Positions 1 to 64,000 of a stretch of 64,000 nucleotides of DNA are shown piece by piece. The translations under genes were made by a program, and so were the position numbers. The DNA lies in NCBI GenBank assembly GCA_012728855.1, contig JAAYEH010000045.1:1-64000 (forward strand), written 5' to 3'. Positions within the stretch are counted from its first letter, which is position 1; every line of letters begins with the position of its first letter. The notes under the pieces were generated by a model. That model was not told the DNA's origin, ran no database searches, and worked only from the letters and a program-made list of their open reading frames with translations. This DNA is from Rhodopirellula sp. (lineage in GTDB: Bacteria; Planctomycetota; Planctomycetia; Pirellulales; Thermoguttaceae).

Positions 1-417
1 ATCTTCCACAACATCGGCATCAACCCGGCCACGATCGACGCCGCGATGGAGGCCAAGGAGGCGGGGGCCAAGATCATTGCCGTCAGCTCGTCGCTCTGGC
101 AGAGCCAAATGCCGCCCGACCACTTCATCCGTCACCCCAACGGCAAGAACCTCTTCGATCTGGCCGACGTGGCCATCGACGACTACAACGAGGTGGGCGA
201 TTGCGCCGTCCGCATCCCCGGCTTCGATACTCCCATCGCCCCGAACTCCAACGTGGTCGACTTCTATATCGCGCACCGCCTGGAGATCGAGACCGTGCGA
301 CAATGCGTTGAGCGCGGGATCGAGCCGCCGGTCTGGCGCAGCGCCAACGCCCCCGGCGGAGACGAATACAACGCCCGCTTCGTGGAAAAATACCTGCCTC
401 GAGTCAAATACCTCTAA
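1..417 (+). CDS. SIS-domain (sugar isomerase-like) protein, 5'-truncated by window edge
   Basis: Frame open from base 1 (IFHNIGINPATIDAAMEAKEAGAKIIAVSSSLW...); SIS-like GxNPxxIDAAxxAKxxGAKxIAVSS pattern. Confidence 0.8.
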   Translation: MFHNIGINPATIDAAMEAKEAGAKIIAVSSSLWQSQMPPDHFIRHPNGKNLFDLADVAIDDYNEVGDCAVRIPGFDTPIAPNSNVVDFYIAHRLEIETVRQCVERGIEPPVWRSANAPGGDEYNARFVEKYLPRVKYL

Positions 418-420
418 CTA

Positions 421-1224
421 TTGAGATCCGCATCGATGACGGCATCGTCAGCCCCCTGCACCATGACGGAGGCCCTCGATGGGCTTCTGGAGAAATACGG
501 CGTCCGGCCGGTAATCGGTTGGCGGTTGCTCTCGGCATTCGAAGCAGTCGCCGGAGACGATTGGTTGCTCGCGCCCGCCACAACGATCGAAAGCGATGAA
601 CCGTGCGACCGCGTGGTGCCGCTCTTGCCCTGGCGGGCTGAGCGGCGGTTCGTCGAATTGAAGCGGTTGGTGGACGAGAAGACCGTCGTGCCGCTGGTGA
701 TGGGCCGGCTGGCGAGATTCACCGACGGCGGCGAGTCGGCGCTTCCCCACGAACTCTACCGGATGCTGGACCTCTGCGAGTGGTTGGCCGGCGACCGGAT
801 TGTGACAGTGTTCGCCACGATTACCCAAGGGGGCTGCGCGAACGTCCTTTGCCGACTGGCCGACGGCGTGGTCACCAGCATCGAAGTTTCCGGCACACTG
901 CCCGCCGGCAGCGAGCCGATCGACCGCCACGAACTGATCGCTCGTCGTGGCGTCGCCTGCGATCGCGTGGTCGATACCCAGGTTCCGCAGAGTTCGGTCT
1001 ATCTTCTCGCCGACGGTGGCGCCAAAACCTACACCGACACCGATGCGGAATTGATCGGACTGCCGTCGGAGCAAGTGTTTCTGGTGCGAGCGGCCTACCG
1101 TGTCTTGTCCGAACCGGAACTGGCCGAACAGTGGCGCAACCGTCACCGGCGATTAAGAGGTCTCGTCCGTTTGGCAATCAACTCGGATCGCCGGCGGCAG
1201 CGGCTGGCCGTGGAAGGAGCATGA
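421..1224 (+). CDS. hypothetical protein
   Basis: 267-aa ORF tightly packed between the SIS protein and the Gfo/Idh gene on the same strand; start uncertain (internal ATGs at 436, 463). Confidence 0.6.
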   Translation: MRSASMTASSAPCTMTEALDGLLEKYGVRPVIGWRLLSAFEAVAGDDWLLAPATTIESDEPCDRVVPLLPWRAERRFVELKRLVDEKTVVPLVMGRLARFTDGGESALPHELYRMLDLCEWLAGDRIVTVFATITQGGCANVLCRLADGVVTSIEVSGTLPAGSEPIDRHELIARRGVACDRVVDTQVPQSSVYLLADGGAKTYTDTDAELIGLPSEQVFLVRAAYRVLSEPELAEQWRNRHRRLRGLVRLAINSDRRRQRLAVEGA

Positions 1225-1225
1225 G

Positions 1226-2302
1226 ATGAAACCGGTAAAAATCGCCATGCTGTCGCTGACGCACGGCCACACGCGCAAGTACTATCAAACGCTCCGCGAC
1301 TCGCCGCGGCTGGACTGGATTGCCTGCTCCGCCGACAACCCCGTGGTCCGGGACCGTTTCGAGCGCGCCGTCGCCGGAGTGCCCTGTTATCTCGACCCAC
1401 AAGAGATGTTCGATCGGCACCCGGAGATCGAGGCCGTGGTGCTCGCCTCGGCAAATCATCGGCACTTGGAACAAATCCAAACATGCGTGCAGCGCGGAGT
1501 CCACATTCTCTCGATGAAGATCCCCACGTTCGATCTGGCCGAGTACGATCGGATGATCGAGATGGTCGAGCGCGCGGGCCTGGTCTGCCAGATCGAATTG
1601 GAACTGCACTACAACCCGGTGGTCCACCGCGTCAAGAAACTCCTGGAAGAGAAAGCAATCGGCGACCTGTTTTCCATCGGGGCGACGAATATCACGCTCT
1701 CGCCCGTCTGGGCGTTTCCCTGGCAGGGAGTGCCGGAAGAGAGCTACGGCAGCCGAGTTCCCCTGCGACACGACGACGCCCGCTTCCGCGGCGGCGCCCT
1801 CTGCGACCACCCGCACATCTTCGACCTCCTCCGCTGGCTCACCGCCGCCGACTTCGATTTCATCCACGCCGAAGTCGCTCCCAATCTCCGCAGGGATCTC
1901 GTCGTGGAGGACATGCTACTGGTCAATGGCAAGATGACCGACGGCACGGCGTTTCTCCTTGATCCATCCTGGTCGCGGTTGGAGGAGCGGCTGGTGGAGC
2001 CGGGGCCGGGCTGGGAGGTCTTTCCGAAGCGGATGGAGGTGAACCTGTTGGTCCACGGCAGCCGTGGCAGCCTGCTGGCGGACTGTTTCGGCCCCAATGT
2101 CTACCACAACGGTGCGCCGAACGATCGCTACACCGTCCAATACACCTACTTCGACGAGTGGATCGGACTGATCGACGAATTCGTCGATTGCATCCGCAAC
2201 GGTCACACGCCTCGGATCAACCTTCGTCACCATCGCCGGACGATCCGTGCCATGAACGCCTGCTACGAAAGCATCGCCACGGGCGAGCCGGTTGGCTTGT
2301 GA
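1226..2302 (+). CDS. Gfo/Idh/MocA family oxidoreductase
   Basis: Rossmann N-terminus plus EAVVLASANHRHLEQI..HILSMKIP pattern typical of the family. Confidence 0.9.
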   Translation: MKPVKIAMLSLTHGHTRKYYQTLRDSPRLDWIACSADNPVVRDRFERAVAGVPCYLDPQEMFDRHPEIEAVVLASANHRHLEQIQTCVQRGVHILSMKIPTFDLAEYDRMIEMVERAGLVCQIELELHYNPVVHRVKKLLEEKAIGDLFSIGATNITLSPVWAFPWQGVPEESYGSRVPLRHDDARFRGGALCDHPHIFDLLRWLTAADFDFIHAEVAPNLRRDLVVEDMLLVNGKMTDGTAFLLDPSWSRLEERLVEPGPGWEVFPKRMEVNLLVHGSRGSLLADCFGPNVYHNGAPNDRYTVQYTYFDEWIGLIDEFVDCIRNGHTPRINLRHHRRTIRAMNACYESIATGEPVGL

Positions 2303-2334
2303 GGCAGCGCGGGGCGAATGAAAACACTGACAAC

Positions 2335-2778
2335 CTATCCGGACGGAAGCCGGACAGATAGCCCCGAAAAGCTCTTGAAGCCGGCGTCGAAGGTAACGAC
2401 TTCCAGGCCAAGACACATCGCGAACGCGGCCAGGAGGGCATCACTCCATCGTTTCTGAGCCGGCTGGGAAGCTTGCGTGAGAGACTCAAATGGGCCGATT
2501 ATACCCGGCGGCTCATCAAGGTACTCAACGCGTGGATCCGTGACCAGAGCCTCGTACACTCGCCACGCTTGAGCTTGCGTCTGCACGTTCGCCTCGCCCA
2601 TGATTCTGGCGTTCGTCAGATGGCGCAAGATTGCCAACTGGGTAAGCCTGCAGAAGGCACAACTTCCTTCCCGCTGCCCATCGAACCACGTCGATGCCGA
2701 AATGTGGTGGACGTGCGCATCAACGGCTAGAGCGAGCCAGACATTAGCATCCACCAGACTAATCCCAGAGGCTTGCAT
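2335..2778 (-). CDS. PIN-domain toxin (VapC-like)
   Basis: SLVDANVWLALAVDAHVHH N-terminus and SDALLAAFAMCLGLEVVTFDAGF C-terminal acidic motifs; overlaps the upstream small antitoxin-like ORF. Start placed at internal ATG (ORF track 2802). Confidence 0.85.
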   Translation of the reverse strand: MQASGISLVDANVWLALAVDAHVHHISASTWFDGQREGSCAFCRLTQLAILRHLTNARIMGEANVQTQAQAWRVYEALVTDPRVEYLDEPPGIIGPFESLTQASQPAQKRWSDALLAAFAMCLGLEVVTFDAGFKSFSGLSVRLPSG

Positions 2779-2980
2779 CAAGATCTTCACCTGTCGGATC
2801 AACGAGAGTGGAGGGGTGGCAATGAACGAGCGGCAACTGCACCCGATGCCTTGGTGGAGCAGCGATCTCCTCCGAGCGCAGAATAGTCAGAAGTCCGGTC
2901 CCTTGTTCCGGCAACAGATGTGGCTCCCTGGCTGTTAACTTACCGTGCTCGATCTCAACTTCGACAGTAATCAGGCTCAT
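2759..2980 (-). CDS. putative VapB-like antitoxin
   Basis: 73-aa ORF directly upstream of and overlapping the PIN toxin; C-terminal acidic/Trp tail. Confidence 0.65.
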   Translation of the reverse strand: MSLITVEVEIEHGKLTAREPHLLPEQGTGLLTILRSEEIAAPPRHRVQLPLVHCHPSTLVDPTGEDLDASLWD

Positions 2981-3044
2981 CTTGCTCTTCCATCTCTTGG
3001 AGTCGACTTTGCGACACGTATTGATTGCCGATGCTGGATCCGCC

Positions 3045-4052
3045 TTACGCCTCTTTATGCTGCTCCCGGTGATAGCGGCTCCCGTAGGGCGTCGTCTTCC
3101 AGAGTTCCAACTTGCCGTCGCCGCCCGCCTCGTGTGTCTGGGCTAGAAGCGCCTGCATCTCCTGCTCGTTGATCGGCTTGAACGAGCGGGCCATGGCCAG
3201 GTCTTGCTGGAGATTCTCGCGCGATTCGATCCCGCAGACCAGGGTGGTGATCGGCAGCGAAAGGGCAAAGCGGCGGCAAGTCTGGGCGGGAACGCCGAGC
3301 TTCGCGGGGATCGTTCCGCCCGCCAGCGCCTTCATGCCGATCGCCGCGATCTTTCGCTCGTTGCAGGCCGGCACCACCTCTTTCTGGAAGCTGCGGTAGT
3401 GGGCGTCGAGCAGGTTGATCGGCATCTGCACCGTGTCCCACTCAAACGGCTGTTCGATCAATTTCAGGTGGTGCGAGGGGTCGCGGTGGCCCGTGAAGCC
3501 GATATAGCGGACCTTGCCCTGCCGCCGGGCCTCGACCGCGGCCTTGATGCCCCCTTGGTCGAAGAGCCACTGGGAGTCGATGTCCCAGTTGATCTCGTGG
3601 AACTGCCAAAGGTCGATGCGGTCGGTCTTGAGCCGGCGGAGGCTGTCTTCCAGGTGCTGCATGGCGCCTTGGTAGTCGCGGGCGCAGACCTTTGTCATCA
3701 GGAAGACTTTGTCGCGTCGGCCGCCGGTGGCAAGGGCCTTGCCCATCAACTCTTCGCTGCCGCCGTTGTGGTAATCCCAGGCGTTGTCGAAGAAGGTCAT
3801 CCCCTCATCGATCGCCTCGTGCATCAGGGAAACGGCCTCCGCCTCGTCGAGCTTGCCGACATGGTAACCACCCAGGCCGACAATGGGGATTCGCTGGCCG
3901 CTACGCCCCAGGGGACGGGTGGGGATTCCCGCGTCGCCGGGTTGTTGCATGGCCAGTGCCTGCCGGCCGAACCCGCCTGCGGCCAGCGACGCCAAGGCCG
4001 CTTTCAAGAAGTCGCGCCGCCGGAACTGAGAACTATTGATCCGATCGTTCAT
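3045..4052 (-). CDS. aldo/keto reductase with Tat signal
   Basis: RRRDFLKAALASLAAGGFG Tat signal; AKR core GMTFFDNAWDYHNGGSEELMGKAL, DRIDLWQFHEI. Confidence 0.9.
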   Translation of the reverse strand: MNDRINSSQFRRRDFLKAALASLAAGGFGRQALAMQQPGDAGIPTRPLGRSGQRIPIVGLGGYHVGKLDEAEAVSLMHEAIDEGMTFFDNAWDYHNGGSEELMGKALATGGRRDKVFLMTKVCARDYQGAMQHLEDSLRRLKTDRIDLWQFHEINWDIDSQWLFDQGGIKAAVEARRQGKVRYIGFTGHRDPSHHLKLIEQPFEWDTVQMPINLLDAHYRSFQKEVVPACNERKIAAIGMKALAGGTIPAKLGVPAQTCRRFALSLPITTLVCGIESRENLQQDLAMARSFKPINEQEMQALLAQTHEAGGDGKLELWKTTPYGSRYHREQHKEA

Positions 4053-4406
4053 CGTAGCGCCTCCGCTTGAGTACAACTTGTTCTTGCACCGTTCACGTCT
4101 ACTTCTTCTTTCGGCGAGCGGGACGCCGCCGCGCTCGGGCGAACCATGTCTTCAGCGATAATTCGAATCCAGGAAGCAGATGGTCCAGTCCATGGGGCCG
4201 GACGGCAGAGGAGGTGATAAAGCACTCGCCATGGGCGACTCCGTATGAAAAAGCCTGCTTGCTCTCCTATCTTACGCGCCGGATGCTCCCTCTGTCACGA
4301 GCGAACCGCCCTATCCCCGTTGCGGCGGCCCGGGTAAAATCGGAGGATTGCGAGAGATTGCCTGCCACGGCGTTATCGTTCTGGTTGTAAGTAGAGACTG
4401 CCGAAT

Positions 4407-5546
4407 ATGTTACGTTATTGGACCGCCGGGGAGTCCCACGGCAAGGCTCTGGTTGCCCTTGTCGATGGCTTCCCCGCCGGCGTCGAGATTCACACCGAAC
4501 CGATCGACATCGAATTGCGACGCCGCCAGGGCGGCTACGGCCGCGGCGGAAGACAGCGAATCGAGACCGACCACGCCGAGATTCTCAGCGGCATCTGGCG
4601 AAATACCACCCTCGGCAGCCCAATCGCCCTGGTCGTTCCCAACAAAGACTACAAATTAGAGCGAATGGAGGAGCTAGAAAGACCCCGGCCGGGGCATGGC
4701 GACCTCAGTGGCGCCATCAAGTATCTGGGGACGATTCGGGCGGTGCTGGAGCGGGCCAGCGCCAGGGAGACGGCCGTCCGTGTCGCCGCCGGGGCGCTCA
4801 CCAAGCAGTTGCTGAGCCATTTTCAGATCACGGCATTCGGATACGTGGTGGAACTCGGACCGATCAAGATCGCGCCGAAGCCGGCAACGCTCGAACAACA
4901 GCAGGCCCTCCGCGACACCAGCGAAATCTACTCGCTCGACCCTGAGCGGGACGACGAGGTGAAGGCGCTCATCGACGAGTGCCAGAAGGCGGGCGACACG
5001 CTGGGCGGAATCGTCGAGGTTCGCGTCGAAGGCGTCCCCTTTGGACTGGGCACGCACGCCCAATGGGATCAGAAGCTCGACGGCCGGCTCGCCCAGGCGG
5101 TGATGGCGGTGCAGGCCATCAAAGGAGTGGAGATTGGGCTGGGGTTCGAGGCGGCCCGGCGGCGCGGTTCTGAAGTTCACGATCCCATCCACTACGACCC
5201 CGAGCAAGCCGAGACGCGATCGCTTGGCTTCACGCGGCCGACGAACAACGCGGGCGGGTTGGAGGCGGGGATGACCAACGCCCAGCCGATCGTCGTCCGC
5301 GCCGCCATGAAGCCGATCAGTACCTTGGCCAAGCCACTGGAATCGGTGAATCTGCAAACGCGCCGGCCCGAGTCGGCTTCCTACGAGCGGAGCGACATCT
5401 GCGCCGTATCCGCGGCGAGCGTGATCGTGGAAAACGTGGTCGCCTTCGAGATCGCCCGCGCGATGGTCGACAAGTTCGGCGGCGACAGCCTGGCCCAGAT
5501 GCAGGCGCGGTGGAGATTGTTTCACGAAATGGCGCGAAAGCGCTAG
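4407..5546 (+). CDS. aroC: chorismate synthase
   Basis: MLRYWTAGESHGKALVALVDGFPAG ... RRQGGYGRGGRQRIETD ... ARETAVRVAAGA ... SASYERSDICAVSAASVIVE signature motifs. Confidence 0.97.
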   Translation: MLRYWTAGESHGKALVALVDGFPAGVEIHTEPIDIELRRRQGGYGRGGRQRIETDHAEILSGIWRNTTLGSPIALVVPNKDYKLERMEELERPRPGHGDLSGAIKYLGTIRAVLERASARETAVRVAAGALTKQLLSHFQITAFGYVVELGPIKIAPKPATLEQQQALRDTSEIYSLDPERDDEVKALIDECQKAGDTLGGIVEVRVEGVPFGLGTHAQWDQKLDGRLAQAVMAVQAIKGVEIGLGFEAARRRGSEVHDPIHYDPEQAETRSLGFTRPTNNAGGLEAGMTNAQPIVVRAAMKPISTLAKPLESVNLQTRRPESASYERSDICAVSAASVIVENVVAFEIARAMVDKFGGDSLAQMQARWRLFHEMARKR

Positions 5547-5566
5547 GCAACGGCGAGGGAACAGGG

Positions 5567-6865
5567 ATGTTCCAGCTCTACGATCGAACGCGGAGACGGA
5601 TCAGCATCGCGTTGTTCTTTCTTCTCTGCGTCGCGCCCACGGCCATGGTGGTCGCCTGGTGCGTCCGGCAGCGCCTGCCGGGATACGCGCAAAGCGAAGC
5701 GGAGCGGCTGGGACGACAACTGGGCGCGCGGATTGAACTGGACAACCTCTTTCACCCCGTGCCGGGCAGAACCGTCTATGAAGGTCTGCGGGTCTGCAAC
5801 CCGGAGACCGGACGGGTGATCGTCGCCTGCCGCCGGCTGGAGGCCGCCACCGGCCCCTTCGTGGCGCTGTCGGCCACGGGCGTCGAAATCCAAGCCGACC
5901 AGTGGGATCAGCTTTCGGCGGTTGTCGATCGGGTCTTGAGCTGCCGGGCGGGCTGGCACAGCCTCGATGCGCGGCTCCAGGTGGATCAGGCCGTCTACCG
6001 CGTTGCCGAGGATTCCTGCGCACTCGACCAGGTTCGCTGCCGCGTCCAGATCGTTTCTCTTGGCAGCCAGATCGAGCTGAATTTCCGTGTCGCGGGCATC
6101 GCCATGCCCCAGCCCGCCTGGTTTCGCGTCGTTCGCAACCGCCAGACCGATCCTCCCGAAACCGGACTGGAGTGGAATACCGGCGGCGCGGCGTTGCCCT
6201 CCATCGTTTTGCCGCCCTCCTTGGGCCTGCGCCAGATGCTCGGCGCCGACGCACAACTCAGCGGGGCCGGCTGGGCAAACCGGACGGCCGAGGGCTGGGC
6301 CGCGGAAGCGACGGGACGGTTGAGCGAAATCGACCTCGACCGACTCGTCACCAACCGGTTCCCGCATACGCTCAACGGACGAGCCCAAGTGGAGATCAAG
6401 TCCGCCAAGGTCCATCGAGGACGAATCCAACAGTTGTGGGCCGCCGTCGAAGCGGGACCGGGGATCGCCAGCGACTCGCTTCTGGAGGCGGGCGTCCGTC
6501 ACCTCGGTCTCAGCGATGTCGATACCTTGCCTCGATCCGCGCAGACGCCCTACGAACAGTTTTCTCTTGAATTCTTTATCGACTCGCGAGGTCTGCAACT
6601 CCGCGGCCGTTGCGACGACTACGGTACGATCTGCCGTTCGAAGCAGTCACGCCTGCTCACGGGCAGCTCGCAGGAGCCGTTGCCGCTGGCGGCCTTGTTG
6701 CAGGCTTTAGCGCCCGGCACGCACCCCCAGGTTCCCGCGACCCCGCAGACGGAGTCGTTGTTGTCGCTCCTTCCCGTCGCCGCGGACCAGTCCAGCGGTC
6801 ACGTCGCCGTGCCGGCGCGCAGCGTCTCTGCGGAACCGCTTGGCGCCAATGCGGCGAAGCAATAA
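5567..6865 (+). CDS. hypothetical membrane-anchored protein
   Basis: ATG at 5567 followed by basic residues and a single N-terminal hydrophobic helix (RRISIALFFLLCVAPTAMVVAWCV). Confidence 0.6.
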   Translation: MFQLYDRTRRRISIALFFLLCVAPTAMVVAWCVRQRLPGYAQSEAERLGRQLGARIELDNLFHPVPGRTVYEGLRVCNPETGRVIVACRRLEAATGPFVALSATGVEIQADQWDQLSAVVDRVLSCRAGWHSLDARLQVDQAVYRVAEDSCALDQVRCRVQIVSLGSQIELNFRVAGIAMPQPAWFRVVRNRQTDPPETGLEWNTGGAALPSIVLPPSLGLRQMLGADAQLSGAGWANRTAEGWAAEATGRLSEIDLDRLVTNRFPHTLNGRAQVEIKSAKVHRGRIQQLWAAVEAGPGIASDSLLEAGVRHLGLSDVDTLPRSAQTPYEQFSLEFFIDSRGLQLRGRCDDYGTICRSKQSRLLTGSSQEPLPLAALLQALAPGTHPQVPATPQTESLLSLLPVAADQSSGHVAVPARSVSAEPLGANAAKQ

Positions 6866-6914
6866 AGCCACGCCGGCAGCAAGACCGCATCCCGCCAACG
6901 CGAGATCCAGGTCG

Positions 6915-8411
6915 TCAGACGTCTTCCGGCTTGGGCACCACGAACGGCGCGCGGTATTCGCGCGAGATCATCGCGTTGGCCTCGGCGTTGTCGAGGAACG
7001 TTTCCGACTTCGGGTCGAACCGCAACAGTGGGCCGATGGAAAACGGCGTCCGCTTCAGATCAACCCCGTACTTCTCCGTCTTCTCGACGATCCGCTCGAG
7101 CGTCGCCACGTTGTCGTCGAGGCTCTTGATCTGTTGGACCATCGCCTTCAGTTCGTCCACGGACACTTTGTGGTTTTCGCCCAGGTAATAAGAGATGTTT
7201 CCGATATGGCTCAGGCCGGCCGAGAGGTGGCCGCACAGCGCGTCGGAATTCAGCATCGATGGGTCGTTCGCCTGGACGGCGTCGAGGAAGTTGCCGAAAT
7301 GATTGCCGCTCCCCTTGAATTCGCGGATCTTATTCCCATCGGGATCGAACGCCGCAGCGTAGTCATAGGTCGACTGGACGAGATAGCCTTTCGATCCGTA
7401 GGAGATCACTCCGACCTTGGCGCCGAGGACATCCGGGGTATCCAGCCCGTAGGTCTCGAAGACAATGCACTTGTCGCCGTAGTCGTAGATGGTGGTTTCG
7501 ATATTGCCGGTATCGCCGGCGTCGACGAAGTTCGGATCCTTCATTTCGACGTCGTATCCCAGCCGGCCGCCCCAGGTGACCACCGATTTGGGAAAGCGGT
7601 CGATTCCGAGATGCCAGCGGGCGATGTCGGTCTGGTGCGGACCCTGATTGCCCAGGTCGCCGTTGCCGTACATCCGCTGCCAGTGCCAGTCGTAGTGAAA
7701 CTGGGGCCGGGTTAACGGCGCGGTCGGCGCCGGGCCGCTCCAGAGATTGTAGTCGACCTCTTTGGGAACTTCGTACTGCCCGAGAGGACCGATCGACTTG
7801 CGGCGACGATAGCAGAGACCGCGGGCGAACTTCACCTCGCCGATCCCCCCCTCCTGAATGAAGCGGACCGACTCGATGTTGGACGGATTCGACCGGCATT
7901 GCGTTCCGACCTGGCAGCACATGGCGTACTTCTTGGCCGCTGCCACCAACGCCCGCCCTTCATGAACATTATGGGATATCGGCTTTTCGAGGTAGCAGTG
8001 CTTTTTGGCCTGCATGGCCCAGACGCCGCACAGTGCGTGCCAGTGATTGGATGAGGCGTTGCTGACAACGTCGACCGCAGAGTCCTCGAAGGCTTTCCGC
8101 ATATCGGTGACGAATTTCGGCCGCACGCCCCCCTGCCGCTTGGCGATTTCGTCGCACTTCTTTTCCTTGGTGGAGTCGGGATCGCAGAGGTAGCGGATTT
8201 CGGTCCGCGGATCCTTTACCCACTCCGCGCAATGGGAACCCCAGCCCCGGCCACCGACACCGACGACGCAGACGCCGATCTTCTCATTGGCGCCGACGCG
8301 GGCGGCCGCCTGAGGAGCTGTGAGATGGAGCACTCCGGCCGACCCGGCCCCGGCCGCGGCGATGGCCAACATCGAGTCTTCCAAAAAACGCCGTCTTGAA
8401 ATGCCGTTCAT
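6915..8411 (-). CDS. Gfo/Idh/MocA family oxidoreductase with Tat signal
   Basis: MNGISRRRFLEDSMLAIAAAGAG signal; IGVCVVGVGGRGWGSHCAEW; EKPISHNVHEGRAL. Confidence 0.92.
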   Translation of the reverse strand: MNGISRRRFLEDSMLAIAAAGAGSAGVLHLTAPQAAARVGANEKIGVCVVGVGGRGWGSHCAEWVKDPRTEIRYLCDPDSTKEKKCDEIAKRQGGVRPKFVTDMRKAFEDSAVDVVSNASSNHWHALCGVWAMQAKKHCYLEKPISHNVHEGRALVAAAKKYAMCCQVGTQCRSNPSNIESVRFIQEGGIGEVKFARGLCYRRRKSIGPLGQYEVPKEVDYNLWSGPAPTAPLTRPQFHYDWHWQRMYGNGDLGNQGPHQTDIARWHLGIDRFPKSVVTWGGRLGYDVEMKDPNFVDAGDTGNIETTIYDYGDKCIVFETYGLDTPDVLGAKVGVISYGSKGYLVQSTYDYAAAFDPDGNKIREFKGSGNHFGNFLDAVQANDPSMLNSDALCGHLSAGLSHIGNISYYLGENHKVSVDELKAMVQQIKSLDDNVATLERIVEKTEKYGVDLKRTPFSIGPLLRFDPKSETFLDNAEANAMISREYRAPFVVPKPEDV

Positions 8412-8598
8412 CGATACCTCTCGCAAGAAAACGTCCGAAGTTAGAATTGCCGATCACCTCCATCCTACCATCAGCGGACGGTGTTGCACAAATGCGTCCT
8501 CTTCCCGCGGTCAGCAGGGGTGTGTATAATTCATTTGTGGCATTCGGGCGAGGGACAGGACGTCGATCGCCGTGGGACTCAGCTTTGCGAGATTCGAT

Positions 8599-9237
8599 AT
8601 GGCAGTGGCATCCACGAGACAGGGCGAAAGCCGCGTAGTGCTCAACAACGTCCGATGGCAGACGTTCGAAGCGTTGCTGGCCGAAACCGAAAGCGCCGGC
8701 AGTCGTTTCACTTACGACGAAGGGGATCTGGAAATCATGTCGCCTTCCGCGGAACACGAGTTGATCAAGCGGCGTCTGGGGCGGATGATCGAAACCATGA
8801 CCATGGAATTGGAGATCCCGATTGCCAGCCTCGGCAGCACAACCTTCAAAGCCGAGATGAAGCGGAAGGGGATCGAACCGGACGAGTGTTACTACGTGGC
8901 CAATCAACCGCGCGTGCAGGGTCGGATGGAAATCGATCTTGCCGAGGATCCGCCGCCCGATTTGGTGATCGAAGTCGACATCAGTTCCAGCTCCCTCGAC
9001 CAATTGCGGATTTACGCGGCATTGGGAGTTCCCGAGGTATGGATCTGCGACGGCGACACGATTGCAATCCACCATCTTGCCGATGACGGCAGCTATCTTC
9101 GGCGGGACGAAAGTCTGGCGTTTCCTTTCCTCCCGATCGATCAGGTGCAGCACTTTCTCGATCAGGGCAAGACAGTCGATGAGACAATCTGGATCCGCTC
9201 GTTCCGGTCGTGGGTTCTTAATGCGTTGAAGCGGTAG
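8599..9237 (+). CDS. Uma2-family (PD-(D/E)XK-fold) protein
   Basis: EVDISSSSLDQLRIYAALGVPEVWICDGDTIAIHHL characteristic Uma2 region; start at ATG 8599 rather than the 8572 alternative start. Confidence 0.85.
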   Translation: MAVASTRQGESRVVLNNVRWQTFEALLAETESAGSRFTYDEGDLEIMSPSAEHELIKRRLGRMIETMTMELEIPIASLGSTTFKAEMKRKGIEPDECYYVANQPRVQGRMEIDLAEDPPPDLVIEVDISSSSLDQLRIYAALGVPEVWICDGDTIAIHHLADDGSYLRRDESLAFPFLPIDQVQHFLDQGKTVDETIWIRSFRSWVLNALKR

Positions 9238-9243
9238 CAAGCA

Positions 9244-10218
9244 CTAACGCTGCAGTTCCCTGCGAAACGCCTCCAGATCGGCACACGAGGCAGCCTTTCG
9301 CACCAGGTTCGCGAGGTGCTCCCGATCGATCACCATCCGGATCATTTCGGCCAAGCCCAAGGGCACTTCGCCGAAACGAGCGCCGAGAAAAGCCAGAATG
9401 TTTTCTTGAGCGTTCGCGCGAACGGCTTCCTGTAGTCGTTCGTCAACGAGTTCTTGAATCAAGGGCCATTCACCCATCGTATCCTTGTTTTCCAACATGG
9501 AGCGAAACCGTTCGTCAACGAGTTCTTGAATCAACGGGGATTCGATCATGGTCTTTCTGCCTCCCAGAATACCCAGCAAAACGCTCAGCAGCCCAGAATC
9601 ATTATACCGCAGGCGTGTCAACACCTGGGTCACCGCCAGCAAATTCGCCTTCTCCCCCGGCGGGGCATGTTGTTCGATAGCCTCCCGGCAGTTCCGGATC
9701 ACGGTTTCCGGCGAATCGGCGAAATCGGTCAACGGTATCCAGGGAATCAGACCGACATCCTGCGACTGGAGAAGCTTCTTCGCCGGCACGTTCCACAATT
9801 CCACGACGCGCCATTTCACACGGCATGCCGACAGTCCTCGGCGACTGCGGAGGTTTTGTTGGGTCGGAACGCGGAACCTTCCCTTGGGGCGGAGCACCAA
9901 GGTAACCGCCTCCGGTAGCTCGCCACGGTCGAGATAGACCAGCATCAAATCACGAGTCAATTGGGCTCCCAGTCGGCGTTCCGGGTAGGTCGCCACTTCG
10001 AGCAGGAACAGGTCGTCGCGGGCTTCGCCCTCCAGCCGAGCCTCCAGCAGCCCGTCGGGCAACTGCCGCGGTTGGACGACTTCGGCCTGCGCCGGCCGCC
10101 ACGCTTCAATATTCTCGATATCGGCCAGCCGCAGCATCGAGTCGCCGTGGTGCTGGATCAGCCACTTGCTGCTTCTGTCGTAGGACTGGTGTTCTTGTTG
10201 GACCATATCGCCATACAC
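9244..10218 (-). CDS. Rpn/PDDEXK transposase-like family protein
   Basis: SYDRSSKWLIQHHGDSMLRL...LFLLEVATYPERRLGAQLTRDLMLVYLDRG...RVVELWNVPAKKLL; internal repeated PLIQELVDER. Confidence 0.65.
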   Translation of the reverse strand: MYGDMVQQEHQSYDRSSKWLIQHHGDSMLRLADIENIEAWRPAQAEVVQPRQLPDGLLEARLEGEARDDLFLLEVATYPERRLGAQLTRDLMLVYLDRGELPEAVTLVLRPKGRFRVPTQQNLRSRRGLSACRVKWRVVELWNVPAKKLLQSQDVGLIPWIPLTDFADSPETVIRNCREAIEQHAPPGEKANLLAVTQVLTRLRYNDSGLLSVLLGILGGRKTMIESPLIQELVDERFRSMLENKDTMGEWPLIQELVDERLQEAVRANAQENILAFLGARFGEVPLGLAEMIRMVIDREHLANLVRKAASCADLEAFRRELQR

Positions 10219-10337
10219 TCAGGACCGCTCGAAGCTATTCTTCTGGTGGATCGTGGTGAGGTTGGGCTCGCGCATTACTCGTCGGCTGGCTCATCTCCTT
10301 CTTCCGCACCGCTGCCATACGCTGCCCAACGCTGGTC

Positions 10338-11399
10338 TCACGCCGAACACAAGACCGGACCAAGCTGGTCCAGTTCGGACACGTCTTCCAGAGCGATGCT
10401 CGACCAGAGCCGCCCTCGCGCGGTAATCTTCATCAACGATATCAAGGAATCCACCTGCTCCTTCGGCAGCGGAACCCAAACACTGGGTCTCTTGTCTCCA
10501 AAGTTCTTGAACCGGCACACCGCCCAAAAAGGCTTTCCGGGTAGGTGAATCTTGAAAAACGCCACGGTGTCCTCAAATTCCACCGGGCGATTTGGCCCCA
10601 GAAGCCGTTGGACAACCCTCAGGCCATCGAGTTCCGCCTTGGTTGTCTCGACGGATCGTCTCTTCTTCGGCTCATCGTCGGCCACTTGCTCCGCGCCATC
10701 TTCGCCAAGCACCGAGGACAAACGGTATTGTTTTGCCCAAGCGTCAATGGCGGCCTTCAGTACCGGCTTCCAACTCTCAACCACACTGGCAACGAGATTC
10801 CTCGTCTCGATATTTGCCACGGCGAGCCTGATAAACTCCGGCGAGGGCTCCAACAAACGTGCAAGCTCGTCGACGAGAAGATTCTGTGCTCGTCGCCTCT
10901 GCGCGAACGTGCGCATAAGCTCCAGGTTGAACCGAGACTTCTGAAGCAAGGTAAGGAAATCCCAAGGCGGTTCGTCGTCGCCCAGTATTTGCCATTCCAC
11001 GAAGGGCTTCTTGTCCATCACGTTGTCGTGCTCGATATCCGAAAAGAAACGCCAATGCACTCCGTTGGTGAGAATACCCAACTTGGCCGCCGGAGCCTTT
11101 GCAAAGTAGTCGCCAAGTTGCTCGTCGTAGCCCGAAAGTCTGCGGTCAACCTGTTTGGCTTCGACAAAGAAGACGGGACTTCCGTTCTGGAAGAAGGCGT
11201 AGTCCACCGGCTTGGCCGAGCGCCCACGTCCGAAGTCTTCGCGATGCTCCGGAACGCATTCACGTGGATCGGTCACGTCATAACGGAGCAATGTGAACAG
11301 CGGCTCAATTAGGCTTCTCTTGGTCGCCTGCTCGTTTCCTTTACAGTGTTCGGCCAAATCTTTCACTCGTTTGACGTAAGCAACGATGGCGTCCCGCAT
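10338..11399 (-). CDS. orphan HsdR N-terminal-domain (type I restriction-like nuclease fold) protein
   Basis: KPVDYAFFQNGSPVFFVEAKQVDRRLSGYDEQLGDYFAKAPAAKLGILTNGVHWRFFSDI; D...ExK motif; no helicase, HsdM or HsdS neighbour. Start placed at internal ATG (MRDAIVAYVK). Confidence 0.8.
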   Translation of the reverse strand: MRDAIVAYVKRVKDLAEHCKGNEQATKRSLIEPLFTLLRYDVTDPRECVPEHREDFGRGRSAKPVDYAFFQNGSPVFFVEAKQVDRRLSGYDEQLGDYFAKAPAAKLGILTNGVHWRFFSDIEHDNVMDKKPFVEWQILGDDEPPWDFLTLLQKSRFNLELMRTFAQRRRAQNLLVDELARLLEPSPEFIRLAVANIETRNLVASVVESWKPVLKAAIDAWAKQYRLSSVLGEDGAEQVADDEPKKRRSVETTKAELDGLRVVQRLLGPNRPVEFEDTVAFFKIHLPGKPFWAVCRFKNFGDKRPSVWVPLPKEQVDSLISLMKITARGRLWSSIALEDVSELDQLGPVLCSA

Positions 11400-11530
11400 G
11401 TCAGATCTCCCGAAGACGGAATTGTTGACCGTTAGCCCCACCGGAGAATTGGGTGAGTGTCCCCGGCCGTGCAGCAGTTGGCAATGGTAGCACACCACCC
11501 ACACGAACCGCAAGCCTCTTCAGTTCCCCT

Positions 11531-13699
11531 CTAACAACCCCGCACCAGCCGATCGACCACCAACTGGCGGAACTCGGGCGAGAGGTTGGCGAAATAGGCG
11601 GTGAAGCCCGTCACGCGCACGACAAGGTCCGGATACTGCGAGGGATCTTTGTGCGCGGCCAGCACCTGCTCGGCGTCGACGATGTTGATGTTGAACAAGG
11701 TGCCGCCCAGGGCGAAATGGGTTGTGATGAGACTGGTGATCGTGTTGACCGCTTCGTCGGACTGGGCGATGCATGGATCGAGTTCAAGCTGGATGGGCGC
11801 CGTGTTGCCGTAGCCAGGTTGAATGGCGGCAATCGCCTTGACCATCGCCGTGGCCGCGCCGTCGTCGCGGAATCCCGGCCGGGGATTGGCGCCGTGCGCG
11901 ATTGGTTCGCCGGCGCGGCGGCCGTCGGGCGTGGCGCCGAGTTGCTTGCCCAACCGCAGTGTGTCGGCCCAGGAAAACCAGCCCGGGATCATCCGCCGTC
12001 CGCCCGGCGTGGGCTTCCCGACAACCAGCCGGGTAAACAGTCGCGAGACTTCCAGAGCCCAGTGATCGCCGAGCGAGTCGCCTTCGCCGTAATGCGGCGC
12101 CGTCCGCATCATCAGCCGCACGCGCTCGCCGTCGACGCCCCGGTAATCGTTGCGCAGGTGTTCGGCGAGTTCCTCCCAGGCGATCCGACGCTGCTCGGCC
12201 ACGCGGCACTGGAGTGCGGCCAGCGAGTCGGCCACGTTGGCCAGGCCCGCCCCGTCGACGCACATGTTGTACAGGTCCACGCCGCCGTTGGTCACGTTGA
12301 GACCCCGCTGGATCGGACCGTGCGTGAGCAGATTCAGCAGCAGTTCCGGTTCGTTGAGGTGCTGGTGGTCGAGTTGCACGTCGATCCCTCGTGCCGTGCA
12401 AAGGACGGCCTTGCCGAGATGCTCTTCGAATCGCCGCCAAAGCGAATCGATGGAAGGGGCATCGGCTTCCGCCATCATCTCGTCGAAGGCCGCCATGAAG
12501 ACCTTGACCACATTGATCTTCACGGTGTCGTTCATGGTGTATTCGAGGCCCGGCAAGGCCATCCAGTTGCAGCCCACGGCGATCCGTTGGCGCGCCAATT
12601 CGGCCGAGTAACCGTTGCGCATGAAGCCCTCGACCAGGGCTTTGTCGCCTGAGAATCGCGGCCAGGCCTTGCGATCCTCGATGAGATACTCGACGCCGCG
12701 GCGCAACAGGCGCGGATCGAGACCGTCGTGGACGCGAATCGTGAGGTTGCACGTCGATTTCAGCCGGTGCGCCGCCTCCAGGATCAGGAAAGAAAGGGGA
12801 CTGGTCTGATCGTGCCCGTCGGAGGCAGGCCCGCCGAGCTGATAATAGTGCGGATCATTCAGCAGCAGGCAGGCCAGCAGGAAGATCGCGTCCTCGTCGT
12901 CGATGCGGCCTTCATCACGGTCCCGCTCGTAATAGGGGCGAAGCAACTCGTCAAGTTGCCCGCCCGCGCCGTCGCGGTTGTAAACCCGCGAGGCCATGTT
13001 AAACCAGGCGATCCATTGGCAGGCCTCGCGGAGCGTCCGCGGCGGGCCTTCGATCAGCCAGCGATTCACTTCGGCCATCTCACGGAGATTGGCCTCCAGC
13101 GCCGGGTCGGACTCGCGGGCCGTGGCTGCGTCGATCGCCTGGACCGTGCGGTGAATCCAACCCTGTACGGCCCGAATCACACGTTCTTCGGCCTCGTAAA
13201 ACTCCGCCTTTTCCGGCCCATGCTCCGCGCGGTGCTGCCGCACCTCGGCCAGCAGGCCGCCCCATCCCCGTGTGAGGCCGATCCGGTAGTCGGGCGCGAA
13301 GTGGGCGTCGTTGCCGATGCCGGAAATGATCCCGTAGCGATCCTGGTCCGGTCGTAGTTCGGGGAAATCGAACTCGGGCGGCCAGTTGCACTTCCGCATC
13401 CGATTCAACAGCACCATGTAACGTCCGGCCAACGCATCCATCGGGTCGACGTAAACCGGATGATGCCGCATCAAGTCGCAGAAATTGTCGGCCCAACCCT
13501 GCAGACCGTAGAACGAGCCGTTGGGATGGTTGGGCTTCGGCTGCCAGACGAAATCCTCCGGCGGCAGGACCATTCCGTAATCGTCCTCGTTCATGTAGCC
13601 CAGCCGCCGGAGTTTCTCCTGTGTCTGGGCCTCCTTGCGCCGGCGGAGGTGTTCCAGACGAGTCGCGTAGTCGAGTCGGTTTTGCAGTCCGAGTGCCAT
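11531..13699 (-). CDS. glycyl radical enzyme (pyruvate formate-lyase family), substrate unknown
   Basis: C-terminal glycyl-radical motif VRVTGFTAYF; active-site Cys region RIAVGCNWMALPG; adjacent GRE activase. Confidence 0.92.
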   Translation of the reverse strand: MALGLQNRLDYATRLEHLRRRKEAQTQEKLRRLGYMNEDDYGMVLPPEDFVWQPKPNHPNGSFYGLQGWADNFCDLMRHHPVYVDPMDALAGRYMVLLNRMRKCNWPPEFDFPELRPDQDRYGIISGIGNDAHFAPDYRIGLTRGWGGLLAEVRQHRAEHGPEKAEFYEAEERVIRAVQGWIHRTVQAIDAATARESDPALEANLREMAEVNRWLIEGPPRTLREACQWIAWFNMASRVYNRDGAGGQLDELLRPYYERDRDEGRIDDEDAIFLLACLLLNDPHYYQLGGPASDGHDQTSPLSFLILEAAHRLKSTCNLTIRVHDGLDPRLLRRGVEYLIEDRKAWPRFSGDKALVEGFMRNGYSAELARQRIAVGCNWMALPGLEYTMNDTVKINVVKVFMAAFDEMMAEADAPSIDSLWRRFEEHLGKAVLCTARGIDVQLDHQHLNEPELLLNLLTHGPIQRGLNVTNGGVDLYNMCVDGAGLANVADSLAALQCRVAEQRRIAWEELAEHLRNDYRGVDGERVRLMMRTAPHYGEGDSLGDHWALEVSRLFTRLVVGKPTPGGRRMIPGWFSWADTLRLGKQLGATPDGRRAGEPIAHGANPRPGFRDDGAATAMVKAIAAIQPGYGNTAPIQLELDPCIAQSDEAVNTITSLITTHFALGGTLFNINIVDAEQVLAAHKDPSQYPDLVVRVTGFTAYFANLSPEFRQLVVDRLVRGC

Positions 13700-13716
13700 C
13701 GGGAAGAGCCTCTGGA

Positions 13717-14649
13717 TTAGGAAGAAGCATATTGCTTGCGGACGCCAGCGCCGGCCACGGTAACGGCAAAGTTGGGACGCACGGCCCTCGCCGCCAGTGT
13801 CTGTAATTCAGCCGCCGTAGGTGAATGGAACCTCGGCGGCGGGCCGGCCAGTCCGAGGGCTTCGTACTTGCCTGTGCCCAGCGGATGATAAGGCAGGAGA
13901 TCATACTGTTCGACGCTGGCGAGCGTGGCCAAAAAATCAGCGATGGCCTCGATGTCGTCGGGCCGATTGTTGACGCCGGAAATCACGGGCGTTCGGATGA
14001 CCAGCGGTTTGCCGCAGTCGTCGAGTTGGCGGAGGTTTTCCAGAACCGGTGCGTTGGACATACCGGTCCAGGCCCGATGGGCGGTGTCGTCCAGCAGCTT
14101 GATGTCGACGAGGAAAAGGTCCACCAGCGGAACCAACTGGGCGACAACCTCCCAGGGCCAAGCCAGATTGGATTCGACCGCCGTGTGGATCCCCTCTCGC
14201 CGGCAGAGTTCGAGGATCGCCCGAGTAAACTCGGCCTGCACCAGCGGTTCGCCTCCGGAAATCGTTGCTCCGCCGTCCGGCTGGTAGAAGGGTCGATCTG
14301 AGAGCACCTCGGCGACTACCGTCTCGGCCGTGCGCGTTTCACCAACCCGTACCAGCGATTGGGCATAGCAGGTGTCGACGCACTCGCCACAGGCCACGCA
14401 ACGATCGCGATGATAGACGTGCCCTGCCGCCGTGAATTCGTGAGCGCTCTGTCGGCAGACCTCGGCGCAAGCCTTGCAACCGATGCAGCGCTCGGGAAAA
14501 ACCTGTATTTCCGGCTGCCGGCGATACGTCTCGGGATTGTGGCACCAAGGGCAGCGCATTTGGCAGCCCTTCAAGAAGATGGTGGTGCGAATTCCGGGCC
14601 CATCGTGGACCGAGAAGCGTTGGATGTGGGTGACGATTCCGCTGGCCAC
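13717..14649 (-). CDS. glycyl-radical enzyme activating protein (radical SAM with two 4Fe-4S ferredoxin motifs)
   Basis: FSVHDGPGIRTTIFLKGCQMRCPWCHNPE (CxxxCxxC), CIGCKACAEVC and CVACGECVDTC. Confidence 0.95.
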   Translation of the reverse strand: MASGIVTHIQRFSVHDGPGIRTTIFLKGCQMRCPWCHNPETYRRQPEIQVFPERCIGCKACAEVCRQSAHEFTAAGHVYHRDRCVACGECVDTCYAQSLVRVGETRTAETVVAEVLSDRPFYQPDGGATISGGEPLVQAEFTRAILELCRREGIHTAVESNLAWPWEVVAQLVPLVDLFLVDIKLLDDTAHRAWTGMSNAPVLENLRQLDDCGKPLVIRTPVISGVNNRPDDIEAIADFLATLASVEQYDLLPYHPLGTGKYEALGLAGPPPRFHSPTAAELQTLAARAVRPNFAVTVAGAGVRKQYASS

Positions 14650-14667
14650 AGACCCTCTCCTCGTTGA

Positions 14668-15738
14668 CTACTTCCAGAGGGAGGCGACCGGCGAATCGTG
14701 CTCGGCCGATCGGAGAGGCAAGCTCACGCCGACGCCTTCCCGCGCCGAGCGGATGGCGGCATCGAGAACCTCCTGCGTGTCGCGGCAGACCGCGGGCCGG
14801 CAGAGAGGATAGACTTCGCTCCCCGTTTCCAGGGCCCAGAGGAAATGGGCGGTGCCGTTGGCCATGTTCGGCGCGGGCGTGGGCGGCGAGATCTCTTCAC
14901 CGCTCGGCTGCTCTGCAGTAGTCCTCCACAAGCGTCCGCCTCTACCCGGCCCAAAGGTCACCGAACCCCGCTCCGCCCAGATCGTCGCCAGGTATCCGGT
15001 CACGGGCTGACCGACTTGTCCCCACGCCCCCTCGGCCGTGGCGATCGCGTGGGGATAACTCATGACGACGATGGCATGGTCTTCGACTGCCGGGGCTGTT
15101 TGGAGCCACTGACCGGCCACGGCCGTCACACGCGTGGGCCGGCCCAACAAGACTTGGGCCATGTTGATGCCGTAGCAGCAGAGATCGACCAGCACACCGG
15201 CGCCGTTCCGCTGCGGATCGAGGATCCACTCGCGGAACCAGGCGGAACACTCCACATCCGGTCCCCCGTGACTCGCGCGGTGCGTGAGCTGCCAGATGGC
15301 GCCGAACTCGCCGCTGGTGGCAATTTCCAGCGCCGCCTGGACCTGGGGGCGCCAGACGACGGGCCAGTTGATCATCAACCGCACGCCGGCCGCCTGGGCC
15401 GCGGCGATCAGCCCTTCGGCGCCTTGGAGGGTCGCCGCCATCGGCTTCTCGACCATGACGTGCAGCCCCTGCCGGGCCGCCCAAGCGCCGGCCTCCGCAC
15501 CTTGGGCGTTGTCGCAAAACACGTAAACCGCGTCGAGCGACTCTCGATCGACCATTTCACGGTAGTCCGGATAAGCCGCACATCCATATTGTTGCACAAC
15601 CCGATCCAGCAGCGCCTGGTGTGGGTCGGCGACGGCCGCGAGTTGCCCGTTATCCGACGCTTTCAGATCTTCGAGGTTGCCCCATACATGGTCGTGCGTC
15701 AGCCCTGCTACGCCGATTCGGTAGGTCTTAGCCATCAT
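14668..15738 (-). CDS. Gfo/Idh/MocA family oxidoreductase
   Basis: YRIGVAGLTHDHVWGNL...VMVEKPMAATLQGAEGLIAAA. Confidence 0.88.
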   Translation of the reverse strand: MMAKTYRIGVAGLTHDHVWGNLEDLKASDNGQLAAVADPHQALLDRVVQQYGCAAYPDYREMVDRESLDAVYVFCDNAQGAEAGAWAARQGLHVMVEKPMAATLQGAEGLIAAAQAAGVRLMINWPVVWRPQVQAALEIATSGEFGAIWQLTHRASHGGPDVECSAWFREWILDPQRNGAGVLVDLCCYGINMAQVLLGRPTRVTAVAGQWLQTAPAVEDHAIVVMSYPHAIATAEGAWGQVGQPVTGYLATIWAERGSVTFGPGRGGRLWRTTAEQPSGEEISPPTPAPNMANGTAHFLWALETGSEVYPLCRPAVCRDTQEVLDAAIRSAREGVGVSLPLRSAEHDSPVASLWK

Positions 15739-17131
15739 CGTGTCTCACGTTTGGATTCATCGCCGGTTGCCTGGCTCCATCCCGCTCACCACTCCACCAC
15801 TCCATCACTCCCTCCCCCCTCCCCCCTCCCCCCGCTCCCGTCTCATCGCGGAACCCCGCGGCCACCAGCACCGTGGCTGCCAGGCCGATCGCCGCGGCGG
15901 TGTACCAGAAGAGCGAATAGTCGAGTGTTCCGCCCGCGGGCGTATACCGCTCGGACAGCCAACCGTTGAGCGGGCCCGCTACCAGCGGGCCGACGCCCAG
16001 GATCACCATCATGAAAACGGTCTGCGCGGAGTAGCGGGTATCGGGCGGGGCAAGGCGGTCGACATAGATGAACCCGGCCGCAAAGAAAAAGGCGAAAGAA
16101 AATCCGTGAATCAACTGCGCGGCGACGATCAACTCCAACGGCAATTGTGTCGTGCCGAAAAATGCGTACTTGAGGAAGTAACACGAAGCGCCCAAGGCAA
16201 TCACCGTGCGAAAGCCCAGCCGGCTCAGTACCGGACCGAGCACCGCCAGGGCAAGAATCTCGGCGAATTGGCCGAGCGACATGGCGGGCATGATGTACGC
16301 GTCGGCCAGCCCGATCGCCGCCAGAAACTTGCTCATCTGCACGAAGTAGAGGCAATGGATCACGCTCACTACCAGCGCCGCGGCGACCAGCACCGCAAAC
16401 GAACGTCGCCGCACGAGGGCAAAGGCGGCTGCGAATGCCAGCTTTCGCGCCGCCTCGCGCTTGGGCGGCGTCCGCGGCAGCCCGAACCAGCAGAACAGCG
16501 CATAACCGACCGACACCGCGCCGGCGACCCGTACCGAATCGACCATCCTGGCCGGAGAGTCGGGCAACTCCCTGCCGGTGAAGAAGGGGGGCAACCAGCG
16601 GAATTCCAAGTCCGACTGTAGCCAGAGCATGGGAAAGACCCATGCCACGGTAATCCACGCCAACGTTCCCACCGCCCGCACGCCCGGAAATTGCCGCTTC
16701 GGGTCCGGCAGGTGCGCCAAGGCCAGCGAGTTGGTCAGCGAGAGGGTGGGGGCGAAGAGAACGGCGTAGGCAATCGACAGCCACAGCCAGGCGATATACG
16801 TCGTCTGATAGGCCGTGACGAACTTGACTGCGCCGCCGACAGCTAAGAGCACGGCCAGGCACCGCGAGGGCGCCATGTAGCGATCGGCGATCTGGCCGGC
16901 AATGAACGGAGCGGTCAATGCGCCGATCGCGCCGGCCACGGCGATAATCATGCCGATCTGGAAATCGCTGAAGCCCAGCCCGCCCACGGCACGGTCGGCC
17001 GAGAGGAACCGGGCGGCAATCGGCAGCCACAGGCCGTAGACGGCGTACTGCAGGAACATCATCACATAGAGCCGCGGGTCGACGCCGCGCGGCGAATCGG
17101 TCGCTTCAGTCGTGTTGGAATCGTTCTTCAC
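15728..17131 (-). CDS. MFS transporter
   Basis: Multiple hydrophobic helices; MMFLQYAVYGLWLPIAARFL...GQIADRYMAPSRCLAVLLAVGG; 3' end overlaps the start of the next Gfo/Idh gene. Confidence 0.88.
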   Translation of the reverse strand: MKNDSNTTEATDSPRGVDPRLYVMMFLQYAVYGLWLPIAARFLSADRAVGGLGFSDFQIGMIIAVAGAIGALTAPFIAGQIADRYMAPSRCLAVLLAVGGAVKFVTAYQTTYIAWLWLSIAYAVLFAPTLSLTNSLALAHLPDPKRQFPGVRAVGTLAWITVAWVFPMLWLQSDLEFRWLPPFFTGRELPDSPARMVDSVRVAGAVSVGYALFCWFGLPRTPPKREAARKLAFAAAFALVRRRSFAVLVAAALVVSVIHCLYFVQMSKFLAAIGLADAYIMPAMSLGQFAEILALAVLGPVLSRLGFRTVIALGASCYFLKYAFFGTTQLPLELIVAAQLIHGFSFAFFFAAGFIYVDRLAPPDTRYSAQTVFMMVILGVGPLVAGPLNGWLSERYTPAGGTLDYSLFWYTAAAIGLAATVLVAAGFRDETGAGGGGRGEGVMEWWSGERDGARQPAMNPNVRHDDG

Positions 17132-17134
17132 GGC

Positions 17135-18379
17135 TCAGGCAATTCCATAGCGATCGTTGATCGTCCGCTGGTACTCTTCCAATGTCTCGGCGGCCACCTC
17201 GTGAACCTCCACTTGCCGGCCCGCATTGGCGGCTTCGAGCACCGCAAACGCGCAGGCCAGGCTTTGCAGCGCGTCGCGTCCGCTGGTTTCGGGCGGTCGG
17301 CGGCGACGAACCGCCTCGAGCCACTCGTATTGCGCCAGGGCGAAGGCGTCGGTCAATCCCAAGGGAAAGTCGCGAGCCTTGCGATCCGGCGGGCAATGTT
17401 GCTGGTACAGCTCGGCCAGATTGGCCGTCGTACCGTCGTCCAGCGCGACTTCCTCGCCCGAGACGCGCCCGCGCGACGCGTAGTAGACGTCGCCCGTGCC
17501 CGGCATCGTCCCTCCGCCGCGACCGGCCCAGCTTGCCGTCAGCTCGCCGGTCACTCCGGCGGCCGTGGCGAAGGAGGTGTAGACGGTATCCTCGGCGTCG
17601 CACTCGACGCGCTGGGTCAGCCGCTGCTGCTCGTCGTGGCCCCAGCGGACCGGTTCGACAATGGCGGTGCGAGCCTGGATGTCGCAAATCTCGCCGGCGA
17701 GATAGCGGATCAAGTCGAAGCGGTGTACGCCCACGTCCAGCGCGATTCCGCCGGCCTCGTCGCGGCGGTGGCGCCAGGGAGTGTCGGCCACGACGCGGTC
17801 CGGCGCCCACCGCGCCCCGACGCTACCCATCAGCACCATCTGCAAGCTGCCCACGAGCCCCGAGTCGAACAGCCATCGAAGGTGGCGGGTGCGCGGCATG
17901 TATCGGCCGCTCTGGAAGACACCGAGGATCCGCTCGCGGGCCTCGGCCCATTCGCACATCCGCCGGGCGGCGCGGATCGTGACCGCCATCGGTTTTTCCG
18001 TGAGCAGATCCTTGCCGGCCGCCAGCGCAGCCTCGGCCACCTGGTGGTGCAGGGCGTGGCTGGTGAAATCATTGACCGCCGTGATCGGCGCTTCGTCGAT
18101 CATGCGGCGGAAGTCGCTATAGACCCGGACCTCGGCGTCGTCCTGAAAGTCCGACACGTACTGGTCGTCCACGGCCAGCGGATCGCCGGCGAACTGGCTT
18201 ACGGCCGATCGCTGCGGGGGGCCTTCTCCGCGACGGACGTACATCCTCGCTTCGTCTTCCCAAAGCGAACAGAGGGCCGTGATGCGAAAGTCGTCCACGC
18301 CCGCCTCGCGGAGCAGCCGATAGCCGCGCAAGTGCGCGGCCATGATCCGCCCGCAGCCCACAATGCCGATCTCGATCAT
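17135..18379 (-). CDS. Gfo/Idh/MocA family oxidoreductase
   Basis: MIEIGIVGCGRIMAAHLRGY...DLLTEKPMAVTIRAARRM. Confidence 0.9.
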   Translation of the reverse strand: MIEIGIVGCGRIMAAHLRGYRLLREAGVDDFRITALCSLWEDEARMYVRRGEGPPQRSAVSQFAGDPLAVDDQYVSDFQDDAEVRVYSDFRRMIDEAPITAVNDFTSHALHHQVAEAALAAGKDLLTEKPMAVTIRAARRMCEWAEARERILGVFQSGRYMPRTRHLRWLFDSGLVGSLQMVLMGSVGARWAPDRVVADTPWRHRRDEAGGIALDVGVHRFDLIRYLAGEICDIQARTAIVEPVRWGHDEQQRLTQRVECDAEDTVYTSFATAAGVTGELTASWAGRGGGTMPGTGDVYYASRGRVSGEEVALDDGTTANLAELYQQHCPPDRKARDFPLGLTDAFALAQYEWLEAVRRRRPPETSGRDALQSLACAFAVLEAANAGRQVEVHEVAAETLEEYQRTINDRYGIA

Positions 18380-18403
18380 CGGGCTTGTTCCTTTCGACGG
18401 CGA

Positions 18404-19729
18404 TCAGACGAAGCGGGTAACGCCGGGCATCGCCACGGGATACTTGCCGTCGGGCCCGGGCAAGGTCGGCGGCGCGGCGTCGAAGGCGTAGCGCTGGGGC
18501 GAGAGGTCGAGCTTCGACTGCGTCATCTCCTCCCAGGTAATCTCCTGGCCCGTGTAACCGGCCGTGCGTCCCAGGATGGCGACCAGCGTGCTCTGGCACA
18601 TATAGTCGCCGTTGTTGATGCACTTGCCCGCGCGGATGGCGGCGAACAGTTCGTCCTGTTCGACCTGGTGCATGGGGCGGATCGCTCCCTGAGTCGCCTT
18701 TCGCACCGAGAAGGAAGAGAGGTCGCCGGCCTGTTGGCCTTGGGTCCAGTTGGTCTCGCCCTCGATGCGCCCCTTCTGCAAGTCGCAGCGTCCCTTGGTT
18801 CCCAAGAGCACTTCGGAGTAGTCGTTGAAACAGCCGGGCTGCTGCCGGGCAAAGGCGTACATCCGCGTGCCGTTGGCATACTCGTAGACGACCGCGTGGT
18901 GGTCGTAGATGTCGCCATACTTCGGATCGATGCGGATCTGGCGTCCGCTGGTGGCCCAGGCCTTCAGGGGCGGCTTGTCCCCAAGCGCCCAGGAACACTT
19001 GTCGATGCCGTGGATCTGCTGCTCCACGTTGTGGTCGCCCGAGAGCCAAGTGAAGTAATACCAGTTGCGCATCTGGAACTCCATCTCGGTCCACTCCGGC
19101 TGGCGTGGGCGGTGCCAGAGCGAGCCCAGATTGCGGGTGGTCTGCACGGCCAGGATGTCGCCGATCGCCCCGTCGTGGACCCGCTTGATTGTCTCGCGGA
19201 TCACCGTGTCGTAGCGCCAGCAGAGGCCCGAGACGACGCAGAGATTCTTCTTCCTGGCCAATTCGCAAGTCGCCGCCACGCTCCGCACCCCGGTCGCATC
19301 GACACCCACCGGCTTTTCGGCGAAGACGTGCTTGCCTGCGGCGATGGCGGCGGCCAGGTGCGACGGGCGGAACTGGGGCGGGGCGGCCAAAAGAACCACG
19401 TCCACTCCGCTGGCGATCAAGTCCTTGTACGCATCGAAGCCGACGAAGCAGCGGGCCTGATCCACGTCGACCTGATCCGGGTGCAGCTTCTTAAGCTGTT
19501 TGAGCGATCCCTCGATGCGGTCGGAGAAGGCGTCGGCCAGGGCCACCAGTTTCACGCCCGGATCGGCGTTGATGGCATTGGAAGCGGCGCCGGCCCCTCG
19601 GCTTCCGCAGCCGATCAGGCCGACCTTGAGGATGTCGCTGCCGGCCGCGTGGGCGCTGCGATGGACGGCCAGGACCGTGCCGCCGGCCACGGCGGCGGTG
19701 CGCAGAAAGTCACGACGCGAGACGTTCAT
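18404..19729 (-). CDS. Gfo/Idh/MocA family oxidoreductase with Tat signal
   Basis: MNVSRRDFLRTAAVAGGTVLA; VGLIGCGSRGAGAASNAI; HVFAEKPVGVDATGV. Confidence 0.93.
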   Translation of the reverse strand: MNVSRRDFLRTAAVAGGTVLAVHRSAHAAGSDILKVGLIGCGSRGAGAASNAINADPGVKLVALADAFSDRIEGSLKQLKKLHPDQVDVDQARCFVGFDAYKDLIASGVDVVLLAAPPQFRPSHLAAAIAAGKHVFAEKPVGVDATGVRSVAATCELARKKNLCVVSGLCWRYDTVIRETIKRVHDGAIGDILAVQTTRNLGSLWHRPRQPEWTEMEFQMRNWYYFTWLSGDHNVEQQIHGIDKCSWALGDKPPLKAWATSGRQIRIDPKYGDIYDHHAVVYEYANGTRMYAFARQQPGCFNDYSEVLLGTKGRCDLQKGRIEGETNWTQGQQAGDLSSFSVRKATQGAIRPMHQVEQDELFAAIRAGKCINNGDYMCQSTLVAILGRTAGYTGQEITWEEMTQSKLDLSPQRYAFDAAPPTLPGPDGKYPVAMPGVTRFV

Positions 19730-19885
19730 GATATCCTCCCGGAACGCGTAGACGAATCAGTTCGACGGTCCCTGGATTCTCGCATCCGGCGCGAAGGAGC
19801 GTCAATGTGCGATTGCGCAAAAAAGGTAAGTATTTGCGACACGGCGGCGCGGAAGGTAGGATGGATGTGGGAAGGCATCGCGCGC

Positions 19886-19980
19886 AAGGGGGTCGGGAGT
19901 CTTTTTCCGTATCGGCGCCCAGTGCGCTGGACATGCCGAACGGCGGTGAGGCCGATACGGAAAAAGACTCCCGACCCCTT
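19886..19980. repeat. Family A long inverted repeat, copy 1
   Basis: AAGGGGGTCGGGAGTCTTTTTCCGTATCGGC (19886-19916) pairs with GCCGATACGGAAAAAGACTCCCGACCCCTT (19951-19980). Confidence 0.95.
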
Positions 19981-20023
19981 CTTGGTTGCGACACTGATTT
20001 CAATGCATTCGTGCAACGACCCA

Positions 20024-21214
20024 ATGAAGCCACGGCGCAAAACTTCGATCGGCCACGACACGCCGCACGTGGCGGTCTTGGTCGATACGGCCACCGGCTG
20101 GGGCCGCCGGCTGGTGCGAGGGATCCTCAACTACGGCCAACACGGCCCGTGGTATTTGTGGATCAAGTCGGGCGGCCAGGACTCGCCACTGTGGCTGCCG
20201 CCCGGCTGGCGCGGCGACGGGATCATTGCCCGCGTCGGCACCCGTACCGCGGCGCGGCGCGTCGGCGCTGCGGGCGTGCCGGTGGTCAACATCTCGGCCA
20301 TCGAACTGCCCGGCGTCGAATTTCCTCGCGTGGCCACCGATCTGGAGGCGGCTGGCCGCCTGGCCGCCGAGCACCTCTTGGACCGCGGTTTCGCCCACTT
20401 TGCCTATTATGGGTTGGCGCACCGTGCCTACGTGGATCGCCACTACCGCGGCTTCGTGGAAGCGGTTTCTTCCGTCTGCGAGGACTGCCCGTTTTACGGA
20501 ACGGCATCCGACTCGGGCAGTGGAGCCCGCACCGCCTGGCTCACGCGGCAGCGAGGCCTATGGCGGTGGCTCAAGACACTCGCCAAGCCGGTGGCCATCG
20601 TCACCTGGACAACCGAGTTGGGCCGAGAATTGATCCAGGCCTGCCGGCGGGAGAATCTCCTGGTTCCGGAACAGGTCGCCGTGCTGGCGGCCGACAATGA
20701 CGATCTGCTTTGCGAGGCATGCGCTCCATCTCTTTCCGGGATGGCGCTGACATCGGAACGGATCGGCTTCGAAGCGGCCAAACTGCTGGACTGGCTGATG
20801 CATGGCGGCCGCTCGCCCCAGGCTCCACTGTTGTTGGAGCCGACGGGAGTCGTCGCGCGTCAGTCGACCGACACTTTGGCGGTCGACGACGCGGATCTCG
20901 CCCGCGCCGTGGCCTTTATCCGCGGCCACGCCACCGATCCGATCCAGGTGCAAGACGTGCTCCGCGAGGTGCCGGTCTCGCGGCGCTGGCTGGAGCGACG
21001 TTTCCGCGAAGTGCTGGGACGCGGTCCGGCTGCCGAAATCCGCCGCGTGCGTCTGGAGCGCGCCAAACGTTTTCTGGCCGAGACCGACCTGCCGGTCCCG
21101 GAAGTGGCCCGGCTGGCCGGTTTCGGTTCTCGCGAATACCTGGCCGCCGTCTTCAAGGCCGAGGGCCAACTCAGTCCCCGGCAATACCGTAAGCGAACCC
21201 AGGCACGTCGCTGA
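20024..21214 (+). CDS. XylR-like AraC-family transcriptional regulator (periplasmic-binding-like sensor domain + AraC HTH)
   Basis: HVAVLVDTATGWGRRLVRGILNYGQHGPWYLW sensor; VPVSRRWLERRFREVLGRGPAAEIRRVRLERAKRFLAETDLPVPEVARLAGFGSREYLAAVFKAEGQLSPRQYR HTH. Real start ATG 20024; the 1337-aa ORF track entry extends through antisense sequence. Confidence 0.92.
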   Translation: MKPRRKTSIGHDTPHVAVLVDTATGWGRRLVRGILNYGQHGPWYLWIKSGGQDSPLWLPPGWRGDGIIARVGTRTAARRVGAAGVPVVNISAIELPGVEFPRVATDLEAAGRLAAEHLLDRGFAHFAYYGLAHRAYVDRHYRGFVEAVSSVCEDCPFYGTASDSGSGARTAWLTRQRGLWRWLKTLAKPVAIVTWTTELGRELIQACRRENLLVPEQVAVLAADNDDLLCEACAPSLSGMALTSERIGFEAAKLLDWLMHGGRSPQAPLLLEPTGVVARQSTDTLAVDDADLARAVAFIRGHATDPIQVQDVLREVPVSRRWLERRFREVLGRGPAAEIRRVRLERAKRFLAETDLPVPEVARLAGFGSREYLAAVFKAEGQLSPRQYRKRTQARR

Positions 21215-21566
21215 CCGACTCATCGATTCAAGCGCCGGGGCGCCGTAGCCGAAACGGATCTCGCCAAGTGGTTATGGGTGCGCCTGTATTGGGGAGTCAG
21301 TCCCGCTATTGCTCGGGTGAAAGCCGACACGGCCCTTAACGCACCCCACGTTGGAGTTGGTTTCTTGCGGCCGGGCTGTCGGCAATCCGTGTCCTGCCGG
21401 TCGCTTTGCGGAATGCATCTCCGGGTCTGCGAGTGTGGTATTCTGCGGGGCCACTTGCCATAATAGATGAGGCTTTCGTGATCGACCGATCGGCCATTGC
21501 ACGGCCTATGGAACCACAAGCCGGAGTTTGAATGCCTGCCGGCAACCCCAACGGAGTGTCTCTGCT

Positions 21567-23297
21567 ATGCCCCATACCCTACGTCTCACCTTGCTAGCCA
21601 CCCTACTGACGGGCCTGTGTTCGGTACAGGTCCGGGCGGCCAATGAAGGCCAGGAGGATCTCGACAAAGCAACCCAGGCCAAGATCACCGCCAATACGCT
21701 GAGTGATTTGGGCGAGGTAATCCGGCTATGTGAAAGTGCGATTACGAAAGGTCTGGACGAAGACAATACCCAATTCGCCAATCAACTGCTGGCATCCACG
21801 TTGATCCAGCGGGGTTCTGCCGCCGGCGCCGCGATTTTCGAAGCGCTACCGCCGCCGGCGCAGTGGAAGGCATTCCGCCGGGTCGCGCTGACCGACCTCG
21901 AACGGGCCGTCGAACTCGATGCCGATCAGCCCGAGGCGCTCTACCTGATCGCGCGGCTGAACCTCCTGCCCGATGGAGATGAGAAGCGGGCCGCGGAGGC
22001 ACTGGAGTCGGCATCGAAAGCGGTGAACGTCGATGCGGCGCTCCGTGCGAAAATCCTCACCTTGCGGGCGAGTGTCGAAGACGACGAGCAGAAGAAGGCC
22101 GCCTATCTCAAGGAGGCCATCGAGACGGCGCCCGGGGATCCGTCCGCCTTGCGAACTCGCGGTTTGCTCTACGCCGGTCAGGGCAAGTCCGAGGAGGCGC
22201 TGGCCGACTTCAACGCCGCACTGGAACTGGAGCCGGAGCACACGCCCACCCTGGAGGCGAAGGCAATGGTTCTCGCCCAGTTGAAGCGGTACGACGAGGC
22301 GCTGGTCATTCTGGCGAAGATCCGCGAGTTGGAGCCGGAGTCGATCGCTCCTTTGGTCCAGGAAGCCCGCGTCCACGCTCTGCGGGAGAACAACGAGGCG
22401 GCCCTTCACACGCTCGAGCAGGCCGAGAAGATGGCGCCGGACAATCTCGCCGTTCTGCTCTTGCGCGCGAGCATCTACCAGCAAATGGAGAAGGACGACG
22501 AGGCGCTCGCCGATGTGGAAAAAGCCCTCAAGCTCCGCCCCGATTTGGAGCCGGCCATGCGACTGCGCGCCATCCTGCTGGCGGGCAGCGGCAAGTTCAA
22601 CCTGGCGATCGATCAGTTGGGTGAACTGCTCAAGAGCGACCCCAAAGATCTGGAGTCGCTCCTGCAACTGGCGATGTTCTACCAGGCCGACAACCAGCCC
22701 CGCAAAGCCATCGAGTTCTACGGCGAAGCGCTCCAGCAGGATCCCAAGAATCCGTTCGCGCTCCGCGGCCGGGCCGACGCGAACCTCAGTGTCGGCGAGC
22801 ACGCCAAAGCCATCGCCGATTACAACCAGGCGATCGAGGTGAGTCCCGAAGACACGGGCGTGCTGAACAACCTCGCCTGGGTTCTGGCCACGTCGCCGGT
22901 CGACGAGATCCGCAACGGCAAGCGGGCGATCGAACTGGCTACGAAAGCCTGCGAACTGACCGAGTTCAAGCAGGCTCACATCCTCAGCACCCTGGCCGCC
23001 GGCTACGCCGAGACCGGCGATTTCGACTCGGCACGGAAGTGGTCTCAGAAGGCGGTGGAATTGGGCGACGAGGAGCAGCGGGAACCGCTTGCCAAGGAAC
23101 TCGAGAGCTATAAGGCCAATAAGCCGTGGCGAGAAATGCAGACGGCGCCCGAGGAAAAACCGGATCCAAGCAAACCGGCCGAATCGCCGTCAAAGCCCGC
23201 GACGGAAAAACCGGCGGAGAACAAGACCGGCGATGCAAACGCCACGGAGGGGCCAAAACTCCAACAGCCCGAACAACCGAAGCCCGCCGCCCCCTAA
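21567..23297 (+). CDS. secreted TPR-repeat protein with Lys/Pro/Glu-rich tail
   Basis: Signal peptide MPHTLRLTLLATLLTGLCSVQVRAAN; repeated TPR-like units (ALADFNAALELEPEHTPTLEAKA etc.); low-complexity KP/E tail. Confidence 0.9.
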   Translation: MPHTLRLTLLATLLTGLCSVQVRAANEGQEDLDKATQAKITANTLSDLGEVIRLCESAITKGLDEDNTQFANQLLASTLIQRGSAAGAAIFEALPPPAQWKAFRRVALTDLERAVELDADQPEALYLIARLNLLPDGDEKRAAEALESASKAVNVDAALRAKILTLRASVEDDEQKKAAYLKEAIETAPGDPSALRTRGLLYAGQGKSEEALADFNAALELEPEHTPTLEAKAMVLAQLKRYDEALVILAKIRELEPESIAPLVQEARVHALRENNEAALHTLEQAEKMAPDNLAVLLLRASIYQQMEKDDEALADVEKALKLRPDLEPAMRLRAILLAGSGKFNLAIDQLGELLKSDPKDLESLLQLAMFYQADNQPRKAIEFYGEALQQDPKNPFALRGRADANLSVGEHAKAIADYNQAIEVSPEDTGVLNNLAWVLATSPVDEIRNGKRAIELATKACELTEFKQAHILSTLAAGYAETGDFDSARKWSQKAVELGDEEQREPLAKELESYKANKPWREMQTAPEEKPDPSKPAESPSKPATEKPAENKTGDANATEGPKLQQPEQPKPAAP

Positions 23298-23309
23298 TGA
23301 TCGCGCGGG

Positions 23310-23408
23310 AAGGGGTCGGGAGTCTTTTTTCCGTGTCGGCCGCGCAGCGCTTCTGGGTACAGATAAGTCTTCTCCGGCCGACACGGAAAAAAGACTCCCG
23401 ACCCCCTT
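23310..23408. repeat. Family A long inverted repeat, copy 2
   Basis: AAGGGGTCGGGAGTCTTTTTTCCGTGTCGGC ... GCCGACACGGAAAAAAGACTCCCGACCCCCTT. Confidence 0.95.
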
Positions 23409-23464
23409 GGACTCAATCCATAGCGGAGAGGCCAAGGCCAATCGGATGGATTGGCTCTCCACTC

Positions 23465-23794
23465 TCAACTCTCCTCCGGCGTCGTTTCCGCCTGGATCCA
23501 ATCCTGATAGGCTTGATCGGCGGCGATCACCGGCAAGGCAATAATCTCTGGAACTCGGTAGGGATGGGTCGCCCGGACCGTGGCCACAATTTTCTCGAAC
23601 AAGTCCCGCCGCGTCTTGACCATGCACTGCCATTCCTGGCTCGTTTCCACCTTGCCCTCCCAATGGTAGGTGCTGAGAATTGGCCCGATCATCTGCACGC
23701 AGGCGGCCAAACGCTCGTTGACCAAGGCGCGGGCAATGGTATCTGCATCGTCTCGCGTGGGGGCGGTGGTTACGACTTGCACATAGTCAGTCAT
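23465..23794 (-). CDS. cutA: divalent-cation tolerance protein CutA
   Basis: VQVVTTAPTRDDADTIARALVNERLAACVQMIGPILSTYHWEGKVETSQEWQCMVKT...HPYRVPEIIALPV. Confidence 0.93.
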   Translation of the reverse strand: MTDYVQVVTTAPTRDDADTIARALVNERLAACVQMIGPILSTYHWEGKVETSQEWQCMVKTRRDLFEKIVATVRATHPYRVPEIIALPVIAADQAYQDWIQAETTPEES

Positions 23795-24036
23795 GTAGGA
23801 TCTCCGCGTTTCAGAAACCGTCCAGCGTTTAAGCATACTTCAATTTCGCCCCCTCTCAATAACCCCTCCGTTGTAAGCGGCTGCTTGGCCCTCGAAGGGC
23901 GAGCTGGGCTCCCAGTTTCAGGCTCCACGGCCGCCAGTACCCCCTCCTATTGGTTTGCGCGGTCCGTAAACAGGGACAGGCACCTGGCTATTTCAACTGT
24001 CCGGTCTGCGTCGAATATACCGATAACCGCTCGTCA

Positions 24037-24962
24037 GGGTCAGACTCTAAAAATTCGATTCTCCATTGCACGGGCCAGAGGAGGATGTCAGGCTGACACC
24101 ATGGCGCGACCTCCAAGGCTCGAAATTGCCGGTGGGCTCTATCACGTGATGTCGCGAGGCAACGCGCGGAGACGGATTTTCTCCAGCGATAAGGACCGCT
24201 CCCGCTTCCTCCAGCAGCTCCAGGACAACCTGCGCAACTACCATGTAGTGTTGTACGCTTACGCCCTGATGCCAAACCACTACCATATCCTGATCAAAAC
24301 GGAGCGAGCCAATCTCTCGCGGTTCATGCAGAGGCTGAACACGAGTTATGCGCTTTACGTCCACTACAAAAGGGGTTTGGTTGGTCATGTCCTCCAAGGG
24401 CGCTACAAGGCAAAACTGGTCGAGACGGACGAGTACCTGGTCTCGCTGTCTCGCTACATCCACCTCAATCCGACGAAAACGCGCGGAGTCCAGGCCCTCG
24501 GCCGCGCGGCGCGTGCCAAGGCGCTCGAAGAGTACCGCTGGAGCAGCTACCTCGGCTACGTGAGCAGTGCGGCGGCAGAGGGTTGGGTCTGCTACGACTT
24601 GCTGAGGGAGTTCGGCCAGTCGCGTGCCACGGCCCGCCAGTTGTACCGCGCGTACGTGCAGGCGTGCTTCTTGGAGGACGATGGGGTGCTGCGCGAAGCC
24701 ATGCGCGCCAGTCGCAATGCGATCGGCTCGCAAGCGTACATTCGCGGAATCGAAGAGACTATGAAAAGGCAGTACCAGGGGATGGTCTCGAACCGGGATC
24801 TGACGCTCCCTGCGGAACATGTGGATTTGGCGGTAATCGACGAGGAGGTGAGTCGGGAGTTCGGCATTCGCAGGGAAGACCTGCAACACCATGGGCGGCG
24901 CGTGGGTGAGGCGAAGGCATTTGCGATGGAGTTGGCCTGCCGCTTTACGGGACTCTGACCCC
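24037..24962 (+). mobile_element. IS200/IS605-like or REP-associated transposon unit
   Basis: GGGTCAGACTCT at the left end; GGACTCTGACCC at the right end is an imperfect inverted match (10/12); encloses a Y1-type transposase. Confidence 0.65.
24101..24958 (+). CDS. REP-associated tyrosine (Y1) transposase-like protein
   Basis: MARPPRLEIAGGLYHVMSRGNARRRIFSSDKDRSRFLQQLQ...YALMPNHYHILIKTE (HxH)...RYIHLNPT. Confidence 0.92.
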   Translation: MARPPRLEIAGGLYHVMSRGNARRRIFSSDKDRSRFLQQLQDNLRNYHVVLYAYALMPNHYHILIKTERANLSRFMQRLNTSYALYVHYKRGLVGHVLQGRYKAKLVETDEYLVSLSRYIHLNPTKTRGVQALGRAARAKALEEYRWSSYLGYVSSAAAEGWVCYDLLREFGQSRATARQLYRAYVQACFLEDDGVLREAMRASRNAIGSQAYIRGIEETMKRQYQGMVSNRDLTLPAEHVDLAVIDEEVSREFGIRREDLQHHGRRVGEAKAFAMELACRFTGL

Positions 24963-24985
24963 TACGCTCAGCTCTTGGCCGCAAT

Positions 24986-26302
24986 TCAATACAACGTGAA
25001 GTTCGATTGGGTGCCTGGCGGCTTGGGTGCAGCCGGCCGCAGGCCCAACGGGTTCTCGTAGATGTATACTGCAGATGACCGACAGGTGGTCAACAGCACA
25101 TCGGCAGCGCCATCGCCAGTCATGTCTCCGACGAGAGCTTCCATTTCGGCGGCATCGGGCGCGTGCGGATCGGTGAGATCGGCGGTCTGCATGGCGAAGG
25201 TGGCCAGGCGATTGCCGTAGCCATCGAAGAGGCCGCGGCCTTGGGCGACGACGATTTCATCCAGCCCGTCTCCGTTCCAGTCGACCAGAGCGTGATGGCG
25301 AGAGTAATCGGTGGTCATTTCGGCCACCCGATGCCCTTGATCATCCAGCACCCACAACGGCCCCTGCCCCCATGGGCGGTGGTCGATGTCCACGGCGAGT
25401 TGTGATCCAGGCACGTCGCTGCGCAGCCGGCCGACGTCGACGGATTCGAAGTGGTGGCCGGTCAACTCCCAGAGTGTCTTGCCGTTGCCGTCGCAGACGG
25501 CGATGCCGTCGGCCCCACACATCGAAAGCACTAGGCGAAATTCCTCAGGCTTGTTACCGGCTCGCAGCACGCGGCAGCAATCCAGATGGCCGCGGTGCAG
25601 ATCGATCTGTTGGCTGGTGTACGTCCAACGCTCCGTACCATCCGGGTTGAGCATGGTGAACCCGGCCATGATTTCGTCGCGCCCATCGCCATCCAAGTCG
25701 ATCGGCACCGCCTGATGAGCCGTGCGATGGCCGCCAGGTCCAGTGACCGTCCAGAGTTGCCGGCCGTCGCGGCGAAATGCCCAAATTTGCGTGTAGCGTG
25801 TCTTCACTAGATAATCGGTGGCACGCGTGCCGCCGCTGAGATTCGCGAACGTCAGGCAATCGCTGGCTCCTTCCGGAATAGGCAATCGGCGGCGCTGTTT
25901 GCCGGTAGCTCCGTCCAGTTCGACCAGGAAGCCCTCCGTGCAGAGTACGACATCGCCCTTGCCGTTGCCGTCCCAGTCGTAGATCTGGCACGCGACATCG
26001 TGATGCAGTTTTTTGCGGCCGATGTGCGGATTGCCCCAACGCCAGAGCACGCGGCCATCCACCTTCTGCGCAACCACGGCACTGGTGAAGTGAACGTCAT
26101 TCCGATCGACGTTGCGCGCGCTGACCAGTTCAGCCTCGTTGTCGCCGTCGAGGTCGCCGGCCACGACCCACGCGCCAGCGAAGTCGGGATCAAGCGCGAC
26201 TCGACGCCAGGGCTCGATGATGGTTTCGGCTGCAACAGCGCAGCACGCGGCTGTGCCCGTGACAAGCAGGACGAGTGGCAGAACAATGGGCGTGATGTTC
26301 AT
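24986..26302 (-). CDS. secreted FG-GAP/VCBS-type beta-propeller protein (rhamnogalacturonan-lyase-like appearance)
   Basis: Signal peptide; repeated DLDGDNEAELVS / DWDGNGKGDVVL / DLDGDGRDEIMA / DWNGDGLDEIVV / DMTGDGAADVLL. Confidence 0.75.
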   Translation of the reverse strand: MNITPIVLPLVLLVTGTAACCAVAAETIIEPWRRVALDPDFAGAWVVAGDLDGDNEAELVSARNVDRNDVHFTSAVVAQKVDGRVLWRWGNPHIGRKKLHHDVACQIYDWDGNGKGDVVLCTEGFLVELDGATGKQRRRLPIPEGASDCLTFANLSGGTRATDYLVKTRYTQIWAFRRDGRQLWTVTGPGGHRTAHQAVPIDLDGDGRDEIMAGFTMLNPDGTERWTYTSQQIDLHRGHLDCCRVLRAGNKPEEFRLVLSMCGADGIAVCDGNGKTLWELTGHHFESVDVGRLRSDVPGSQLAVDIDHRPWGQGPLWVLDDQGHRVAEMTTDYSRHHALVDWNGDGLDEIVVAQGRGLFDGYGNRLATFAMQTADLTDPHAPDAAEMEALVGDMTGDGAADVLLTTCRSSAVYIYENPLGLRPAAPKPPGTQSNFTLY

Positions 26303-26714
26303 GGGAGCAACCTGCAATTCCCGTGTCGAGACCGCCTGGGCGGATGATCACAACTGCACGATCTCAGTTTACCTCCAAGCCAAGCTGTCCGCGACGGGCA
26401 CGCAATACATGGACACGGCACGTCCGGCTGGAAGGTTCCCGACGGCGACGGTGGCCATTGGAAAGTGCTCGACGGCGTCATCGACTACGATGCCCAGTCC
26501 GAAGCCAAGATCGTAAGGGTAGATTTTTGACATGGCTGAGGCGGGGCGTTAGGATGGTTGCACGGACTGATTAGCACGAGTCATGGTTTCTGGCACGCCG
26601 CACCACATTACCCAGCGGGGTAACCGCCGGCGGCAGACGGTCTTCTGCGAGGAAGATTGCATATATCGGTGAGTTTTCCTGAGGGAGTCCTGCAAAAGAA
26701 GGGAAAGAATTCCA

Positions 26715-28148
26715 ATGTGTGAACAATGCACGAGACGACAGTTCCTGGGAACCGGAGTTGCCGCGAGTGGCTTGATGTTCGCCGGCGCGGCCTGGTCGCA
26801 TGCGTGGGTTTCCGATTCGCCCCCCAAACCCCAGCGCAAGTCGCGGATCTCGGTCATCTTTACCGGCCCCCCGGGACCGGAAGACCGCGGGTGGAACGCC
26901 GATCCGAAGCAACTGGAGGCCATGAAAGCCCGCCTGGCACAGGTGGAGAAGGATCTGGGCAACGTCGAGCTGTTGATCGGCGAGGCGAACAATGCTGAGC
27001 AGACCGCGGCCTTGTTGAAGCAAGCCGGGCCGGCCACGCCGGTGCTCGCCGTCAACCTCCATTGCTTCGCCTTGACGCGAATGGTACAGCCGATCCTGGA
27101 CGGCAACCATCCCCTGGTCGTCTTCTCGCTGCCGGCCAGCGGTCACGACTGGATGTATCCTCACCGCTGGCAACGCCAGGGTCACCCGGTCACGCTGCTG
27201 CCCAGCAGCGACTACAACGAACTCGAACGAGCGATTCGCCTGCTCCGCGTGATCCCCATGATGCAGCAGACCCGAATCCTCCTCTTCCCGCCCGCCAAAG
27301 GCACGGCGCCCGCCCAGTCGCCGGAAGAGGTGAAGAAGCGCCTGGGGGCCGACGTTGTGGCGGTCGACGAAAAGACCTTCAGCGACCTGATCGCAGCCGC
27401 CGACGACAAGGAAGTTCAAGCGGAGACCGCCCGCTGGACCGGCGAGGCGAAACAGATCATCGAGCCCACCCAGGAGGACATCGCCAAGGCGGCCCGCGTC
27501 AGTGTGGCCCTGCAGAACCTGATGAAGCTGCAGCAGGCCCAGGGGCTGGCAATCGGCACCTGCATGGGCTGGCTGCCCAAGGGATTCCCCTGTCTCGGCT
27601 TCGCGCGGCTGCGCGACTGCGGCATTCCGGCCGCCTGCGAGGGCGACATGGATTCGCTGCTGACCATGCTTCTGTTCCAGTACGCGATCGATCGTCCCGG
27701 GTTTCAAGGAAACGCGACCTTCGACACTTCGTGCAACGCTCTGTGGACCGCCCATTGCACTGCGCCGCTGAAGATGGACGGCCAGGACGGCAAGCCGGCG
27801 CCCTACCTGCTCCGCGGGCATTCCGAAGTCCACGGCAGCGGCTGTGTGCCCGAGGTTCAGTATCGGGTCGGCGAAACCATCACCCGCACGAAGCTGGTGA
27901 ACCTGGACACGATCCTTGTTTCCACAGGAAAGATCATCGAAGTGCCCGAGAAGTCGGTCCGCGCCTGTCGCACCCAGATTGTCACGGAAGTCCGCGATGC
28001 GGCGAAGATGGCCGCCAACTGGAGCAGCGTCCTTGAAACGGAGGACGCCATGACGCTGCTGCACCGCGTGGTGGTTTACGGCGATCACATGGACAGCATC
28101 CGCCACCTCGCGCGGCTGATGAATTTGAACGTCCTCGAGGAGGGCTGA
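26715..28148 (+). CDS. Tat-exported protein resembling L-fucose/L-arabinose isomerase fold
   Basis: TRRQFLGTGVAASGLMFAGAAWS Tat signal; GLAIGTCMGWLPKGFPCLGFARLRDCGIPAACEGDMDSLLTMLLFQYAIDRPGFQGN, HSEVHGSG. Confidence 0.7.
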   Translation: MCEQCTRRQFLGTGVAASGLMFAGAAWSHAWVSDSPPKPQRKSRISVIFTGPPGPEDRGWNADPKQLEAMKARLAQVEKDLGNVELLIGEANNAEQTAALLKQAGPATPVLAVNLHCFALTRMVQPILDGNHPLVVFSLPASGHDWMYPHRWQRQGHPVTLLPSSDYNELERAIRLLRVIPMMQQTRILLFPPAKGTAPAQSPEEVKKRLGADVVAVDEKTFSDLIAAADDKEVQAETARWTGEAKQIIEPTQEDIAKAARVSVALQNLMKLQQAQGLAIGTCMGWLPKGFPCLGFARLRDCGIPAACEGDMDSLLTMLLFQYAIDRPGFQGNATFDTSCNALWTAHCTAPLKMDGQDGKPAPYLLRGHSEVHGSGCVPEVQYRVGETITRTKLVNLDTILVSTGKIIEVPEKSVRACRTQIVTEVRDAAKMAANWSSVLETEDAMTLLHRVVVYGDHMDSIRHLARLMNLNVLEEG

Positions 28149-28348
28149 ACCCCGGTCCCTCTGTCGTCGTGTGCTATCCCTGCTTGCCGTGGAAGGTCAC
28201 GCCGGTTCTGGCGACGAAACTTCGGTTTTTCGCAGTTCTTCGGGGTTTCGTCGCCTTCGCCCAGCGCCGCCGGGGCATAGTAGTTCAAGTATCCAACCTT
28301 GGCGAAGTCGATGCCCCGAAAAAGTCCACTTGAAGACCGAGCCAAGAC

Positions 28349-28500
28349 ATCCAGCCGCGCGTCCAGGCCGTGGGCCCCGAACGGTTCGGTATCGTCGCGG
28401 TCGATTGCGCGCAGGCGCGATCCAAGTGGATGCTGTGCGACTTCTATGGTAATGTCCTCATCTCGCCCACGGTCTCCGAGCACCGCCGCGCCGGTCTATC
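28349..28500 (+). pseudogene. IS110-family transposase N-terminal remnant
   Basis: IQPRVQAVGPERFGIVAVDCAQARSKWMLCDFYGNVLISPTVSEHRRAG then loss of similarity. Confidence 0.6.
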
Positions 28501-28537
28501 CGGCCGCGGCAGTGCCCCGCCGTTCACTGCCGGCGAA

Positions 28538-29316
28538 TCAACCGCGCGCATGGTCGCGCCCCGCGATGCCTTCGACGAACAGCTTCTGCGTCGGGTAAGC
28601 AAACTCGACCCCTTCCGCGGCAAACTTCTCGAACAGGGCCAGGTTGATCGTCTGTTGCACGTCCATGTAGACGTTGTAGTCCGGCACCAGAACGTAATAA
28701 ACGGTTTCGAACGTCACGGCAAAAGCGCCGAACTCCTTGAGGTGCGATCGGTCGAATCGCGTGTTTTCCCGGGATTCGACGATCGTACGTATCATCTGCG
28801 GGATGTCGGCCAGCTTGGATGCCGGGGTGTCGTAGATCACGCCCACGGTGAAAACAATGCGACGTTCCTGCATCCGCTTGAAATTGCGGATGCGGCTCTG
28901 CAGCAGGTCGGTGTTGGCGAAGATCAACTGCTCGCCGGACAGCGCCTGAACTCGCGTCGTCTTCAGGCCGATCTTCTCGACCGTTCCCATCTCACTGCCG
29001 ACGATGATGAAGTCACCCATCACGAAAGGCTTGTCCAGCACGATGCTCAGGGAGGCGAACAGATCGCCACCATCAGGAGAAACCACGCTTTGGTGGCCTG
29101 CATCGCCTCCGCGATTCCATCGTCCCAGGCGGCCGTTGTTGCCGCCGTAATCCGTTGGATCCGCCGTTGGACGAACCCGACGACAATCCTCAGTAAGAAC
29201 ATTGCCAGCAGGGCAACGCCCGCCGCCACAAGCCAGCGAATCGCGGAATTGCCCCACGCCGCGTATTCCCGCCACGGCAATTGGTCGGCCCATTCGAAGT
29301 ATCGCTCAAGCGCCAT
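28538..29316 (-). pseudogene. MscS-type mechanosensitive channel with internal deletion/frameshift
   Basis: N-terminus (MALERYFEWADQLPWREYAAWGN...KAWFLLMVAICSPP*) and C-terminus (GDLFASLSIVLDKPFVMGDFIIVGSEMGTVEKIGLKTTRVQALSGEQLIFANTDLL...) lie in different frames that meet at ~29060; the TM helices normally between them are absent. Confidence 0.8.
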
Positions 29317-29780
29317 AGCTCAATCTGCCCTCTCCTCTTAGCATCCAGGTCTCGGCTTTCCTGCGGTTCGATTATAAGACATCCATACCTTATCCCTCAA
29401 GGACTGCTGAAGCCATCGCTGGATACCAAGCGCGAGAACGTAGCGGGCGCCATGCTGCAAGAAAGCATACTGCGACTCGGCCGGCCGCTCGCGGTCGATG
29501 CTTCCCACCACGGGCGCGAAGCTCGTGACGACGTTCCGCCGGGTGCCGCTCACCAAGTAGACCAACTGCCCGTTGAAGCAATGGGTGATGCCGCGGATGG
29601 TCGACGGGCGGCGGCCAGGGCGCCCCGGGTGAGCGATCACCGGGGCGACCCGGCCCAATCTCCTGCTCTTCCATCGTCAGCATCGCTTCGCTCATCCGGC
29701 TTGACGGTTACTCGCACGCGACAGTTGTTCTCACCGATCGCGCCCTCTGCTCCGCGAGCCGCCACGGAAGGAGGCAACGA

Positions 29781-29821
29781 GGTCAGACTCTAAAAATTCA
29801 ATTTCCCATTGCAAGGGCCAG
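29781..29821 (+). mobile_element. orphan left-end fragment of the 24 kb transposon
   Basis: GGTCAGACTCTAAAAATTCAATTTCCCATTGCAAGGGCCAG matches 24038-24078 at 37/41 positions with no transposase downstream. Confidence 0.8.
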
Positions 29822-30553
29822 GGCGCAAAAAGGGGAGCAAAAAGCTGTCAGGAAACTCCTTCATTCCGGATCCGATACTCCCCGCTCCTCGCCGCTCGAG
29901 CCGACTTTTTAGACACCCGACTTTCGGCCGGTGCGAACTTGTGCGCGTGCCCTCCATTGTAAACCCACCGCCACTGCCGGCTTACGCCCCGGAGTCTCGC
30001 CCGACCAAAAACCCGGAAAAGTCGCCTTGGCGAAAAACGCCCTCGTCCCGGCTCACTGCCGAAATTCTCCTCATCCCCTGGCCCAAATACCTGCTTGACA
30101 TAGCGCGCCGCATCGACCATGCTCAGACAACTGCAGTGGACACACGATCACGTCCATCCCCGCAAGCCGCGTCCAGCCGCTTTCGCTCACCCGGCTCCGG
30201 CAGCTCATTGGCAATTTGGTTGATGATTCGAGTTCTCCCGCCGGCCGGCGGAAGGGATCGCGGTCTCTTTCCGCCCCATGTGCCCGCCGTGCTCCGGCCC
30301 AAGCTCTCACGAAGTGAGACTCCCTTCAGCGCGAGAAACCGGCACCTCCTCCCCCGGAAGCGCGTGGCGCCCATGTCCCCTCGCTTTTGAGAAATCGCCA
30401 ACTTGGGCACCACACTCGCCGCTGCCAATCGTCGCACGCGCCCCGCCGCTCCTCCTCCAACGCCTGCCCCGCTACAGTAACCCTGGTGATTTTGGAAAAT
30501 CGGCATCCTTGACCGCCATATTCTGGGCCTGGTTCAAGAGCGGGTCGCAGCCA

Positions 30554-30582
30554 GTAGATCCCGCTTGCCGAGCGGAACCTAC
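30554..30582. repeat. TTGCCGAGC-loop palindrome (family C)
   Basis: GTAGATCCCGCTTGCCGAGCGGAACCTAC. Confidence 0.7.
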
Positions 30583-30701
30583 CTTTTGTTACCTGCCAAG
30601 GTCGAGATTTGAGCCATGCCACATTCTGCGCGCCGATTTCCCTGCAACTTGCTGCCGCCCTTGCCCTTGCGACTCCTTCGCCCTGCGCGCGGCCCAGTCG
30701 T

Positions 30702-30725
30702 GTCAGCCTGGAAAGGCTGACCTAC
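30702..30725. repeat. GTCAGCCTGGAAAGGCTGAC palindrome (family B)
   Basis: GTCAGCCTGGAAAGGCTGACCTAC; contains the stop codon of the 30703-31572 gene. Confidence 0.85.
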
Positions 30726-31572
30726 TGGCGCGATGCCGGATCTGCCGGATGACGACGGAGACCAGGTAGACAAACCCTGCCGCCAGAACAATTGCCGGTT
30801 CGGCGGCGACCGCCGTTCCGTAGACGGCGATGCGAGGCAGGGTGGTCACCAGCGCGGAAATCAACACGCCCAGGAACATCATCGCGGGAACGCGGCCGAC
30901 GTGGTGCGCCGCCGTGGCCGCCGGCAGGCTCAGCAGTGCGATCACCAGGATCAATCCGACGATCTGAGTCAGGGCGATCACCGTCAGCGCCACCAGGCAG
31001 AGCAGGAGAATATTCGTCCGCAATACGTCGATACCCTGAATCTCGGCCTGCTGTGGGTCGAGACAGATCGCCAGCAGCCGTTTGTGAAAGACGAGCACGA
31101 CAGCCAGAATGATCGCGTCCAAGGCAAGAATCATCCAGACCTGGCCCCAGGCGATGAAGGCGATGTTGCCGAAGAGATAGCTCATCAACTCGGTCTGATA
31201 GCCGGGTGTGAACTTGATCAACAACAGGCCGATCGCCATGCCGACCGCCCAGAGGGCGCCGATGAGGGTGTCCATCCGCTCCGCTACCCTCTGATGGACA
31301 ACACCGATCAATACCGCCGCGGCCAGCGAGACGACAATCGCGCCGTACAGCGGCCGGAACCAGCCCAGAGCGTCGGGATACATCGTGGCGAGCCAGAGAG
31401 AAGCTCCCACGCCGCCGACGGCCATGTGAGCGATGGCGCCGCTGAGGAAGACAATCCGCCGCGTGATCACATAGGGGCCGATCACGCCGCAAGCCAGACT
31501 CGCCGCCAGCCCGGCCAGCAGCCCCGTGAGCAGAAAGGGATTGTGCCCCATGTCCTGAAAGAATTGCGTCAT
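30703..31572 (-). CDS. znuB: metal (Zn/Mn) ABC transporter permease
   Basis: Hydrophobic; LACGVIGPYVITRRIVFLSGAIAHMAVGGVG; operon with ATPase and SBP. Confidence 0.9.
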   Translation of the reverse strand: MTQFFQDMGHNPFLLTGLLAGLAASLACGVIGPYVITRRIVFLSGAIAHMAVGGVGASLWLATMYPDALGWFRPLYGAIVVSLAAAVLIGVVHQRVAERMDTLIGALWAVGMAIGLLLIKFTPGYQTELMSYLFGNIAFIAWGQVWMILALDAIILAVVLVFHKRLLAICLDPQQAEIQGIDVLRTNILLLCLVALTVIALTQIVGLILVIALLSLPAATAAHHVGRVPAMMFLGVLISALVTTLPRIAVYGTAVAAEPAIVLAAGFVYLVSVVIRQIRHRASRSAFPG

Positions 31573-31593
31573 CGGGCGGAAATTCCACAGCGT

Positions 31594-32445
31594 TCAATCG
31601 GAAGGGGAAGCGTCCGCGGCAGGATGCGGGTGCGGATGGCCGGCGAGCGCGTCGCAGCCGTGTTCACAGCCGGGATCGGAGAGAGGGCATTCGTCAACAT
31701 GGCGGATCGCCCGCACGTGGCCGTGGTACATCTCGGAGATGACCCCGGCGGAGATCTCCTCGGCCGCATGGACCGTGATGCGGCGACTGAGACATGCCAC
31801 CCGCTTCAAATGCCGCGAGACGAAGCCCACGTCGTGGCTGACGACGACGATCGGCAGTCGCCGATTGAGCTGGTGCAGCAGGTCGATCACGTTCTCTTCC
31901 ATGTGCGGATCGACGCCCGCGGTCGGTTCGTCCAACAGAAGGAGTTGGGCATCGGAGGCCAGCGCCCTGGCAATGAGCACGCGCTGCCGTTGTCCGCCCG
32001 AGAGTGTGGCGATCGCCCGCCCGGCGAGATCCTCGATGCCGGTCTGCGCCAGGGCCGCGAGTGCGGCCTTCACATGGGATCGGCCGAACCACGCTCCCCA
32101 CGACGAACGACTCAGCCTGCCGGTAAGGACGATGTCGAGCACGTTGGCGGGGACAGTCGCGTCGATCTGGGAATACTGCGGCACGTAGCCGATGCGGTCC
32201 CGCACGTCCACCGGGTTGTTTCCCAATACTCGCACCGTGCCACGGTCCGGCTCCAACAGGCCGAGGATAAGCTTCAGCAGCGTCGTCTTCCCGCCGCCAT
32301 TGGGGCCGATAATACCGAGGAAGTCGCCGGCCTGGACGTCCAGGCTGACATCTTCCAGCACCGGCGCCGCTCCCTGCCGAGGCGGGTAGGTGAACGTCAC
32401 GTTGCGGAGATCGACCACCGGCGGATTGTCAGCCATCGCTGTCAC
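31594..32445 (-). CDS. znuC: metal ABC transporter ATP-binding protein
   Basis: IIGPNGGGKTTLLKLILGLL Walker A; LSGGQRQRVLIARALASDAQLLLLDEPTAGVD. Confidence 0.95.
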   Translation of the reverse strand: MTAMADNPPVVDLRNVTFTYPPRQGAAPVLEDVSLDVQAGDFLGIIGPNGGGKTTLLKLILGLLEPDRGTVRVLGNNPVDVRDRIGYVPQYSQIDATVPANVLDIVLTGRLSRSSWGAWFGRSHVKAALAALAQTGIEDLAGRAIATLSGGQRQRVLIARALASDAQLLLLDEPTAGVDPHMEENVIDLLHQLNRRLPIVVVSHDVGFVSRHLKRVACLSRRITVHAAEEISAGVISEMYHGHVRAIRHVDECPLSDPGCEHGCDALAGHPHPHPAADASPSD

Positions 32446-33368
32446 TCGGTTTCTCCGGGTGCGCCATGGGCAATCGCCTCCGCGGCGCTGAGCAAGTTCG
32501 CGGCGACGTCTTCGGCCAGCGGGTCGAGCGTTTCCACGCGGGCGCCAACGGCTGTGGCGAGCGCCTCCGCGGCCCGGCCGGTGATCTGAGGTTGGACGAA
32601 GATCACCTTGGCGCCCAATTGCCGGGCCTTCTGCGCAAGTTCGGTCAGCTCGGCGTCGCTCGGCTGCTTCCCTTCGATCTCCACGGCGATCTGCTCCAGC
32701 CCGTACTCGGCCGCAAAATAGCCCCAGGCCGGATGGAACACGAAGAAAGCCTTGCCTGCAAGCGGGTCAAGCAGCGCATGGATCTTTGCGTCCAACTCGT
32801 CAAGGCGTCTGGCGAGGTCGGCAAGGTTGCCCTCGTACTCTGCCCGGCGAGCCGGATCGATGTCCGCCAGAGTCCGAGCTATCGTGCCGGCCTGGATTCT
32901 CAGCAGTCGCGGACTGAGCCAGATATGGGGATCGGCTCCGGCGTGGTGCTCGTGGTCGTCATCATGCCCATGATCGTCCGCCTCTTCGTGATGGGCGTGC
33001 GACTGCATGGGAATCAGCGCAGCGCCTTCTCGGGTATCGACAATGGGGATTTTACCGGACGACCGGATAGCCTCGAACCAGGCTCCACTTTCAAACGGCA
33101 CTCCGACGCGAAAGTAGACGTCGGCCTGCATCACCCGGCTCACCTGGGCATCCGACGGCTGATAGGTATGAGGGTCGTCGCTTGGTTGCACCAAGGGGAG
33201 CACCTCGACGTGCTCTCCGCCGACCTGTTCGACAAGCCAGACCTGCGGTGGGACACTGACGGCAACGATCAACTTCGTCGGTGCGGAAGACGGATCGGAC
33301 GAGCGCGTGCAGCCGACCGACAGAAGAAGGCTTGCGGCAACGAAGAGGTAGGTTGGGTTCTGCAACAT
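32442..33368 (-). CDS. znuA: metal ABC transporter substrate-binding lipoprotein (ZnuA-like)
   Basis: Lipoprotein signal LLLSVGCTRS; His/Asp-rich loop SHAHHEEADDHGHDDDHEHHAGADPHIW; coupled to the ATPase by overlap. Confidence 0.93.
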   Translation of the reverse strand: MLQNPTYLFVAASLLLSVGCTRSSDPSSAPTKLIVAVSVPPQVWLVEQVGGEHVEVLPLVQPSDDPHTYQPSDAQVSRVMQADVYFRVGVPFESGAWFEAIRSSGKIPIVDTREGAALIPMQSHAHHEEADDHGHDDDHEHHAGADPHIWLSPRLLRIQAGTIARTLADIDPARRAEYEGNLADLARRLDELDAKIHALLDPLAGKAFFVFHPAWGYFAAEYGLEQIAVEIEGKQPSDAELTELAQKARQLGAKVIFVQPQITGRAAEALATAVGARVETLDPLAEDVAANLLSAAEAIAHGAPGETE

Positions 33369-33583
33369 GGAGCGGGACTTTACTAAGGGTCGGCAGTGGT
33401 ACACGGACCGGATCTGCCGGAATTCTTCGGGGAGAGCACGTTATTCTACCAAACGGAGATGAGTCGCGGCAGTCGTCACACGGGCAGGGCGAACCGCTTC
33501 CTTGCGAGCACCGAACCGTTGAATTATACTTACCCCCAGGAGTGGCAATATTGGAAATCGCGTGAAATCCGGAGCAGGAGGGG

Positions 33584-34441
33584 ATGTCGCGAAACACAGA
33601 CCAGACGGCCGCCCGGTCCGAGGCGGCTCTCGGCGCGGCGATGCTTGAGACACTGCAGGCACAGCGCGGCCACGGCCCGTATCCGTTGACCTTGGCAGAG
33701 CTTGCGCGACTCACTGCGCCAGACACTCGCCCTCAACAGGCTCTGGCGGCGGTGCGGAAGCGGTTGTTTTCCAGCGGGGCGATTGTTGCCAGGGCGGGGC
33801 GCATCGATGCGCCGGTGGCGGCGATCGAGGATCTCGAGTTGCTCGCCGGATCGGCAATCACCCTGGAATTCGCGCTCCGCTCGATGCAGACGGCCTCGAT
33901 GCGCGCCCGCACCGTGGCGGATCTGGGAAGCCGGCTGACCTCCACGTCAAAGTTCAAGGATGTGTTCAAACGAGCGATCAACGAGCAGGTCGAACGCGAA
34001 CAGACACCGCCCGGCGTCGGCTGGATCGTCGATCGGAAACCGAAGTTATTCTTGCTGGAAGAGATCCGGCCGCGATGGTTGCGGCAACGACTGACGGCCG
34101 GCAACGACGGCACGGCGGCACTGAGGCAACCGGCGATCTCCGCAGAAGCGACCGCGAGTGCCGAGAAGCCGGAGGACTTCGCCGTCTGTTTCGAGAAAGT
34201 GTTCGATCAACTGGACCGTCAGAAGGGCTCGCATAATTTCGTCAGCCTTTTGGATCTGCGCCGCCGGCTTTCTGATATTCCTCGCCACCGGTTCGACACC
34301 GGTCTCCACCAGCTTCGCATCGCCGGCCGCTTCACGCTCAGCGCAGCCGAGAGCGTCTCGGGAATTCCAGTGGAGCAACGCGAGGCGGGTATCGAGGAAG
34401 CAGGCTCCCTGTTGCTCCACGTTTCACGAAGAGCCCCATGA
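33584..34441 (+). CDS. hypothetical protein, gene 1 of three-gene AAA+ operon
   Basis: 285-aa ORF whose stop overlaps the start of the ATPase gene. Confidence 0.7.
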   Translation: MSRNTDQTAARSEAALGAAMLETLQAQRGHGPYPLTLAELARLTAPDTRPQQALAAVRKRLFSSGAIVARAGRIDAPVAAIEDLELLAGSAITLEFALRSMQTASMRARTVADLGSRLTSTSKFKDVFKRAINEQVEREQTPPGVGWIVDRKPKLFLLEEIRPRWLRQRLTAGNDGTAALRQPAISAEATASAEKPEDFAVCFEKVFDQLDRQKGSHNFVSLLDLRRRLSDIPRHRFDTGLHQLRIAGRFTLSAAESVSGIPVEQREAGIEEAGSLLLHVSRRAP

Positions 34442-36447
34442 AGACCCTCGTCCCACCCGACCGCGACGCCATGGAATCGCATCACGACTTCTTCGATTGC
34501 TTTAAGCGGGAGAACCCGTTTTTCGCCAACCGGGTGAGCGATCCGGCGGGCGGAGCGATCGACGTCGCCGCCATCCACGACCGTCCGTTTCACGACCTGG
34601 TCGGCTACGCCGAGCAGGTCCGGCGCGAGCGGACGGGGGTCGGCGTCGTCGTCTGGGGCGAGGCGGGGATCGGCAAGAGCCACCTGCTGGCCCGCCTCTG
34701 CCGCTGGGCGGAAGGGGACAACCGCGCGAGTTGCGTCTTCCTGCACAACATCCAGGCCGCGCCCGCGCGGATACCGCGGTACGTGCTGAAGTGCGCCGTC
34801 AGCCGATTGACCTCCGGAGGGGGCGGGAAATTCTTCGACACGCCGCTGTGCCAATTCATCGAGAAGACGATACCCGAACCGCTTCCGTTATCCGGTGCGA
34901 TGCCTTCGGAAGCCGACGCTCGCAACGCGCTGTTCCGGTTCACCGAACGACTCGTCGGCGGACATCCTCATGCCGGGGCCGATGTGTACCGGGTGGCCGA
35001 GGTTCTTTTCCGCTTCTATCTCTCGGCCTACTGCGCAAAGCGCGACGCCGGCGGCCAGCGCAGCGCAACGCTGGCCGTCCGCTGGCTCTCGGGCGACGAG
35101 CTTTCTCCGGACGAGGCGGTGCGCATCGGGCTGGGCCGATCGTCCGAGCCGGCCACGCTGGTGGACAACCAGGCAATCGACAGCGCGCTGGTCGCGCTGG
35201 CCGAGCTGGCATGGTATGGCGGACAGCCGTTGGTGCTCTGTTTCGACCAGGTGGACAACCTGGCCCGCGAGCAGATCGAGGCGCTGACCCAGTTTCTCCA
35301 CACCCTGATCGATCACGGCCGGAACCTGCTGGTGGTCACCTCCGGGGTGCAGAGCAAGCTGCTGGAATTTGTCCAACAGGGAACCATTCTGCAGGCGGCC
35401 TGGGAGCGGATCGCCCAGGACGAGTTGCGTCTGGAGCGTATCGGAATGAATCAGGCCCGCCAGCTTCTGGAGGCAAGGCTGGAACCGTTTCTCGAAAGTC
35501 ACCTGACCACCCCGCCGATCAAGGACGCAATCCAAAACGATTCGCTTTTCCCGGTGGGCCGCGACTGGTTGGCTGCGCAAATGACCGGTCTGGTCGATAT
35601 CCGCCCTCGCGACGCCATGAATTGGGCGAGGCAGCGCTGGCGGCGGCAGCAACAGCGCCTGCAAGTCGTGGGGGGCGAACGATGGCTGGCGAATTGGACC
35701 GGAACCGACGCCGCTTTCCCGGAGGCGCCTGTCGGGAACGCGGACGAAACGGGATCGGCGGCGGCGGACGGTGTGGATCTGCGCGTACGCGAGCGAATCG
35801 AAGAGCAGATTGCCCAGCGGCGACGGGATCCCGCGGGCCTGCCTCCTGACATCGACAATCTCGCCGGCCTGGTGCGAACGTTGGTCGGGCATTGTGTCGG
35901 CCGGGACGGTTATTCGGTGCAAGCTATGGAACCGGCCGAGCCGGTGCGGGGCCGTCGCCAGCCCGCCCACCATCTGCTGATCCGCAGTTGTCCCGAGAAA
36001 GGAATCGAGTTTCGCACGGCGGTGACGTATGTGGCCACAGGCAACCCGGCGGCCACCGCCCTGGCGCTGCGCCGGATACTGGAGGATCCGGAATTATCGG
36101 ATCGGGTTTTGCTGGTTTCAGAAGAGCGTCTGCCGTTGAACCTGGGCGCGAAGGGGCGCGAATACTTTGAGCAATTGGAGGCCCGAGGAGCCGATCGTTT
36201 CGAACATGTCGAGTTGAGCTTCCGGGACTATGCCGAACTCGACGCCCTGCAGGCGGCCGTGGGCGACGCCCGTAGCGGCGATCTCGAAGTGGAACTGCCG
36301 GGCGGCCGATTTCTTCCGCTAACCGAAGAGGAAGTCGTGGCATCGCTGCACCGCCAAGATCGCTATCGGCGGCACCCGCTGCTGGGAAAACTACTGACGG
36401 ATCGCCGGCCGGGTGCGACCGCCGAAACGGAGCGTGGAGCAAGCTGA
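34438..36447 (+). CDS. AAA+/ORC-like P-loop ATPase, gene 2 of operon
   Basis: Walker A VVVWGEAGIGKSHLLARLC; Walker B-like LVLCFDQVDNL; sensor-like NLLVVTSGVQSKLLEF; long C-terminal region of no recognised family. Confidence 0.85.
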   Translation: MKTLVPPDRDAMESHHDFFDCFKRENPFFANRVSDPAGGAIDVAAIHDRPFHDLVGYAEQVRRERTGVGVVVWGEAGIGKSHLLARLCRWAEGDNRASCVFLHNIQAAPARIPRYVLKCAVSRLTSGGGGKFFDTPLCQFIEKTIPEPLPLSGAMPSEADARNALFRFTERLVGGHPHAGADVYRVAEVLFRFYLSAYCAKRDAGGQRSATLAVRWLSGDELSPDEAVRIGLGRSSEPATLVDNQAIDSALVALAELAWYGGQPLVLCFDQVDNLAREQIEALTQFLHTLIDHGRNLLVVTSGVQSKLLEFVQQGTILQAAWERIAQDELRLERIGMNQARQLLEARLEPFLESHLTTPPIKDAIQNDSLFPVGRDWLAAQMTGLVDIRPRDAMNWARQRWRRQQQRLQVVGGERWLANWTGTDAAFPEAPVGNADETGSAAADGVDLRVRERIEEQIAQRRRDPAGLPPDIDNLAGLVRTLVGHCVGRDGYSVQAMEPAEPVRGRRQPAHHLLIRSCPEKGIEFRTAVTYVATGNPAATALALRRILEDPELSDRVLLVSEERLPLNLGAKGREYFEQLEARGADRFEHVELSFRDYAELDALQAAVGDARSGDLEVELPGGRFLPLTEEEVVASLHRQDRYRRHPLLGKLLTDRRPGATAETERGAS

Positions 36448-36710
36448 TGGAGTATTCCAGCCAATGGCAGCAGCAACAGTACGACGAGGTCTTTGAATCG
36501 ATACGTCGCCACATCCAGCGGCGCAGGGCCGACGATCCGGAGTTCACGATTCGTGCGTTGGAGCGTTTGCTGGAAGCCCAATACATCAACGAGGGGGACG
36601 ACTGGACGGGCAGAGGTTCGGTGCAGAACATCACCCATGCGGCCACGGTGGCGGCTTATGAGGCCGTTCTGGCGCAGTGGCAGGAGGAACTGCGGGGAAA
36701 GGAAACTTAA
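36447..36710 (+). CDS. small hypothetical protein, gene 3 of operon
   Basis: 87 aa; start overlaps ATPase stop (TGATG). Confidence 0.7.
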   Translation: MEYSSQWQQQQYDEVFESIRRHIQRRRADDPEFTIRALERLLEAQYINEGDDWTGRGSVQNITHAATVAAYEAVLAQWQEELRGKET

Positions 36711-36972
36711 GAAACCTTGCACGATTCCGGGTACGGAACACCGGATATCGGGACTTCGGGGATTGCGCAAGGCGACTTAGCTCCGGCGGTTCACCTGGCC
36801 ACGGTCGCCTCGGCCGGCGGCGGCGCAAAGCGGCCGTTTGTCGGCTGATCCACGCGAAGCGGGGCGGTGTCGCCCAGCGTCGCCTGCTTGTTGACGGACG
36901 GAGCGGTGAATGCAAGCAGAAGAGTGACGCGGAGCGTTAGCCGTGTCGTTTCGCTCTGGACTCTCGACCCTG

Positions 36973-37779
36973 CTACGGATCCGGTCGCATTGCCCGCTCG
37001 ACGATTTCGCGGTCAAAGTAGTTGATCGCCATGCCGGCGTCGACGACGATCCGCTGGGCGTTGATGCCGCTTGAACGCGGGCTTAGCAGGAAAGCGGCCA
37101 CGTTGGCCACCTCTTCCGTGCGGATCGCCTCCTTGCGAGGAATGACCTGCTCGGCGAAAAGATAGGAGTCGACATAGCCGGGAATGCCGGCCGAGGCGGA
37201 GGTTTTCAGCAGGCCCGGGGCGACGGCGTTGAAGCGAATCTTGGAAAATCGGCTGAAGGACTTGGCGAGAAAGACAAGCGACGAGTCGAGAGCGGCTTTG
37301 ATCGGAGCCATGTAGCCGTAGCTCTCGCTGGCCATCGTTGTGGTCGAAATGGATACGGTGACCACCGACGCCTCCCTGTCCAGCACATCCGCGAAAACTC
37401 GGCTCAACGCGACGAGCGAGTAGCAGGAAATGTCGACCGCCTGCAAAAACGCCTCCTTGGGCGTTTCGTGAAACGGCTTCACGCCGCTCGAATAGTCGGC
37501 GAACGCCACGGAGTGGACCATGCCGTGAAGACGTTCGTGACAACCGCCAATCTCCTCGCGGAGCCGCGCGATTTGATCCTCGTGCTCCAGATCGCAAGTG
37601 AAGATCTCCGCGTTGCCGAGAAGTTTGGCGACGTTTTGCCGAACCGCATCGTTCTGGACCACGTAGAGGCACTCGGCGCCGGCGTCGGTCAGTGCGCGCG
37701 AGACATGGTAGGCCACGCTCTTGCGATTCGCGACCCCGAAGAGAAGAATCTTCTTGCCTGTGAGCTGAAGGAAATCCAT
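36973..37779 (-). CDS. fabI: enoyl-[acyl-carrier-protein] reductase (FabI-like SDR)
   Basis: [47 protein letters not shown]; start at internal ATG 37779. Confidence 0.88.
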
Positions 37780-37804
37780 GGAAAACCGTCCTTGCAACAA
37801 GCTC

Positions 37805-38233
37805 TCACGGTCTCTCGGCCGCCGTACATGCGAACTGGAATCGAACGGCAACCTTGCCGTCCACCGTCACCCTGGCCGTGAGGAAGAAAGCGTCGGCCAG
37901 CCGTTCGGTCAGCGTGACTTCCATCCGCAATGCCTCGCCCGGCCGAACCATCCTCTTGAAGCGAACGTCGTTCATTCGCGTGGCGACCGGCACCTTGTTC
38001 TCGGCGCCCGCCAGATGACGTGAGAGGAGAACGGCGCCGCACTGCATCGCGGCTTCGCAGAGCAGCACGCCGGGGACGAGAGGAAAGCCCGGATAATGCC
38101 CGGCAAAGAAGTCCTCCCGACCGGAAAACGTCTTGATGCAGACGATGCGATCGTCGGTCCACTCGAGAATCTCATCGACCAGCAGGAAAGGATCGCGATG
38201 CGGAATGGCGTCGAGGATTTGCTGTCGAGACAT
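37805..38233 (-). CDS. FabZ/hotdog-fold beta-hydroxyacyl-ACP dehydratase
   Basis: [20 protein letters not shown] ... [22 protein letters not shown]. Confidence 0.92.
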
Positions 38234-38241
38234 GTTCTTCT

Positions 38242-39690
38242 TCAAGCCGGCTGCCGGGTGGGAGTTTGGGATCCATGATTCATAAGAAACGAATCGACGT
38301 CGTTGGCGACGATCACGCCGTAGTTCAACGCCCCCAGCCAACCCGACATGATGATCCCCACGCTGCCCGTGTGGTAGAGCCCCGCGATCTGCTCGGGCAG
38401 TCCGCGACTGACGGCGAGCCCCTCGAATTTCGTGCCAAAACTGGCCCCGGCCAGATGTTTCGTATAGCGCTGGAATGTCAGCGGCGTCGCGCAGTCGACG
38501 ACATCGACCTTCTCGCGGATCCCGGGAACGTATTTCTCGGCGGCGTCGAGCGTATCGTGGATCAGATCGCGCTTGCCCGCCTCGTAGTCTTCGGGCGATC
38601 GATCCGACCAGTCTTGATAATTCGCGTTGGTGCTCGACACGACGACGTAGCGGTCGCGTCCCGGCCGAGTCCGCGGATAGTAGAATGAATAGGTGCGGCT
38701 GGTGATATTGCGGCTGAGGAGCAAGTCCGTGCGGAACGACTCCGCGGTGGAACTGAAGAGCAAGTCGCCGCAGGCGTCCTCGTCGACAACCTCCCCCGCT
38801 TTCAGCGCCATGTACACCTGCGTGCTGGAATTGTTGAGTCTGACCGCCCGAACCTGTTCGACGAAATCGGGGTCGAATTGCTCGGCGCCCACCATGTCGA
38901 GAATCGTGCCGGTGAGATTGGCGTTGGAGACCACGGCACGGGCTTTAATGCGGCGACCGTTGCTCCGCACTGCATGGACGCGACCGCCCGAAACCTCGAT
39001 CCTGTCGACGTCGCAACGTATCCGAACATCCACTCCGTTGGCGCGGAGTTCCTGCTCCATCAGGCCGATCAGCCGGTCGGTCCCCCCTTCAAAGGTAAAG
39101 ACCCCCTTGGACATGAAGTTGGAAAAGACGATTCCATAGGTCAGGGCGGGATCCTCGAGCGTGGAACCGTTGGCGTATGTGATCGGCTCCATCAACAGGC
39201 GGATGACATCTTCGCGGCCGGGGAAGAAGCGATCGAACAACTGCTTCGTGGTCGTCGACTGGTCGTCGTAGAAATTCATGCCGCGGACCGTATCGAAAAA
39301 CTCGGCTACCGTTTCCGCCGCGATGCCGAACCGCTCGCTCAAGAGGCGAGAGAAATCCTCCCGGTTGTACGTGGTGGCCAGAGAGAACATCGGGTTGTCG
39401 AAACGGATGTTCTCGAGCTGGACGATCGCGTCGGCGATCTCGCGGCTCCAGTAGCGTCGGCAGCTCTTCACCATGCCGTAGGGGAACCCGTGCAGGGAGA
39501 CGTCGAAGATATGGCCGCCGGGACGCCGAAACCAGGTGGCCAGTCCTCCCAGTCGGTAGTGCTGCTCCAGCAAAAGGACGCGGTGCCCGGCGCGAGCGAG
39601 CGTGTTGGCCGCGGTCATGCCGCCGAGGCCTGAGCCGATGACGACCACGTCGTAGCAATCGTGCGCGCCTTGCAGGAAATCTCGTGGCAT
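38242..39690 (-). CDS. FAD-dependent CrtI/phytoene-desaturase-like oxidoreductase
   Basis: [38 protein letters not shown]-terminal [28 protein letters not shown]. Confidence 0.88.
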
Positions 39691-39693
39691 GAA

Positions 39694-41067
39694 CTACTTC
39701 AACAGATGCTTGTTCGCGATGGTAATGCCGCTGATGATCGCCCCGATGATCCCGACGAGCCCTTGGTCCGTGCCGCAGACGAAGAGGTTTTCGATGGGCG
39801 TGGTGCCGTCGTAGCGTTTCACTGGGGCGCCATAGACGGCGCCGTTCTCGTGGCCTGTGTATCGCCGGATCGTCGTCGGAGTGAACATGTCGGTATCCAC
39901 GACCGAGCTTCGGAAGTCGGGCACGAATCGCACGGCCGCGGCCGCCAGCCTGTCGTACCAGCGGAGCTTTTCCAAACGGTAGGACGGTTCGTCCAGCGCC
40001 GCCCAGCGGTCGTAGTTGGCTAGCGATGTGATCCGCACCACTCCCTCTTCGAGCGGCTCGTCGTAAGAATAGTTGTTCGGCGACGCGATCACGCCGCTGC
40101 GGACGTCGGCCAGGTCGGCCGGCTTCTCGTAGTGAAACGCCTCGGAGTCGTTGAAAAAGACGATGGTTCGGTCGCAGCCAAGCTGCCGGGGTTGGGTGTC
40201 GAGGATCGAGATCGACTCGATGAACGAGACTTCGCCCGGCGGTTGCGCGTCGAGCGCCGCGTCATTCCGGCAGAGCCGCATCGTCTCGCGCCAGCCGGCC
40301 GAAGAGAGGATTTGCCGAGCCTCCAGTTCATCGCCGTTGTCGAGAACCACGGACCGGACCTGGCCGTCGCTGACGCCGAAGCGGGCTACGCCGGACCGCA
40401 GCTTGATTTCGCCGCCGAGTTCCTTGTACTTGCGAACCAGTTTCCTCAGGATCAGCCGCACGCCCGAGAACGGCCGGGCCAGTCCCTCGAGAAAAATCGA
40501 TCGAAACATGATCGAAAACTGACCGAACTCCATGTCCTGCTGCCGCGAACCCCCGTAGTACAGCACCGGGCAGAAAATCATTTCCACCAAGAGCGGGTCG
40601 GTGATCGTGCGGCTGACGACCTCGCGCGCCGACTGATCCGACCCGTCCTGTCCCAGACGGTCGTAGTCGATCAGTTGTTCCAGCACGCGTTGGAAGTTGT
40701 CCTTCTGGTCCGGGAAATGCCGGTGGACTTCGCTGCGAAACAGCTCGAAGTCGTTGTTGAATTGGATGGTGATGCCGGGAAACGCGATCGACGAGCCGGA
40801 CTGCGGCACCAGGGCCAGTTCGTCCCACGTCAGCCGCAGTTGTCGCAGCAGCCGAGACAGCGGACCGCGGCGGGCGCCTTTGGGTGCGTAGTTGGTGACG
40901 GCGTGCAGCCCCACGTCGTAATTGCGGCCGTTCATCCGGTAGAACGAATTCAGGCCGCCGATCGTGGTGTGGCGTTCGAGGATGCAGACCCGCTGGCCGA
41001 AATGGGCCAGCCGTATCCCCGCCGCCAGTCCCGACATGCCGGCGCCGATGATGATCGTATCGTACAT
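39694..41067 (-). CDS. FAD-dependent CrtI/phytoene-desaturase-like oxidoreductase (second copy)
   Basis: YDTIIIGAGMSGLAAGIRLAHFGQRVCILERHTTIGGLNSFY; NLFVCGTDQGLVGIIGAIISGITIAN. Confidence 0.88.
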   Translation of the reverse strand: MYDTIIIGAGMSGLAAGIRLAHFGQRVCILERHTTIGGLNSFYRMNGRNYDVGLHAVTNYAPKGARRGPLSRLLRQLRLTWDELALVPQSGSSIAFPGITIQFNNDFELFRSEVHRHFPDQKDNFQRVLEQLIDYDRLGQDGSDQSAREVVSRTITDPLLVEMIFCPVLYYGGSRQQDMEFGQFSIMFRSIFLEGLARPFSGVRLILRKLVRKYKELGGEIKLRSGVARFGVSDGQVRSVVLDNGDELEARQILSSAGWRETMRLCRNDAALDAQPPGEVSFIESISILDTQPRQLGCDRTIVFFNDSEAFHYEKPADLADVRSGVIASPNNYSYDEPLEEGVVRITSLANYDRWAALDEPSYRLEKLRWYDRLAAAAVRFVPDFRSSVVDTDMFTPTTIRRYTGHENGAVYGAPVKRYDGTTPIENLFVCGTDQGLVGIIGAIISGITIANKHLLK

Positions 41068-41073
41068 GGCGGA

Positions 41074-41207
41074 ATAGATCTTAGAGCTTAGTTCTTAGAT
41101 CTTAGGTTTTGGTTTCAACTCCAGCCAATAAGCACAACAAGCCAACTTCCAAGACCTAAGTTCTAAGACCTAAGTTCTAAATACTAAGATCTAAGTACTA
41201 AGATCTT
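41074..41207. repeat. 7-bp-periodic CTTAG/CTAAG inverted heptad array
   Basis: CTTAG at 41080, 41087, 41094, 41101; CTAAG/CTAAA at 41156, 41163, 41170, 41177, 41184, 41191, 41198: exact 7-nt spacing, opposite orientations around a ~50 bp spacer. Confidence 0.95.
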
Positions 41208-41448
41208 TCATGAGCGGTTCGAGATAGGTCACCGTGCTCTTCATGCTGGCAAGCTGGGGATAGTCCTGCTCCGGAACCTGAACACGATAGCGCTTGCGCA
41301 ATTCCATCACGATGTCGAGGAAGTCCATGCTGTCCAACTCGAGCTGCTCGCGAAAGGCGACGTCCTCCTTCAAGTCGGTCATGTCCTCGTCGGGCGCGAT
41401 GTCCGAAAGTATATCGAGAACCGCTTCTCGGATTTCACCAGCAGTCAT
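41191..41448 (-). CDS. acyl carrier protein
   Basis: MTAGEIREAVLDILSDIAPDEDMTDLKEDVAFREQLELDSMDFLDIVMEL; 4'-phosphopantetheine site LDSMD; 85 aa from internal ATG 41448. Confidence 0.92.
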   Translation of the reverse strand: MTAGEIREAVLDILSDIAPDEDMTDLKEDVAFREQLELDSMDFLDIVMELRKRYRVQVPEQDYPQLASMKSTVTYLEPLMKDLST

Positions 41449-41471
41449 TCCCACATCTCTCCGTAGGGTCT

Positions 41472-42716
41472 TCAGATCTTCCGCACGATGACGACCGAAT
41501 TCGTCCCCAACATGCCAAAGGAGTTGTTTAGAACTATACGAACGTTGCCGATCTCGCGCGGCTCGTTGGCCACCAGGCCCGGCAGTTCGCAGTCGGGATC
41601 CGGGTCGTCGAGATTGATCGTGGCATGGCAGACGCCGTCCTGGAAGGCGGGCAGGTTGCCGGCCAGTTCCAAGGCGCCGGCGGCCCCCATGGCGTGTCCG
41701 ATGAAGCTCTTCGTGTTGTTGAAGAGCGTCGGCCCGCCGGCGTCGAAAACCTCGCGGAGCGCCCGGCACTCCTGCGTGTCGCCGGTCGTCGTGCCCGTGG
41801 CGTGCGTGCTGACCAGATCGATCTGCTCGGCGTTCAAGCCGGCTCGCCGCAACGCCAAGCGGACGCATTCCGCCTGCCGCTCGGGATTGGGCAGAACGAA
41901 GTCGGACGCATCGCTGTTCATGGCATAGCCGATCACTTCGCCGTAAAGCTTCGCCCCCCGTGCCCGCGCGTCGGACAGCCGCTCCAGCACGAACATGCAT
42001 CCGCCCTCGGCAACTACGATGCCGTTGCGCTGGGCATCGAACGGCCGCGATGCCTTCGTCGCGTCGTCGTGCCTGGCCAAGGCGCCCTGGCTATGAAAAC
42101 TGGCGAAGATTCCGAACGTGTGAATGCTCTCCGACACTCCTCCACAAAGCGCCAAGTCGCAATCGCCCAGCCGCAGCATTTGCAGCCCCTGGATCAGGCC
42201 GGCATTGCCGGCAGCGCAGGCTGCGCCGAGCGTGTAATGGGGGCCCGTGATCCCGAGATTCAGCGTGATCTCGCCGGCCGGATTGTTCGCCACCGTCCGC
42301 GGATTGTGGTGATGCGACCAGAACTTCGTATCGTAGTCGTATCCCTTGATCAGGTAGATCTCGTTTTCCGTCTCAACATTGCCATGTTCGGTCACCCCCA
42401 CGTAGACTCCGACCGTGGATCGATCGATGTTCTCCCAATCGAGCCCTGCGTCGAGAATCGCCTCGCGCGCTGAAAAAATGCCGATGCTTCCTGCCCGCGT
42501 TCCGCGGCGTAGCTCCTTGCGACGCTGGTAACGCAGTTCATCGAAGTTACAGACGCCCGCAATGGTTGAACCGAAATAGCGGATATCGTAAGGGACGACC
42601 CCGCTTCGGCCCGAAAGGAGGGATTGACGGAATTCAGGCAGACTATTCCCATTGGGGGCCGTCAGGCCCACGCCGGTAATGACGAACCTATCGTAGTCGG
42701 GCCGCTCGGCATCCAT
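41472..42716 (-). CDS. beta-ketoacyl-ACP synthase (FabF-like)
   Basis: FVITGVGLTAPNGNSLPEFRQSLLSGRSGV; TLGAACAAGNAGLIQG (active Cys); VSTHATGTTTGD; KSFIGHAMGAAGALE. Confidence 0.95.
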   Translation of the reverse strand: MDAERPDYDRFVITGVGLTAPNGNSLPEFRQSLLSGRSGVVPYDIRYFGSTIAGVCNFDELRYQRRKELRRGTRAGSIGIFSAREAILDAGLDWENIDRSTVGVYVGVTEHGNVETENEIYLIKGYDYDTKFWSHHHNPRTVANNPAGEITLNLGITGPHYTLGAACAAGNAGLIQGLQMLRLGDCDLALCGGVSESIHTFGIFASFHSQGALARHDDATKASRPFDAQRNGIVVAEGGCMFVLERLSDARARGAKLYGEVIGYAMNSDASDFVLPNPERQAECVRLALRRAGLNAEQIDLVSTHATGTTTGDTQECRALREVFDAGGPTLFNNTKSFIGHAMGAAGALELAGNLPAFQDGVCHATINLDDPDPDCELPGLVANEPREIGNVRIVLNNSFGMLGTNSVVIVRKI

Positions 42717-42818
42717 CCCGCTGTCCTTGAGGAGACTTCAAACCTTTCAGGTTATCCATTTGGCCGCGGACTGGCAAGCGGCTACCAACTTGCCCGGCCC
42801 CCGCGAACCCGTTGGGAA

Positions 42819-43838
42819 CTATCGCTTCGCAATCGCCGCACCAAGCCGGCGCATACCTTCGGCAGTGGAAACAAGGGGTTCATATCCCAGGTCTCGCCGC
42901 GCCTGCCCAATGTCGAAGTAGTGGCTCGTCGCCAATTGGGCGGCAAGAAAACGGGTCATCGGAGGGTCGCCGTTAACTCGGAAGAGGGCGTAGGCCGTTT
43001 CCATAGTCGCTCCCATGCACCAAGCAACGGCTGGCGAGACTGAGCGGCCAACCGGAGGCAGACTAGCCAGCGCAAGTATCTCATCGATCCACCGCCAGAG
43101 ATTGACCGGCTCGCCCTGGGAAATGAAATAGGGTCGCCCAGCCGCAGGAGAGCCGGGCAGGAGGGCGTCGGCCGCCAGCAGATGCGCGCGTGCGGCATTT
43201 TCCACGTAGACGATGTCGACGAGATTCCTGCCATCGCCAACACGCCGCAGCTTGCCGGCCTGTGCCCGGGCGAGTAGTGTCGGAATCAGGTGCTTGTCGC
43301 CTACCCCCCAAATCAAGTGCGGACGCAGGGCGCAGGTGAGGAGTCCGTTCTGTCCGCTGGCCGCCAAGACATGCTGTTCGGCCATCGCCTTGCTACGAGG
43401 ATAGCAGGCGAGCCACCGCCGAGGATACGCGGCCGATTCGTCGACGCCGCGCTGATCTTGGCCTTGGAACGTCACGCTGGGACTGCTCGTGTACACCAAG
43501 CGCGAAACGCCGTTGCGGCGACATGCGTCGACAACGTTCCGGGTTCCCATGACGTTGGTCTGGTAGTAATTCCGCCAACGTCCGCCGATTCCCGCCTCCG
43601 CCGCGGTATGATAGACAACCTCCACCCCTCGACAGGCGGCGTCCACCGCGCCGAAGTCACGAACGTCGCCGACGATCCTTTCAGCGCCAAGGCGATCCAG
43701 ATCAGTCGAGGGACCGCGACAGAGCGCTCGCACCCGGTCTCCCCGCGTGACGAGCATTTCGACGACGTGCAGCCCCAGAAACCCAGTGGCGCCGGTGACC
43801 AGAGCTTTCACGGAACGCAATTTCCTATCCGCCTGCAC
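42819..43838 (-). CDS. NAD-dependent epimerase/dehydratase (3-beta-HSD/HpnA-like)
   Basis: VKALVTGATGFLGLHVVEMLVTRGDRVRALCR; AYPRRWLACYPRSKAMAEQHVL (YxxxK-like). Confidence 0.88.
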   Translation of the reverse strand: MQADRKLRSVKALVTGATGFLGLHVVEMLVTRGDRVRALCRGPSTDLDRLGAERIVGDVRDFGAVDAACRGVEVVYHTAAEAGIGGRWRNYYQTNVMGTRNVVDACRRNGVSRLVYTSSPSVTFQGQDQRGVDESAAYPRRWLACYPRSKAMAEQHVLAASGQNGLLTCALRPHLIWGVGDKHLIPTLLARAQAGKLRRVGDGRNLVDIVYVENAARAHLLAADALLPGSPAAGRPYFISQGEPVNLWRWIDEILALASLPPVGRSVSPAVAWCMGATMETAYALFRVNGDPPMTRFLAAQLATSHYFDIGQARRDLGYEPLVSTAEGMRRLGAAIAKR

Positions 43839-43923
43839 GGGACTGACATTACACCTGGACTGTAGTGTAATGAACGTGGGCGTGGAATTCCAGGAATGCC
43901 GGCGATCGAACCTGAAGGGTCAG

Positions 43924-44244
43924 CTAGTATCCGCAACGCGAACGCCACTGAATGAAGTCGCCATAATACCCGCGGTGCTTATGACAGGTCGGCCAGTAGT
44001 GGGCTCCGAAGTTGCCCCAGTTATACGCCGGTGCGCTTAGTCCGTATCCGCTCCAGGAGGATCTGCCAGTCTGACAGGAGGAATAGCCGCCCCCGCCAAA
44101 TGCCTGCGAGGGCACGGTGTACGCAACAACTGGAGCAACTCCCGTGGGGTTCGCCCCGGTGCCGCCGGCAGACGCAAAACGGCTCGAATTGCCAGCCATT
44201 GCCAGAGCCAACAGGATCAACAGCCAGGTGGTATGTCGCGGCAT
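43924..44244 (-). CDS. small secreted Gly/Ser/Tyr-rich protein
   Basis: Signal peptide MPRHTTWLLILLALAMAGNSSRFASA; GGGGYSSCQTGRSSWSGYGLSAPAYNWGNFGAHYWPTCHKHRGYYGDF. Confidence 0.6.
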   Translation of the reverse strand: MPRHTTWLLILLALAMAGNSSRFASAGGTGANPTGVAPVVAYTVPSQAFGGGGYSSCQTGRSSWSGYGLSAPAYNWGNFGAHYWPTCHKHRGYYGDFIQWRSRCGY

Positions 44245-44449
44245 GATAGAGACCCTCGGTGCGGAGAATGGCATGATTCGACCACGGTGGGCTGATTCCG
44301 ATTCCGAACCAGCCATCTGTCTTATCGTTCGCCGCGATGCGTTAGCCCCCGGAAAGCCTTAAGACCGAGGGAAAACCCAGACCGTTTGAACCGGTGGTAG
44401 CGGTTGCGTAAATGGGGCCAAGCCGGGCTAACGCTTCAGCCGCTGGTTG

Positions 44450-44983
44450 TCACTCGTAGCGGATCAGGCTGATGACTTTCTGGCCGTCGATCCGCTTGGC
44501 GCCCGCCAAGCCCGATAATTCGATTAGAAAGGCGCAACCGACGACTACCCCCCCCGCTTTTTCCACCAATTGGCAACAGGCATCCACGGTACCGCCCGTC
44601 GCCAAAAGATCATCGACCACCAGGACGGTCGCACCGGCGGGGATTGCGTCGGCATGGATCTGGAGGGTATCGCTGCCGTACTCCAAATCGTAGGTGTGCG
44701 AGATCGTCTGGTAAGGCAGCTTGCCGGCCTTGCGGATCGGTACCAATGCCGCCCCCAATTCGATCGCCAACGGAGAAGCGAACAGGAATCCGCGGGCTTC
44801 CGCGGCGGCAATCACATCGATTTTCAAGTCGCCGACACTTTCCGCCATCTTTCGCACCGCCAGGCGAAACGCATCGGGGCACGCCAGAAGAGGGGTGATG
44901 TCGCGGAAGAGGATTCCTGGTTTTGGAAAATCGGGAACCTCGCGGATGTAGTCGGTCAGGTCGAGTTCGGCGAGTTGAGACAT
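44450..44983 (-). CDS. apt: adenine phosphoribosyltransferase
   Basis: [50 protein letters not shown]. Confidence 0.97.
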
Positions 44984-45124
44984 CGCGACTCACTCCTCGG
45001 GATGAAGGGGCCGAGATCGATTTTGTAAGTCCCGAGTATAGGTTGACCAGCGGCGCGAGGAAAGGGCAGACGCGGTGCGCGGCAACAATCGGGCCGGACT
45101 ATACCGCCCGGCCGGTTCGGCAGT

Positions 45125-45964
45125 TCAGGGTGCCCCGTTGAGGCTGTCGCCCAGCTTGTTCAACGCCTCCGTCTCGATCTGGCGGACACGTTCGCGAGTG
45201 AGTCCGAGGCTTTCGCCGATTTCCTTCAACGTTCGCGGTTCGTTGTCTTCCAGGCCGAATCGCATTTTCAGCACCGTCGCCTCGCGCTGGTCCATGTTCT
45301 GGAGTTGTTCGAGCACGTGCCGGAGGTTGTCGTGATCGACAAGCTCGTCCTCGGGGTTCTTTGCCGTCTCGTCCATCACCATTTCACCCAGCGACCAGCC
45401 GCTGTCGGCCTGATCGGTTTGCGGGGTGAGATTGTAGATCTTGATGGCCTTTTTGATGATCGGCAACTTCTTGCGGGGAAGGCCGAGCACGCGAGCGATT
45501 TCCTCGGGCGTGGGCGTGCGACCGAGTTCCTCGGTAAGACGGCTGCTGGCTCGACGCCACTTGGAGAGCAGTTCGACCATGTAGGCCGGGATGCGGATCG
45601 TCTTCGCCGAATTGATCAGGGCCCGCTTGATTGACTGTTTGATCCAGTAGCTGGCGTAAGTGGAAAAGCGCGTGCCCATCGCCGGATCGAAGCCTTCGAC
45701 GGCGCGAAGCAGTCCCAGGTTGCCTTCCTCGATCAGATCCTGAAGCCCGAGACCTTTGCCCGTATAACCGCGAGCAATGTTGACCACCAGGCGAAGGTTG
45801 GCGCGGACCATGCGGTCGCGGGCCTGGATATCGCCCACCCCAATAGCCAGGGCCAGATCCTGCTCGTCGCCCGACGACAAAAGCGGTGTTTCGTTGATCT
45901 CGCGCAGGTAGGTTTCCAGCGGAGATTGAACGGCGGCGGCAGAGAGTTTCCGTCGAGTTTTCAT
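45125..45964 (-). CDS. sigma-70 family RNA polymerase sigma factor
   Basis: DPVETYLREI-like SPLETYLREINETPLLSSGDEQDLA; GLGLQDLIEEGNLGLLRAVEGFDPAMGTRFSTYASYWIKQSIKRAL; EPRTLKEIGESLGLTRERVRQIETEALNKL. Confidence 0.95.
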   Translation of the reverse strand: MKTRRKLSAAAVQSPLETYLREINETPLLSSGDEQDLALAIGVGDIQARDRMVRANLRLVVNIARGYTGKGLGLQDLIEEGNLGLLRAVEGFDPAMGTRFSTYASYWIKQSIKRALINSAKTIRIPAYMVELLSKWRRASSRLTEELGRTPTPEEIARVLGLPRKKLPIIKKAIKIYNLTPQTDQADSGWSLGEMVMDETAKNPEDELVDHDNLRHVLEQLQNMDQREATVLKMRFGLEDNEPRTLKEIGESLGLTRERVRQIETEALNKLGDSLNGAP

Positions 45965-46097
45965 GGATATCCGAGTCGGCGGGGGGAGGTAGGCAGTTCG
46001 ATCCAACAGCACTATCGACGGTGCGAGACGGCTTTCTGCAACCTCGTGGCCTGTCGACAAGCTAGACCGGATATCGGCAAGTTTCGGGCTATACGGA

Positions 46098-46131
46098 AAA
46101 GAGCGGCCCCGCCGAAAATCCGGCGGGGCCG
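46098..46131 (-). terminator. rho-independent-like terminator downstream of rpsA
   Basis: Perfect 11-bp stem CGGCCCCGCCG (46104-46114) / CGGCGGGGCCG (46121-46131); CTTTTCC run follows on the minus strand. Confidence 0.75.
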
Positions 46132-46182
46132 TGGTTTGCCTCAAGACCGCGCTGAAGAAATCAGAGAAAGCGTCGGTTCCGA

Positions 46183-47991
46183 TTACGACGGTTCTTCGCC
46201 CGATTCTTCGTCCGCGGGGCGCATCGGCTGAATGAGCGGACCGCTGCTGCGACCGACACCGCCACGCAATTCGACGGGTGGGGTCTGCCCGGCGGCCGGG
46301 GTCTCCTTGTCGGCCGCCTCGGCCTCCGCCTCTTCCGCCCACTCCACCCGCTTCCGCGACAGCCCGATCTTGCGTTCGTCGGAGTCGACGCGGAGGATCT
46401 TCACCTCGATCTGTTCGCCGACCTTCACGATATCCTCGGGATTTTCGACCTTATGGTCGGCAAGCTCGGAGATGTGCAGCAGCCCTTCCAGGCCGTTTTC
46501 CAGGCCGACGAAGACGCCGAAATTGGTGATCTTCGTCACCGTGCCATGTACGATTTGGCCGGGCTCGTATTTGCCGGGGATGTCGTGCGCCCAGGGATCC
46601 TCGGCGAGTTGCTTCAGTCCCAAGGCGATGCGGCGGCGGTCTTGATCCACCGACAGCACGCGACATTGCAGCTTCTGGCCTTTCTCGACCATCTCGTTGG
46701 GATGGCTGATCTTGCGGGTCCAGGACATGTCGCTGACGTGCAACAGCCCGTCAATCCCTTCTTCGATCTCGATGAAGGCGCCGTAGTTGGTGAGGTTGCG
46801 AACGGTTCCTTCGACGATCGCTCCCGGCGGATACTTGCCGGACACCTGGTCCCAGGGGTTCTCCTGGGTTTGCTTCATACCCAGCGAAATCTCCTGCTTC
46901 TCCTTGTTGATGCCCAGCACGACCACCTCGATCTCGTCGTCGATCTGCACCAACTCGCTGGGATGGCTGATTCGCTTGGTCCAGGACATCTCGCTGATGT
47001 GAACCAATCCTTCGATCCCTTCTTCGAGCTTGACGAAGGCGCCGTAACTCATCACGTTGACCACGGTTCCGCGGATGCGGCTGCCGACCGGGTACTTCTC
47101 CTCCACGTTTTCCCAAGGACTGGCCGACTTCTGCTTCAGACCCAGGGCGATCTTCTCTTTTTCGTAGTCGATGTGGAGTATCTGAACTTCGATCTCCTGG
47201 TCGATGGCGACCATTTCGCTGGGGTGGCTGATGCGCCCCCAGCTCATGTCGGTGATATGCAGCAGCCCGTCAATGCCGCCCAGATCCACAAAGGCGCCGA
47301 ACTCGGCGATGTTCTTGACCACGCCCTTGCGGCGCTGACCGATCTCCAGATGGCTGAGCAGTTGGGCCTTCTTCTCGGCCCGCTCGGTTTCAATCAAGGC
47401 ACGGCGGCTGACGACGATGTTGCGCCGCGCTTCGTCGATCTTCAGCACGATGCACTGGATCGTTCGACCGATGTAGTCGCCAATGTCGGACGGCCGGCGG
47501 ATATCGACCTGGCTGGCCGGCAGAAAGACGTTAACGCCGATGTCGACGAGAAGCCCGCCCTTGATTTTCCGAGTGACCAGGCCGGTGACGACGTCGTTCT
47601 CGTGGACGGTCTCCATGACCTTCATCCATGCTTCGATCTTCTCCGCCTTCCGCTTGCTCAGCGCGAGCATTCCGCGGCTCTCGTCGACCTGGCCGACGAC
47701 GTCTTCGATGTCCTCGATGAGCACCTTGATCTTTTGCCCGGGCTGAGGCGGCGCTTCGTTTTCTTCCCATTCGTTGCGAAGGATCATCCCTTCGCTCTTA
47801 TAACCGACGTCGACCAGGACGAAGTCCCCCTCGATCCGCAGCACCCGGCCCTCGACAATCTGGTTGACGGAGATTTCCTCGCCGCCCCAGTCGATATCGT
47901 CCGGCGCCGTGCCTTCCAGCGCGGCATTGAGTTCGTGTTCGAATTCGTCTTCGCTGACGTCCAGCCCTCGAATCAGGTTACGATTGACCAT
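46183..47991 (-). CDS. rpsA: 30S ribosomal protein S1
   Basis: Repeated S1 domains (GxVxNxxxYGAFVxLEEGIEGLVHISEMSW), start MVNRNLIRGLDVSEDEF at 47991. Confidence 0.96.
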   Translation of the reverse strand: MVNRNLIRGLDVSEDEFEHELNAALEGTAPDDIDWGGEEISVNQIVEGRVLRIEGDFVLVDVGYKSEGMILRNEWEENEAPPQPGQKIKVLIEDIEDVVGQVDESRGMLALSKRKAEKIEAWMKVMETVHENDVVTGLVTRKIKGGLLVDIGVNVFLPASQVDIRRPSDIGDYIGRTIQCIVLKIDEARRNIVVSRRALIETERAEKKAQLLSHLEIGQRRKGVVKNIAEFGAFVDLGGIDGLLHITDMSWGRISHPSEMVAIDQEIEVQILHIDYEKEKIALGLKQKSASPWENVEEKYPVGSRIRGTVVNVMSYGAFVKLEEGIEGLVHISEMSWTKRISHPSELVQIDDEIEVVVLGINKEKQEISLGMKQTQENPWDQVSGKYPPGAIVEGTVRNLTNYGAFIEIEEGIDGLLHVSDMSWTRKISHPNEMVEKGQKLQCRVLSVDQDRRRIALGLKQLAEDPWAHDIPGKYEPGQIVHGTVTKITNFGVFVGLENGLEGLLHISELADHKVENPEDIVKVGEQIEVKILRVDSDERKIGLSRKRVEWAEEAEAEAADKETPAAGQTPPVELRGGVGRSSGPLIQPMRPADEESGEEPS

Positions 47992-48228
47992 AACAGAGTG
48001 TTTCTCGACGCGTGGGATGGAGGCGGCGCGGGCATCTGGGGCCGCTACAGAGCGGAGCCCGTCTCTGCCGTGCGCGTCCCCCAAATGGTTGAAGTGTCCG
48101 TCTCACTATCCCCGCCTTTGCCGCGAAAGGCTTCCGAGGGACCGGGAGAATCCCTAAATATAGCAAACCCTTCCGGTGGCCACAATCGCATAGGGCCACC
48201 TCTGGGGAAAATTTGGTAGGTTCTGGTA

Positions 48229-48251
48229 GGTCCGGCTTGCCGAGCCGGACC
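48229..48251. repeat. GGTCCGGCTTGCCGAGCCGGACC palindrome (family C)
   Basis: Perfect 9-bp arms around TGCCG; same loop as 30554-30582. Confidence 0.8.
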
Positions 48252-48280
48252 TGATTTGTCATTGGTCATTTGTCATTGGT

Positions 48281-48382
48281 ATTACCCCGGCACGAAAGAT
48301 CGTCATACACGGTGGGAGGTTCGTAGGACGGATTGGCAATCCGTCCTACATCGCGCGTGACCTTCTTTCGTGCCGGGGTAAT
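48281..48382. repeat. nested inverted repeat (19-bp perfect outer arms, 11-bp inner palindrome)
   Basis: ATTACCCCGGCACGAAAGA (48281-48299) / TCTTTCGTGCCGGGGTAAT (48364-48382), enclosing GTAGGACGGATTGGCAATCCGTCCTAC (48323-48349). Confidence 0.95.
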
Positions 48383-49092
48383 ATCGCCGGTCGGCGCCGA
48401 ATCAACTCCCTACCGGCTCGAATTCGAGTCACAACTTCACGAACCACTTCGTCTTCCGACAACTCACGTATCTCTTGCGACAGAATGGGAGGGTTGAAGT
48501 GGACATGAATGGTGCCCGGCAGCGGGTAGTTCCGTGTCCGAGGCCAGGATTGAAAGGCCCCCTCGATGGTGGCTGGCACTATGGCGGCCCCTGCACGCTT
48601 AGCTAAGGTGGCAAAGCCCGGCTTGAACGGATGGATGTCGCCGTCCCAGCAGCGAGTTCCTTCCGGAAAGACCAGAATCGCTTCGCCGCGTTTCAGCCGC
48701 CGTAGCGTTTCCTTCATGCCTGCCATGCCGCCCCCCTCTCGGTCCAGCGGAATCGCATTCAGCGATCGAATCAGACGAGCGAACAACGGGGAACGGTAAA
48801 GGGTATCGCGGGCAAGGAAATTCATCCGGCGCGGGTATCCGGCGCCGATTAGAGGAGGGTCTAAATGGCTCTGGTGGTTGGAAACAACCAAAGCTGCCCC
48901 TTGTCTAGGGACATTGGCAAGGCCCGTGTAGCGAAGGCGAAACGCCAGCGTGAACGCTAATCGCACGGTGGCTCTCGCCGTGTCGTACCAAACACGTTGC
49001 GGCAACGTAGAATCCGGGCCAAGCGCCTGCGATGGAAGCGGCACGTCCGGCATCCCCGTCAATTTTTTGACCGAACGCTCTCGGGGCATCAT
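48346..49092 (-). CDS. plsC: 1-acyl-sn-glycerol-3-phosphate acyltransferase family protein
   Basis: VVSNHQSHLDPPLIG (HxxxxD); LVFPEGTRCWDGDIHPFKPG. Confidence 0.93.
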   Translation of the reverse strand: MMPRERSVKKLTGMPDVPLPSQALGPDSTLPQRVWYDTARATVRLAFTLAFRLRYTGLANVPRQGAALVVSNHQSHLDPPLIGAGYPRRMNFLARDTLYRSPLFARLIRSLNAIPLDREGGGMAGMKETLRRLKRGEAILVFPEGTRCWDGDIHPFKPGFATLAKRAGAAIVPATIEGAFQSWPRTRNYPLPGTIHVHFNPPILSQEIRELSEDEVVREVVTRIRAGRELIRRRPAILPRHERRSRAM

Positions 49093-49098
49093 GGGAAC

Positions 49099-49761
49099 CT
49101 AATGCTTTCTACCGCTTCGCTTCTGCTGGACAACCTCGAGCACCCGCGCAACCACTTCGTCGAGGCTCAGGCCATCGGTGGAGATTTCCACAGCGTCGGC
49201 TGCCGGTCGCAGCGCGCCGACCGGACGCGTGCGGTCTTGCCGATCGCGCCGATTGATGTCCGCCAAGACTTCTTTCATCGCCTTCATCTCGCCTTGGGCG
49301 TGAAGATCGCCCAAACGCCGACGGGCGCGCTCCTCGGCGCCGGCGGTGAGGAAGATCTTGCACTGGGCATCGGGAAAGGCCACGGTCCCCTGGTCGCGTC
49401 CCTCGGTAACCACATCGCCGGCGGCAGCCATGGCCCGCTGCAATCGGACGAGATGCTCGCGCACCAGCAGATTATCGGCCGCAAAACGCGTGACAGCAGT
49501 CACTTGCGACGAACGAATCGCTTCGCTCACGTCCTCGCCATCCAGGCACACACCTTCGTCCGACACCACGAGATCCACCGTTCGAGCCAGTTCCGCCAAT
49601 TGTTCCGGCCTCTCCCAATCGACTCCGCCGCGCATGCCGGCCAACGCCACCGCCCGATACATCGCGCCGGTATCGAGGAACCGAAATCCCAGTCGCTCGG
49701 CCAGCAACCGCGCGATCGTGCTCTTTCCGGCTCCGGCCGGTCCGTCGATGGTAATGATCAT
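49099..49761 (-). CDS. cmk: cytidylate kinase
   Basis: MIITIDGPAGAGKSTIARLLAERLGFRFLDTGAMYRAVAL. Confidence 0.96.
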   Translation of the reverse strand: MIITIDGPAGAGKSTIARLLAERLGFRFLDTGAMYRAVALAGMRGGVDWERPEQLAELARTVDLVVSDEGVCLDGEDVSEAIRSSQVTAVTRFAADNLLVREHLVRLQRAMAAAGDVVTEGRDQGTVAFPDAQCKIFLTAGAEERARRRLGDLHAQGEMKAMKEVLADINRRDRQDRTRPVGALRPAADAVEISTDGLSLDEVVARVLEVVQQKRSGRKH

Positions 49762-49771
49762 CCCGGCAAAC

Positions 49772-52651
49772 TCAACTCCGAAACCGCGCTTCCACCTGGA
49801 TCCAATCGTGCGCCTTGGCGTCCATTGTGACTCGATCGGCGTCCGCTGACAACTCGGTCAGCGTGCGACCCGTGAAGTCGATTCTCCTGGCCGACGCCAG
49901 CGGGCGAAACGAACGCAGACCGACCTTTCCCGCCCGCCCCTCGGTTTCCAACAACCGAGCGCGGAAGCCCGCCACCTTGCCCTCCTCGACCAGCGGCTGC
50001 CAATCGGTGGCAACGACGTTCTTCGCGTCGACGTGGAAGAGCCAGCCGGATGAGGCATCCGATGGCGCGTTTGCCTCCACGACGCACGGCGGGGCGAGAA
50101 AGTCGGTCGCGGCGGGTACGGGATAGGGAAGATCGATGCCGATTCCCAGCCGGAACACCCGCGCCGATTCACCGCGAACCACCAGGAGCGTGTCGAGCTT
50201 ACGAAGACCGAAACGGCGATGGTAGGGCAGCCCAGCGGTCAATAGCGTGGTCTGCGTCTTTTCGGAACGGATTTCGACGAATAACGGCGACTCCAGCAGC
50301 ACTGCGTCGGTCGGCTGGGTCAACATGCCGGTGCTTTTGTAGATCTCGGCCGTGGCGTCGCCCCAGGCGAAACGGGCCGCGTAATACGAGACCCAAGGAT
50401 CCGGATCGGGCTGCTGCTGTGGATCCAATTCGATCTCCAGTTCCAGCACGCGGCTGCCCCGGCGGACGGTCATCGTCTGCCGAAATCCGCAGAGAAGCCG
50501 GCCCTCGCGGTCCATAAGCCGTCCGCGACTGACAATCCGGCCAGCCAGAGGACCGGCGTCGACGGTAATCTCATCGGCCGCCATCATCGAATAGTCCCGC
50601 TCATCGCCTTCCTCTTCCCAAGGGTCGCGCTGTCTGTCTTTGCGCAATTGCCGAAGTGCCAATTGCTGCGCAACGCGGTTGCCGCGGGTGGTGTAGTCGT
50701 CGATCGCCCGGACGGCGCCGGTCGTCGGGTCGATGGTCGCCTCGAAGTATTCATTCCGCAGGGCGTAGGGCTCCGCCAACGGCGGTTCCGGCTTCGGCGG
50801 TTTCCGGAATCTCGAACGCGCGGGCTTCGCGGCGACCGGCGTCTCCTCCCGGCCGGCCGCGATGCGAACGAAACCCAGGGGAGGTACGTCGACGATCGCT
50901 TGTTGCAAGCCGCCTTCTCGGGCCGCTCGCCACACGGCGCCCTCCGCCGCGGGCAACCGCGGCAAGGCAGGAAGATCGACGACCATGCGGCGGGCGAAAC
51001 TGTGGGGATTCATGGCCAAATAGCTCGTCGAGCCTCCGGTTTCCGAGGACATCAGACTGCCGGCAAGTCGTTGGGTAGCCTGCGAGACACGGTCCGCAAT
51101 TCGCTGGTCCAAGCCGGCGTCGGCTTCCGTCGGCGCGGACAGGCCATCATCGACATCTCGAAGCAATTCGCGGCACTCGGCTTTGGTCTCCGGTACGCAT
51201 TGCCCACGAAGCACGCAATCCAGGGCGTCCAGTGTCTTCGCAGTCTCCGCCGCGACAAGCCGGCGATAGTAGCGAGCCCAGCGGGAGATCGGATCCGCCT
51301 GGCCGGCGGCCACGGCCTGACGGAGATAGGGCGAGCGGTAGTCGTCGACCGTGTATTTCTTGCTCTGGCCGGCGTTTTTGGTCTTGTCGAAGTAGTCGTC
51401 GACCAAAGCAAACCGTCCCAGCACCGGTGAATAGGCGGCCATGCGGCGGAGGTCGTCATACCAGATGCTGGCGCGGCCCGGCCAGTGGGCGAAAACCGCC
51501 GTGGCGGCGTGGTCGAGATCCATCGTGCCGCCGAGAGTCTCCGGCAGTTTGAAAAAGGCGCCGGGCCGAGAGGCGTCGATCGGCAGGCGAGCCAGCGCGT
51601 CGATCACCGTCTTGTCGGTTCCCTCCCAGCGAATCTTGCTTTGATTTCCCGAGGGGAAGCGGCCGTCGTCCAAAGTGAAATGGGCCGCCCCGGCGAATCC
51701 CATACCTCGCAGAATGGCTGGCAACGCCGGATGGAGACCAAAACGTCGCCGCGCGAAAATCGTGGGACGACGACCGAGATAACGCTCGTAGGTCTCCAGC
51801 CCGCGCTCAAGCTGGCGCAGCATCCCTTCGACGGTAAGCAGCGGCAGTTCCAGTTCGCGGAACTCTCCGCCCATGATTCCGGCCGTCCCCTGCTCCAGAG
51901 CCGCCTTCAACGCGGCGAGTGTCTCGGGTTCCTCGCCAGCCATCACGTCAAGAGTTTCGGCCGAGAGGAGCACGTTGGAAGGGGCGCTACTGGCGAGTTC
52001 CGCCCGCAGTGACTCGCCGAGCGTGGTCGGGGCCACCAACGTCCAGTCGAGCAGGTGGGCCTCGACCGGATAGTAGTACTCACGGGATTCCGTCAGCAGG
52101 TCGAAGGCGCTCTGGATGTGCTGACGGGCTTTCTCGCGGTCCCCTTCCATCGCTCTTTGGGCGGCGGCGACCGTCTCCCGCTGAAAGCGGTCGGTGTCGA
52201 GATTGCTCATGTAGCGAAGCTGGCGAGTGAGCAACTCGACCTCGAGGTGGCAAAAGCCCAAGGCGAGGAAGTCACCCGTCAGCCCTGCGTCAAGCGGCAA
52301 GAGATCCGGCACGAGGAAGTCGAGAAGGGCGGCGATCATTTCCGCCCGATCGGCCCGATTGCGGATCAGCCGCGCGCCGGCATCGTTGGCCTGATCCAGC
52401 CATCCAGCCGGCAGTCGGGGCTCGGAGCACCGCGGCAGCAGGATGAGTTTGTCCGTGAAATCGGTGGGTGGATCCCCGGCACGAACCCATCGCACGATCC
52501 CGCCGGCACTGGCTATCGCCGCCGGGTGGTACGCTGCGGACCAGGCGGAAAGAAGTTCGTGGGCTTCCTCGGGTGACCACTCAAGCGGCAAGTCCTCGAT
52601 GCTGTAGCAGGGCAGTAGGATAATCAGGTCGGTGGATTGGTCATCTGTCAT
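49772..52651 (-). CDS. large hypothetical protein resembling GH38-type alpha-mannosidase
   Basis: Central region IMGGEFRELELPLLTVEGMLRQLERGLETYERYLGRRPTIFARRRFGLHPALPAILRGMGF resembles a GH38/GH57 catalytic region; beta-rich C-terminal half. Confidence 0.55.
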   Translation of the reverse strand: MTDDQSTDLIILLPCYSIEDLPLEWSPEEAHELLSAWSAAYHPAAIASAGGIVRWVRAGDPPTDFTDKLILLPRCSEPRLPAGWLDQANDAGARLIRNRADRAEMIAALLDFLVPDLLPLDAGLTGDFLALGFCHLEVELLTRQLRYMSNLDTDRFQRETVAAAQRAMEGDREKARQHIQSAFDLLTESREYYYPVEAHLLDWTLVAPTTLGESLRAELASSAPSNVLLSAETLDVMAGEEPETLAALKAALEQGTAGIMGGEFRELELPLLTVEGMLRQLERGLETYERYLGRRPTIFARRRFGLHPALPAILRGMGFAGAAHFTLDDGRFPSGNQSKIRWEGTDKTVIDALARLPIDASRPGAFFKLPETLGGTMDLDHAATAVFAHWPGRASIWYDDLRRMAAYSPVLGRFALVDDYFDKTKNAGQSKKYTVDDYRSPYLRQAVAAGQADPISRWARYYRRLVAAETAKTLDALDCVLRGQCVPETKAECRELLRDVDDGLSAPTEADAGLDQRIADRVSQATQRLAGSLMSSETGGSTSYLAMNPHSFARRMVVDLPALPRLPAAEGAVWRAAREGGLQQAIVDVPPLGFVRIAAGREETPVAAKPARSRFRKPPKPEPPLAEPYALRNEYFEATIDPTTGAVRAIDDYTTRGNRVAQQLALRQLRKDRQRDPWEEEGDERDYSMMAADEITVDAGPLAGRIVSRGRLMDREGRLLCGFRQTMTVRRGSRVLELEIELDPQQQPDPDPWVSYYAARFAWGDATAEIYKSTGMLTQPTDAVLLESPLFVEIRSEKTQTTLLTAGLPYHRRFGLRKLDTLLVVRGESARVFRLGIGIDLPYPVPAATDFLAPPCVVEANAPSDASSGWLFHVDAKNVVATDWQPLVEEGKVAGFRARLLETEGRAGKVGLRSFRPLASARRIDFTGRTLTELSADADRVTMDAKAHDWIQVEARFRS

Positions 52652-52684
52652 TTGTCACTGGTCATTTGTCATTTGTCGTTGGTG
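52641..52684. repeat. TCATTTGTCATTGG-type direct repeat tract
   Basis: TCATCTGTCATTTGTCACTGGTCATTTGTCATTTGTCGTTGG; related tract TTTGTCATTGGTCATTTGTCATTGG at 48255-48279. Confidence 0.75.
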
Positions 52685-52778
52685 GTGCGGCGTCGGGAAT
52701 GAATTATGGCATGATTCCGGACTCGTTGCCTGAAGGCTACCCCAGAAGAGTGTGTTGCCGGTGTTGGAGGTTGCGGCC

Positions 52779-52877
52779 AAGGGGTCGGGAGTCTTTTTTT
52801 CCGTGTCGGCCGGAATTGGCTCATCCATATGGAAAACGCTGCCCGGCCGACACGGAAAAAAAGACTCCCGACCCCCT
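52779..52877. repeat. Family A long inverted repeat, copy 3
   Basis: AAGGGGTCGGGAGTCTTTTTTTCCGTGTCGGCCGG ... CCGGCCGACACGGAAAAAAAGACTCCCGACCCC. Confidence 0.95.
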
Positions 52878-53500
52878 CGGATTCGCGGTTCTTCGGGCAC
52901 GAACCGCAGACCGACTTGGCGGTGTTGGACCGGGGCTTCCATCTCGTCTATATGGACGTGGCGGACCTCTTCGGCGCTCCGAAAGCGGTCTCGCACTGGA
53001 ACGAATTCTATCGGTATCTTACCGAAGAGCATGGATTCGCTCCCAAGGCGGTCCTGGAGGGGATGAGCCGTGGTGGATTGATCATTTACCGTTGGGCGGC
53101 GGCGAATCCCGACAAGGTCGCCTGCATCTACGCCGATGCGCCGGTATGCGATTTCAAGAGTTGGCCCGGCGGAAAGGGGAAGAGCCCCGGCAGTCCGGAG
53201 AGTTGGCAGAAATGCCTGAAGGCATACGGCCTGACCGAGGCCGAAGCACTCGCATACCAGGACAATCCCATCGACAACCTCCAGCCTCTGGCCAAGGCCG
53301 GCGTGGCCCTGCTGCACGTCTGCGGCGACGCCGACGAGGTGGTGCCGATCGATGAGAACACCCATGTCTTGGCCGATCGATACCGGCGTCTCGGCGGCTC
53401 GATCACGGTGATCGTCAAGCCCGGCGTCGGCCACCATCCCCACTCGCTGAAAGACCCGGCGCCGATCGTCGAGTTCATCCTCGAACACAGCGGGCGTTGA
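52829..53500 (+). pseudogene. alpha/beta-hydrolase, 5' part replaced by family A repeat
   Basis: GMSRGGLIIYRWAAANPDKVACIYADAP nucleophile region, HVCGDADEVVPIDENTHVLADRY and GVGHHPHSL catalytic elements present; N-terminal portion missing and the first ~17 codons of the ORF are repeat sequence. Confidence 0.7.
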
Positions 53501-53893
53501 CGCGGGTTTCATCGGTCCGCCCACGGCGCCACGAACCAAGAAGGGGTCGGAAGTTCCTGTTTTTGTTGCCGCGCACCGCTTGTTTTCGGTGTGCGACTGC
53601 TTGGAGTTGTGGATGCGTCGTTCCCAATGGACGACGCGTTCAACTCTAAGCAGTGCCACACGACCACAAACAGAGGGGCGAATCATCCGGGCTGTTTGGC
53701 ATTGGCCGCTCTTTCTTTTCGCCTGCAATGTTTACCTACGCGGAACGACTGGTTCGCATGTCTGCCTCCCCTCATGCAATTTGGCGAAGAGCGTGCCTGA
53801 CGAGGTGAACCGGGGTCTCGCAGAATCCGATAGTTGCATTGGGGCTCCAGGACGGACATACGGACGGTCGCCGCACGCCTGCAACGGAGTGGA

Positions 53894-55306
53894 ATGATGA
53901 AACACGCTGGTTTGATACTGGGAGTTACCCTGCTTTGCCTGTCGCTGGGGCAGAATGCTTCCGCGAGTTACCCGGACGGGCCCGACTTGAACCAGCCCGC
54001 CTCCGTACTCACGGCCGACCCTGCCTACGCCCGCGTGACCACCTCCGCCTGGCAGTCGCAAGCCAGTGTCGCCCAAGAGGCGGAAGAGGCGATGATCAGC
54101 CCGCCGGCGGTCGACGTGGAACGGCCCTACGAGTTTATTCAACCGTCGGCCGCCCCGGCGCCGGCCGGGCCCCAGCCGTGGAAGATCCCTCAGCCCTGCG
54201 TCTTTCAGCGTCTGGGAGTCGACGTGGGCGGGTGGTCTCAGCAGGGCATCACTTTCAACGGCGACGACCCTGCCGACGGCTTCAACGGGCCGATTTGCAC
54301 GAACGACCTCGCCGACCAGTTCCAACTCAACCAACTCTGGCTCTACTTCGTCCGTCCGACGAACACGGGCGGCTGCGGCATCGACGTGGGCGGCCGTTTG
54401 GACGTCGTTTACGGCACCGATTGGCGCTTCGGGCAGAACTTCGGGTTGGAAGACAAGATCAACGGCAACGACAACTATTACGGTTTGGTCTTCCCGCAAG
54501 CGTATGCGGAAGTGGCGATCAACAACCTCACCATCAAGATGGGGCACTTCGCCACGTTCACAACGTACGAAGTCGTGCCGGCGCCGATGAACTTTTTCTA
54601 TTCGCACAGCTACGCGATGGCGGGATACTTCGATCCCTGCCTGGTCACCGGCATGATGACCGAGTATAAGCTCGGCAGCCAGTGGACAATCCTCAACGGC
54701 TTCCATCGCGGACCGTTTATGTTCGAAGACGTCAACGACGATCTGAATTACCTGGGCGGCTTCAAGTGGGCCGGCCAGGACAAACGAACCACCATTTCGA
54801 TGATGGTCGACAGCGGCGCCCAGGACGCGGCCGGAGACAACAACCGCACGAGTTGCTTCTTCATCTTCACCCATCAGTTCAGCGATCGCGTGCAATACGC
54901 CTTGCAGCACACGCTCGGTTACGAGGAGGACGGATCGGTGCAGACCCCGGGGCAGGACGCCGAGTGGTACGGCCTGTCGCAGTGGCTGTTCTACAAGATC
55001 AACTGCAAGTGGTCCGCGGGTATCCGCTTCGAATGGATGCGCGACGACGACGGCGCCCGAATCGCCGGAATCGGTAACTTGCTGGGAACCGACAAGGGCT
55101 GGGGCGGCGCGCCGGGGTTCGCGGGCAACTTCTATGAAACCGCCGTGGGACTGAATTGGCGGCCGCATCCCAACGTCGTCTTCCGCCCCGAACTCCGCTG
55201 GGACTGGTACGACGGCACTCGCAACGTCGCCAACGAATTGCCCTTCGACGGCGGTACGGACAGCAACCAGTTCACCACCGCGATGGACTTGATTGTGACG
55301 TTCTGA
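53894..55306 (+). CDS. outer-membrane beta-barrel porin (OmpL-like/BBP2-type)
   Basis: Signal peptide MMKHAGLILGVTLLCLSLGQNASA; NQLWLYFVRPTNTGGCGIDVGGRLDVVYGTDWRFGQ; terminal strand TTAMDLIVTF. Confidence 0.85.
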   Translation: MMKHAGLILGVTLLCLSLGQNASASYPDGPDLNQPASVLTADPAYARVTTSAWQSQASVAQEAEEAMISPPAVDVERPYEFIQPSAAPAPAGPQPWKIPQPCVFQRLGVDVGGWSQQGITFNGDDPADGFNGPICTNDLADQFQLNQLWLYFVRPTNTGGCGIDVGGRLDVVYGTDWRFGQNFGLEDKINGNDNYYGLVFPQAYAEVAINNLTIKMGHFATFTTYEVVPAPMNFFYSHSYAMAGYFDPCLVTGMMTEYKLGSQWTILNGFHRGPFMFEDVNDDLNYLGGFKWAGQDKRTTISMMVDSGAQDAAGDNNRTSCFFIFTHQFSDRVQYALQHTLGYEEDGSVQTPGQDAEWYGLSQWLFYKINCKWSAGIRFEWMRDDDGARIAGIGNLLGTDKGWGGAPGFAGNFYETAVGLNWRPHPNVVFRPELRWDWYDGTRNVANELPFDGGTDSNQFTTAMDLIVTF

Positions 55307-55358
55307 TACCCGTACTCCGCGTTCAAGTACGGGTTCCTCTGAGCGAAAGCGGCGATTC

Positions 55359-55490
55359 ATGAAACGAACCGGACAAGTGAAACTCAGCGGAAGGCTGGTC
55401 GGCACCATCGAAGAAGAGGATCGCCAAACCGTCTTCACGTACTCGCCGGAGTGGCTCTCTCAGCCTGATGCCGTGCCGGTCACCGCGATT
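55359..55490 (+). pseudogene. HipA N-terminal remnant
   Basis: MKRTGQVKLSGRLVGTIEEEDRQTVFTYSPEWLSQPDAVPVT, then similarity stops; no kinase domain follows. Confidence 0.55.
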
Positions 55491-55679
55491 TCGATGAGGG
55501 ACGCCCGTGAGCGCGGAGTGTGGATTGCAGCCCGAGTCGTTCGGCTGTTCGGGCGGCCCAATCGTCGCTGCCGTACGGGCAACCTCGACGCACGCATCGG
55601 CGGATCGCCTCAAGCTCATCTTCCGTTTGTGGTTGGTTGACCTGCTCGCAGTGCTAGCACATCTGTACAGAAAAAGGGA

Positions 55680-56220
55680 TTGCCGCGTTCGCGTTGGATC
55701 AAGGCGTTCCGTTTTCAGGACCAATTGGTCGAATGGTTCAAGCCGGTCGATTGTCCCAAGTGGATGCCGGCGGAACAGTATGCTTCGCTTTCCGACAACC
55801 TCATGGTGCGAGAGTCGCGTTATCGGATCGACTGCACGGGGTTTCGAACCAAAGAGATCACGCTGGCAACCACGCTGACGGATGCCACCTTCTGCTCGGC
55901 CGACGAATTGGCGAGGGTGTATCACCGCAGATGGAGAGTTGAAACCGCCTTTGCTCATCTGAAAACGACGATGAAGATGGATGTGCTCAAGTGCGAGACG
56001 GTGGACGGCGTGCTGAAGGAACCGGCCGTCTTCTTGCTGGTCTACAATCTGGTCCGTTTGCTGATGTCCGTCGCCGCGCGCCGCCAAGAAGTCGACGCAG
56101 ATCGCATCAGCTTTATCGACGCCTTGCGATGGCTGCGGAACGCCAAGCCCGGAGACGAACTGCCCAAGCTTGTTGTCAATCCCTACCGCTCTTTGTTTCA
56201 TCAAAGAAGCGTTGCCCGGC
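55680..56220 (+). pseudogene. IS4-like DDE transposase C-terminal fragment
   Basis: YRIDCTGFRTKEITLATTLTDATFCSADELARVYHRRWRVETAFAHLKTTMKMDVLKCETVDGVLKE (Y(2)R(3)E(6)K-like block); N-terminus absent. Confidence 0.8.
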
Positions 56221-56249
56221 CGACATGAAAAAAGACTCCCGACCTCCTT
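56209..56249. repeat. Family A repeat, right-half fragment
   Basis: GCGTTGCCCGGCCGACATGAAAAAAGACTCCCGACCTCCTT matches the right half of copy 3. Confidence 0.85.
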
Positions 56250-56299
56250 GTGCTCCACATCCCGCGTGAATGCGACGACTATTTCTTCGCCGACGCTTA

Positions 56300-58693
56300 T
56301 CATTCTCGCAGCAGGAATATCCGATCCACGTAGACCGCTTCGACTTCGCCCGGATCGCGTTCCACGGGGGCCGCCCAGACGTAGGCCGATTTGCCCAGGC
56401 CGAACACGCCCAGGTCGATCAGCCGGTATTGCTCTCCGCGAATCGCCTCAACCGTCAATTGCTTCGAAACGATCGGGCGACGCTCGGCATCGTCATAGAT
56501 GCCGACGGTCAGCGCCGCGCCCGTCTCGGTTTTCGCGTCGCAACGCACTCGCAGGAACACTCGCCAGCGACTGCTGTCGCTCACGCCGTAGTCGCCCAGC
56601 GGATAGCTGTGGCAGGCCCAGATGCGGTGCGTGTTGGGCATGCGGCGGGCGAAGCCGTTGGAGGCCGCGGCGTCCGGTTCGATGGTGTACAAACCGGGCC
56701 TGGATCGCGGGATGTAGTCGGCCTCCTGGAGATCCAGCCAGTCCTCCCTCGCCCGTCCCTTGCACTGCTCGGGGACATCACCTGCCGGGATCCGCTTCTG
56801 GAGGAAGAACGGGAATTCGTCGCCAAGATCGTTCGGCGCCAAGTGACCCTGCCGATACTCGCCGACATTGTATTGCTTGAGCAGCCGGCGAAACTCCAGT
56901 AGAGCGGCTTGGGGGTCTTCCGGGCCGCGGAACTCCACGCCCTCGCGGCGGGCCTCTCTCCGCAGCGAGTCGTACCGCCGCAGCCAGACGTGATCCAGGG
57001 GGAGTCGCTCGCGGCGGACACGCTCCGCCAACACGGCGTCGCCGGTCACGGCGGCCGCCGCCTCATCGAGGAGACTGGCGGCGCGGTTCAGGTCGCCGAG
57101 CGAGAGCCAGCCGCGGGTGTCGTCCGTGAAGCAGCGGATGGGGATGGCGGCGCGACGTGCGGCGTCGCTCATCAAGTGAATATATTCGGTCAGGTAGGGT
57201 CCGGCCGCTCCGTAGTAACCGTCCATGAACTCGTCGAGCAGCTTCTTTTCGTCGGCCGCGGGAGTCCACAGCAGGTGCGCGAGATACCATGCCCGCAGCC
57301 GCACGAAATCACCGACGCGGCATCCACTGTCCCCCTGCTCGAAAATGCCGATCGCGCCGTGGTCGGCGAAAAAGCGGAGATTCGGCGCCAGCACTTGGAA
57401 GTTGGGATGGGGCAGCAGGTAGCCCCGGAAGTTGGCGACGTAGTCCCAAATGTAAAGCTGCGGGGAAATCGCCGCCCACGCCTGGATGTCTTCGCGAAAG
57501 GAAACATTGGCGGCGTCTTTCCCTTCGGCCAAGGTCTCGGCGAACGAGCACTCGATCGAGCAGAGCCGCACGACCACGTTGCGCCGCGGCCGGACATGCC
57601 GGGGCGGCTTGCGCGTGTACTGGTAAGCGAGCGTTTCGATGAGGATGTCGGGGAACTCCTTCTCCACTTCTTCGGCGACGGCATTGACGAAGTGAATCAA
57701 CGTACCGGCACAGGTGCCCTCCCGCTCATCGATCGCCCGGCACTTTTCGCACTCGCAGTGGCCATCCCAGTCGTTCTGGCTGATGGAGATCATCGTGGCG
57801 CCCGGGTTCGCTAGGATCCGCTCCTTGACCACGCGAATCATTTCGCTGCGCATCTCAATGTTGGTGAGGCACAACTGGGAGTGCTCTTTACGTCGCTCGC
57901 CCTTCACGAGGCTGTACCAATCGGGGTGTTCGTCGAAGTACTTCTCGACCGGCAGCAGACCGTTGATCTGGTAGAACGTATGGACCCAGCCGATCAGTCC
58001 GTTCGGGCCGCCGTACTCCTCCGGAATCGAGTAGTGGTCGTGCCCGTTCAGTCGCATCCGCGCGGAGAATACCCCCATCGCCCGCTGCTCGTCTTCCGTT
58101 ACCAGGCTGTGATTGGTGAAGCAGCCGTCGGAGAGATGCAGGTAGCGGACCGCGCGATCGGCGACCTTGGGAGCGTAAGTAATGTCGAGTTGCGGTACGA
58201 CAAGCGTCGGCCGCTCGGGAATACTCGTTTCGTCGGCCGTCCACCAGCGGATTCCGACGGTGTCCTCGAGAAACGTATAGACGGCATAGAGGCTTCCCCG
58301 GCGCGGATGGCCCGCCAGCACCAGATCGCGGCCGGTGGACTTGATCACGATCGCGTCCGGCGGCAGGGCGGCGGGCTCGAATTCCGGGAGGAGTTTCCGC
58401 GTCAACTTCCCGTCGCCCACAACGATGCGGGGCCGCTTGTCGAGCGAATCGGCCTCGGACACGACCGGCAGCGCGGCGCCGGTCACTTTCGCCAGATGCT
58501 CGCTCAACTCGCGGGCAGCGGTTCGTTCGACCGGCGTTGCCGTGTCTGGGATTACAATCGTGTAGTCGCTCTTGCCGTCGCGAACGAGCGTCAACTCCTG
58601 ATCGGCCGACGCGGCGACTGCAAGGAGCGATAAGAAGGCGAAAACCCAGACGACGATTGCACGACCGGCATATTCACAATGGATAGTCATCAT
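56300..58693 (-). CDS. secreted DUF4838-type (alpha-glucuronidase-like) protein
   Basis: SQNDWDGHCECEKCRAIDEREGTCAGTLIHFVNAVAEEVEKEFPDILIETLAYQYTRKPP; N-terminal signal peptide. Confidence 0.8.
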   Translation of the reverse strand: MMTIHCEYAGRAIVVWVFAFLSLLAVAASADQELTLVRDGKSDYTIVIPDTATPVERTAARELSEHLAKVTGAALPVVSEADSLDKRPRIVVGDGKLTRKLLPEFEPAALPPDAIVIKSTGRDLVLAGHPRRGSLYAVYTFLEDTVGIRWWTADETSIPERPTLVVPQLDITYAPKVADRAVRYLHLSDGCFTNHSLVTEDEQRAMGVFSARMRLNGHDHYSIPEEYGGPNGLIGWVHTFYQINGLLPVEKYFDEHPDWYSLVKGERRKEHSQLCLTNIEMRSEMIRVVKERILANPGATMISISQNDWDGHCECEKCRAIDEREGTCAGTLIHFVNAVAEEVEKEFPDILIETLAYQYTRKPPRHVRPRRNVVVRLCSIECSFAETLAEGKDAANVSFREDIQAWAAISPQLYIWDYVANFRGYLLPHPNFQVLAPNLRFFADHGAIGIFEQGDSGCRVGDFVRLRAWYLAHLLWTPAADEKKLLDEFMDGYYGAAGPYLTEYIHLMSDAARRAAIPIRCFTDDTRGWLSLGDLNRAASLLDEAAAAVTGDAVLAERVRRERLPLDHVWLRRYDSLRREARREGVEFRGPEDPQAALLEFRRLLKQYNVGEYRQGHLAPNDLGDEFPFFLQKRIPAGDVPEQCKGRAREDWLDLQEADYIPRSRPGLYTIEPDAAASNGFARRMPNTHRIWACHSYPLGDYGVSDSSRWRVFLRVRCDAKTETGAALTVGIYDDAERRPIVSKQLTVEAIRGEQYRLIDLGVFGLGKSAYVWAAPVERDPGEVEAVYVDRIFLLRE

Positions 58694-58708
58694 TGCTCCG
58701 GCGAAAGA

Positions 58709-58767
58709 GTACGTCAGGCTTTCCAGCCTGACAGATTGTTGCGGTCAGGCTGGAAAGCCTGACGTAC
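58709..58767. repeat. paired GTACGTCAGGCTTTCCAGCCTGAC palindromes in inverted orientation (family B)
   Basis: GTACGTCAGGCTTTCCAGCCTGAC (58709-58732) and GTCAGGCTGGAAAGCCTGACGTAC (58744-58767). Confidence 0.95.
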
Positions 58768-58884
58768 ACGTGCCCGCCCGGGTCATTAGCGGCGGTCCGG
58801 GACCATTTGTCAACCCGGGCGTGGCGCAAGGAAGGCGGATAGAATGGGAGTGTGTCGAAAGAACGCCGCGGCGAGGAGGTTCTC

Positions 58885-59502
58885 ATGCCCTCACCATTTC
58901 CCGGGATGGACCCGTTTCTGGAATTCCAGGAGTGGGAAGACTTTCATACGAGGTGGAACATCGTTGTCAGCGATCTACTGGCGCCGCGCGTCGAACCGCG
59001 ATACATTGTGCGGGTAGAACGACGCGCGTATGCGGAGTTGCCGATGCCGCAACATCGGCGCGAAGTGTATTTGGTCATCCGCCTGCGCGAGACGATGGAA
59101 GCGGTGACGGTATTGGAGACGTTGTCGCCGCCGAATAAACGCGGCGGTGGCGATGGTCGCCGAGAATACCTGGAGAAGCGACTCGCCGTCTTGCAGACCC
59201 CATCGCACCTGGTCGAATTGGATCTGCTCCGCGGCGGATTGCGATTGCCCATGACAACTCCGCTTCCCCCTGCCGATTACTATGCGATCGTCAGCCGTCG
59301 CGAGCGTCGTCGTAGCGCTGCCGTCTATGCCTGGAGTCTCCGCCATCCGTTACCGACAATCCCCGTACCGCTCAAGGCAGGCGATTCCGACGTGCCGCTC
59401 GACTTGCAGGCCGCCTTCAACATCGTATATGATCGTGCTCGTTACGATTTGTCGCTCGACTACAATAGCGACCTGCAACAGCCACCTGACGAACAGGAGT
59501 GA
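58885..59502 (+). CDS. DUF4058 family protein
   Basis: MPSPFPGMDPFLEFQEWEDFHTRWNIVVSDLLAPRVEPRYIVRVERRAY characteristic N-terminus; start ATG 58885. Confidence 0.88.
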   Translation: MPSPFPGMDPFLEFQEWEDFHTRWNIVVSDLLAPRVEPRYIVRVERRAYAELPMPQHRREVYLVIRLRETMEAVTVLETLSPPNKRGGGDGRREYLEKRLAVLQTPSHLVELDLLRGGLRLPMTTPLPPADYYAIVSRRERRRSAAVYAWSLRHPLPTIPVPLKAGDSDVPLDLQAAFNIVYDRARYDLSLDYNSDLQQPPDEQE

Positions 59503-59506
59503 ATCC

Positions 59507-61735
59507 ATGCACAAAACGAGCAGGCCTCTCCTTCTACCCCGCGAGCTATTCGTCTTGATCCTCCTACCGGTAATCCTCGTCGGATCGCCGACCGCATGGG
59601 CCTCGGATCCCGTGGCCGAGAACGAGTTGACAGCCGCCCACGACCCGAGCTTCGACTCGGTCGGCAGCCACTATCCCGCCATGAAGAACCCGCGCGAAGT
59701 GATCGGCGTGAAAGAGCACCGCGACGAGTTCATCGTCATGCCCGACGCCCGGCTGAACTTCACGCCGTCGCGCGTGGACCACTGGCGCGGACACATCCCG
59801 GAGAAGTCGGGGCATGCCTATTTCAGTGTGGGCAGCGCCGACGCGTGGCTCGGCAAAAGCGGCAGCGGGACCGAGCCGCGGAAGCGATTACTCGGCGGGT
59901 ACATGCCGATCGTAATCGCCGACTTCGACGAGCCGGCGGGATCCGAAACGCCGCTGGAATACGAGCAGACCGCCGTGGCGTGGTCCGAGGGGATGAGCCC
60001 GGACAAGCCGCTGTGGGCCTTCGTGCGGCTAAACGTTTCCAATCCGGGCAACCGCGCCCGCGAAGCGCAGATCGCCTGGCACGTGGATTACGGCGTCGGG
60101 CCGGAGCGGAAGGTTCGCAAGGTCGCCGACTGGAAGTTGAAACTGGCGCCCGGCGCCGAGCAGGCGGTCTGCGGAAAGCTGCCGTTTTTGGACGGCCATG
60201 AAAAGGCCGAAGAGAGTTCCGCCGCGGAATTCGAGCAGCGTCTGGCAGAGGCCGCCCCTTTCTGGGATCGGCTCCTCAACCAGGGCATGCGGATCACCGT
60301 GCCCGAGCAACGCGTCAACGACGCCTACCGCGCCTGGCTGGCCTACACGTTCTTGAACGTCGACAAGGTCGGCGATCGCTACGAACCGCACGACGGCTCG
60401 GGGTTTTACGAGGCCATCTTTGGAATCATGGCCGCGAAGTACTGCAATGCCCTGGGGCTGACGGGTCATCCCGATGAGGCCCGCGCTTACCTCGACTCGC
60501 TGGCGACGCTCATCTCGCCGGAAGGCTGCTTCTTCGTCAGCTTCGGGTTCGTCGACACCGGCACTCTGCTGTGGGTGATGGATCAACATTACCAACTCAC
60601 CGGCGACGAAGCCTGGCTCCACAAGGCTGCCCCGAACATGATCCGGATGTGCGACTGGATCATCAGGAAACGGAAAGAAAGCATGGCCGAACAAGCAGAG
60701 GACTCGGTCTACTACGGGCTGATTCGATCGCGGGTGGGGGTCGACAATCCCGGAACCGACTACAGCTACGTCACCGCCACAAGCCTTTGCACGGGCATGG
60801 AAGCGGCCGTTCGGTCGTTGCGGGCGCTGGGAATGACCGACGACGCGACTCGCATCGAGAAAGAAAGCGCGACCTATCGAGAGGACATCGAGAGATCGAT
60901 GCGCCGAGCGGTGCTCGAACACAACGGCTTGAAGGTTTTGCCCGTCATGCCCGAGACGCACAAGTATTTGAAGCGAGCCGCTTACACCCCGGGCGGCAAG
61001 GAGGACGCCGCGGCCGGTGAGGAGTGCTCCGGCCACGGTTATTATGCCCTCTTCGGCAGCATCGTGCTGGAAACGAAGTTCCTGCCGGCTTCCGACGAAC
61101 GGTTCCGCCTGATTCCGGAACTGCTGGAACAACGCGACGGGCTTCTGATGGGGATGTGTGCGTTCGGGTTGAAAGGCGGCATTGACCACGCCTTCACCTA
61201 CGGCTACTGGATGAACTGTCTGGAGCGCAACGAGGTGAAACGCGTTCTGTTGGGGTTCTACGGCTCGTTGGCCTACGGTATGTCGCGAGACACCTGGTCG
61301 GGCGTCGAGTGTACCAACATGACCAGCGGCGCGAATGCGAGCACCTTGCCGCACCTTCGCTCGGGCACCCAGCAGTTGCGATTGCTGCGGCACATGCTGG
61401 TTCGGGAAGTCGGCAACCGGCTCGTTCTCGCCCAGGCCGCGCCTCAGCAGTGGCTGGCCGATGGAAAAGATGTCGCCGTACACGATGCGCCGACCCACTT
61501 CGGCAAGGTGAGCTACACGATCCACTCGCACGCCGGCGCGGGGCGCATCATCGTGGATCTCGACCCGCCCACGCGGAAGCCGCCCGCGGCCATTGAGTTG
61601 CACCTCCGGCATCCCGACGGTGCGACGATCCGAAGTGTTTCGGTAGACGGCGCGCCGGCGAAGGGCTTCGGCGACGGGAGTATCGTTCTGGAAGGCCTGG
61701 TCCGGCCGGCAAGAATTGACGTCCGCTACCGTTGA
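59507..61735 (+). CDS. secreted (alpha/alpha)6-barrel glycosidase-like protein
   Basis: Signal peptide MHKTSRPLLLPRELFVLILLPVILVGSPTAWA; hairpin-glycosidase-like DGSGFYEAIFGIMAAKYCNALGLTGHPDEARAYLDSL; real start ATG 59507. Confidence 0.7.
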   Translation: MHKTSRPLLLPRELFVLILLPVILVGSPTAWASDPVAENELTAAHDPSFDSVGSHYPAMKNPREVIGVKEHRDEFIVMPDARLNFTPSRVDHWRGHIPEKSGHAYFSVGSADAWLGKSGSGTEPRKRLLGGYMPIVIADFDEPAGSETPLEYEQTAVAWSEGMSPDKPLWAFVRLNVSNPGNRAREAQIAWHVDYGVGPERKVRKVADWKLKLAPGAEQAVCGKLPFLDGHEKAEESSAAEFEQRLAEAAPFWDRLLNQGMRITVPEQRVNDAYRAWLAYTFLNVDKVGDRYEPHDGSGFYEAIFGIMAAKYCNALGLTGHPDEARAYLDSLATLISPEGCFFVSFGFVDTGTLLWVMDQHYQLTGDEAWLHKAAPNMIRMCDWIIRKRKESMAEQAEDSVYYGLIRSRVGVDNPGTDYSYVTATSLCTGMEAAVRSLRALGMTDDATRIEKESATYREDIERSMRRAVLEHNGLKVLPVMPETHKYLKRAAYTPGGKEDAAAGEECSGHGYYALFGSIVLETKFLPASDERFRLIPELLEQRDGLLMGMCAFGLKGGIDHAFTYGYWMNCLERNEVKRVLLGFYGSLAYGMSRDTWSGVECTNMTSGANASTLPHLRSGTQQLRLLRHMLVREVGNRLVLAQAAPQQWLADGKDVAVHDAPTHFGKVSYTIHSHAGAGRIIVDLDPPTRKPPAAIELHLRHPDGATIRSVSVDGAPAKGFGDGSIVLEGLVRPARIDVRYR

Positions 61736-62178
61736 GTTGGCGCCGAAGCACGGCTGCGCCGGCGAAGCGGCCATCGGGCGCGTCGGCCGGGGCGCGTGAA
61801 GTGCGCGGTTATCGTATCCCGCAATGCTGTGGCTGGAAAAGCGGCTGGAAGAGCTTTCGTGCTGCTTTGGCTCCGCCTTCTGCTGTGAGGGTTCCGCGCG
61901 CGGCAGAAGGTATCTTTGCCGAAAACCGCCTACTCGCGGGCGTCTTGCCGCGGGGAGACGGCATTCTCGTTGTGAATGACGGTCAGAACGAGGCTGCCGG
62001 CGCTGTCCACCCGCCGTTTCTGGCGGCATTGCCCCCTTCAATCGCCAACGTTTCCCTGCCCGACAGCACCATTCGTTCCTGACACTTTCTTGCTCTTGTC
62101 CCTGTCTCCTGACTCCCTCCAACGCTCATCCCGCTATGGTGACAAACATCGATCTCACGGCGACCGGCGTTCGCTCAA

Positions 62179-63492
62179 CTAGCTCAACTGCAGCACGATC
62201 CTCCAGAGCACTCGCAGCGCCATCAGCAGAACCAGCAGGAAGCCGATGCCGCCGAGGATATTGACCGGCAGGCGATTTCGCCGCTCGCCCATCACGTCTT
62301 TGCGGTTGGCCAGCCAGAGCATCGCGGCGGCCATCAAGGGGTTGCCCAGTACGGTGAGCGCCTGGCCGAAGATGATGAGATTGACCGGTTTCTGGCCGGT
62401 TCGCAGCGCCAACATGGCCACGACCATGCCGATGAGCATCACGGCGATGGTAAAGATCCGCGGCCATCGCTCGTTCAATCGCGCCGGCTTGCCGATGCCG
62501 TCGGCCAGGATGCTACCGCCGATCATGGCGTTGATCAGGAAAGGATTCATGGCCACGGCCAGCAGCCCGATCACGAACATCGTGTAGGCGGCAGTGCCCA
62601 ACAGCGGTTCCAGTGAAAGGGCCAGCGTGCCGATGTCGTCGGCCGGTTTTCCGAGGATCACGGTGCCGGCCGTGACCATGATGATCATGCTGACCAGCGT
62701 GAGCACACTCACCCCCGCGATCGCGTCGCCCACTCCGCTGCGGTAATCGTCAATCGTCCAGTTCCGCTCGCGGACGAGATTGCCCTGGAAAAACGCCCCG
62801 GCCACCGAAAAGGTCGTTCCCAACAGCGAGGCGATCAAGATCATCGGATCTTCGATCGATCCGCCGACCTTCTGCGGAACCCCCAGCGAAACCGCATCCG
62901 GGATACTGGGGATAAAGCCCTGAACCACTTGAAGCAGATTGGGCCGCGCCAGAACCAGGTTGATGAGGAAGCAGAGCAGGATCACGCCCACCATCACTTT
63001 CATCAGCCGTTCGACGGTCCGATAGATTTCCTTGGAAAAAAAGAGAAAGCCGATAATCAGACCGTTGACGACGACCAGCACCCAGGGAACCGCCGCTTTG
63101 GGAAGAAACGCGCCGGCGGCCGCGCCGAGCGCGAGGTTGTTGGAGAATTGGAATGCCGTACACGTCAACGAAAGCGTGATGCCGATCACAGCCGCGGCCG
63201 GGCGGCCCAGGCGGGCTGCCACGAGCGTGCAGGGGGTGGCTCCGCCTACCACGCCGATGCGGGCACCCATCGTCGTGAACGTGCCCATCAACAGTCCGGT
63301 TAGCAGCAACAGCCAGATCAGCTCGTAGCGGTAGTTCGCCCCGACATTGGAACTGATCAACAGACTTCCGGGGCCGAACACGACGCACGCCGTAATCAAT
63401 GCGGGACCGAGCGACCGCCACCAAGGGGGGCGCGGTGGACGTGCCGGCTTTTCCATCTCACTCGCCATCGGACTGCTCCTGACAGGGGACAC
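62179..63492 (-). CDS. Nramp-family divalent metal transporter
   Basis: LGPALITACVVFGPGSLLISSNVGANYRYELIWLLLLTGLLMGTFTTMGARIGVV; ~11 hydrophobic segments. Confidence 0.82.
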   Translation of the reverse strand: MSPVRSSPMASEMEKPARPPRPPWWRSLGPALITACVVFGPGSLLISSNVGANYRYELIWLLLLTGLLMGTFTTMGARIGVVGGATPCTLVAARLGRPAAAVIGITLSLTCTAFQFSNNLALGAAAGAFLPKAAVPWVLVVVNGLIIGFLFFSKEIYRTVERLMKVMVGVILLCFLINLVLARPNLLQVVQGFIPSIPDAVSLGVPQKVGGSIEDPMILIASLLGTTFSVAGAFFQGNLVRERNWTIDDYRSGVGDAIAGVSVLTLVSMIIMVTAGTVILGKPADDIGTLALSLEPLLGTAAYTMFVIGLLAVAMNPFLINAMIGGSILADGIGKPARLNERWPRIFTIAVMLIGMVVAMLALRTGQKPVNLIIFGQALTVLGNPLMAAAMLWLANRKDVMGERRNRLPVNILGGIGFLLVLLMALRVLWRIVLQLS

Positions 63493-63519
63493 AAGGTAAG
63501 GCGACCGGCACCCTTTATA

Positions 63520-63539
63520 GTCGCCCGCGCGGGCGACTG
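63520..63539. promoter_or_regulatory. 20-bp perfect palindrome upstream of Nramp gene
   Basis: AGTCGCCCGCGCGGGCGACT, ~28 bp upstream of the annotated start on the minus strand. Confidence 0.5.
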
Positions 63540-63572
63540 CAAGACAGCGTCCCAGCGGCTTCTCGAGACAAG

Positions 63573-63600
63573 TACGTCAGGCTGGAAAGCCTGATGTACC
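63573..63600. repeat. GTACGTCAGGCTGGAAAGCCTGATGTAC palindrome (family B)
   Basis: Same core as 58709-58767. Confidence 0.9.
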
Positions 63601-63685
63601 AAGGAATCGGACTTGCGGGCGGGGGTTCGGCTCGTTACCATCCGCCCCTCATCTCCACCAATCCACGGGCACCGACGTACCGAGC

Positions 63686-64000
63686 ATGAACGATTTGCAC
63701 CGCCGCCCTCCGGCTTCCGACACGATTGCTGAAGAGCATCTTCTCGGGCAGTACATTCCGCTGCATTACCATTACCACATGCTCCAGGACCAGGCGCGAG
63801 TGGGGGCGTTTCGCAATGCGATTGCCGCGGTGGTTCGTCCGGGGGTGAAGGTGCTGGAACTGGGTGGTGGGACCGGCATCCTTTCCTATTTTGCCGCGAA
63901 GAGGGCGGCCAAGGTGTGGTGCGTGGAGCGAAACCCGGCGCTGGTGGACGCGGCGCGGCGGTTTCTTTCCATGAACTCCGGCGGCGAGCGCGTAGAAGTG
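63686..64000 (+). CDS. SAM-dependent methyltransferase, 3'-truncated by window edge
   Basis: MNDLHRRPPASDTIAEEHLLGQYIPLHYHYHMLQDQARVGAFRNAI...VKVLELGGGTGILSYFAAKRAAKVWCVERNP (motif I). Confidence 0.85.
   Translation, partial: MNDLHRRPPASDTIAEEHLLGQYIPLHYHYHMLQDQARVGAFRNAIAAVVRPGVKVLELGGGTGILSYFAAKRAAKVWCVERNPALVDAARRFLSMNSGGERVEV

Follow-up and report, generated by a model that had tools for sequence, protein, structure and literature searches.

Related systems

New clades of glycyl radical enzymes (GREs) have repeatedly led to new anaerobic pathways, as for choline, hydroxyproline, isethionate and anhydro-sugar breakdown. The GRE described here, found in a window of 64,000 nucleotides of Rhodopirellula sp. 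DNA, belongs to a clade that has lost the residue held essential for GRE elimination, and its recurring dehydrogenase partners help to focus the search for a substrate on oxidised sugars or cyclitols. This clade shares with the GRE eliminases (glycerol/propanediol dehydratase, CutC, HypD, IslA and HpsG/HpfG) the superfamily, the radical machinery and a dedicated activase. However, the conserved glutamate with which these eliminases deprotonate the substrate hydroxyl (PMC6453916) is a tryptophan in the clade, and the scores against their equivalog models fall far short.

The PflD and YbiW enzymes of E. coli, which act on 1,5-anhydrohexitol-6-phosphates, have the same PFL-like fold, thiyl cysteine and C-terminal glycyl radical, with equivalents of His133 and Asp250; PflD also presents an aspartate 14 residues after the cysteine. 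They differ by keeping GCxE, by using phosphorylated substrates delivered by a PTS (PMC12441222) and by their position outside the GCxW clade. The aminoacyl radical enzymes (AAREs; PMC11528403) are likewise uncharacterised clades of the superfamily with a changed catalytic residue, but they change the radical glycine, whereas the GCxW clade changes the glutamate near the cysteine. The glycine of the present enzyme, Gly698, is intact, with no swap to Ala, Ser or Thr, which rules out its assignment as an AARE.

Another set of related systems is formed by the Gfo/Idh keto-sugar pathways for levoglucosan, C-glycosides (DgpA), 2,7-anhydro-Neu5Ac (RgNanOx) and glucuronides (3-dehydrogenase), in which a ring hydroxyl is oxidised in an NAD-dependent step, followed by elimination and re-reduction. 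As in these pathways, PF01261 TIM barrels are found at several loci of the clade; in contrast, their elimination is of the acid-base type, and no GRE has been reported in them in the literature searched. Searches for GREs with MocA, with inositol or in Planctomycetes also returned no account of a system such as the one described here.

Genomic organization of the locus

The operon comprises six tightly packed open frames on the minus strand, with intergenic gaps of 3–24 bp and an 11-bp overlap between the MFS and Gfo/Idh-A genes (Table 1). A preliminary description had recognised six closely spaced or overlapping genes and a divergent sugar-sensor AraC regulator, and all seven frames and their domains were confirmed. 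In the regulator, a periplasmic-binding-protein-like sensor and an AraC helix-turn-helix are both present, as in XylR-type AraC proteins. The GRE gene is the only PF02901 gene of the 11.3-Mb genome. No kinase, PTS or aldolase gene, FsaA-like or other, was found inside the operon.

The control region contains a perfect inverted repeat of 28 bp, whose arm occurs in 174 exact copies across the genome. Since the repeat is part of a dispersed family, it is not evidently an operator, and this interpretation was set aside.

Table 1. Features of the operon, its regulator and the control region between them.
Feature	Position	Strand	Evidence
GRE, 722 aa	11531-13699	-	PF02901 E=2.4e-93; Gly_radical E=4.6e-13 (Pfam)
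Radical-SAM GRE activase, 310 aa	13717-14649	-	TIGR02494 337 bits vs cut-off 174; Radical_SAM + Fer4/ferredoxin
Gfo/Idh/MocA oxidoreductase A, HxH subtype	14668-15738	-	GFO_IDH_MocA, PF01408 from profile position 17
MFS importer, Nuc_H_symport family	15728-17131	-	PF03825 E=1e-72
Gfo/Idh/MocA oxidoreductase B, canonical GCGRIM loop	17135-18379	-	PF01408 + PF22725; EKP, D-x3-H motif
Tat-signal Gfo/Idh/MocA oxidoreductase C, first gene of the operon	18404-19729	-	PF01408; TAT_signal E=4e-4; SRRDFLRT
Divergent intergenic control region	19730-20002	.	28-bp perfect inverted repeat
Inverted repeat arms	19889-19916 / 19951-19978		28 bp each
XylR-like regulator, divergent	20003-21214	+	PF13377 (Peripla_BP_3) E=6e-30; PF12833 (HTH_18/AraC) E=4e-19

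The glycyl radical enzyme and its active site

Judged from its sequence, the protein is an oxygen-sensitive, PFL-like member of the GRE superfamily, with a radical glycine, a thiyl cysteine and an activase. Gly698 lies in the motif RVTGFTAYF, which fits RVxG[FY]; Cys377, in the context VGC-N-W379, aligns with the catalytic cysteine of PflD, glycerol dehydratase and CutC; and the product of the adjacent gene passes the TIGR02494 cut-off as the cognate radical-SAM activase.

The phylogenetic tree placed the enzyme in a monophyletic clade of 59 sequences (support 0.96) with a long stem, which excludes PflB, PflD, YbiW, CutC and HypD. The thiyl cysteine and the radical glycine are both kept in 59/59 members, and the motif around the cysteine is GC[N/H/Q]W in each of them, so that tryptophan stands at the position occupied by glutamate in 31 of 35 other GREs. 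The NCBIfam equivalog models tested (HypD, CutC, HpsG, HpfG, IAD, HPAD and PFL) all scored far below their curated cut-offs, the best reaching 216 against 1109 (HypD 175/1100, CutC 152/1050, HpsG 199/1000). Scores, motif and tree rule out PflD, HypD, CutC, glycerol dehydratase, HpsG and PFL as identities of the enzyme. The earlier proposal that it belongs to none of the characterised GRE pathways thus held against every clade of known function tested, by scores, tree and profile and fold comparison.

The loss of the catalytic glutamate, which was absent from the preliminary description, is the most telling fact of this system: with tryptophan in its place throughout the clade, the known eliminase chemistry is not required of these enzymes. 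In the alignments, His133 and Asp391 are kept, the latter at the Cys+14 position that is also aspartate in glycerol dehydratase and PflD, and Glu386 and Asp482 are added as clade-invariant residues. The active-site roles of these four residues and of Trp379 are putative.

The nearest solved relative is PflD, which is the best match in both sequence profile (8.7e-82) and fold searches (AF2 model, pLDDT 85; Foldseek 8yjo, E=9e-38). These matches and the shared Asp391 would suit an ordinary C-O eliminase, a diol-dehydratase or an anhydro-sugar ring-opening enzyme of the PflD/YbiW kind, with the role of the base simply taken over by a different side chain. In that case the pathway would closely resemble anhydroglycolysis, known from the anhydro-sugar pathway of E. 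coli (PMC12441222), with unphosphorylated 1,5-anhydro-hexitols as substrates and an anhydrofructose-reductase-like Gfo/Idh enzyme producing or consuming them; 1,5-anhydro-D-fructose reductase is in fact among the closest relatives of Gfo/Idh-B. We consider this rather unlikely, because identity to PflD is only ~22%, the tree separates the clade from both PflD and YbiW, the glutamate that these two keep is missing, and the PTS, kinase and FsaA-like aldolase are lacking from the operon.

The invariant tryptophan could also indicate that the enzyme subjects a keto-sugar or sugar acid to a reaction other than elimination, at a C-C bond or otherwise (lyase, decarboxylation or isomerisation), for which an elimination base would be dispensable. 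Known non-eliminase GREs likewise have no plain GCxE site, the active site of PFL being a Cys-Cys pair, and a UxaE gene adjoins the cluster in one relative (L137). But a second adjacent cysteine of the PFL kind is not present, and the nearest relatives are all eliminases, which makes this explanation improbable as well.

Oxidoreductases of the operon

The three Gfo/Idh proteins resemble sugar and cyclitol oxidoreductases, as had been anticipated. The nearest solved relatives of Gfo/Idh-B are GFOR, 1,5-anhydro-D-fructose reductase and scyllo-inositol dehydrogenase; those of Gfo/Idh-C are inositol dehydrogenases. Gfo/Idh-C contains SRRDFLRT, and it is predicted to be exported via Tat, with a TAT_signal score of 20.5 bits that is slightly below the curated cut-off of 22.7.

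Gfo/Idh-A departs from the usual pattern: the loop G12-L-T-H15-D-H17 stands where the GxGxxG/A dinucleotide loop is expected. The EKP lysine (E97-K98) and Asp185 are kept and invariant, in agreement with an oxidoreductase fold and active site, and the AF2 model (pLDDT 91.5) has GFOR, DgpA, aldose-aldose oxidoreductase and levoglucosan dehydrogenase as its nearest solved folds. The HxH is invariant among 23 GRE-linked relatives of this protein, and the subtype was absent from the 50 further Gfo/Idh genes examined from the same genome. The 11.3-Mb genome holds at least 150 Gfo/Idh genes, and such genes are very numerous in planctomycete genomes.

Conservation of the neighbourhood

A gene order matching the operon was found in three Pirellulales-type genomes (L032, L036 and L056). 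In L032 and L056 the identity to the individual operon and regulator genes is 63–88% and the divergent placement of the regulator is kept. L137, from another phylum, has the set of Tat-Gfo, Gfo, HxH-Gfo, MFS, GRE and activase genes; the MFS gene is present in all four. Because the order recurs in three genomes and the set of parts in a fourth, the arrangement is not a product of chance. Conservation of the neighbourhood extends even across phyla; with the GRE outside the known clades, both points on which the preliminary description had been made to depend beforehand came out in its favour. Its interpretation is supported in part, since the order that it gave, with oxidation ahead of the radical step, and a cleavage or elimination of the usual type are conjectural.

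At least one Gfo/Idh gene lies within 8 kb in 25 of 35 well-flanked clade loci, against 3 of 14 control GRE loci (Fisher p=0.003); 18 of the 35 have two or more, and 18 have the HxH type. With short flanks, a Gfo/Idh is nearby at 28/61 clade loci versus at most 1/34 others, and that one is a truncated clade member. It could be argued that an orphan GRE/activase pair simply tends to land in Gfo/Idh-rich carbohydrate islands, with no common pathway, given that planctomycete genomes are saturated with these genes and that ~29% of the well-flanked members have none nearby. Such a coincidence is very unlikely in view of the enrichment over other GRE loci, the recurrence of one rare HxH subtype, the same-strand operons with gaps of few bases, and the maintenance of the association across three groups differing in genome composition. 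Several clade loci have no Gfo/Idh nearby (L033, L037, L039, L040, L127, L135, L151, L168 and L169), so that the two are often paired but need not be. Non-sugar contexts surround the GCHWC subclade (L151, L160 and L166).

Proposed pathway

The clade with its Gfo/Idh partners probably marks an uncharacterised anaerobic route of sugar breakdown. For the operon itself, we propose, at about even chances, an inducible anaerobic catabolism of an unphosphorylated sugar-like molecule, possibly a glycoside, anhydro-sugar, polyol or cyclitol, with NAD-dependent Gfo/Idh redox steps around a radical cleavage. The XylR-like protein would sense the sugar and switch on the operon; Gfo/Idh-C, if exported as predicted, may alter the substrate before uptake; and import would fall to the MFS protein. 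In the cytoplasm, Gfo/Idh-B and Gfo/Idh-A would form a ketone from a hydroxyl group, reduce a carbonyl at a later stage, or do both, which would make the proposed sequence redox-neutral.

The activase would place the radical on Gly698, from which it would be transferred to Cys377, and the resulting thiyl would take a hydrogen from the (keto-)sugar, leading to cleavage of a C-O or, less likely, a C-C bond. As Trp379 replaces the glutamate base, either proton transfer would pass through other residues, for which the clade-invariant Asp391, Glu386, Asp482 and His133 are candidates, or a pre-formed ketone would make the base needless; Trp379 could stack on the sugar ring. More tentatively, as a possibility below the proposal for the operon, the GC[N/H/Q]W clade may be a functionally distinct GRE class that does without the glutamate base of the known eliminases when it cleaves sugars or cyclitols already oxidised to the keto form and, together with HxH and canonical Gfo/Idh proteins, forms a new and widespread anaerobic route of oxidation, radical cleavage and reduction in Planctomycetota, Verrucomicrobiota/Victivallales and Clostridia.

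Carbohydrate context and distribution of the clade

Carbohydrate enzymes recur as neighbours of the clade: besides the PF01261 TIM barrels and UxaE, these include a ManA-like isomerase, GH38, GH28, GH106 and GH2 glycoside hydrolases, FGGY and PfkB kinases, and an aldose epimerase. The mannose theme (GH38, ManA-like) is seen in part of the clade. Sialic acid had been suggested by genes close to some of the relatives (a NanA-like lyase, BNR domains and an AGE epimerase), a reading dropped as not common to the loci. The Gfo/Idh proteins of Victivallales and Clostridia are only 20–30% identical to those of the operon, and the substrate may therefore differ by lineage.

This GRE branch is widespread and apparently undescribed, and is present in about 5% of the genomes sampled from the phylum of Victivallis and in 7% of those from the sampled Clostridia class. 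Victivallis vadensis is a cultured isolate, and it has a clade member, an orthologue of the GRE (L045:9977-12127), which opens the question to direct test.

Organization of the operon

The six minus-strand genes and the divergent regulator reported in the preliminary description are all present and intact in the window, and Pfam agrees with the identity given to each. The minus-strand genes are separated by 3 to 24 bp, with a single overlapping junction of 11 bp. The set recurs with identical order in L032, L036 and L056 (L035 is truncated, yet consistent), so the cluster is no assembly accident; the contamination estimate of the assembly is 8.9%. Matches to Planctomycetes bacterium syqfu (L039) and to a Pirellulales MAG (L056) put the window in Planctomycetota, close to Pirellulales. 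In the genome (11.3 Mb in 721 contigs) the operon GRE is the sole PF02901 gene, and Gfo/Idh genes number at least 150. Among the compared loci, the PF04313 gene immediately downstream of the GRE occurs only in this genome (L001/L002), and is therefore placed outside the conserved cluster.

Features of the operon and other features of the window
Feature	Position	Strand	Remark
Gfo/Idh-C	19729-18404	minus	first after divergent promoter; SRRDFLRT Tat-type signal
Gfo/Idh-B	18379-17135	minus	second; Pfam
MFS	17131-15728	minus	third; Pfam
Gfo/Idh-A	15738-14668	minus	fourth; Pfam
Radical-SAM activase	14649-13717	minus	fifth; Pfam
GRE	13699-11531	minus	sixth, last; Pfam
XylR-like regulator	20003-21214	plus	divergent from the six; Pfam
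PF04313 gene	10338-11402	minus	HsdR N-terminal nuclease-like domain
Fourth Gfo/Idh	6915-8426	minus	non-operonic; GFO_IDH_MocA_C2 domain (PF19051)
IS200-like Y1 transposase	24041-24958	plus	PF01797
Palindromic repeat, arms GGGGTCGGGAGTCTTTTTC...	19889-19978, 23312-23405, 52781-52875, 56228-56246

Placement and active site of the GRE

The GRE cluster is real and conserved, and its GRE, of known superfamily, belongs to no family of known function among those tested. All NCBIfam GRE equivalogs scored far below their cut-offs (best 216 vs 1109; HypD 175/1100, CutC 152/1050, HpsG 199/1000). The AF2 model (pLDDT 85, pTM 0.87) has the GRE fold, and PflD is the top PDB match by profile and by Foldseek, at 22% identity. 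In a FastTree phylogeny with limited taxon sampling, built from 94 GREs (E. coli PflB, PflD and YbiW, HypD, CutC, CutC-like and other planctomycete GREs among them), the enzyme belonged to a monophyletic clade with 59 members (support 0.96; stem length 1.29 substitutions per site) that includes none of the reference GREs. Scores and tree place the GRE outside the tested clades of known function, as the reading in the preliminary description requires.

In GRE eliminases the thiyl cysteine lies within GCxE, and the Glu takes a proton from the substrate hydroxyl (PMC6453916). In the alignment the clade has GC[N/H/Q]W, with Trp at the Glu position in 59/59 members, against Glu in 31/35 other GREs. 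By sequence, then, the elimination glutamate is lost in the clade, a point absent from the preliminary description. The cysteine, His133 and Asp391, 14 residues past the cysteine, are kept relative to glycerol dehydratase and PflD in the profile alignment. Residues invariant in the clade only include Glu386, Asp282 and Asp482; His602 and Asn670 are near-invariant, at positions that other GREs fill with Asp/Glu and Gln. These new residues may have taken over acid-base roles, and Trp379 may stack on a sugar ring. The recently described Ala/Ser/Thr radical enzymes are ruled out as the identity of the GRE, since the clade retains an intact glycyl motif, RVTG[FY].

Clade-level matches were found in 5/392 sampled planctomycete genomes (this one counted), 20/388 genomes from the phylum of Victivallis and 28/391 from the class of a Clostridia MAG. 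Victivallis vadensis DSM 14823 is a carrier (L045).

Gfo/Idh oxidoreductases and genomic neighbourhood

Gfo/Idh-A presents GLTHDH where the GxGxxG loop is expected. Across 23 GRE-linked relatives neither histidine of this HxH type varies: the loop reads GCWHPH in those from Victivallales, GFSHMH in those from Clostridia and GFSHPH in that of L137, and the EKP lysine and the active-site Asp are retained. Inspection of 50 further Gfo/Idh genes of the genome found no HxH at this position. The AF2 model of Gfo/Idh-A (pLDDT 91.5) matched GFOR, DgpA, aldose-aldose oxidoreductase, levoglucosan dehydrogenase and NAD-dependent glycosidases. By sequence, Gfo/Idh-B is related to GFOR, 1,5-anhydrofructose reductase and scyllo-inositol dehydrogenase, and Gfo/Idh-C to inositol dehydrogenases.

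Among 69 distinct clade loci, 35 had at least 3 kb of flank on each side. Within 8 kb, 25 of these 35 had a Gfo/Idh, 18 had two or more, 18 had the HxH type and 11 a PF01261-like TIM barrel. Applied to other GREs, most of which came from these genomes or related ones, the identical scan gave 3/14 for Gfo/Idh and 1/14 for the TIM barrel; the Gfo/Idh enrichment has a Fisher p=0.003, only indicative because the loci are not independent. With short flanks, a Gfo/Idh was found at 28/61 clade loci and 1/34 others, the latter a truncated clade member. Conservation of the neighbourhood extends to L137, on the Verrucomicrobiota side, whose run of Tat-Gfo, Gfo, HxH-Gfo, MFS, GRE, activase, TIM barrel and UxaE is the same parts list in another phylum (Tat-Gfo, HxH-Gfo and MFS each ~29-30% identical). 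Function may vary across the clade, since several loci are without any Gfo/Idh and the GCHWC subclade (L151, L160, L166) has other contexts.

Recurrent neighbours were keto-sugar oxidoreductases, xylose-isomerase-like TIM barrels, a ManA-like isomerase, aldose epimerase, glycosidases (GH38, GH28, GH106, GH2), sugar kinases and sugar-sensing regulators, which jointly point to carbohydrates or cyclitols. Known Gfo/Idh pathways, such as that of RgNanOx on 2,7-anhydro-Neu5Ac, begin with oxidation of a ring hydroxyl; the neighbouring position, acidified in this way, then allows an elimination, after which the ketone is re-reduced (PMC7535918). The same bracketing, oxidation first and reduction last, would apply here, but with a radical-based elimination by the GRE; the pre-formed ketone would render the Glu base dispensable. 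We give a common sugar/cyclitol pathway with radical lyase chemistry a roughly even chance, and the exact order of steps is more doubtful.

A PF01261 TIM barrel is fused to Gfo/Idh in L130 (6153-8045, domains verified), L131 (397-2289) and L133 (1542-3434), the last two assigned by similarity; GCxW GREs adjoin, and the fusion suggests consecutive steps. In addition, a conserved protein of ~255 aa lies directly past the GRE (L130:11142-11900, relatives in ~10 loci), usually followed by a ManA-like protein; it has no Pfam or NCBIfam match.

Dispersed palindromic repeat

One copy of the palindromic repeat lies within the promoter region of the GRE operon. Two sites have perfect arms of 28-33 bp, ~30 bp apart, and exact 19-mer arms number 174 genome-wide, against none for the reversed control. 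The transposase gene starts ~0.6 kb from the second copy, and possibly encodes a REP-associated tyrosine transposase mobilising this repeat family.
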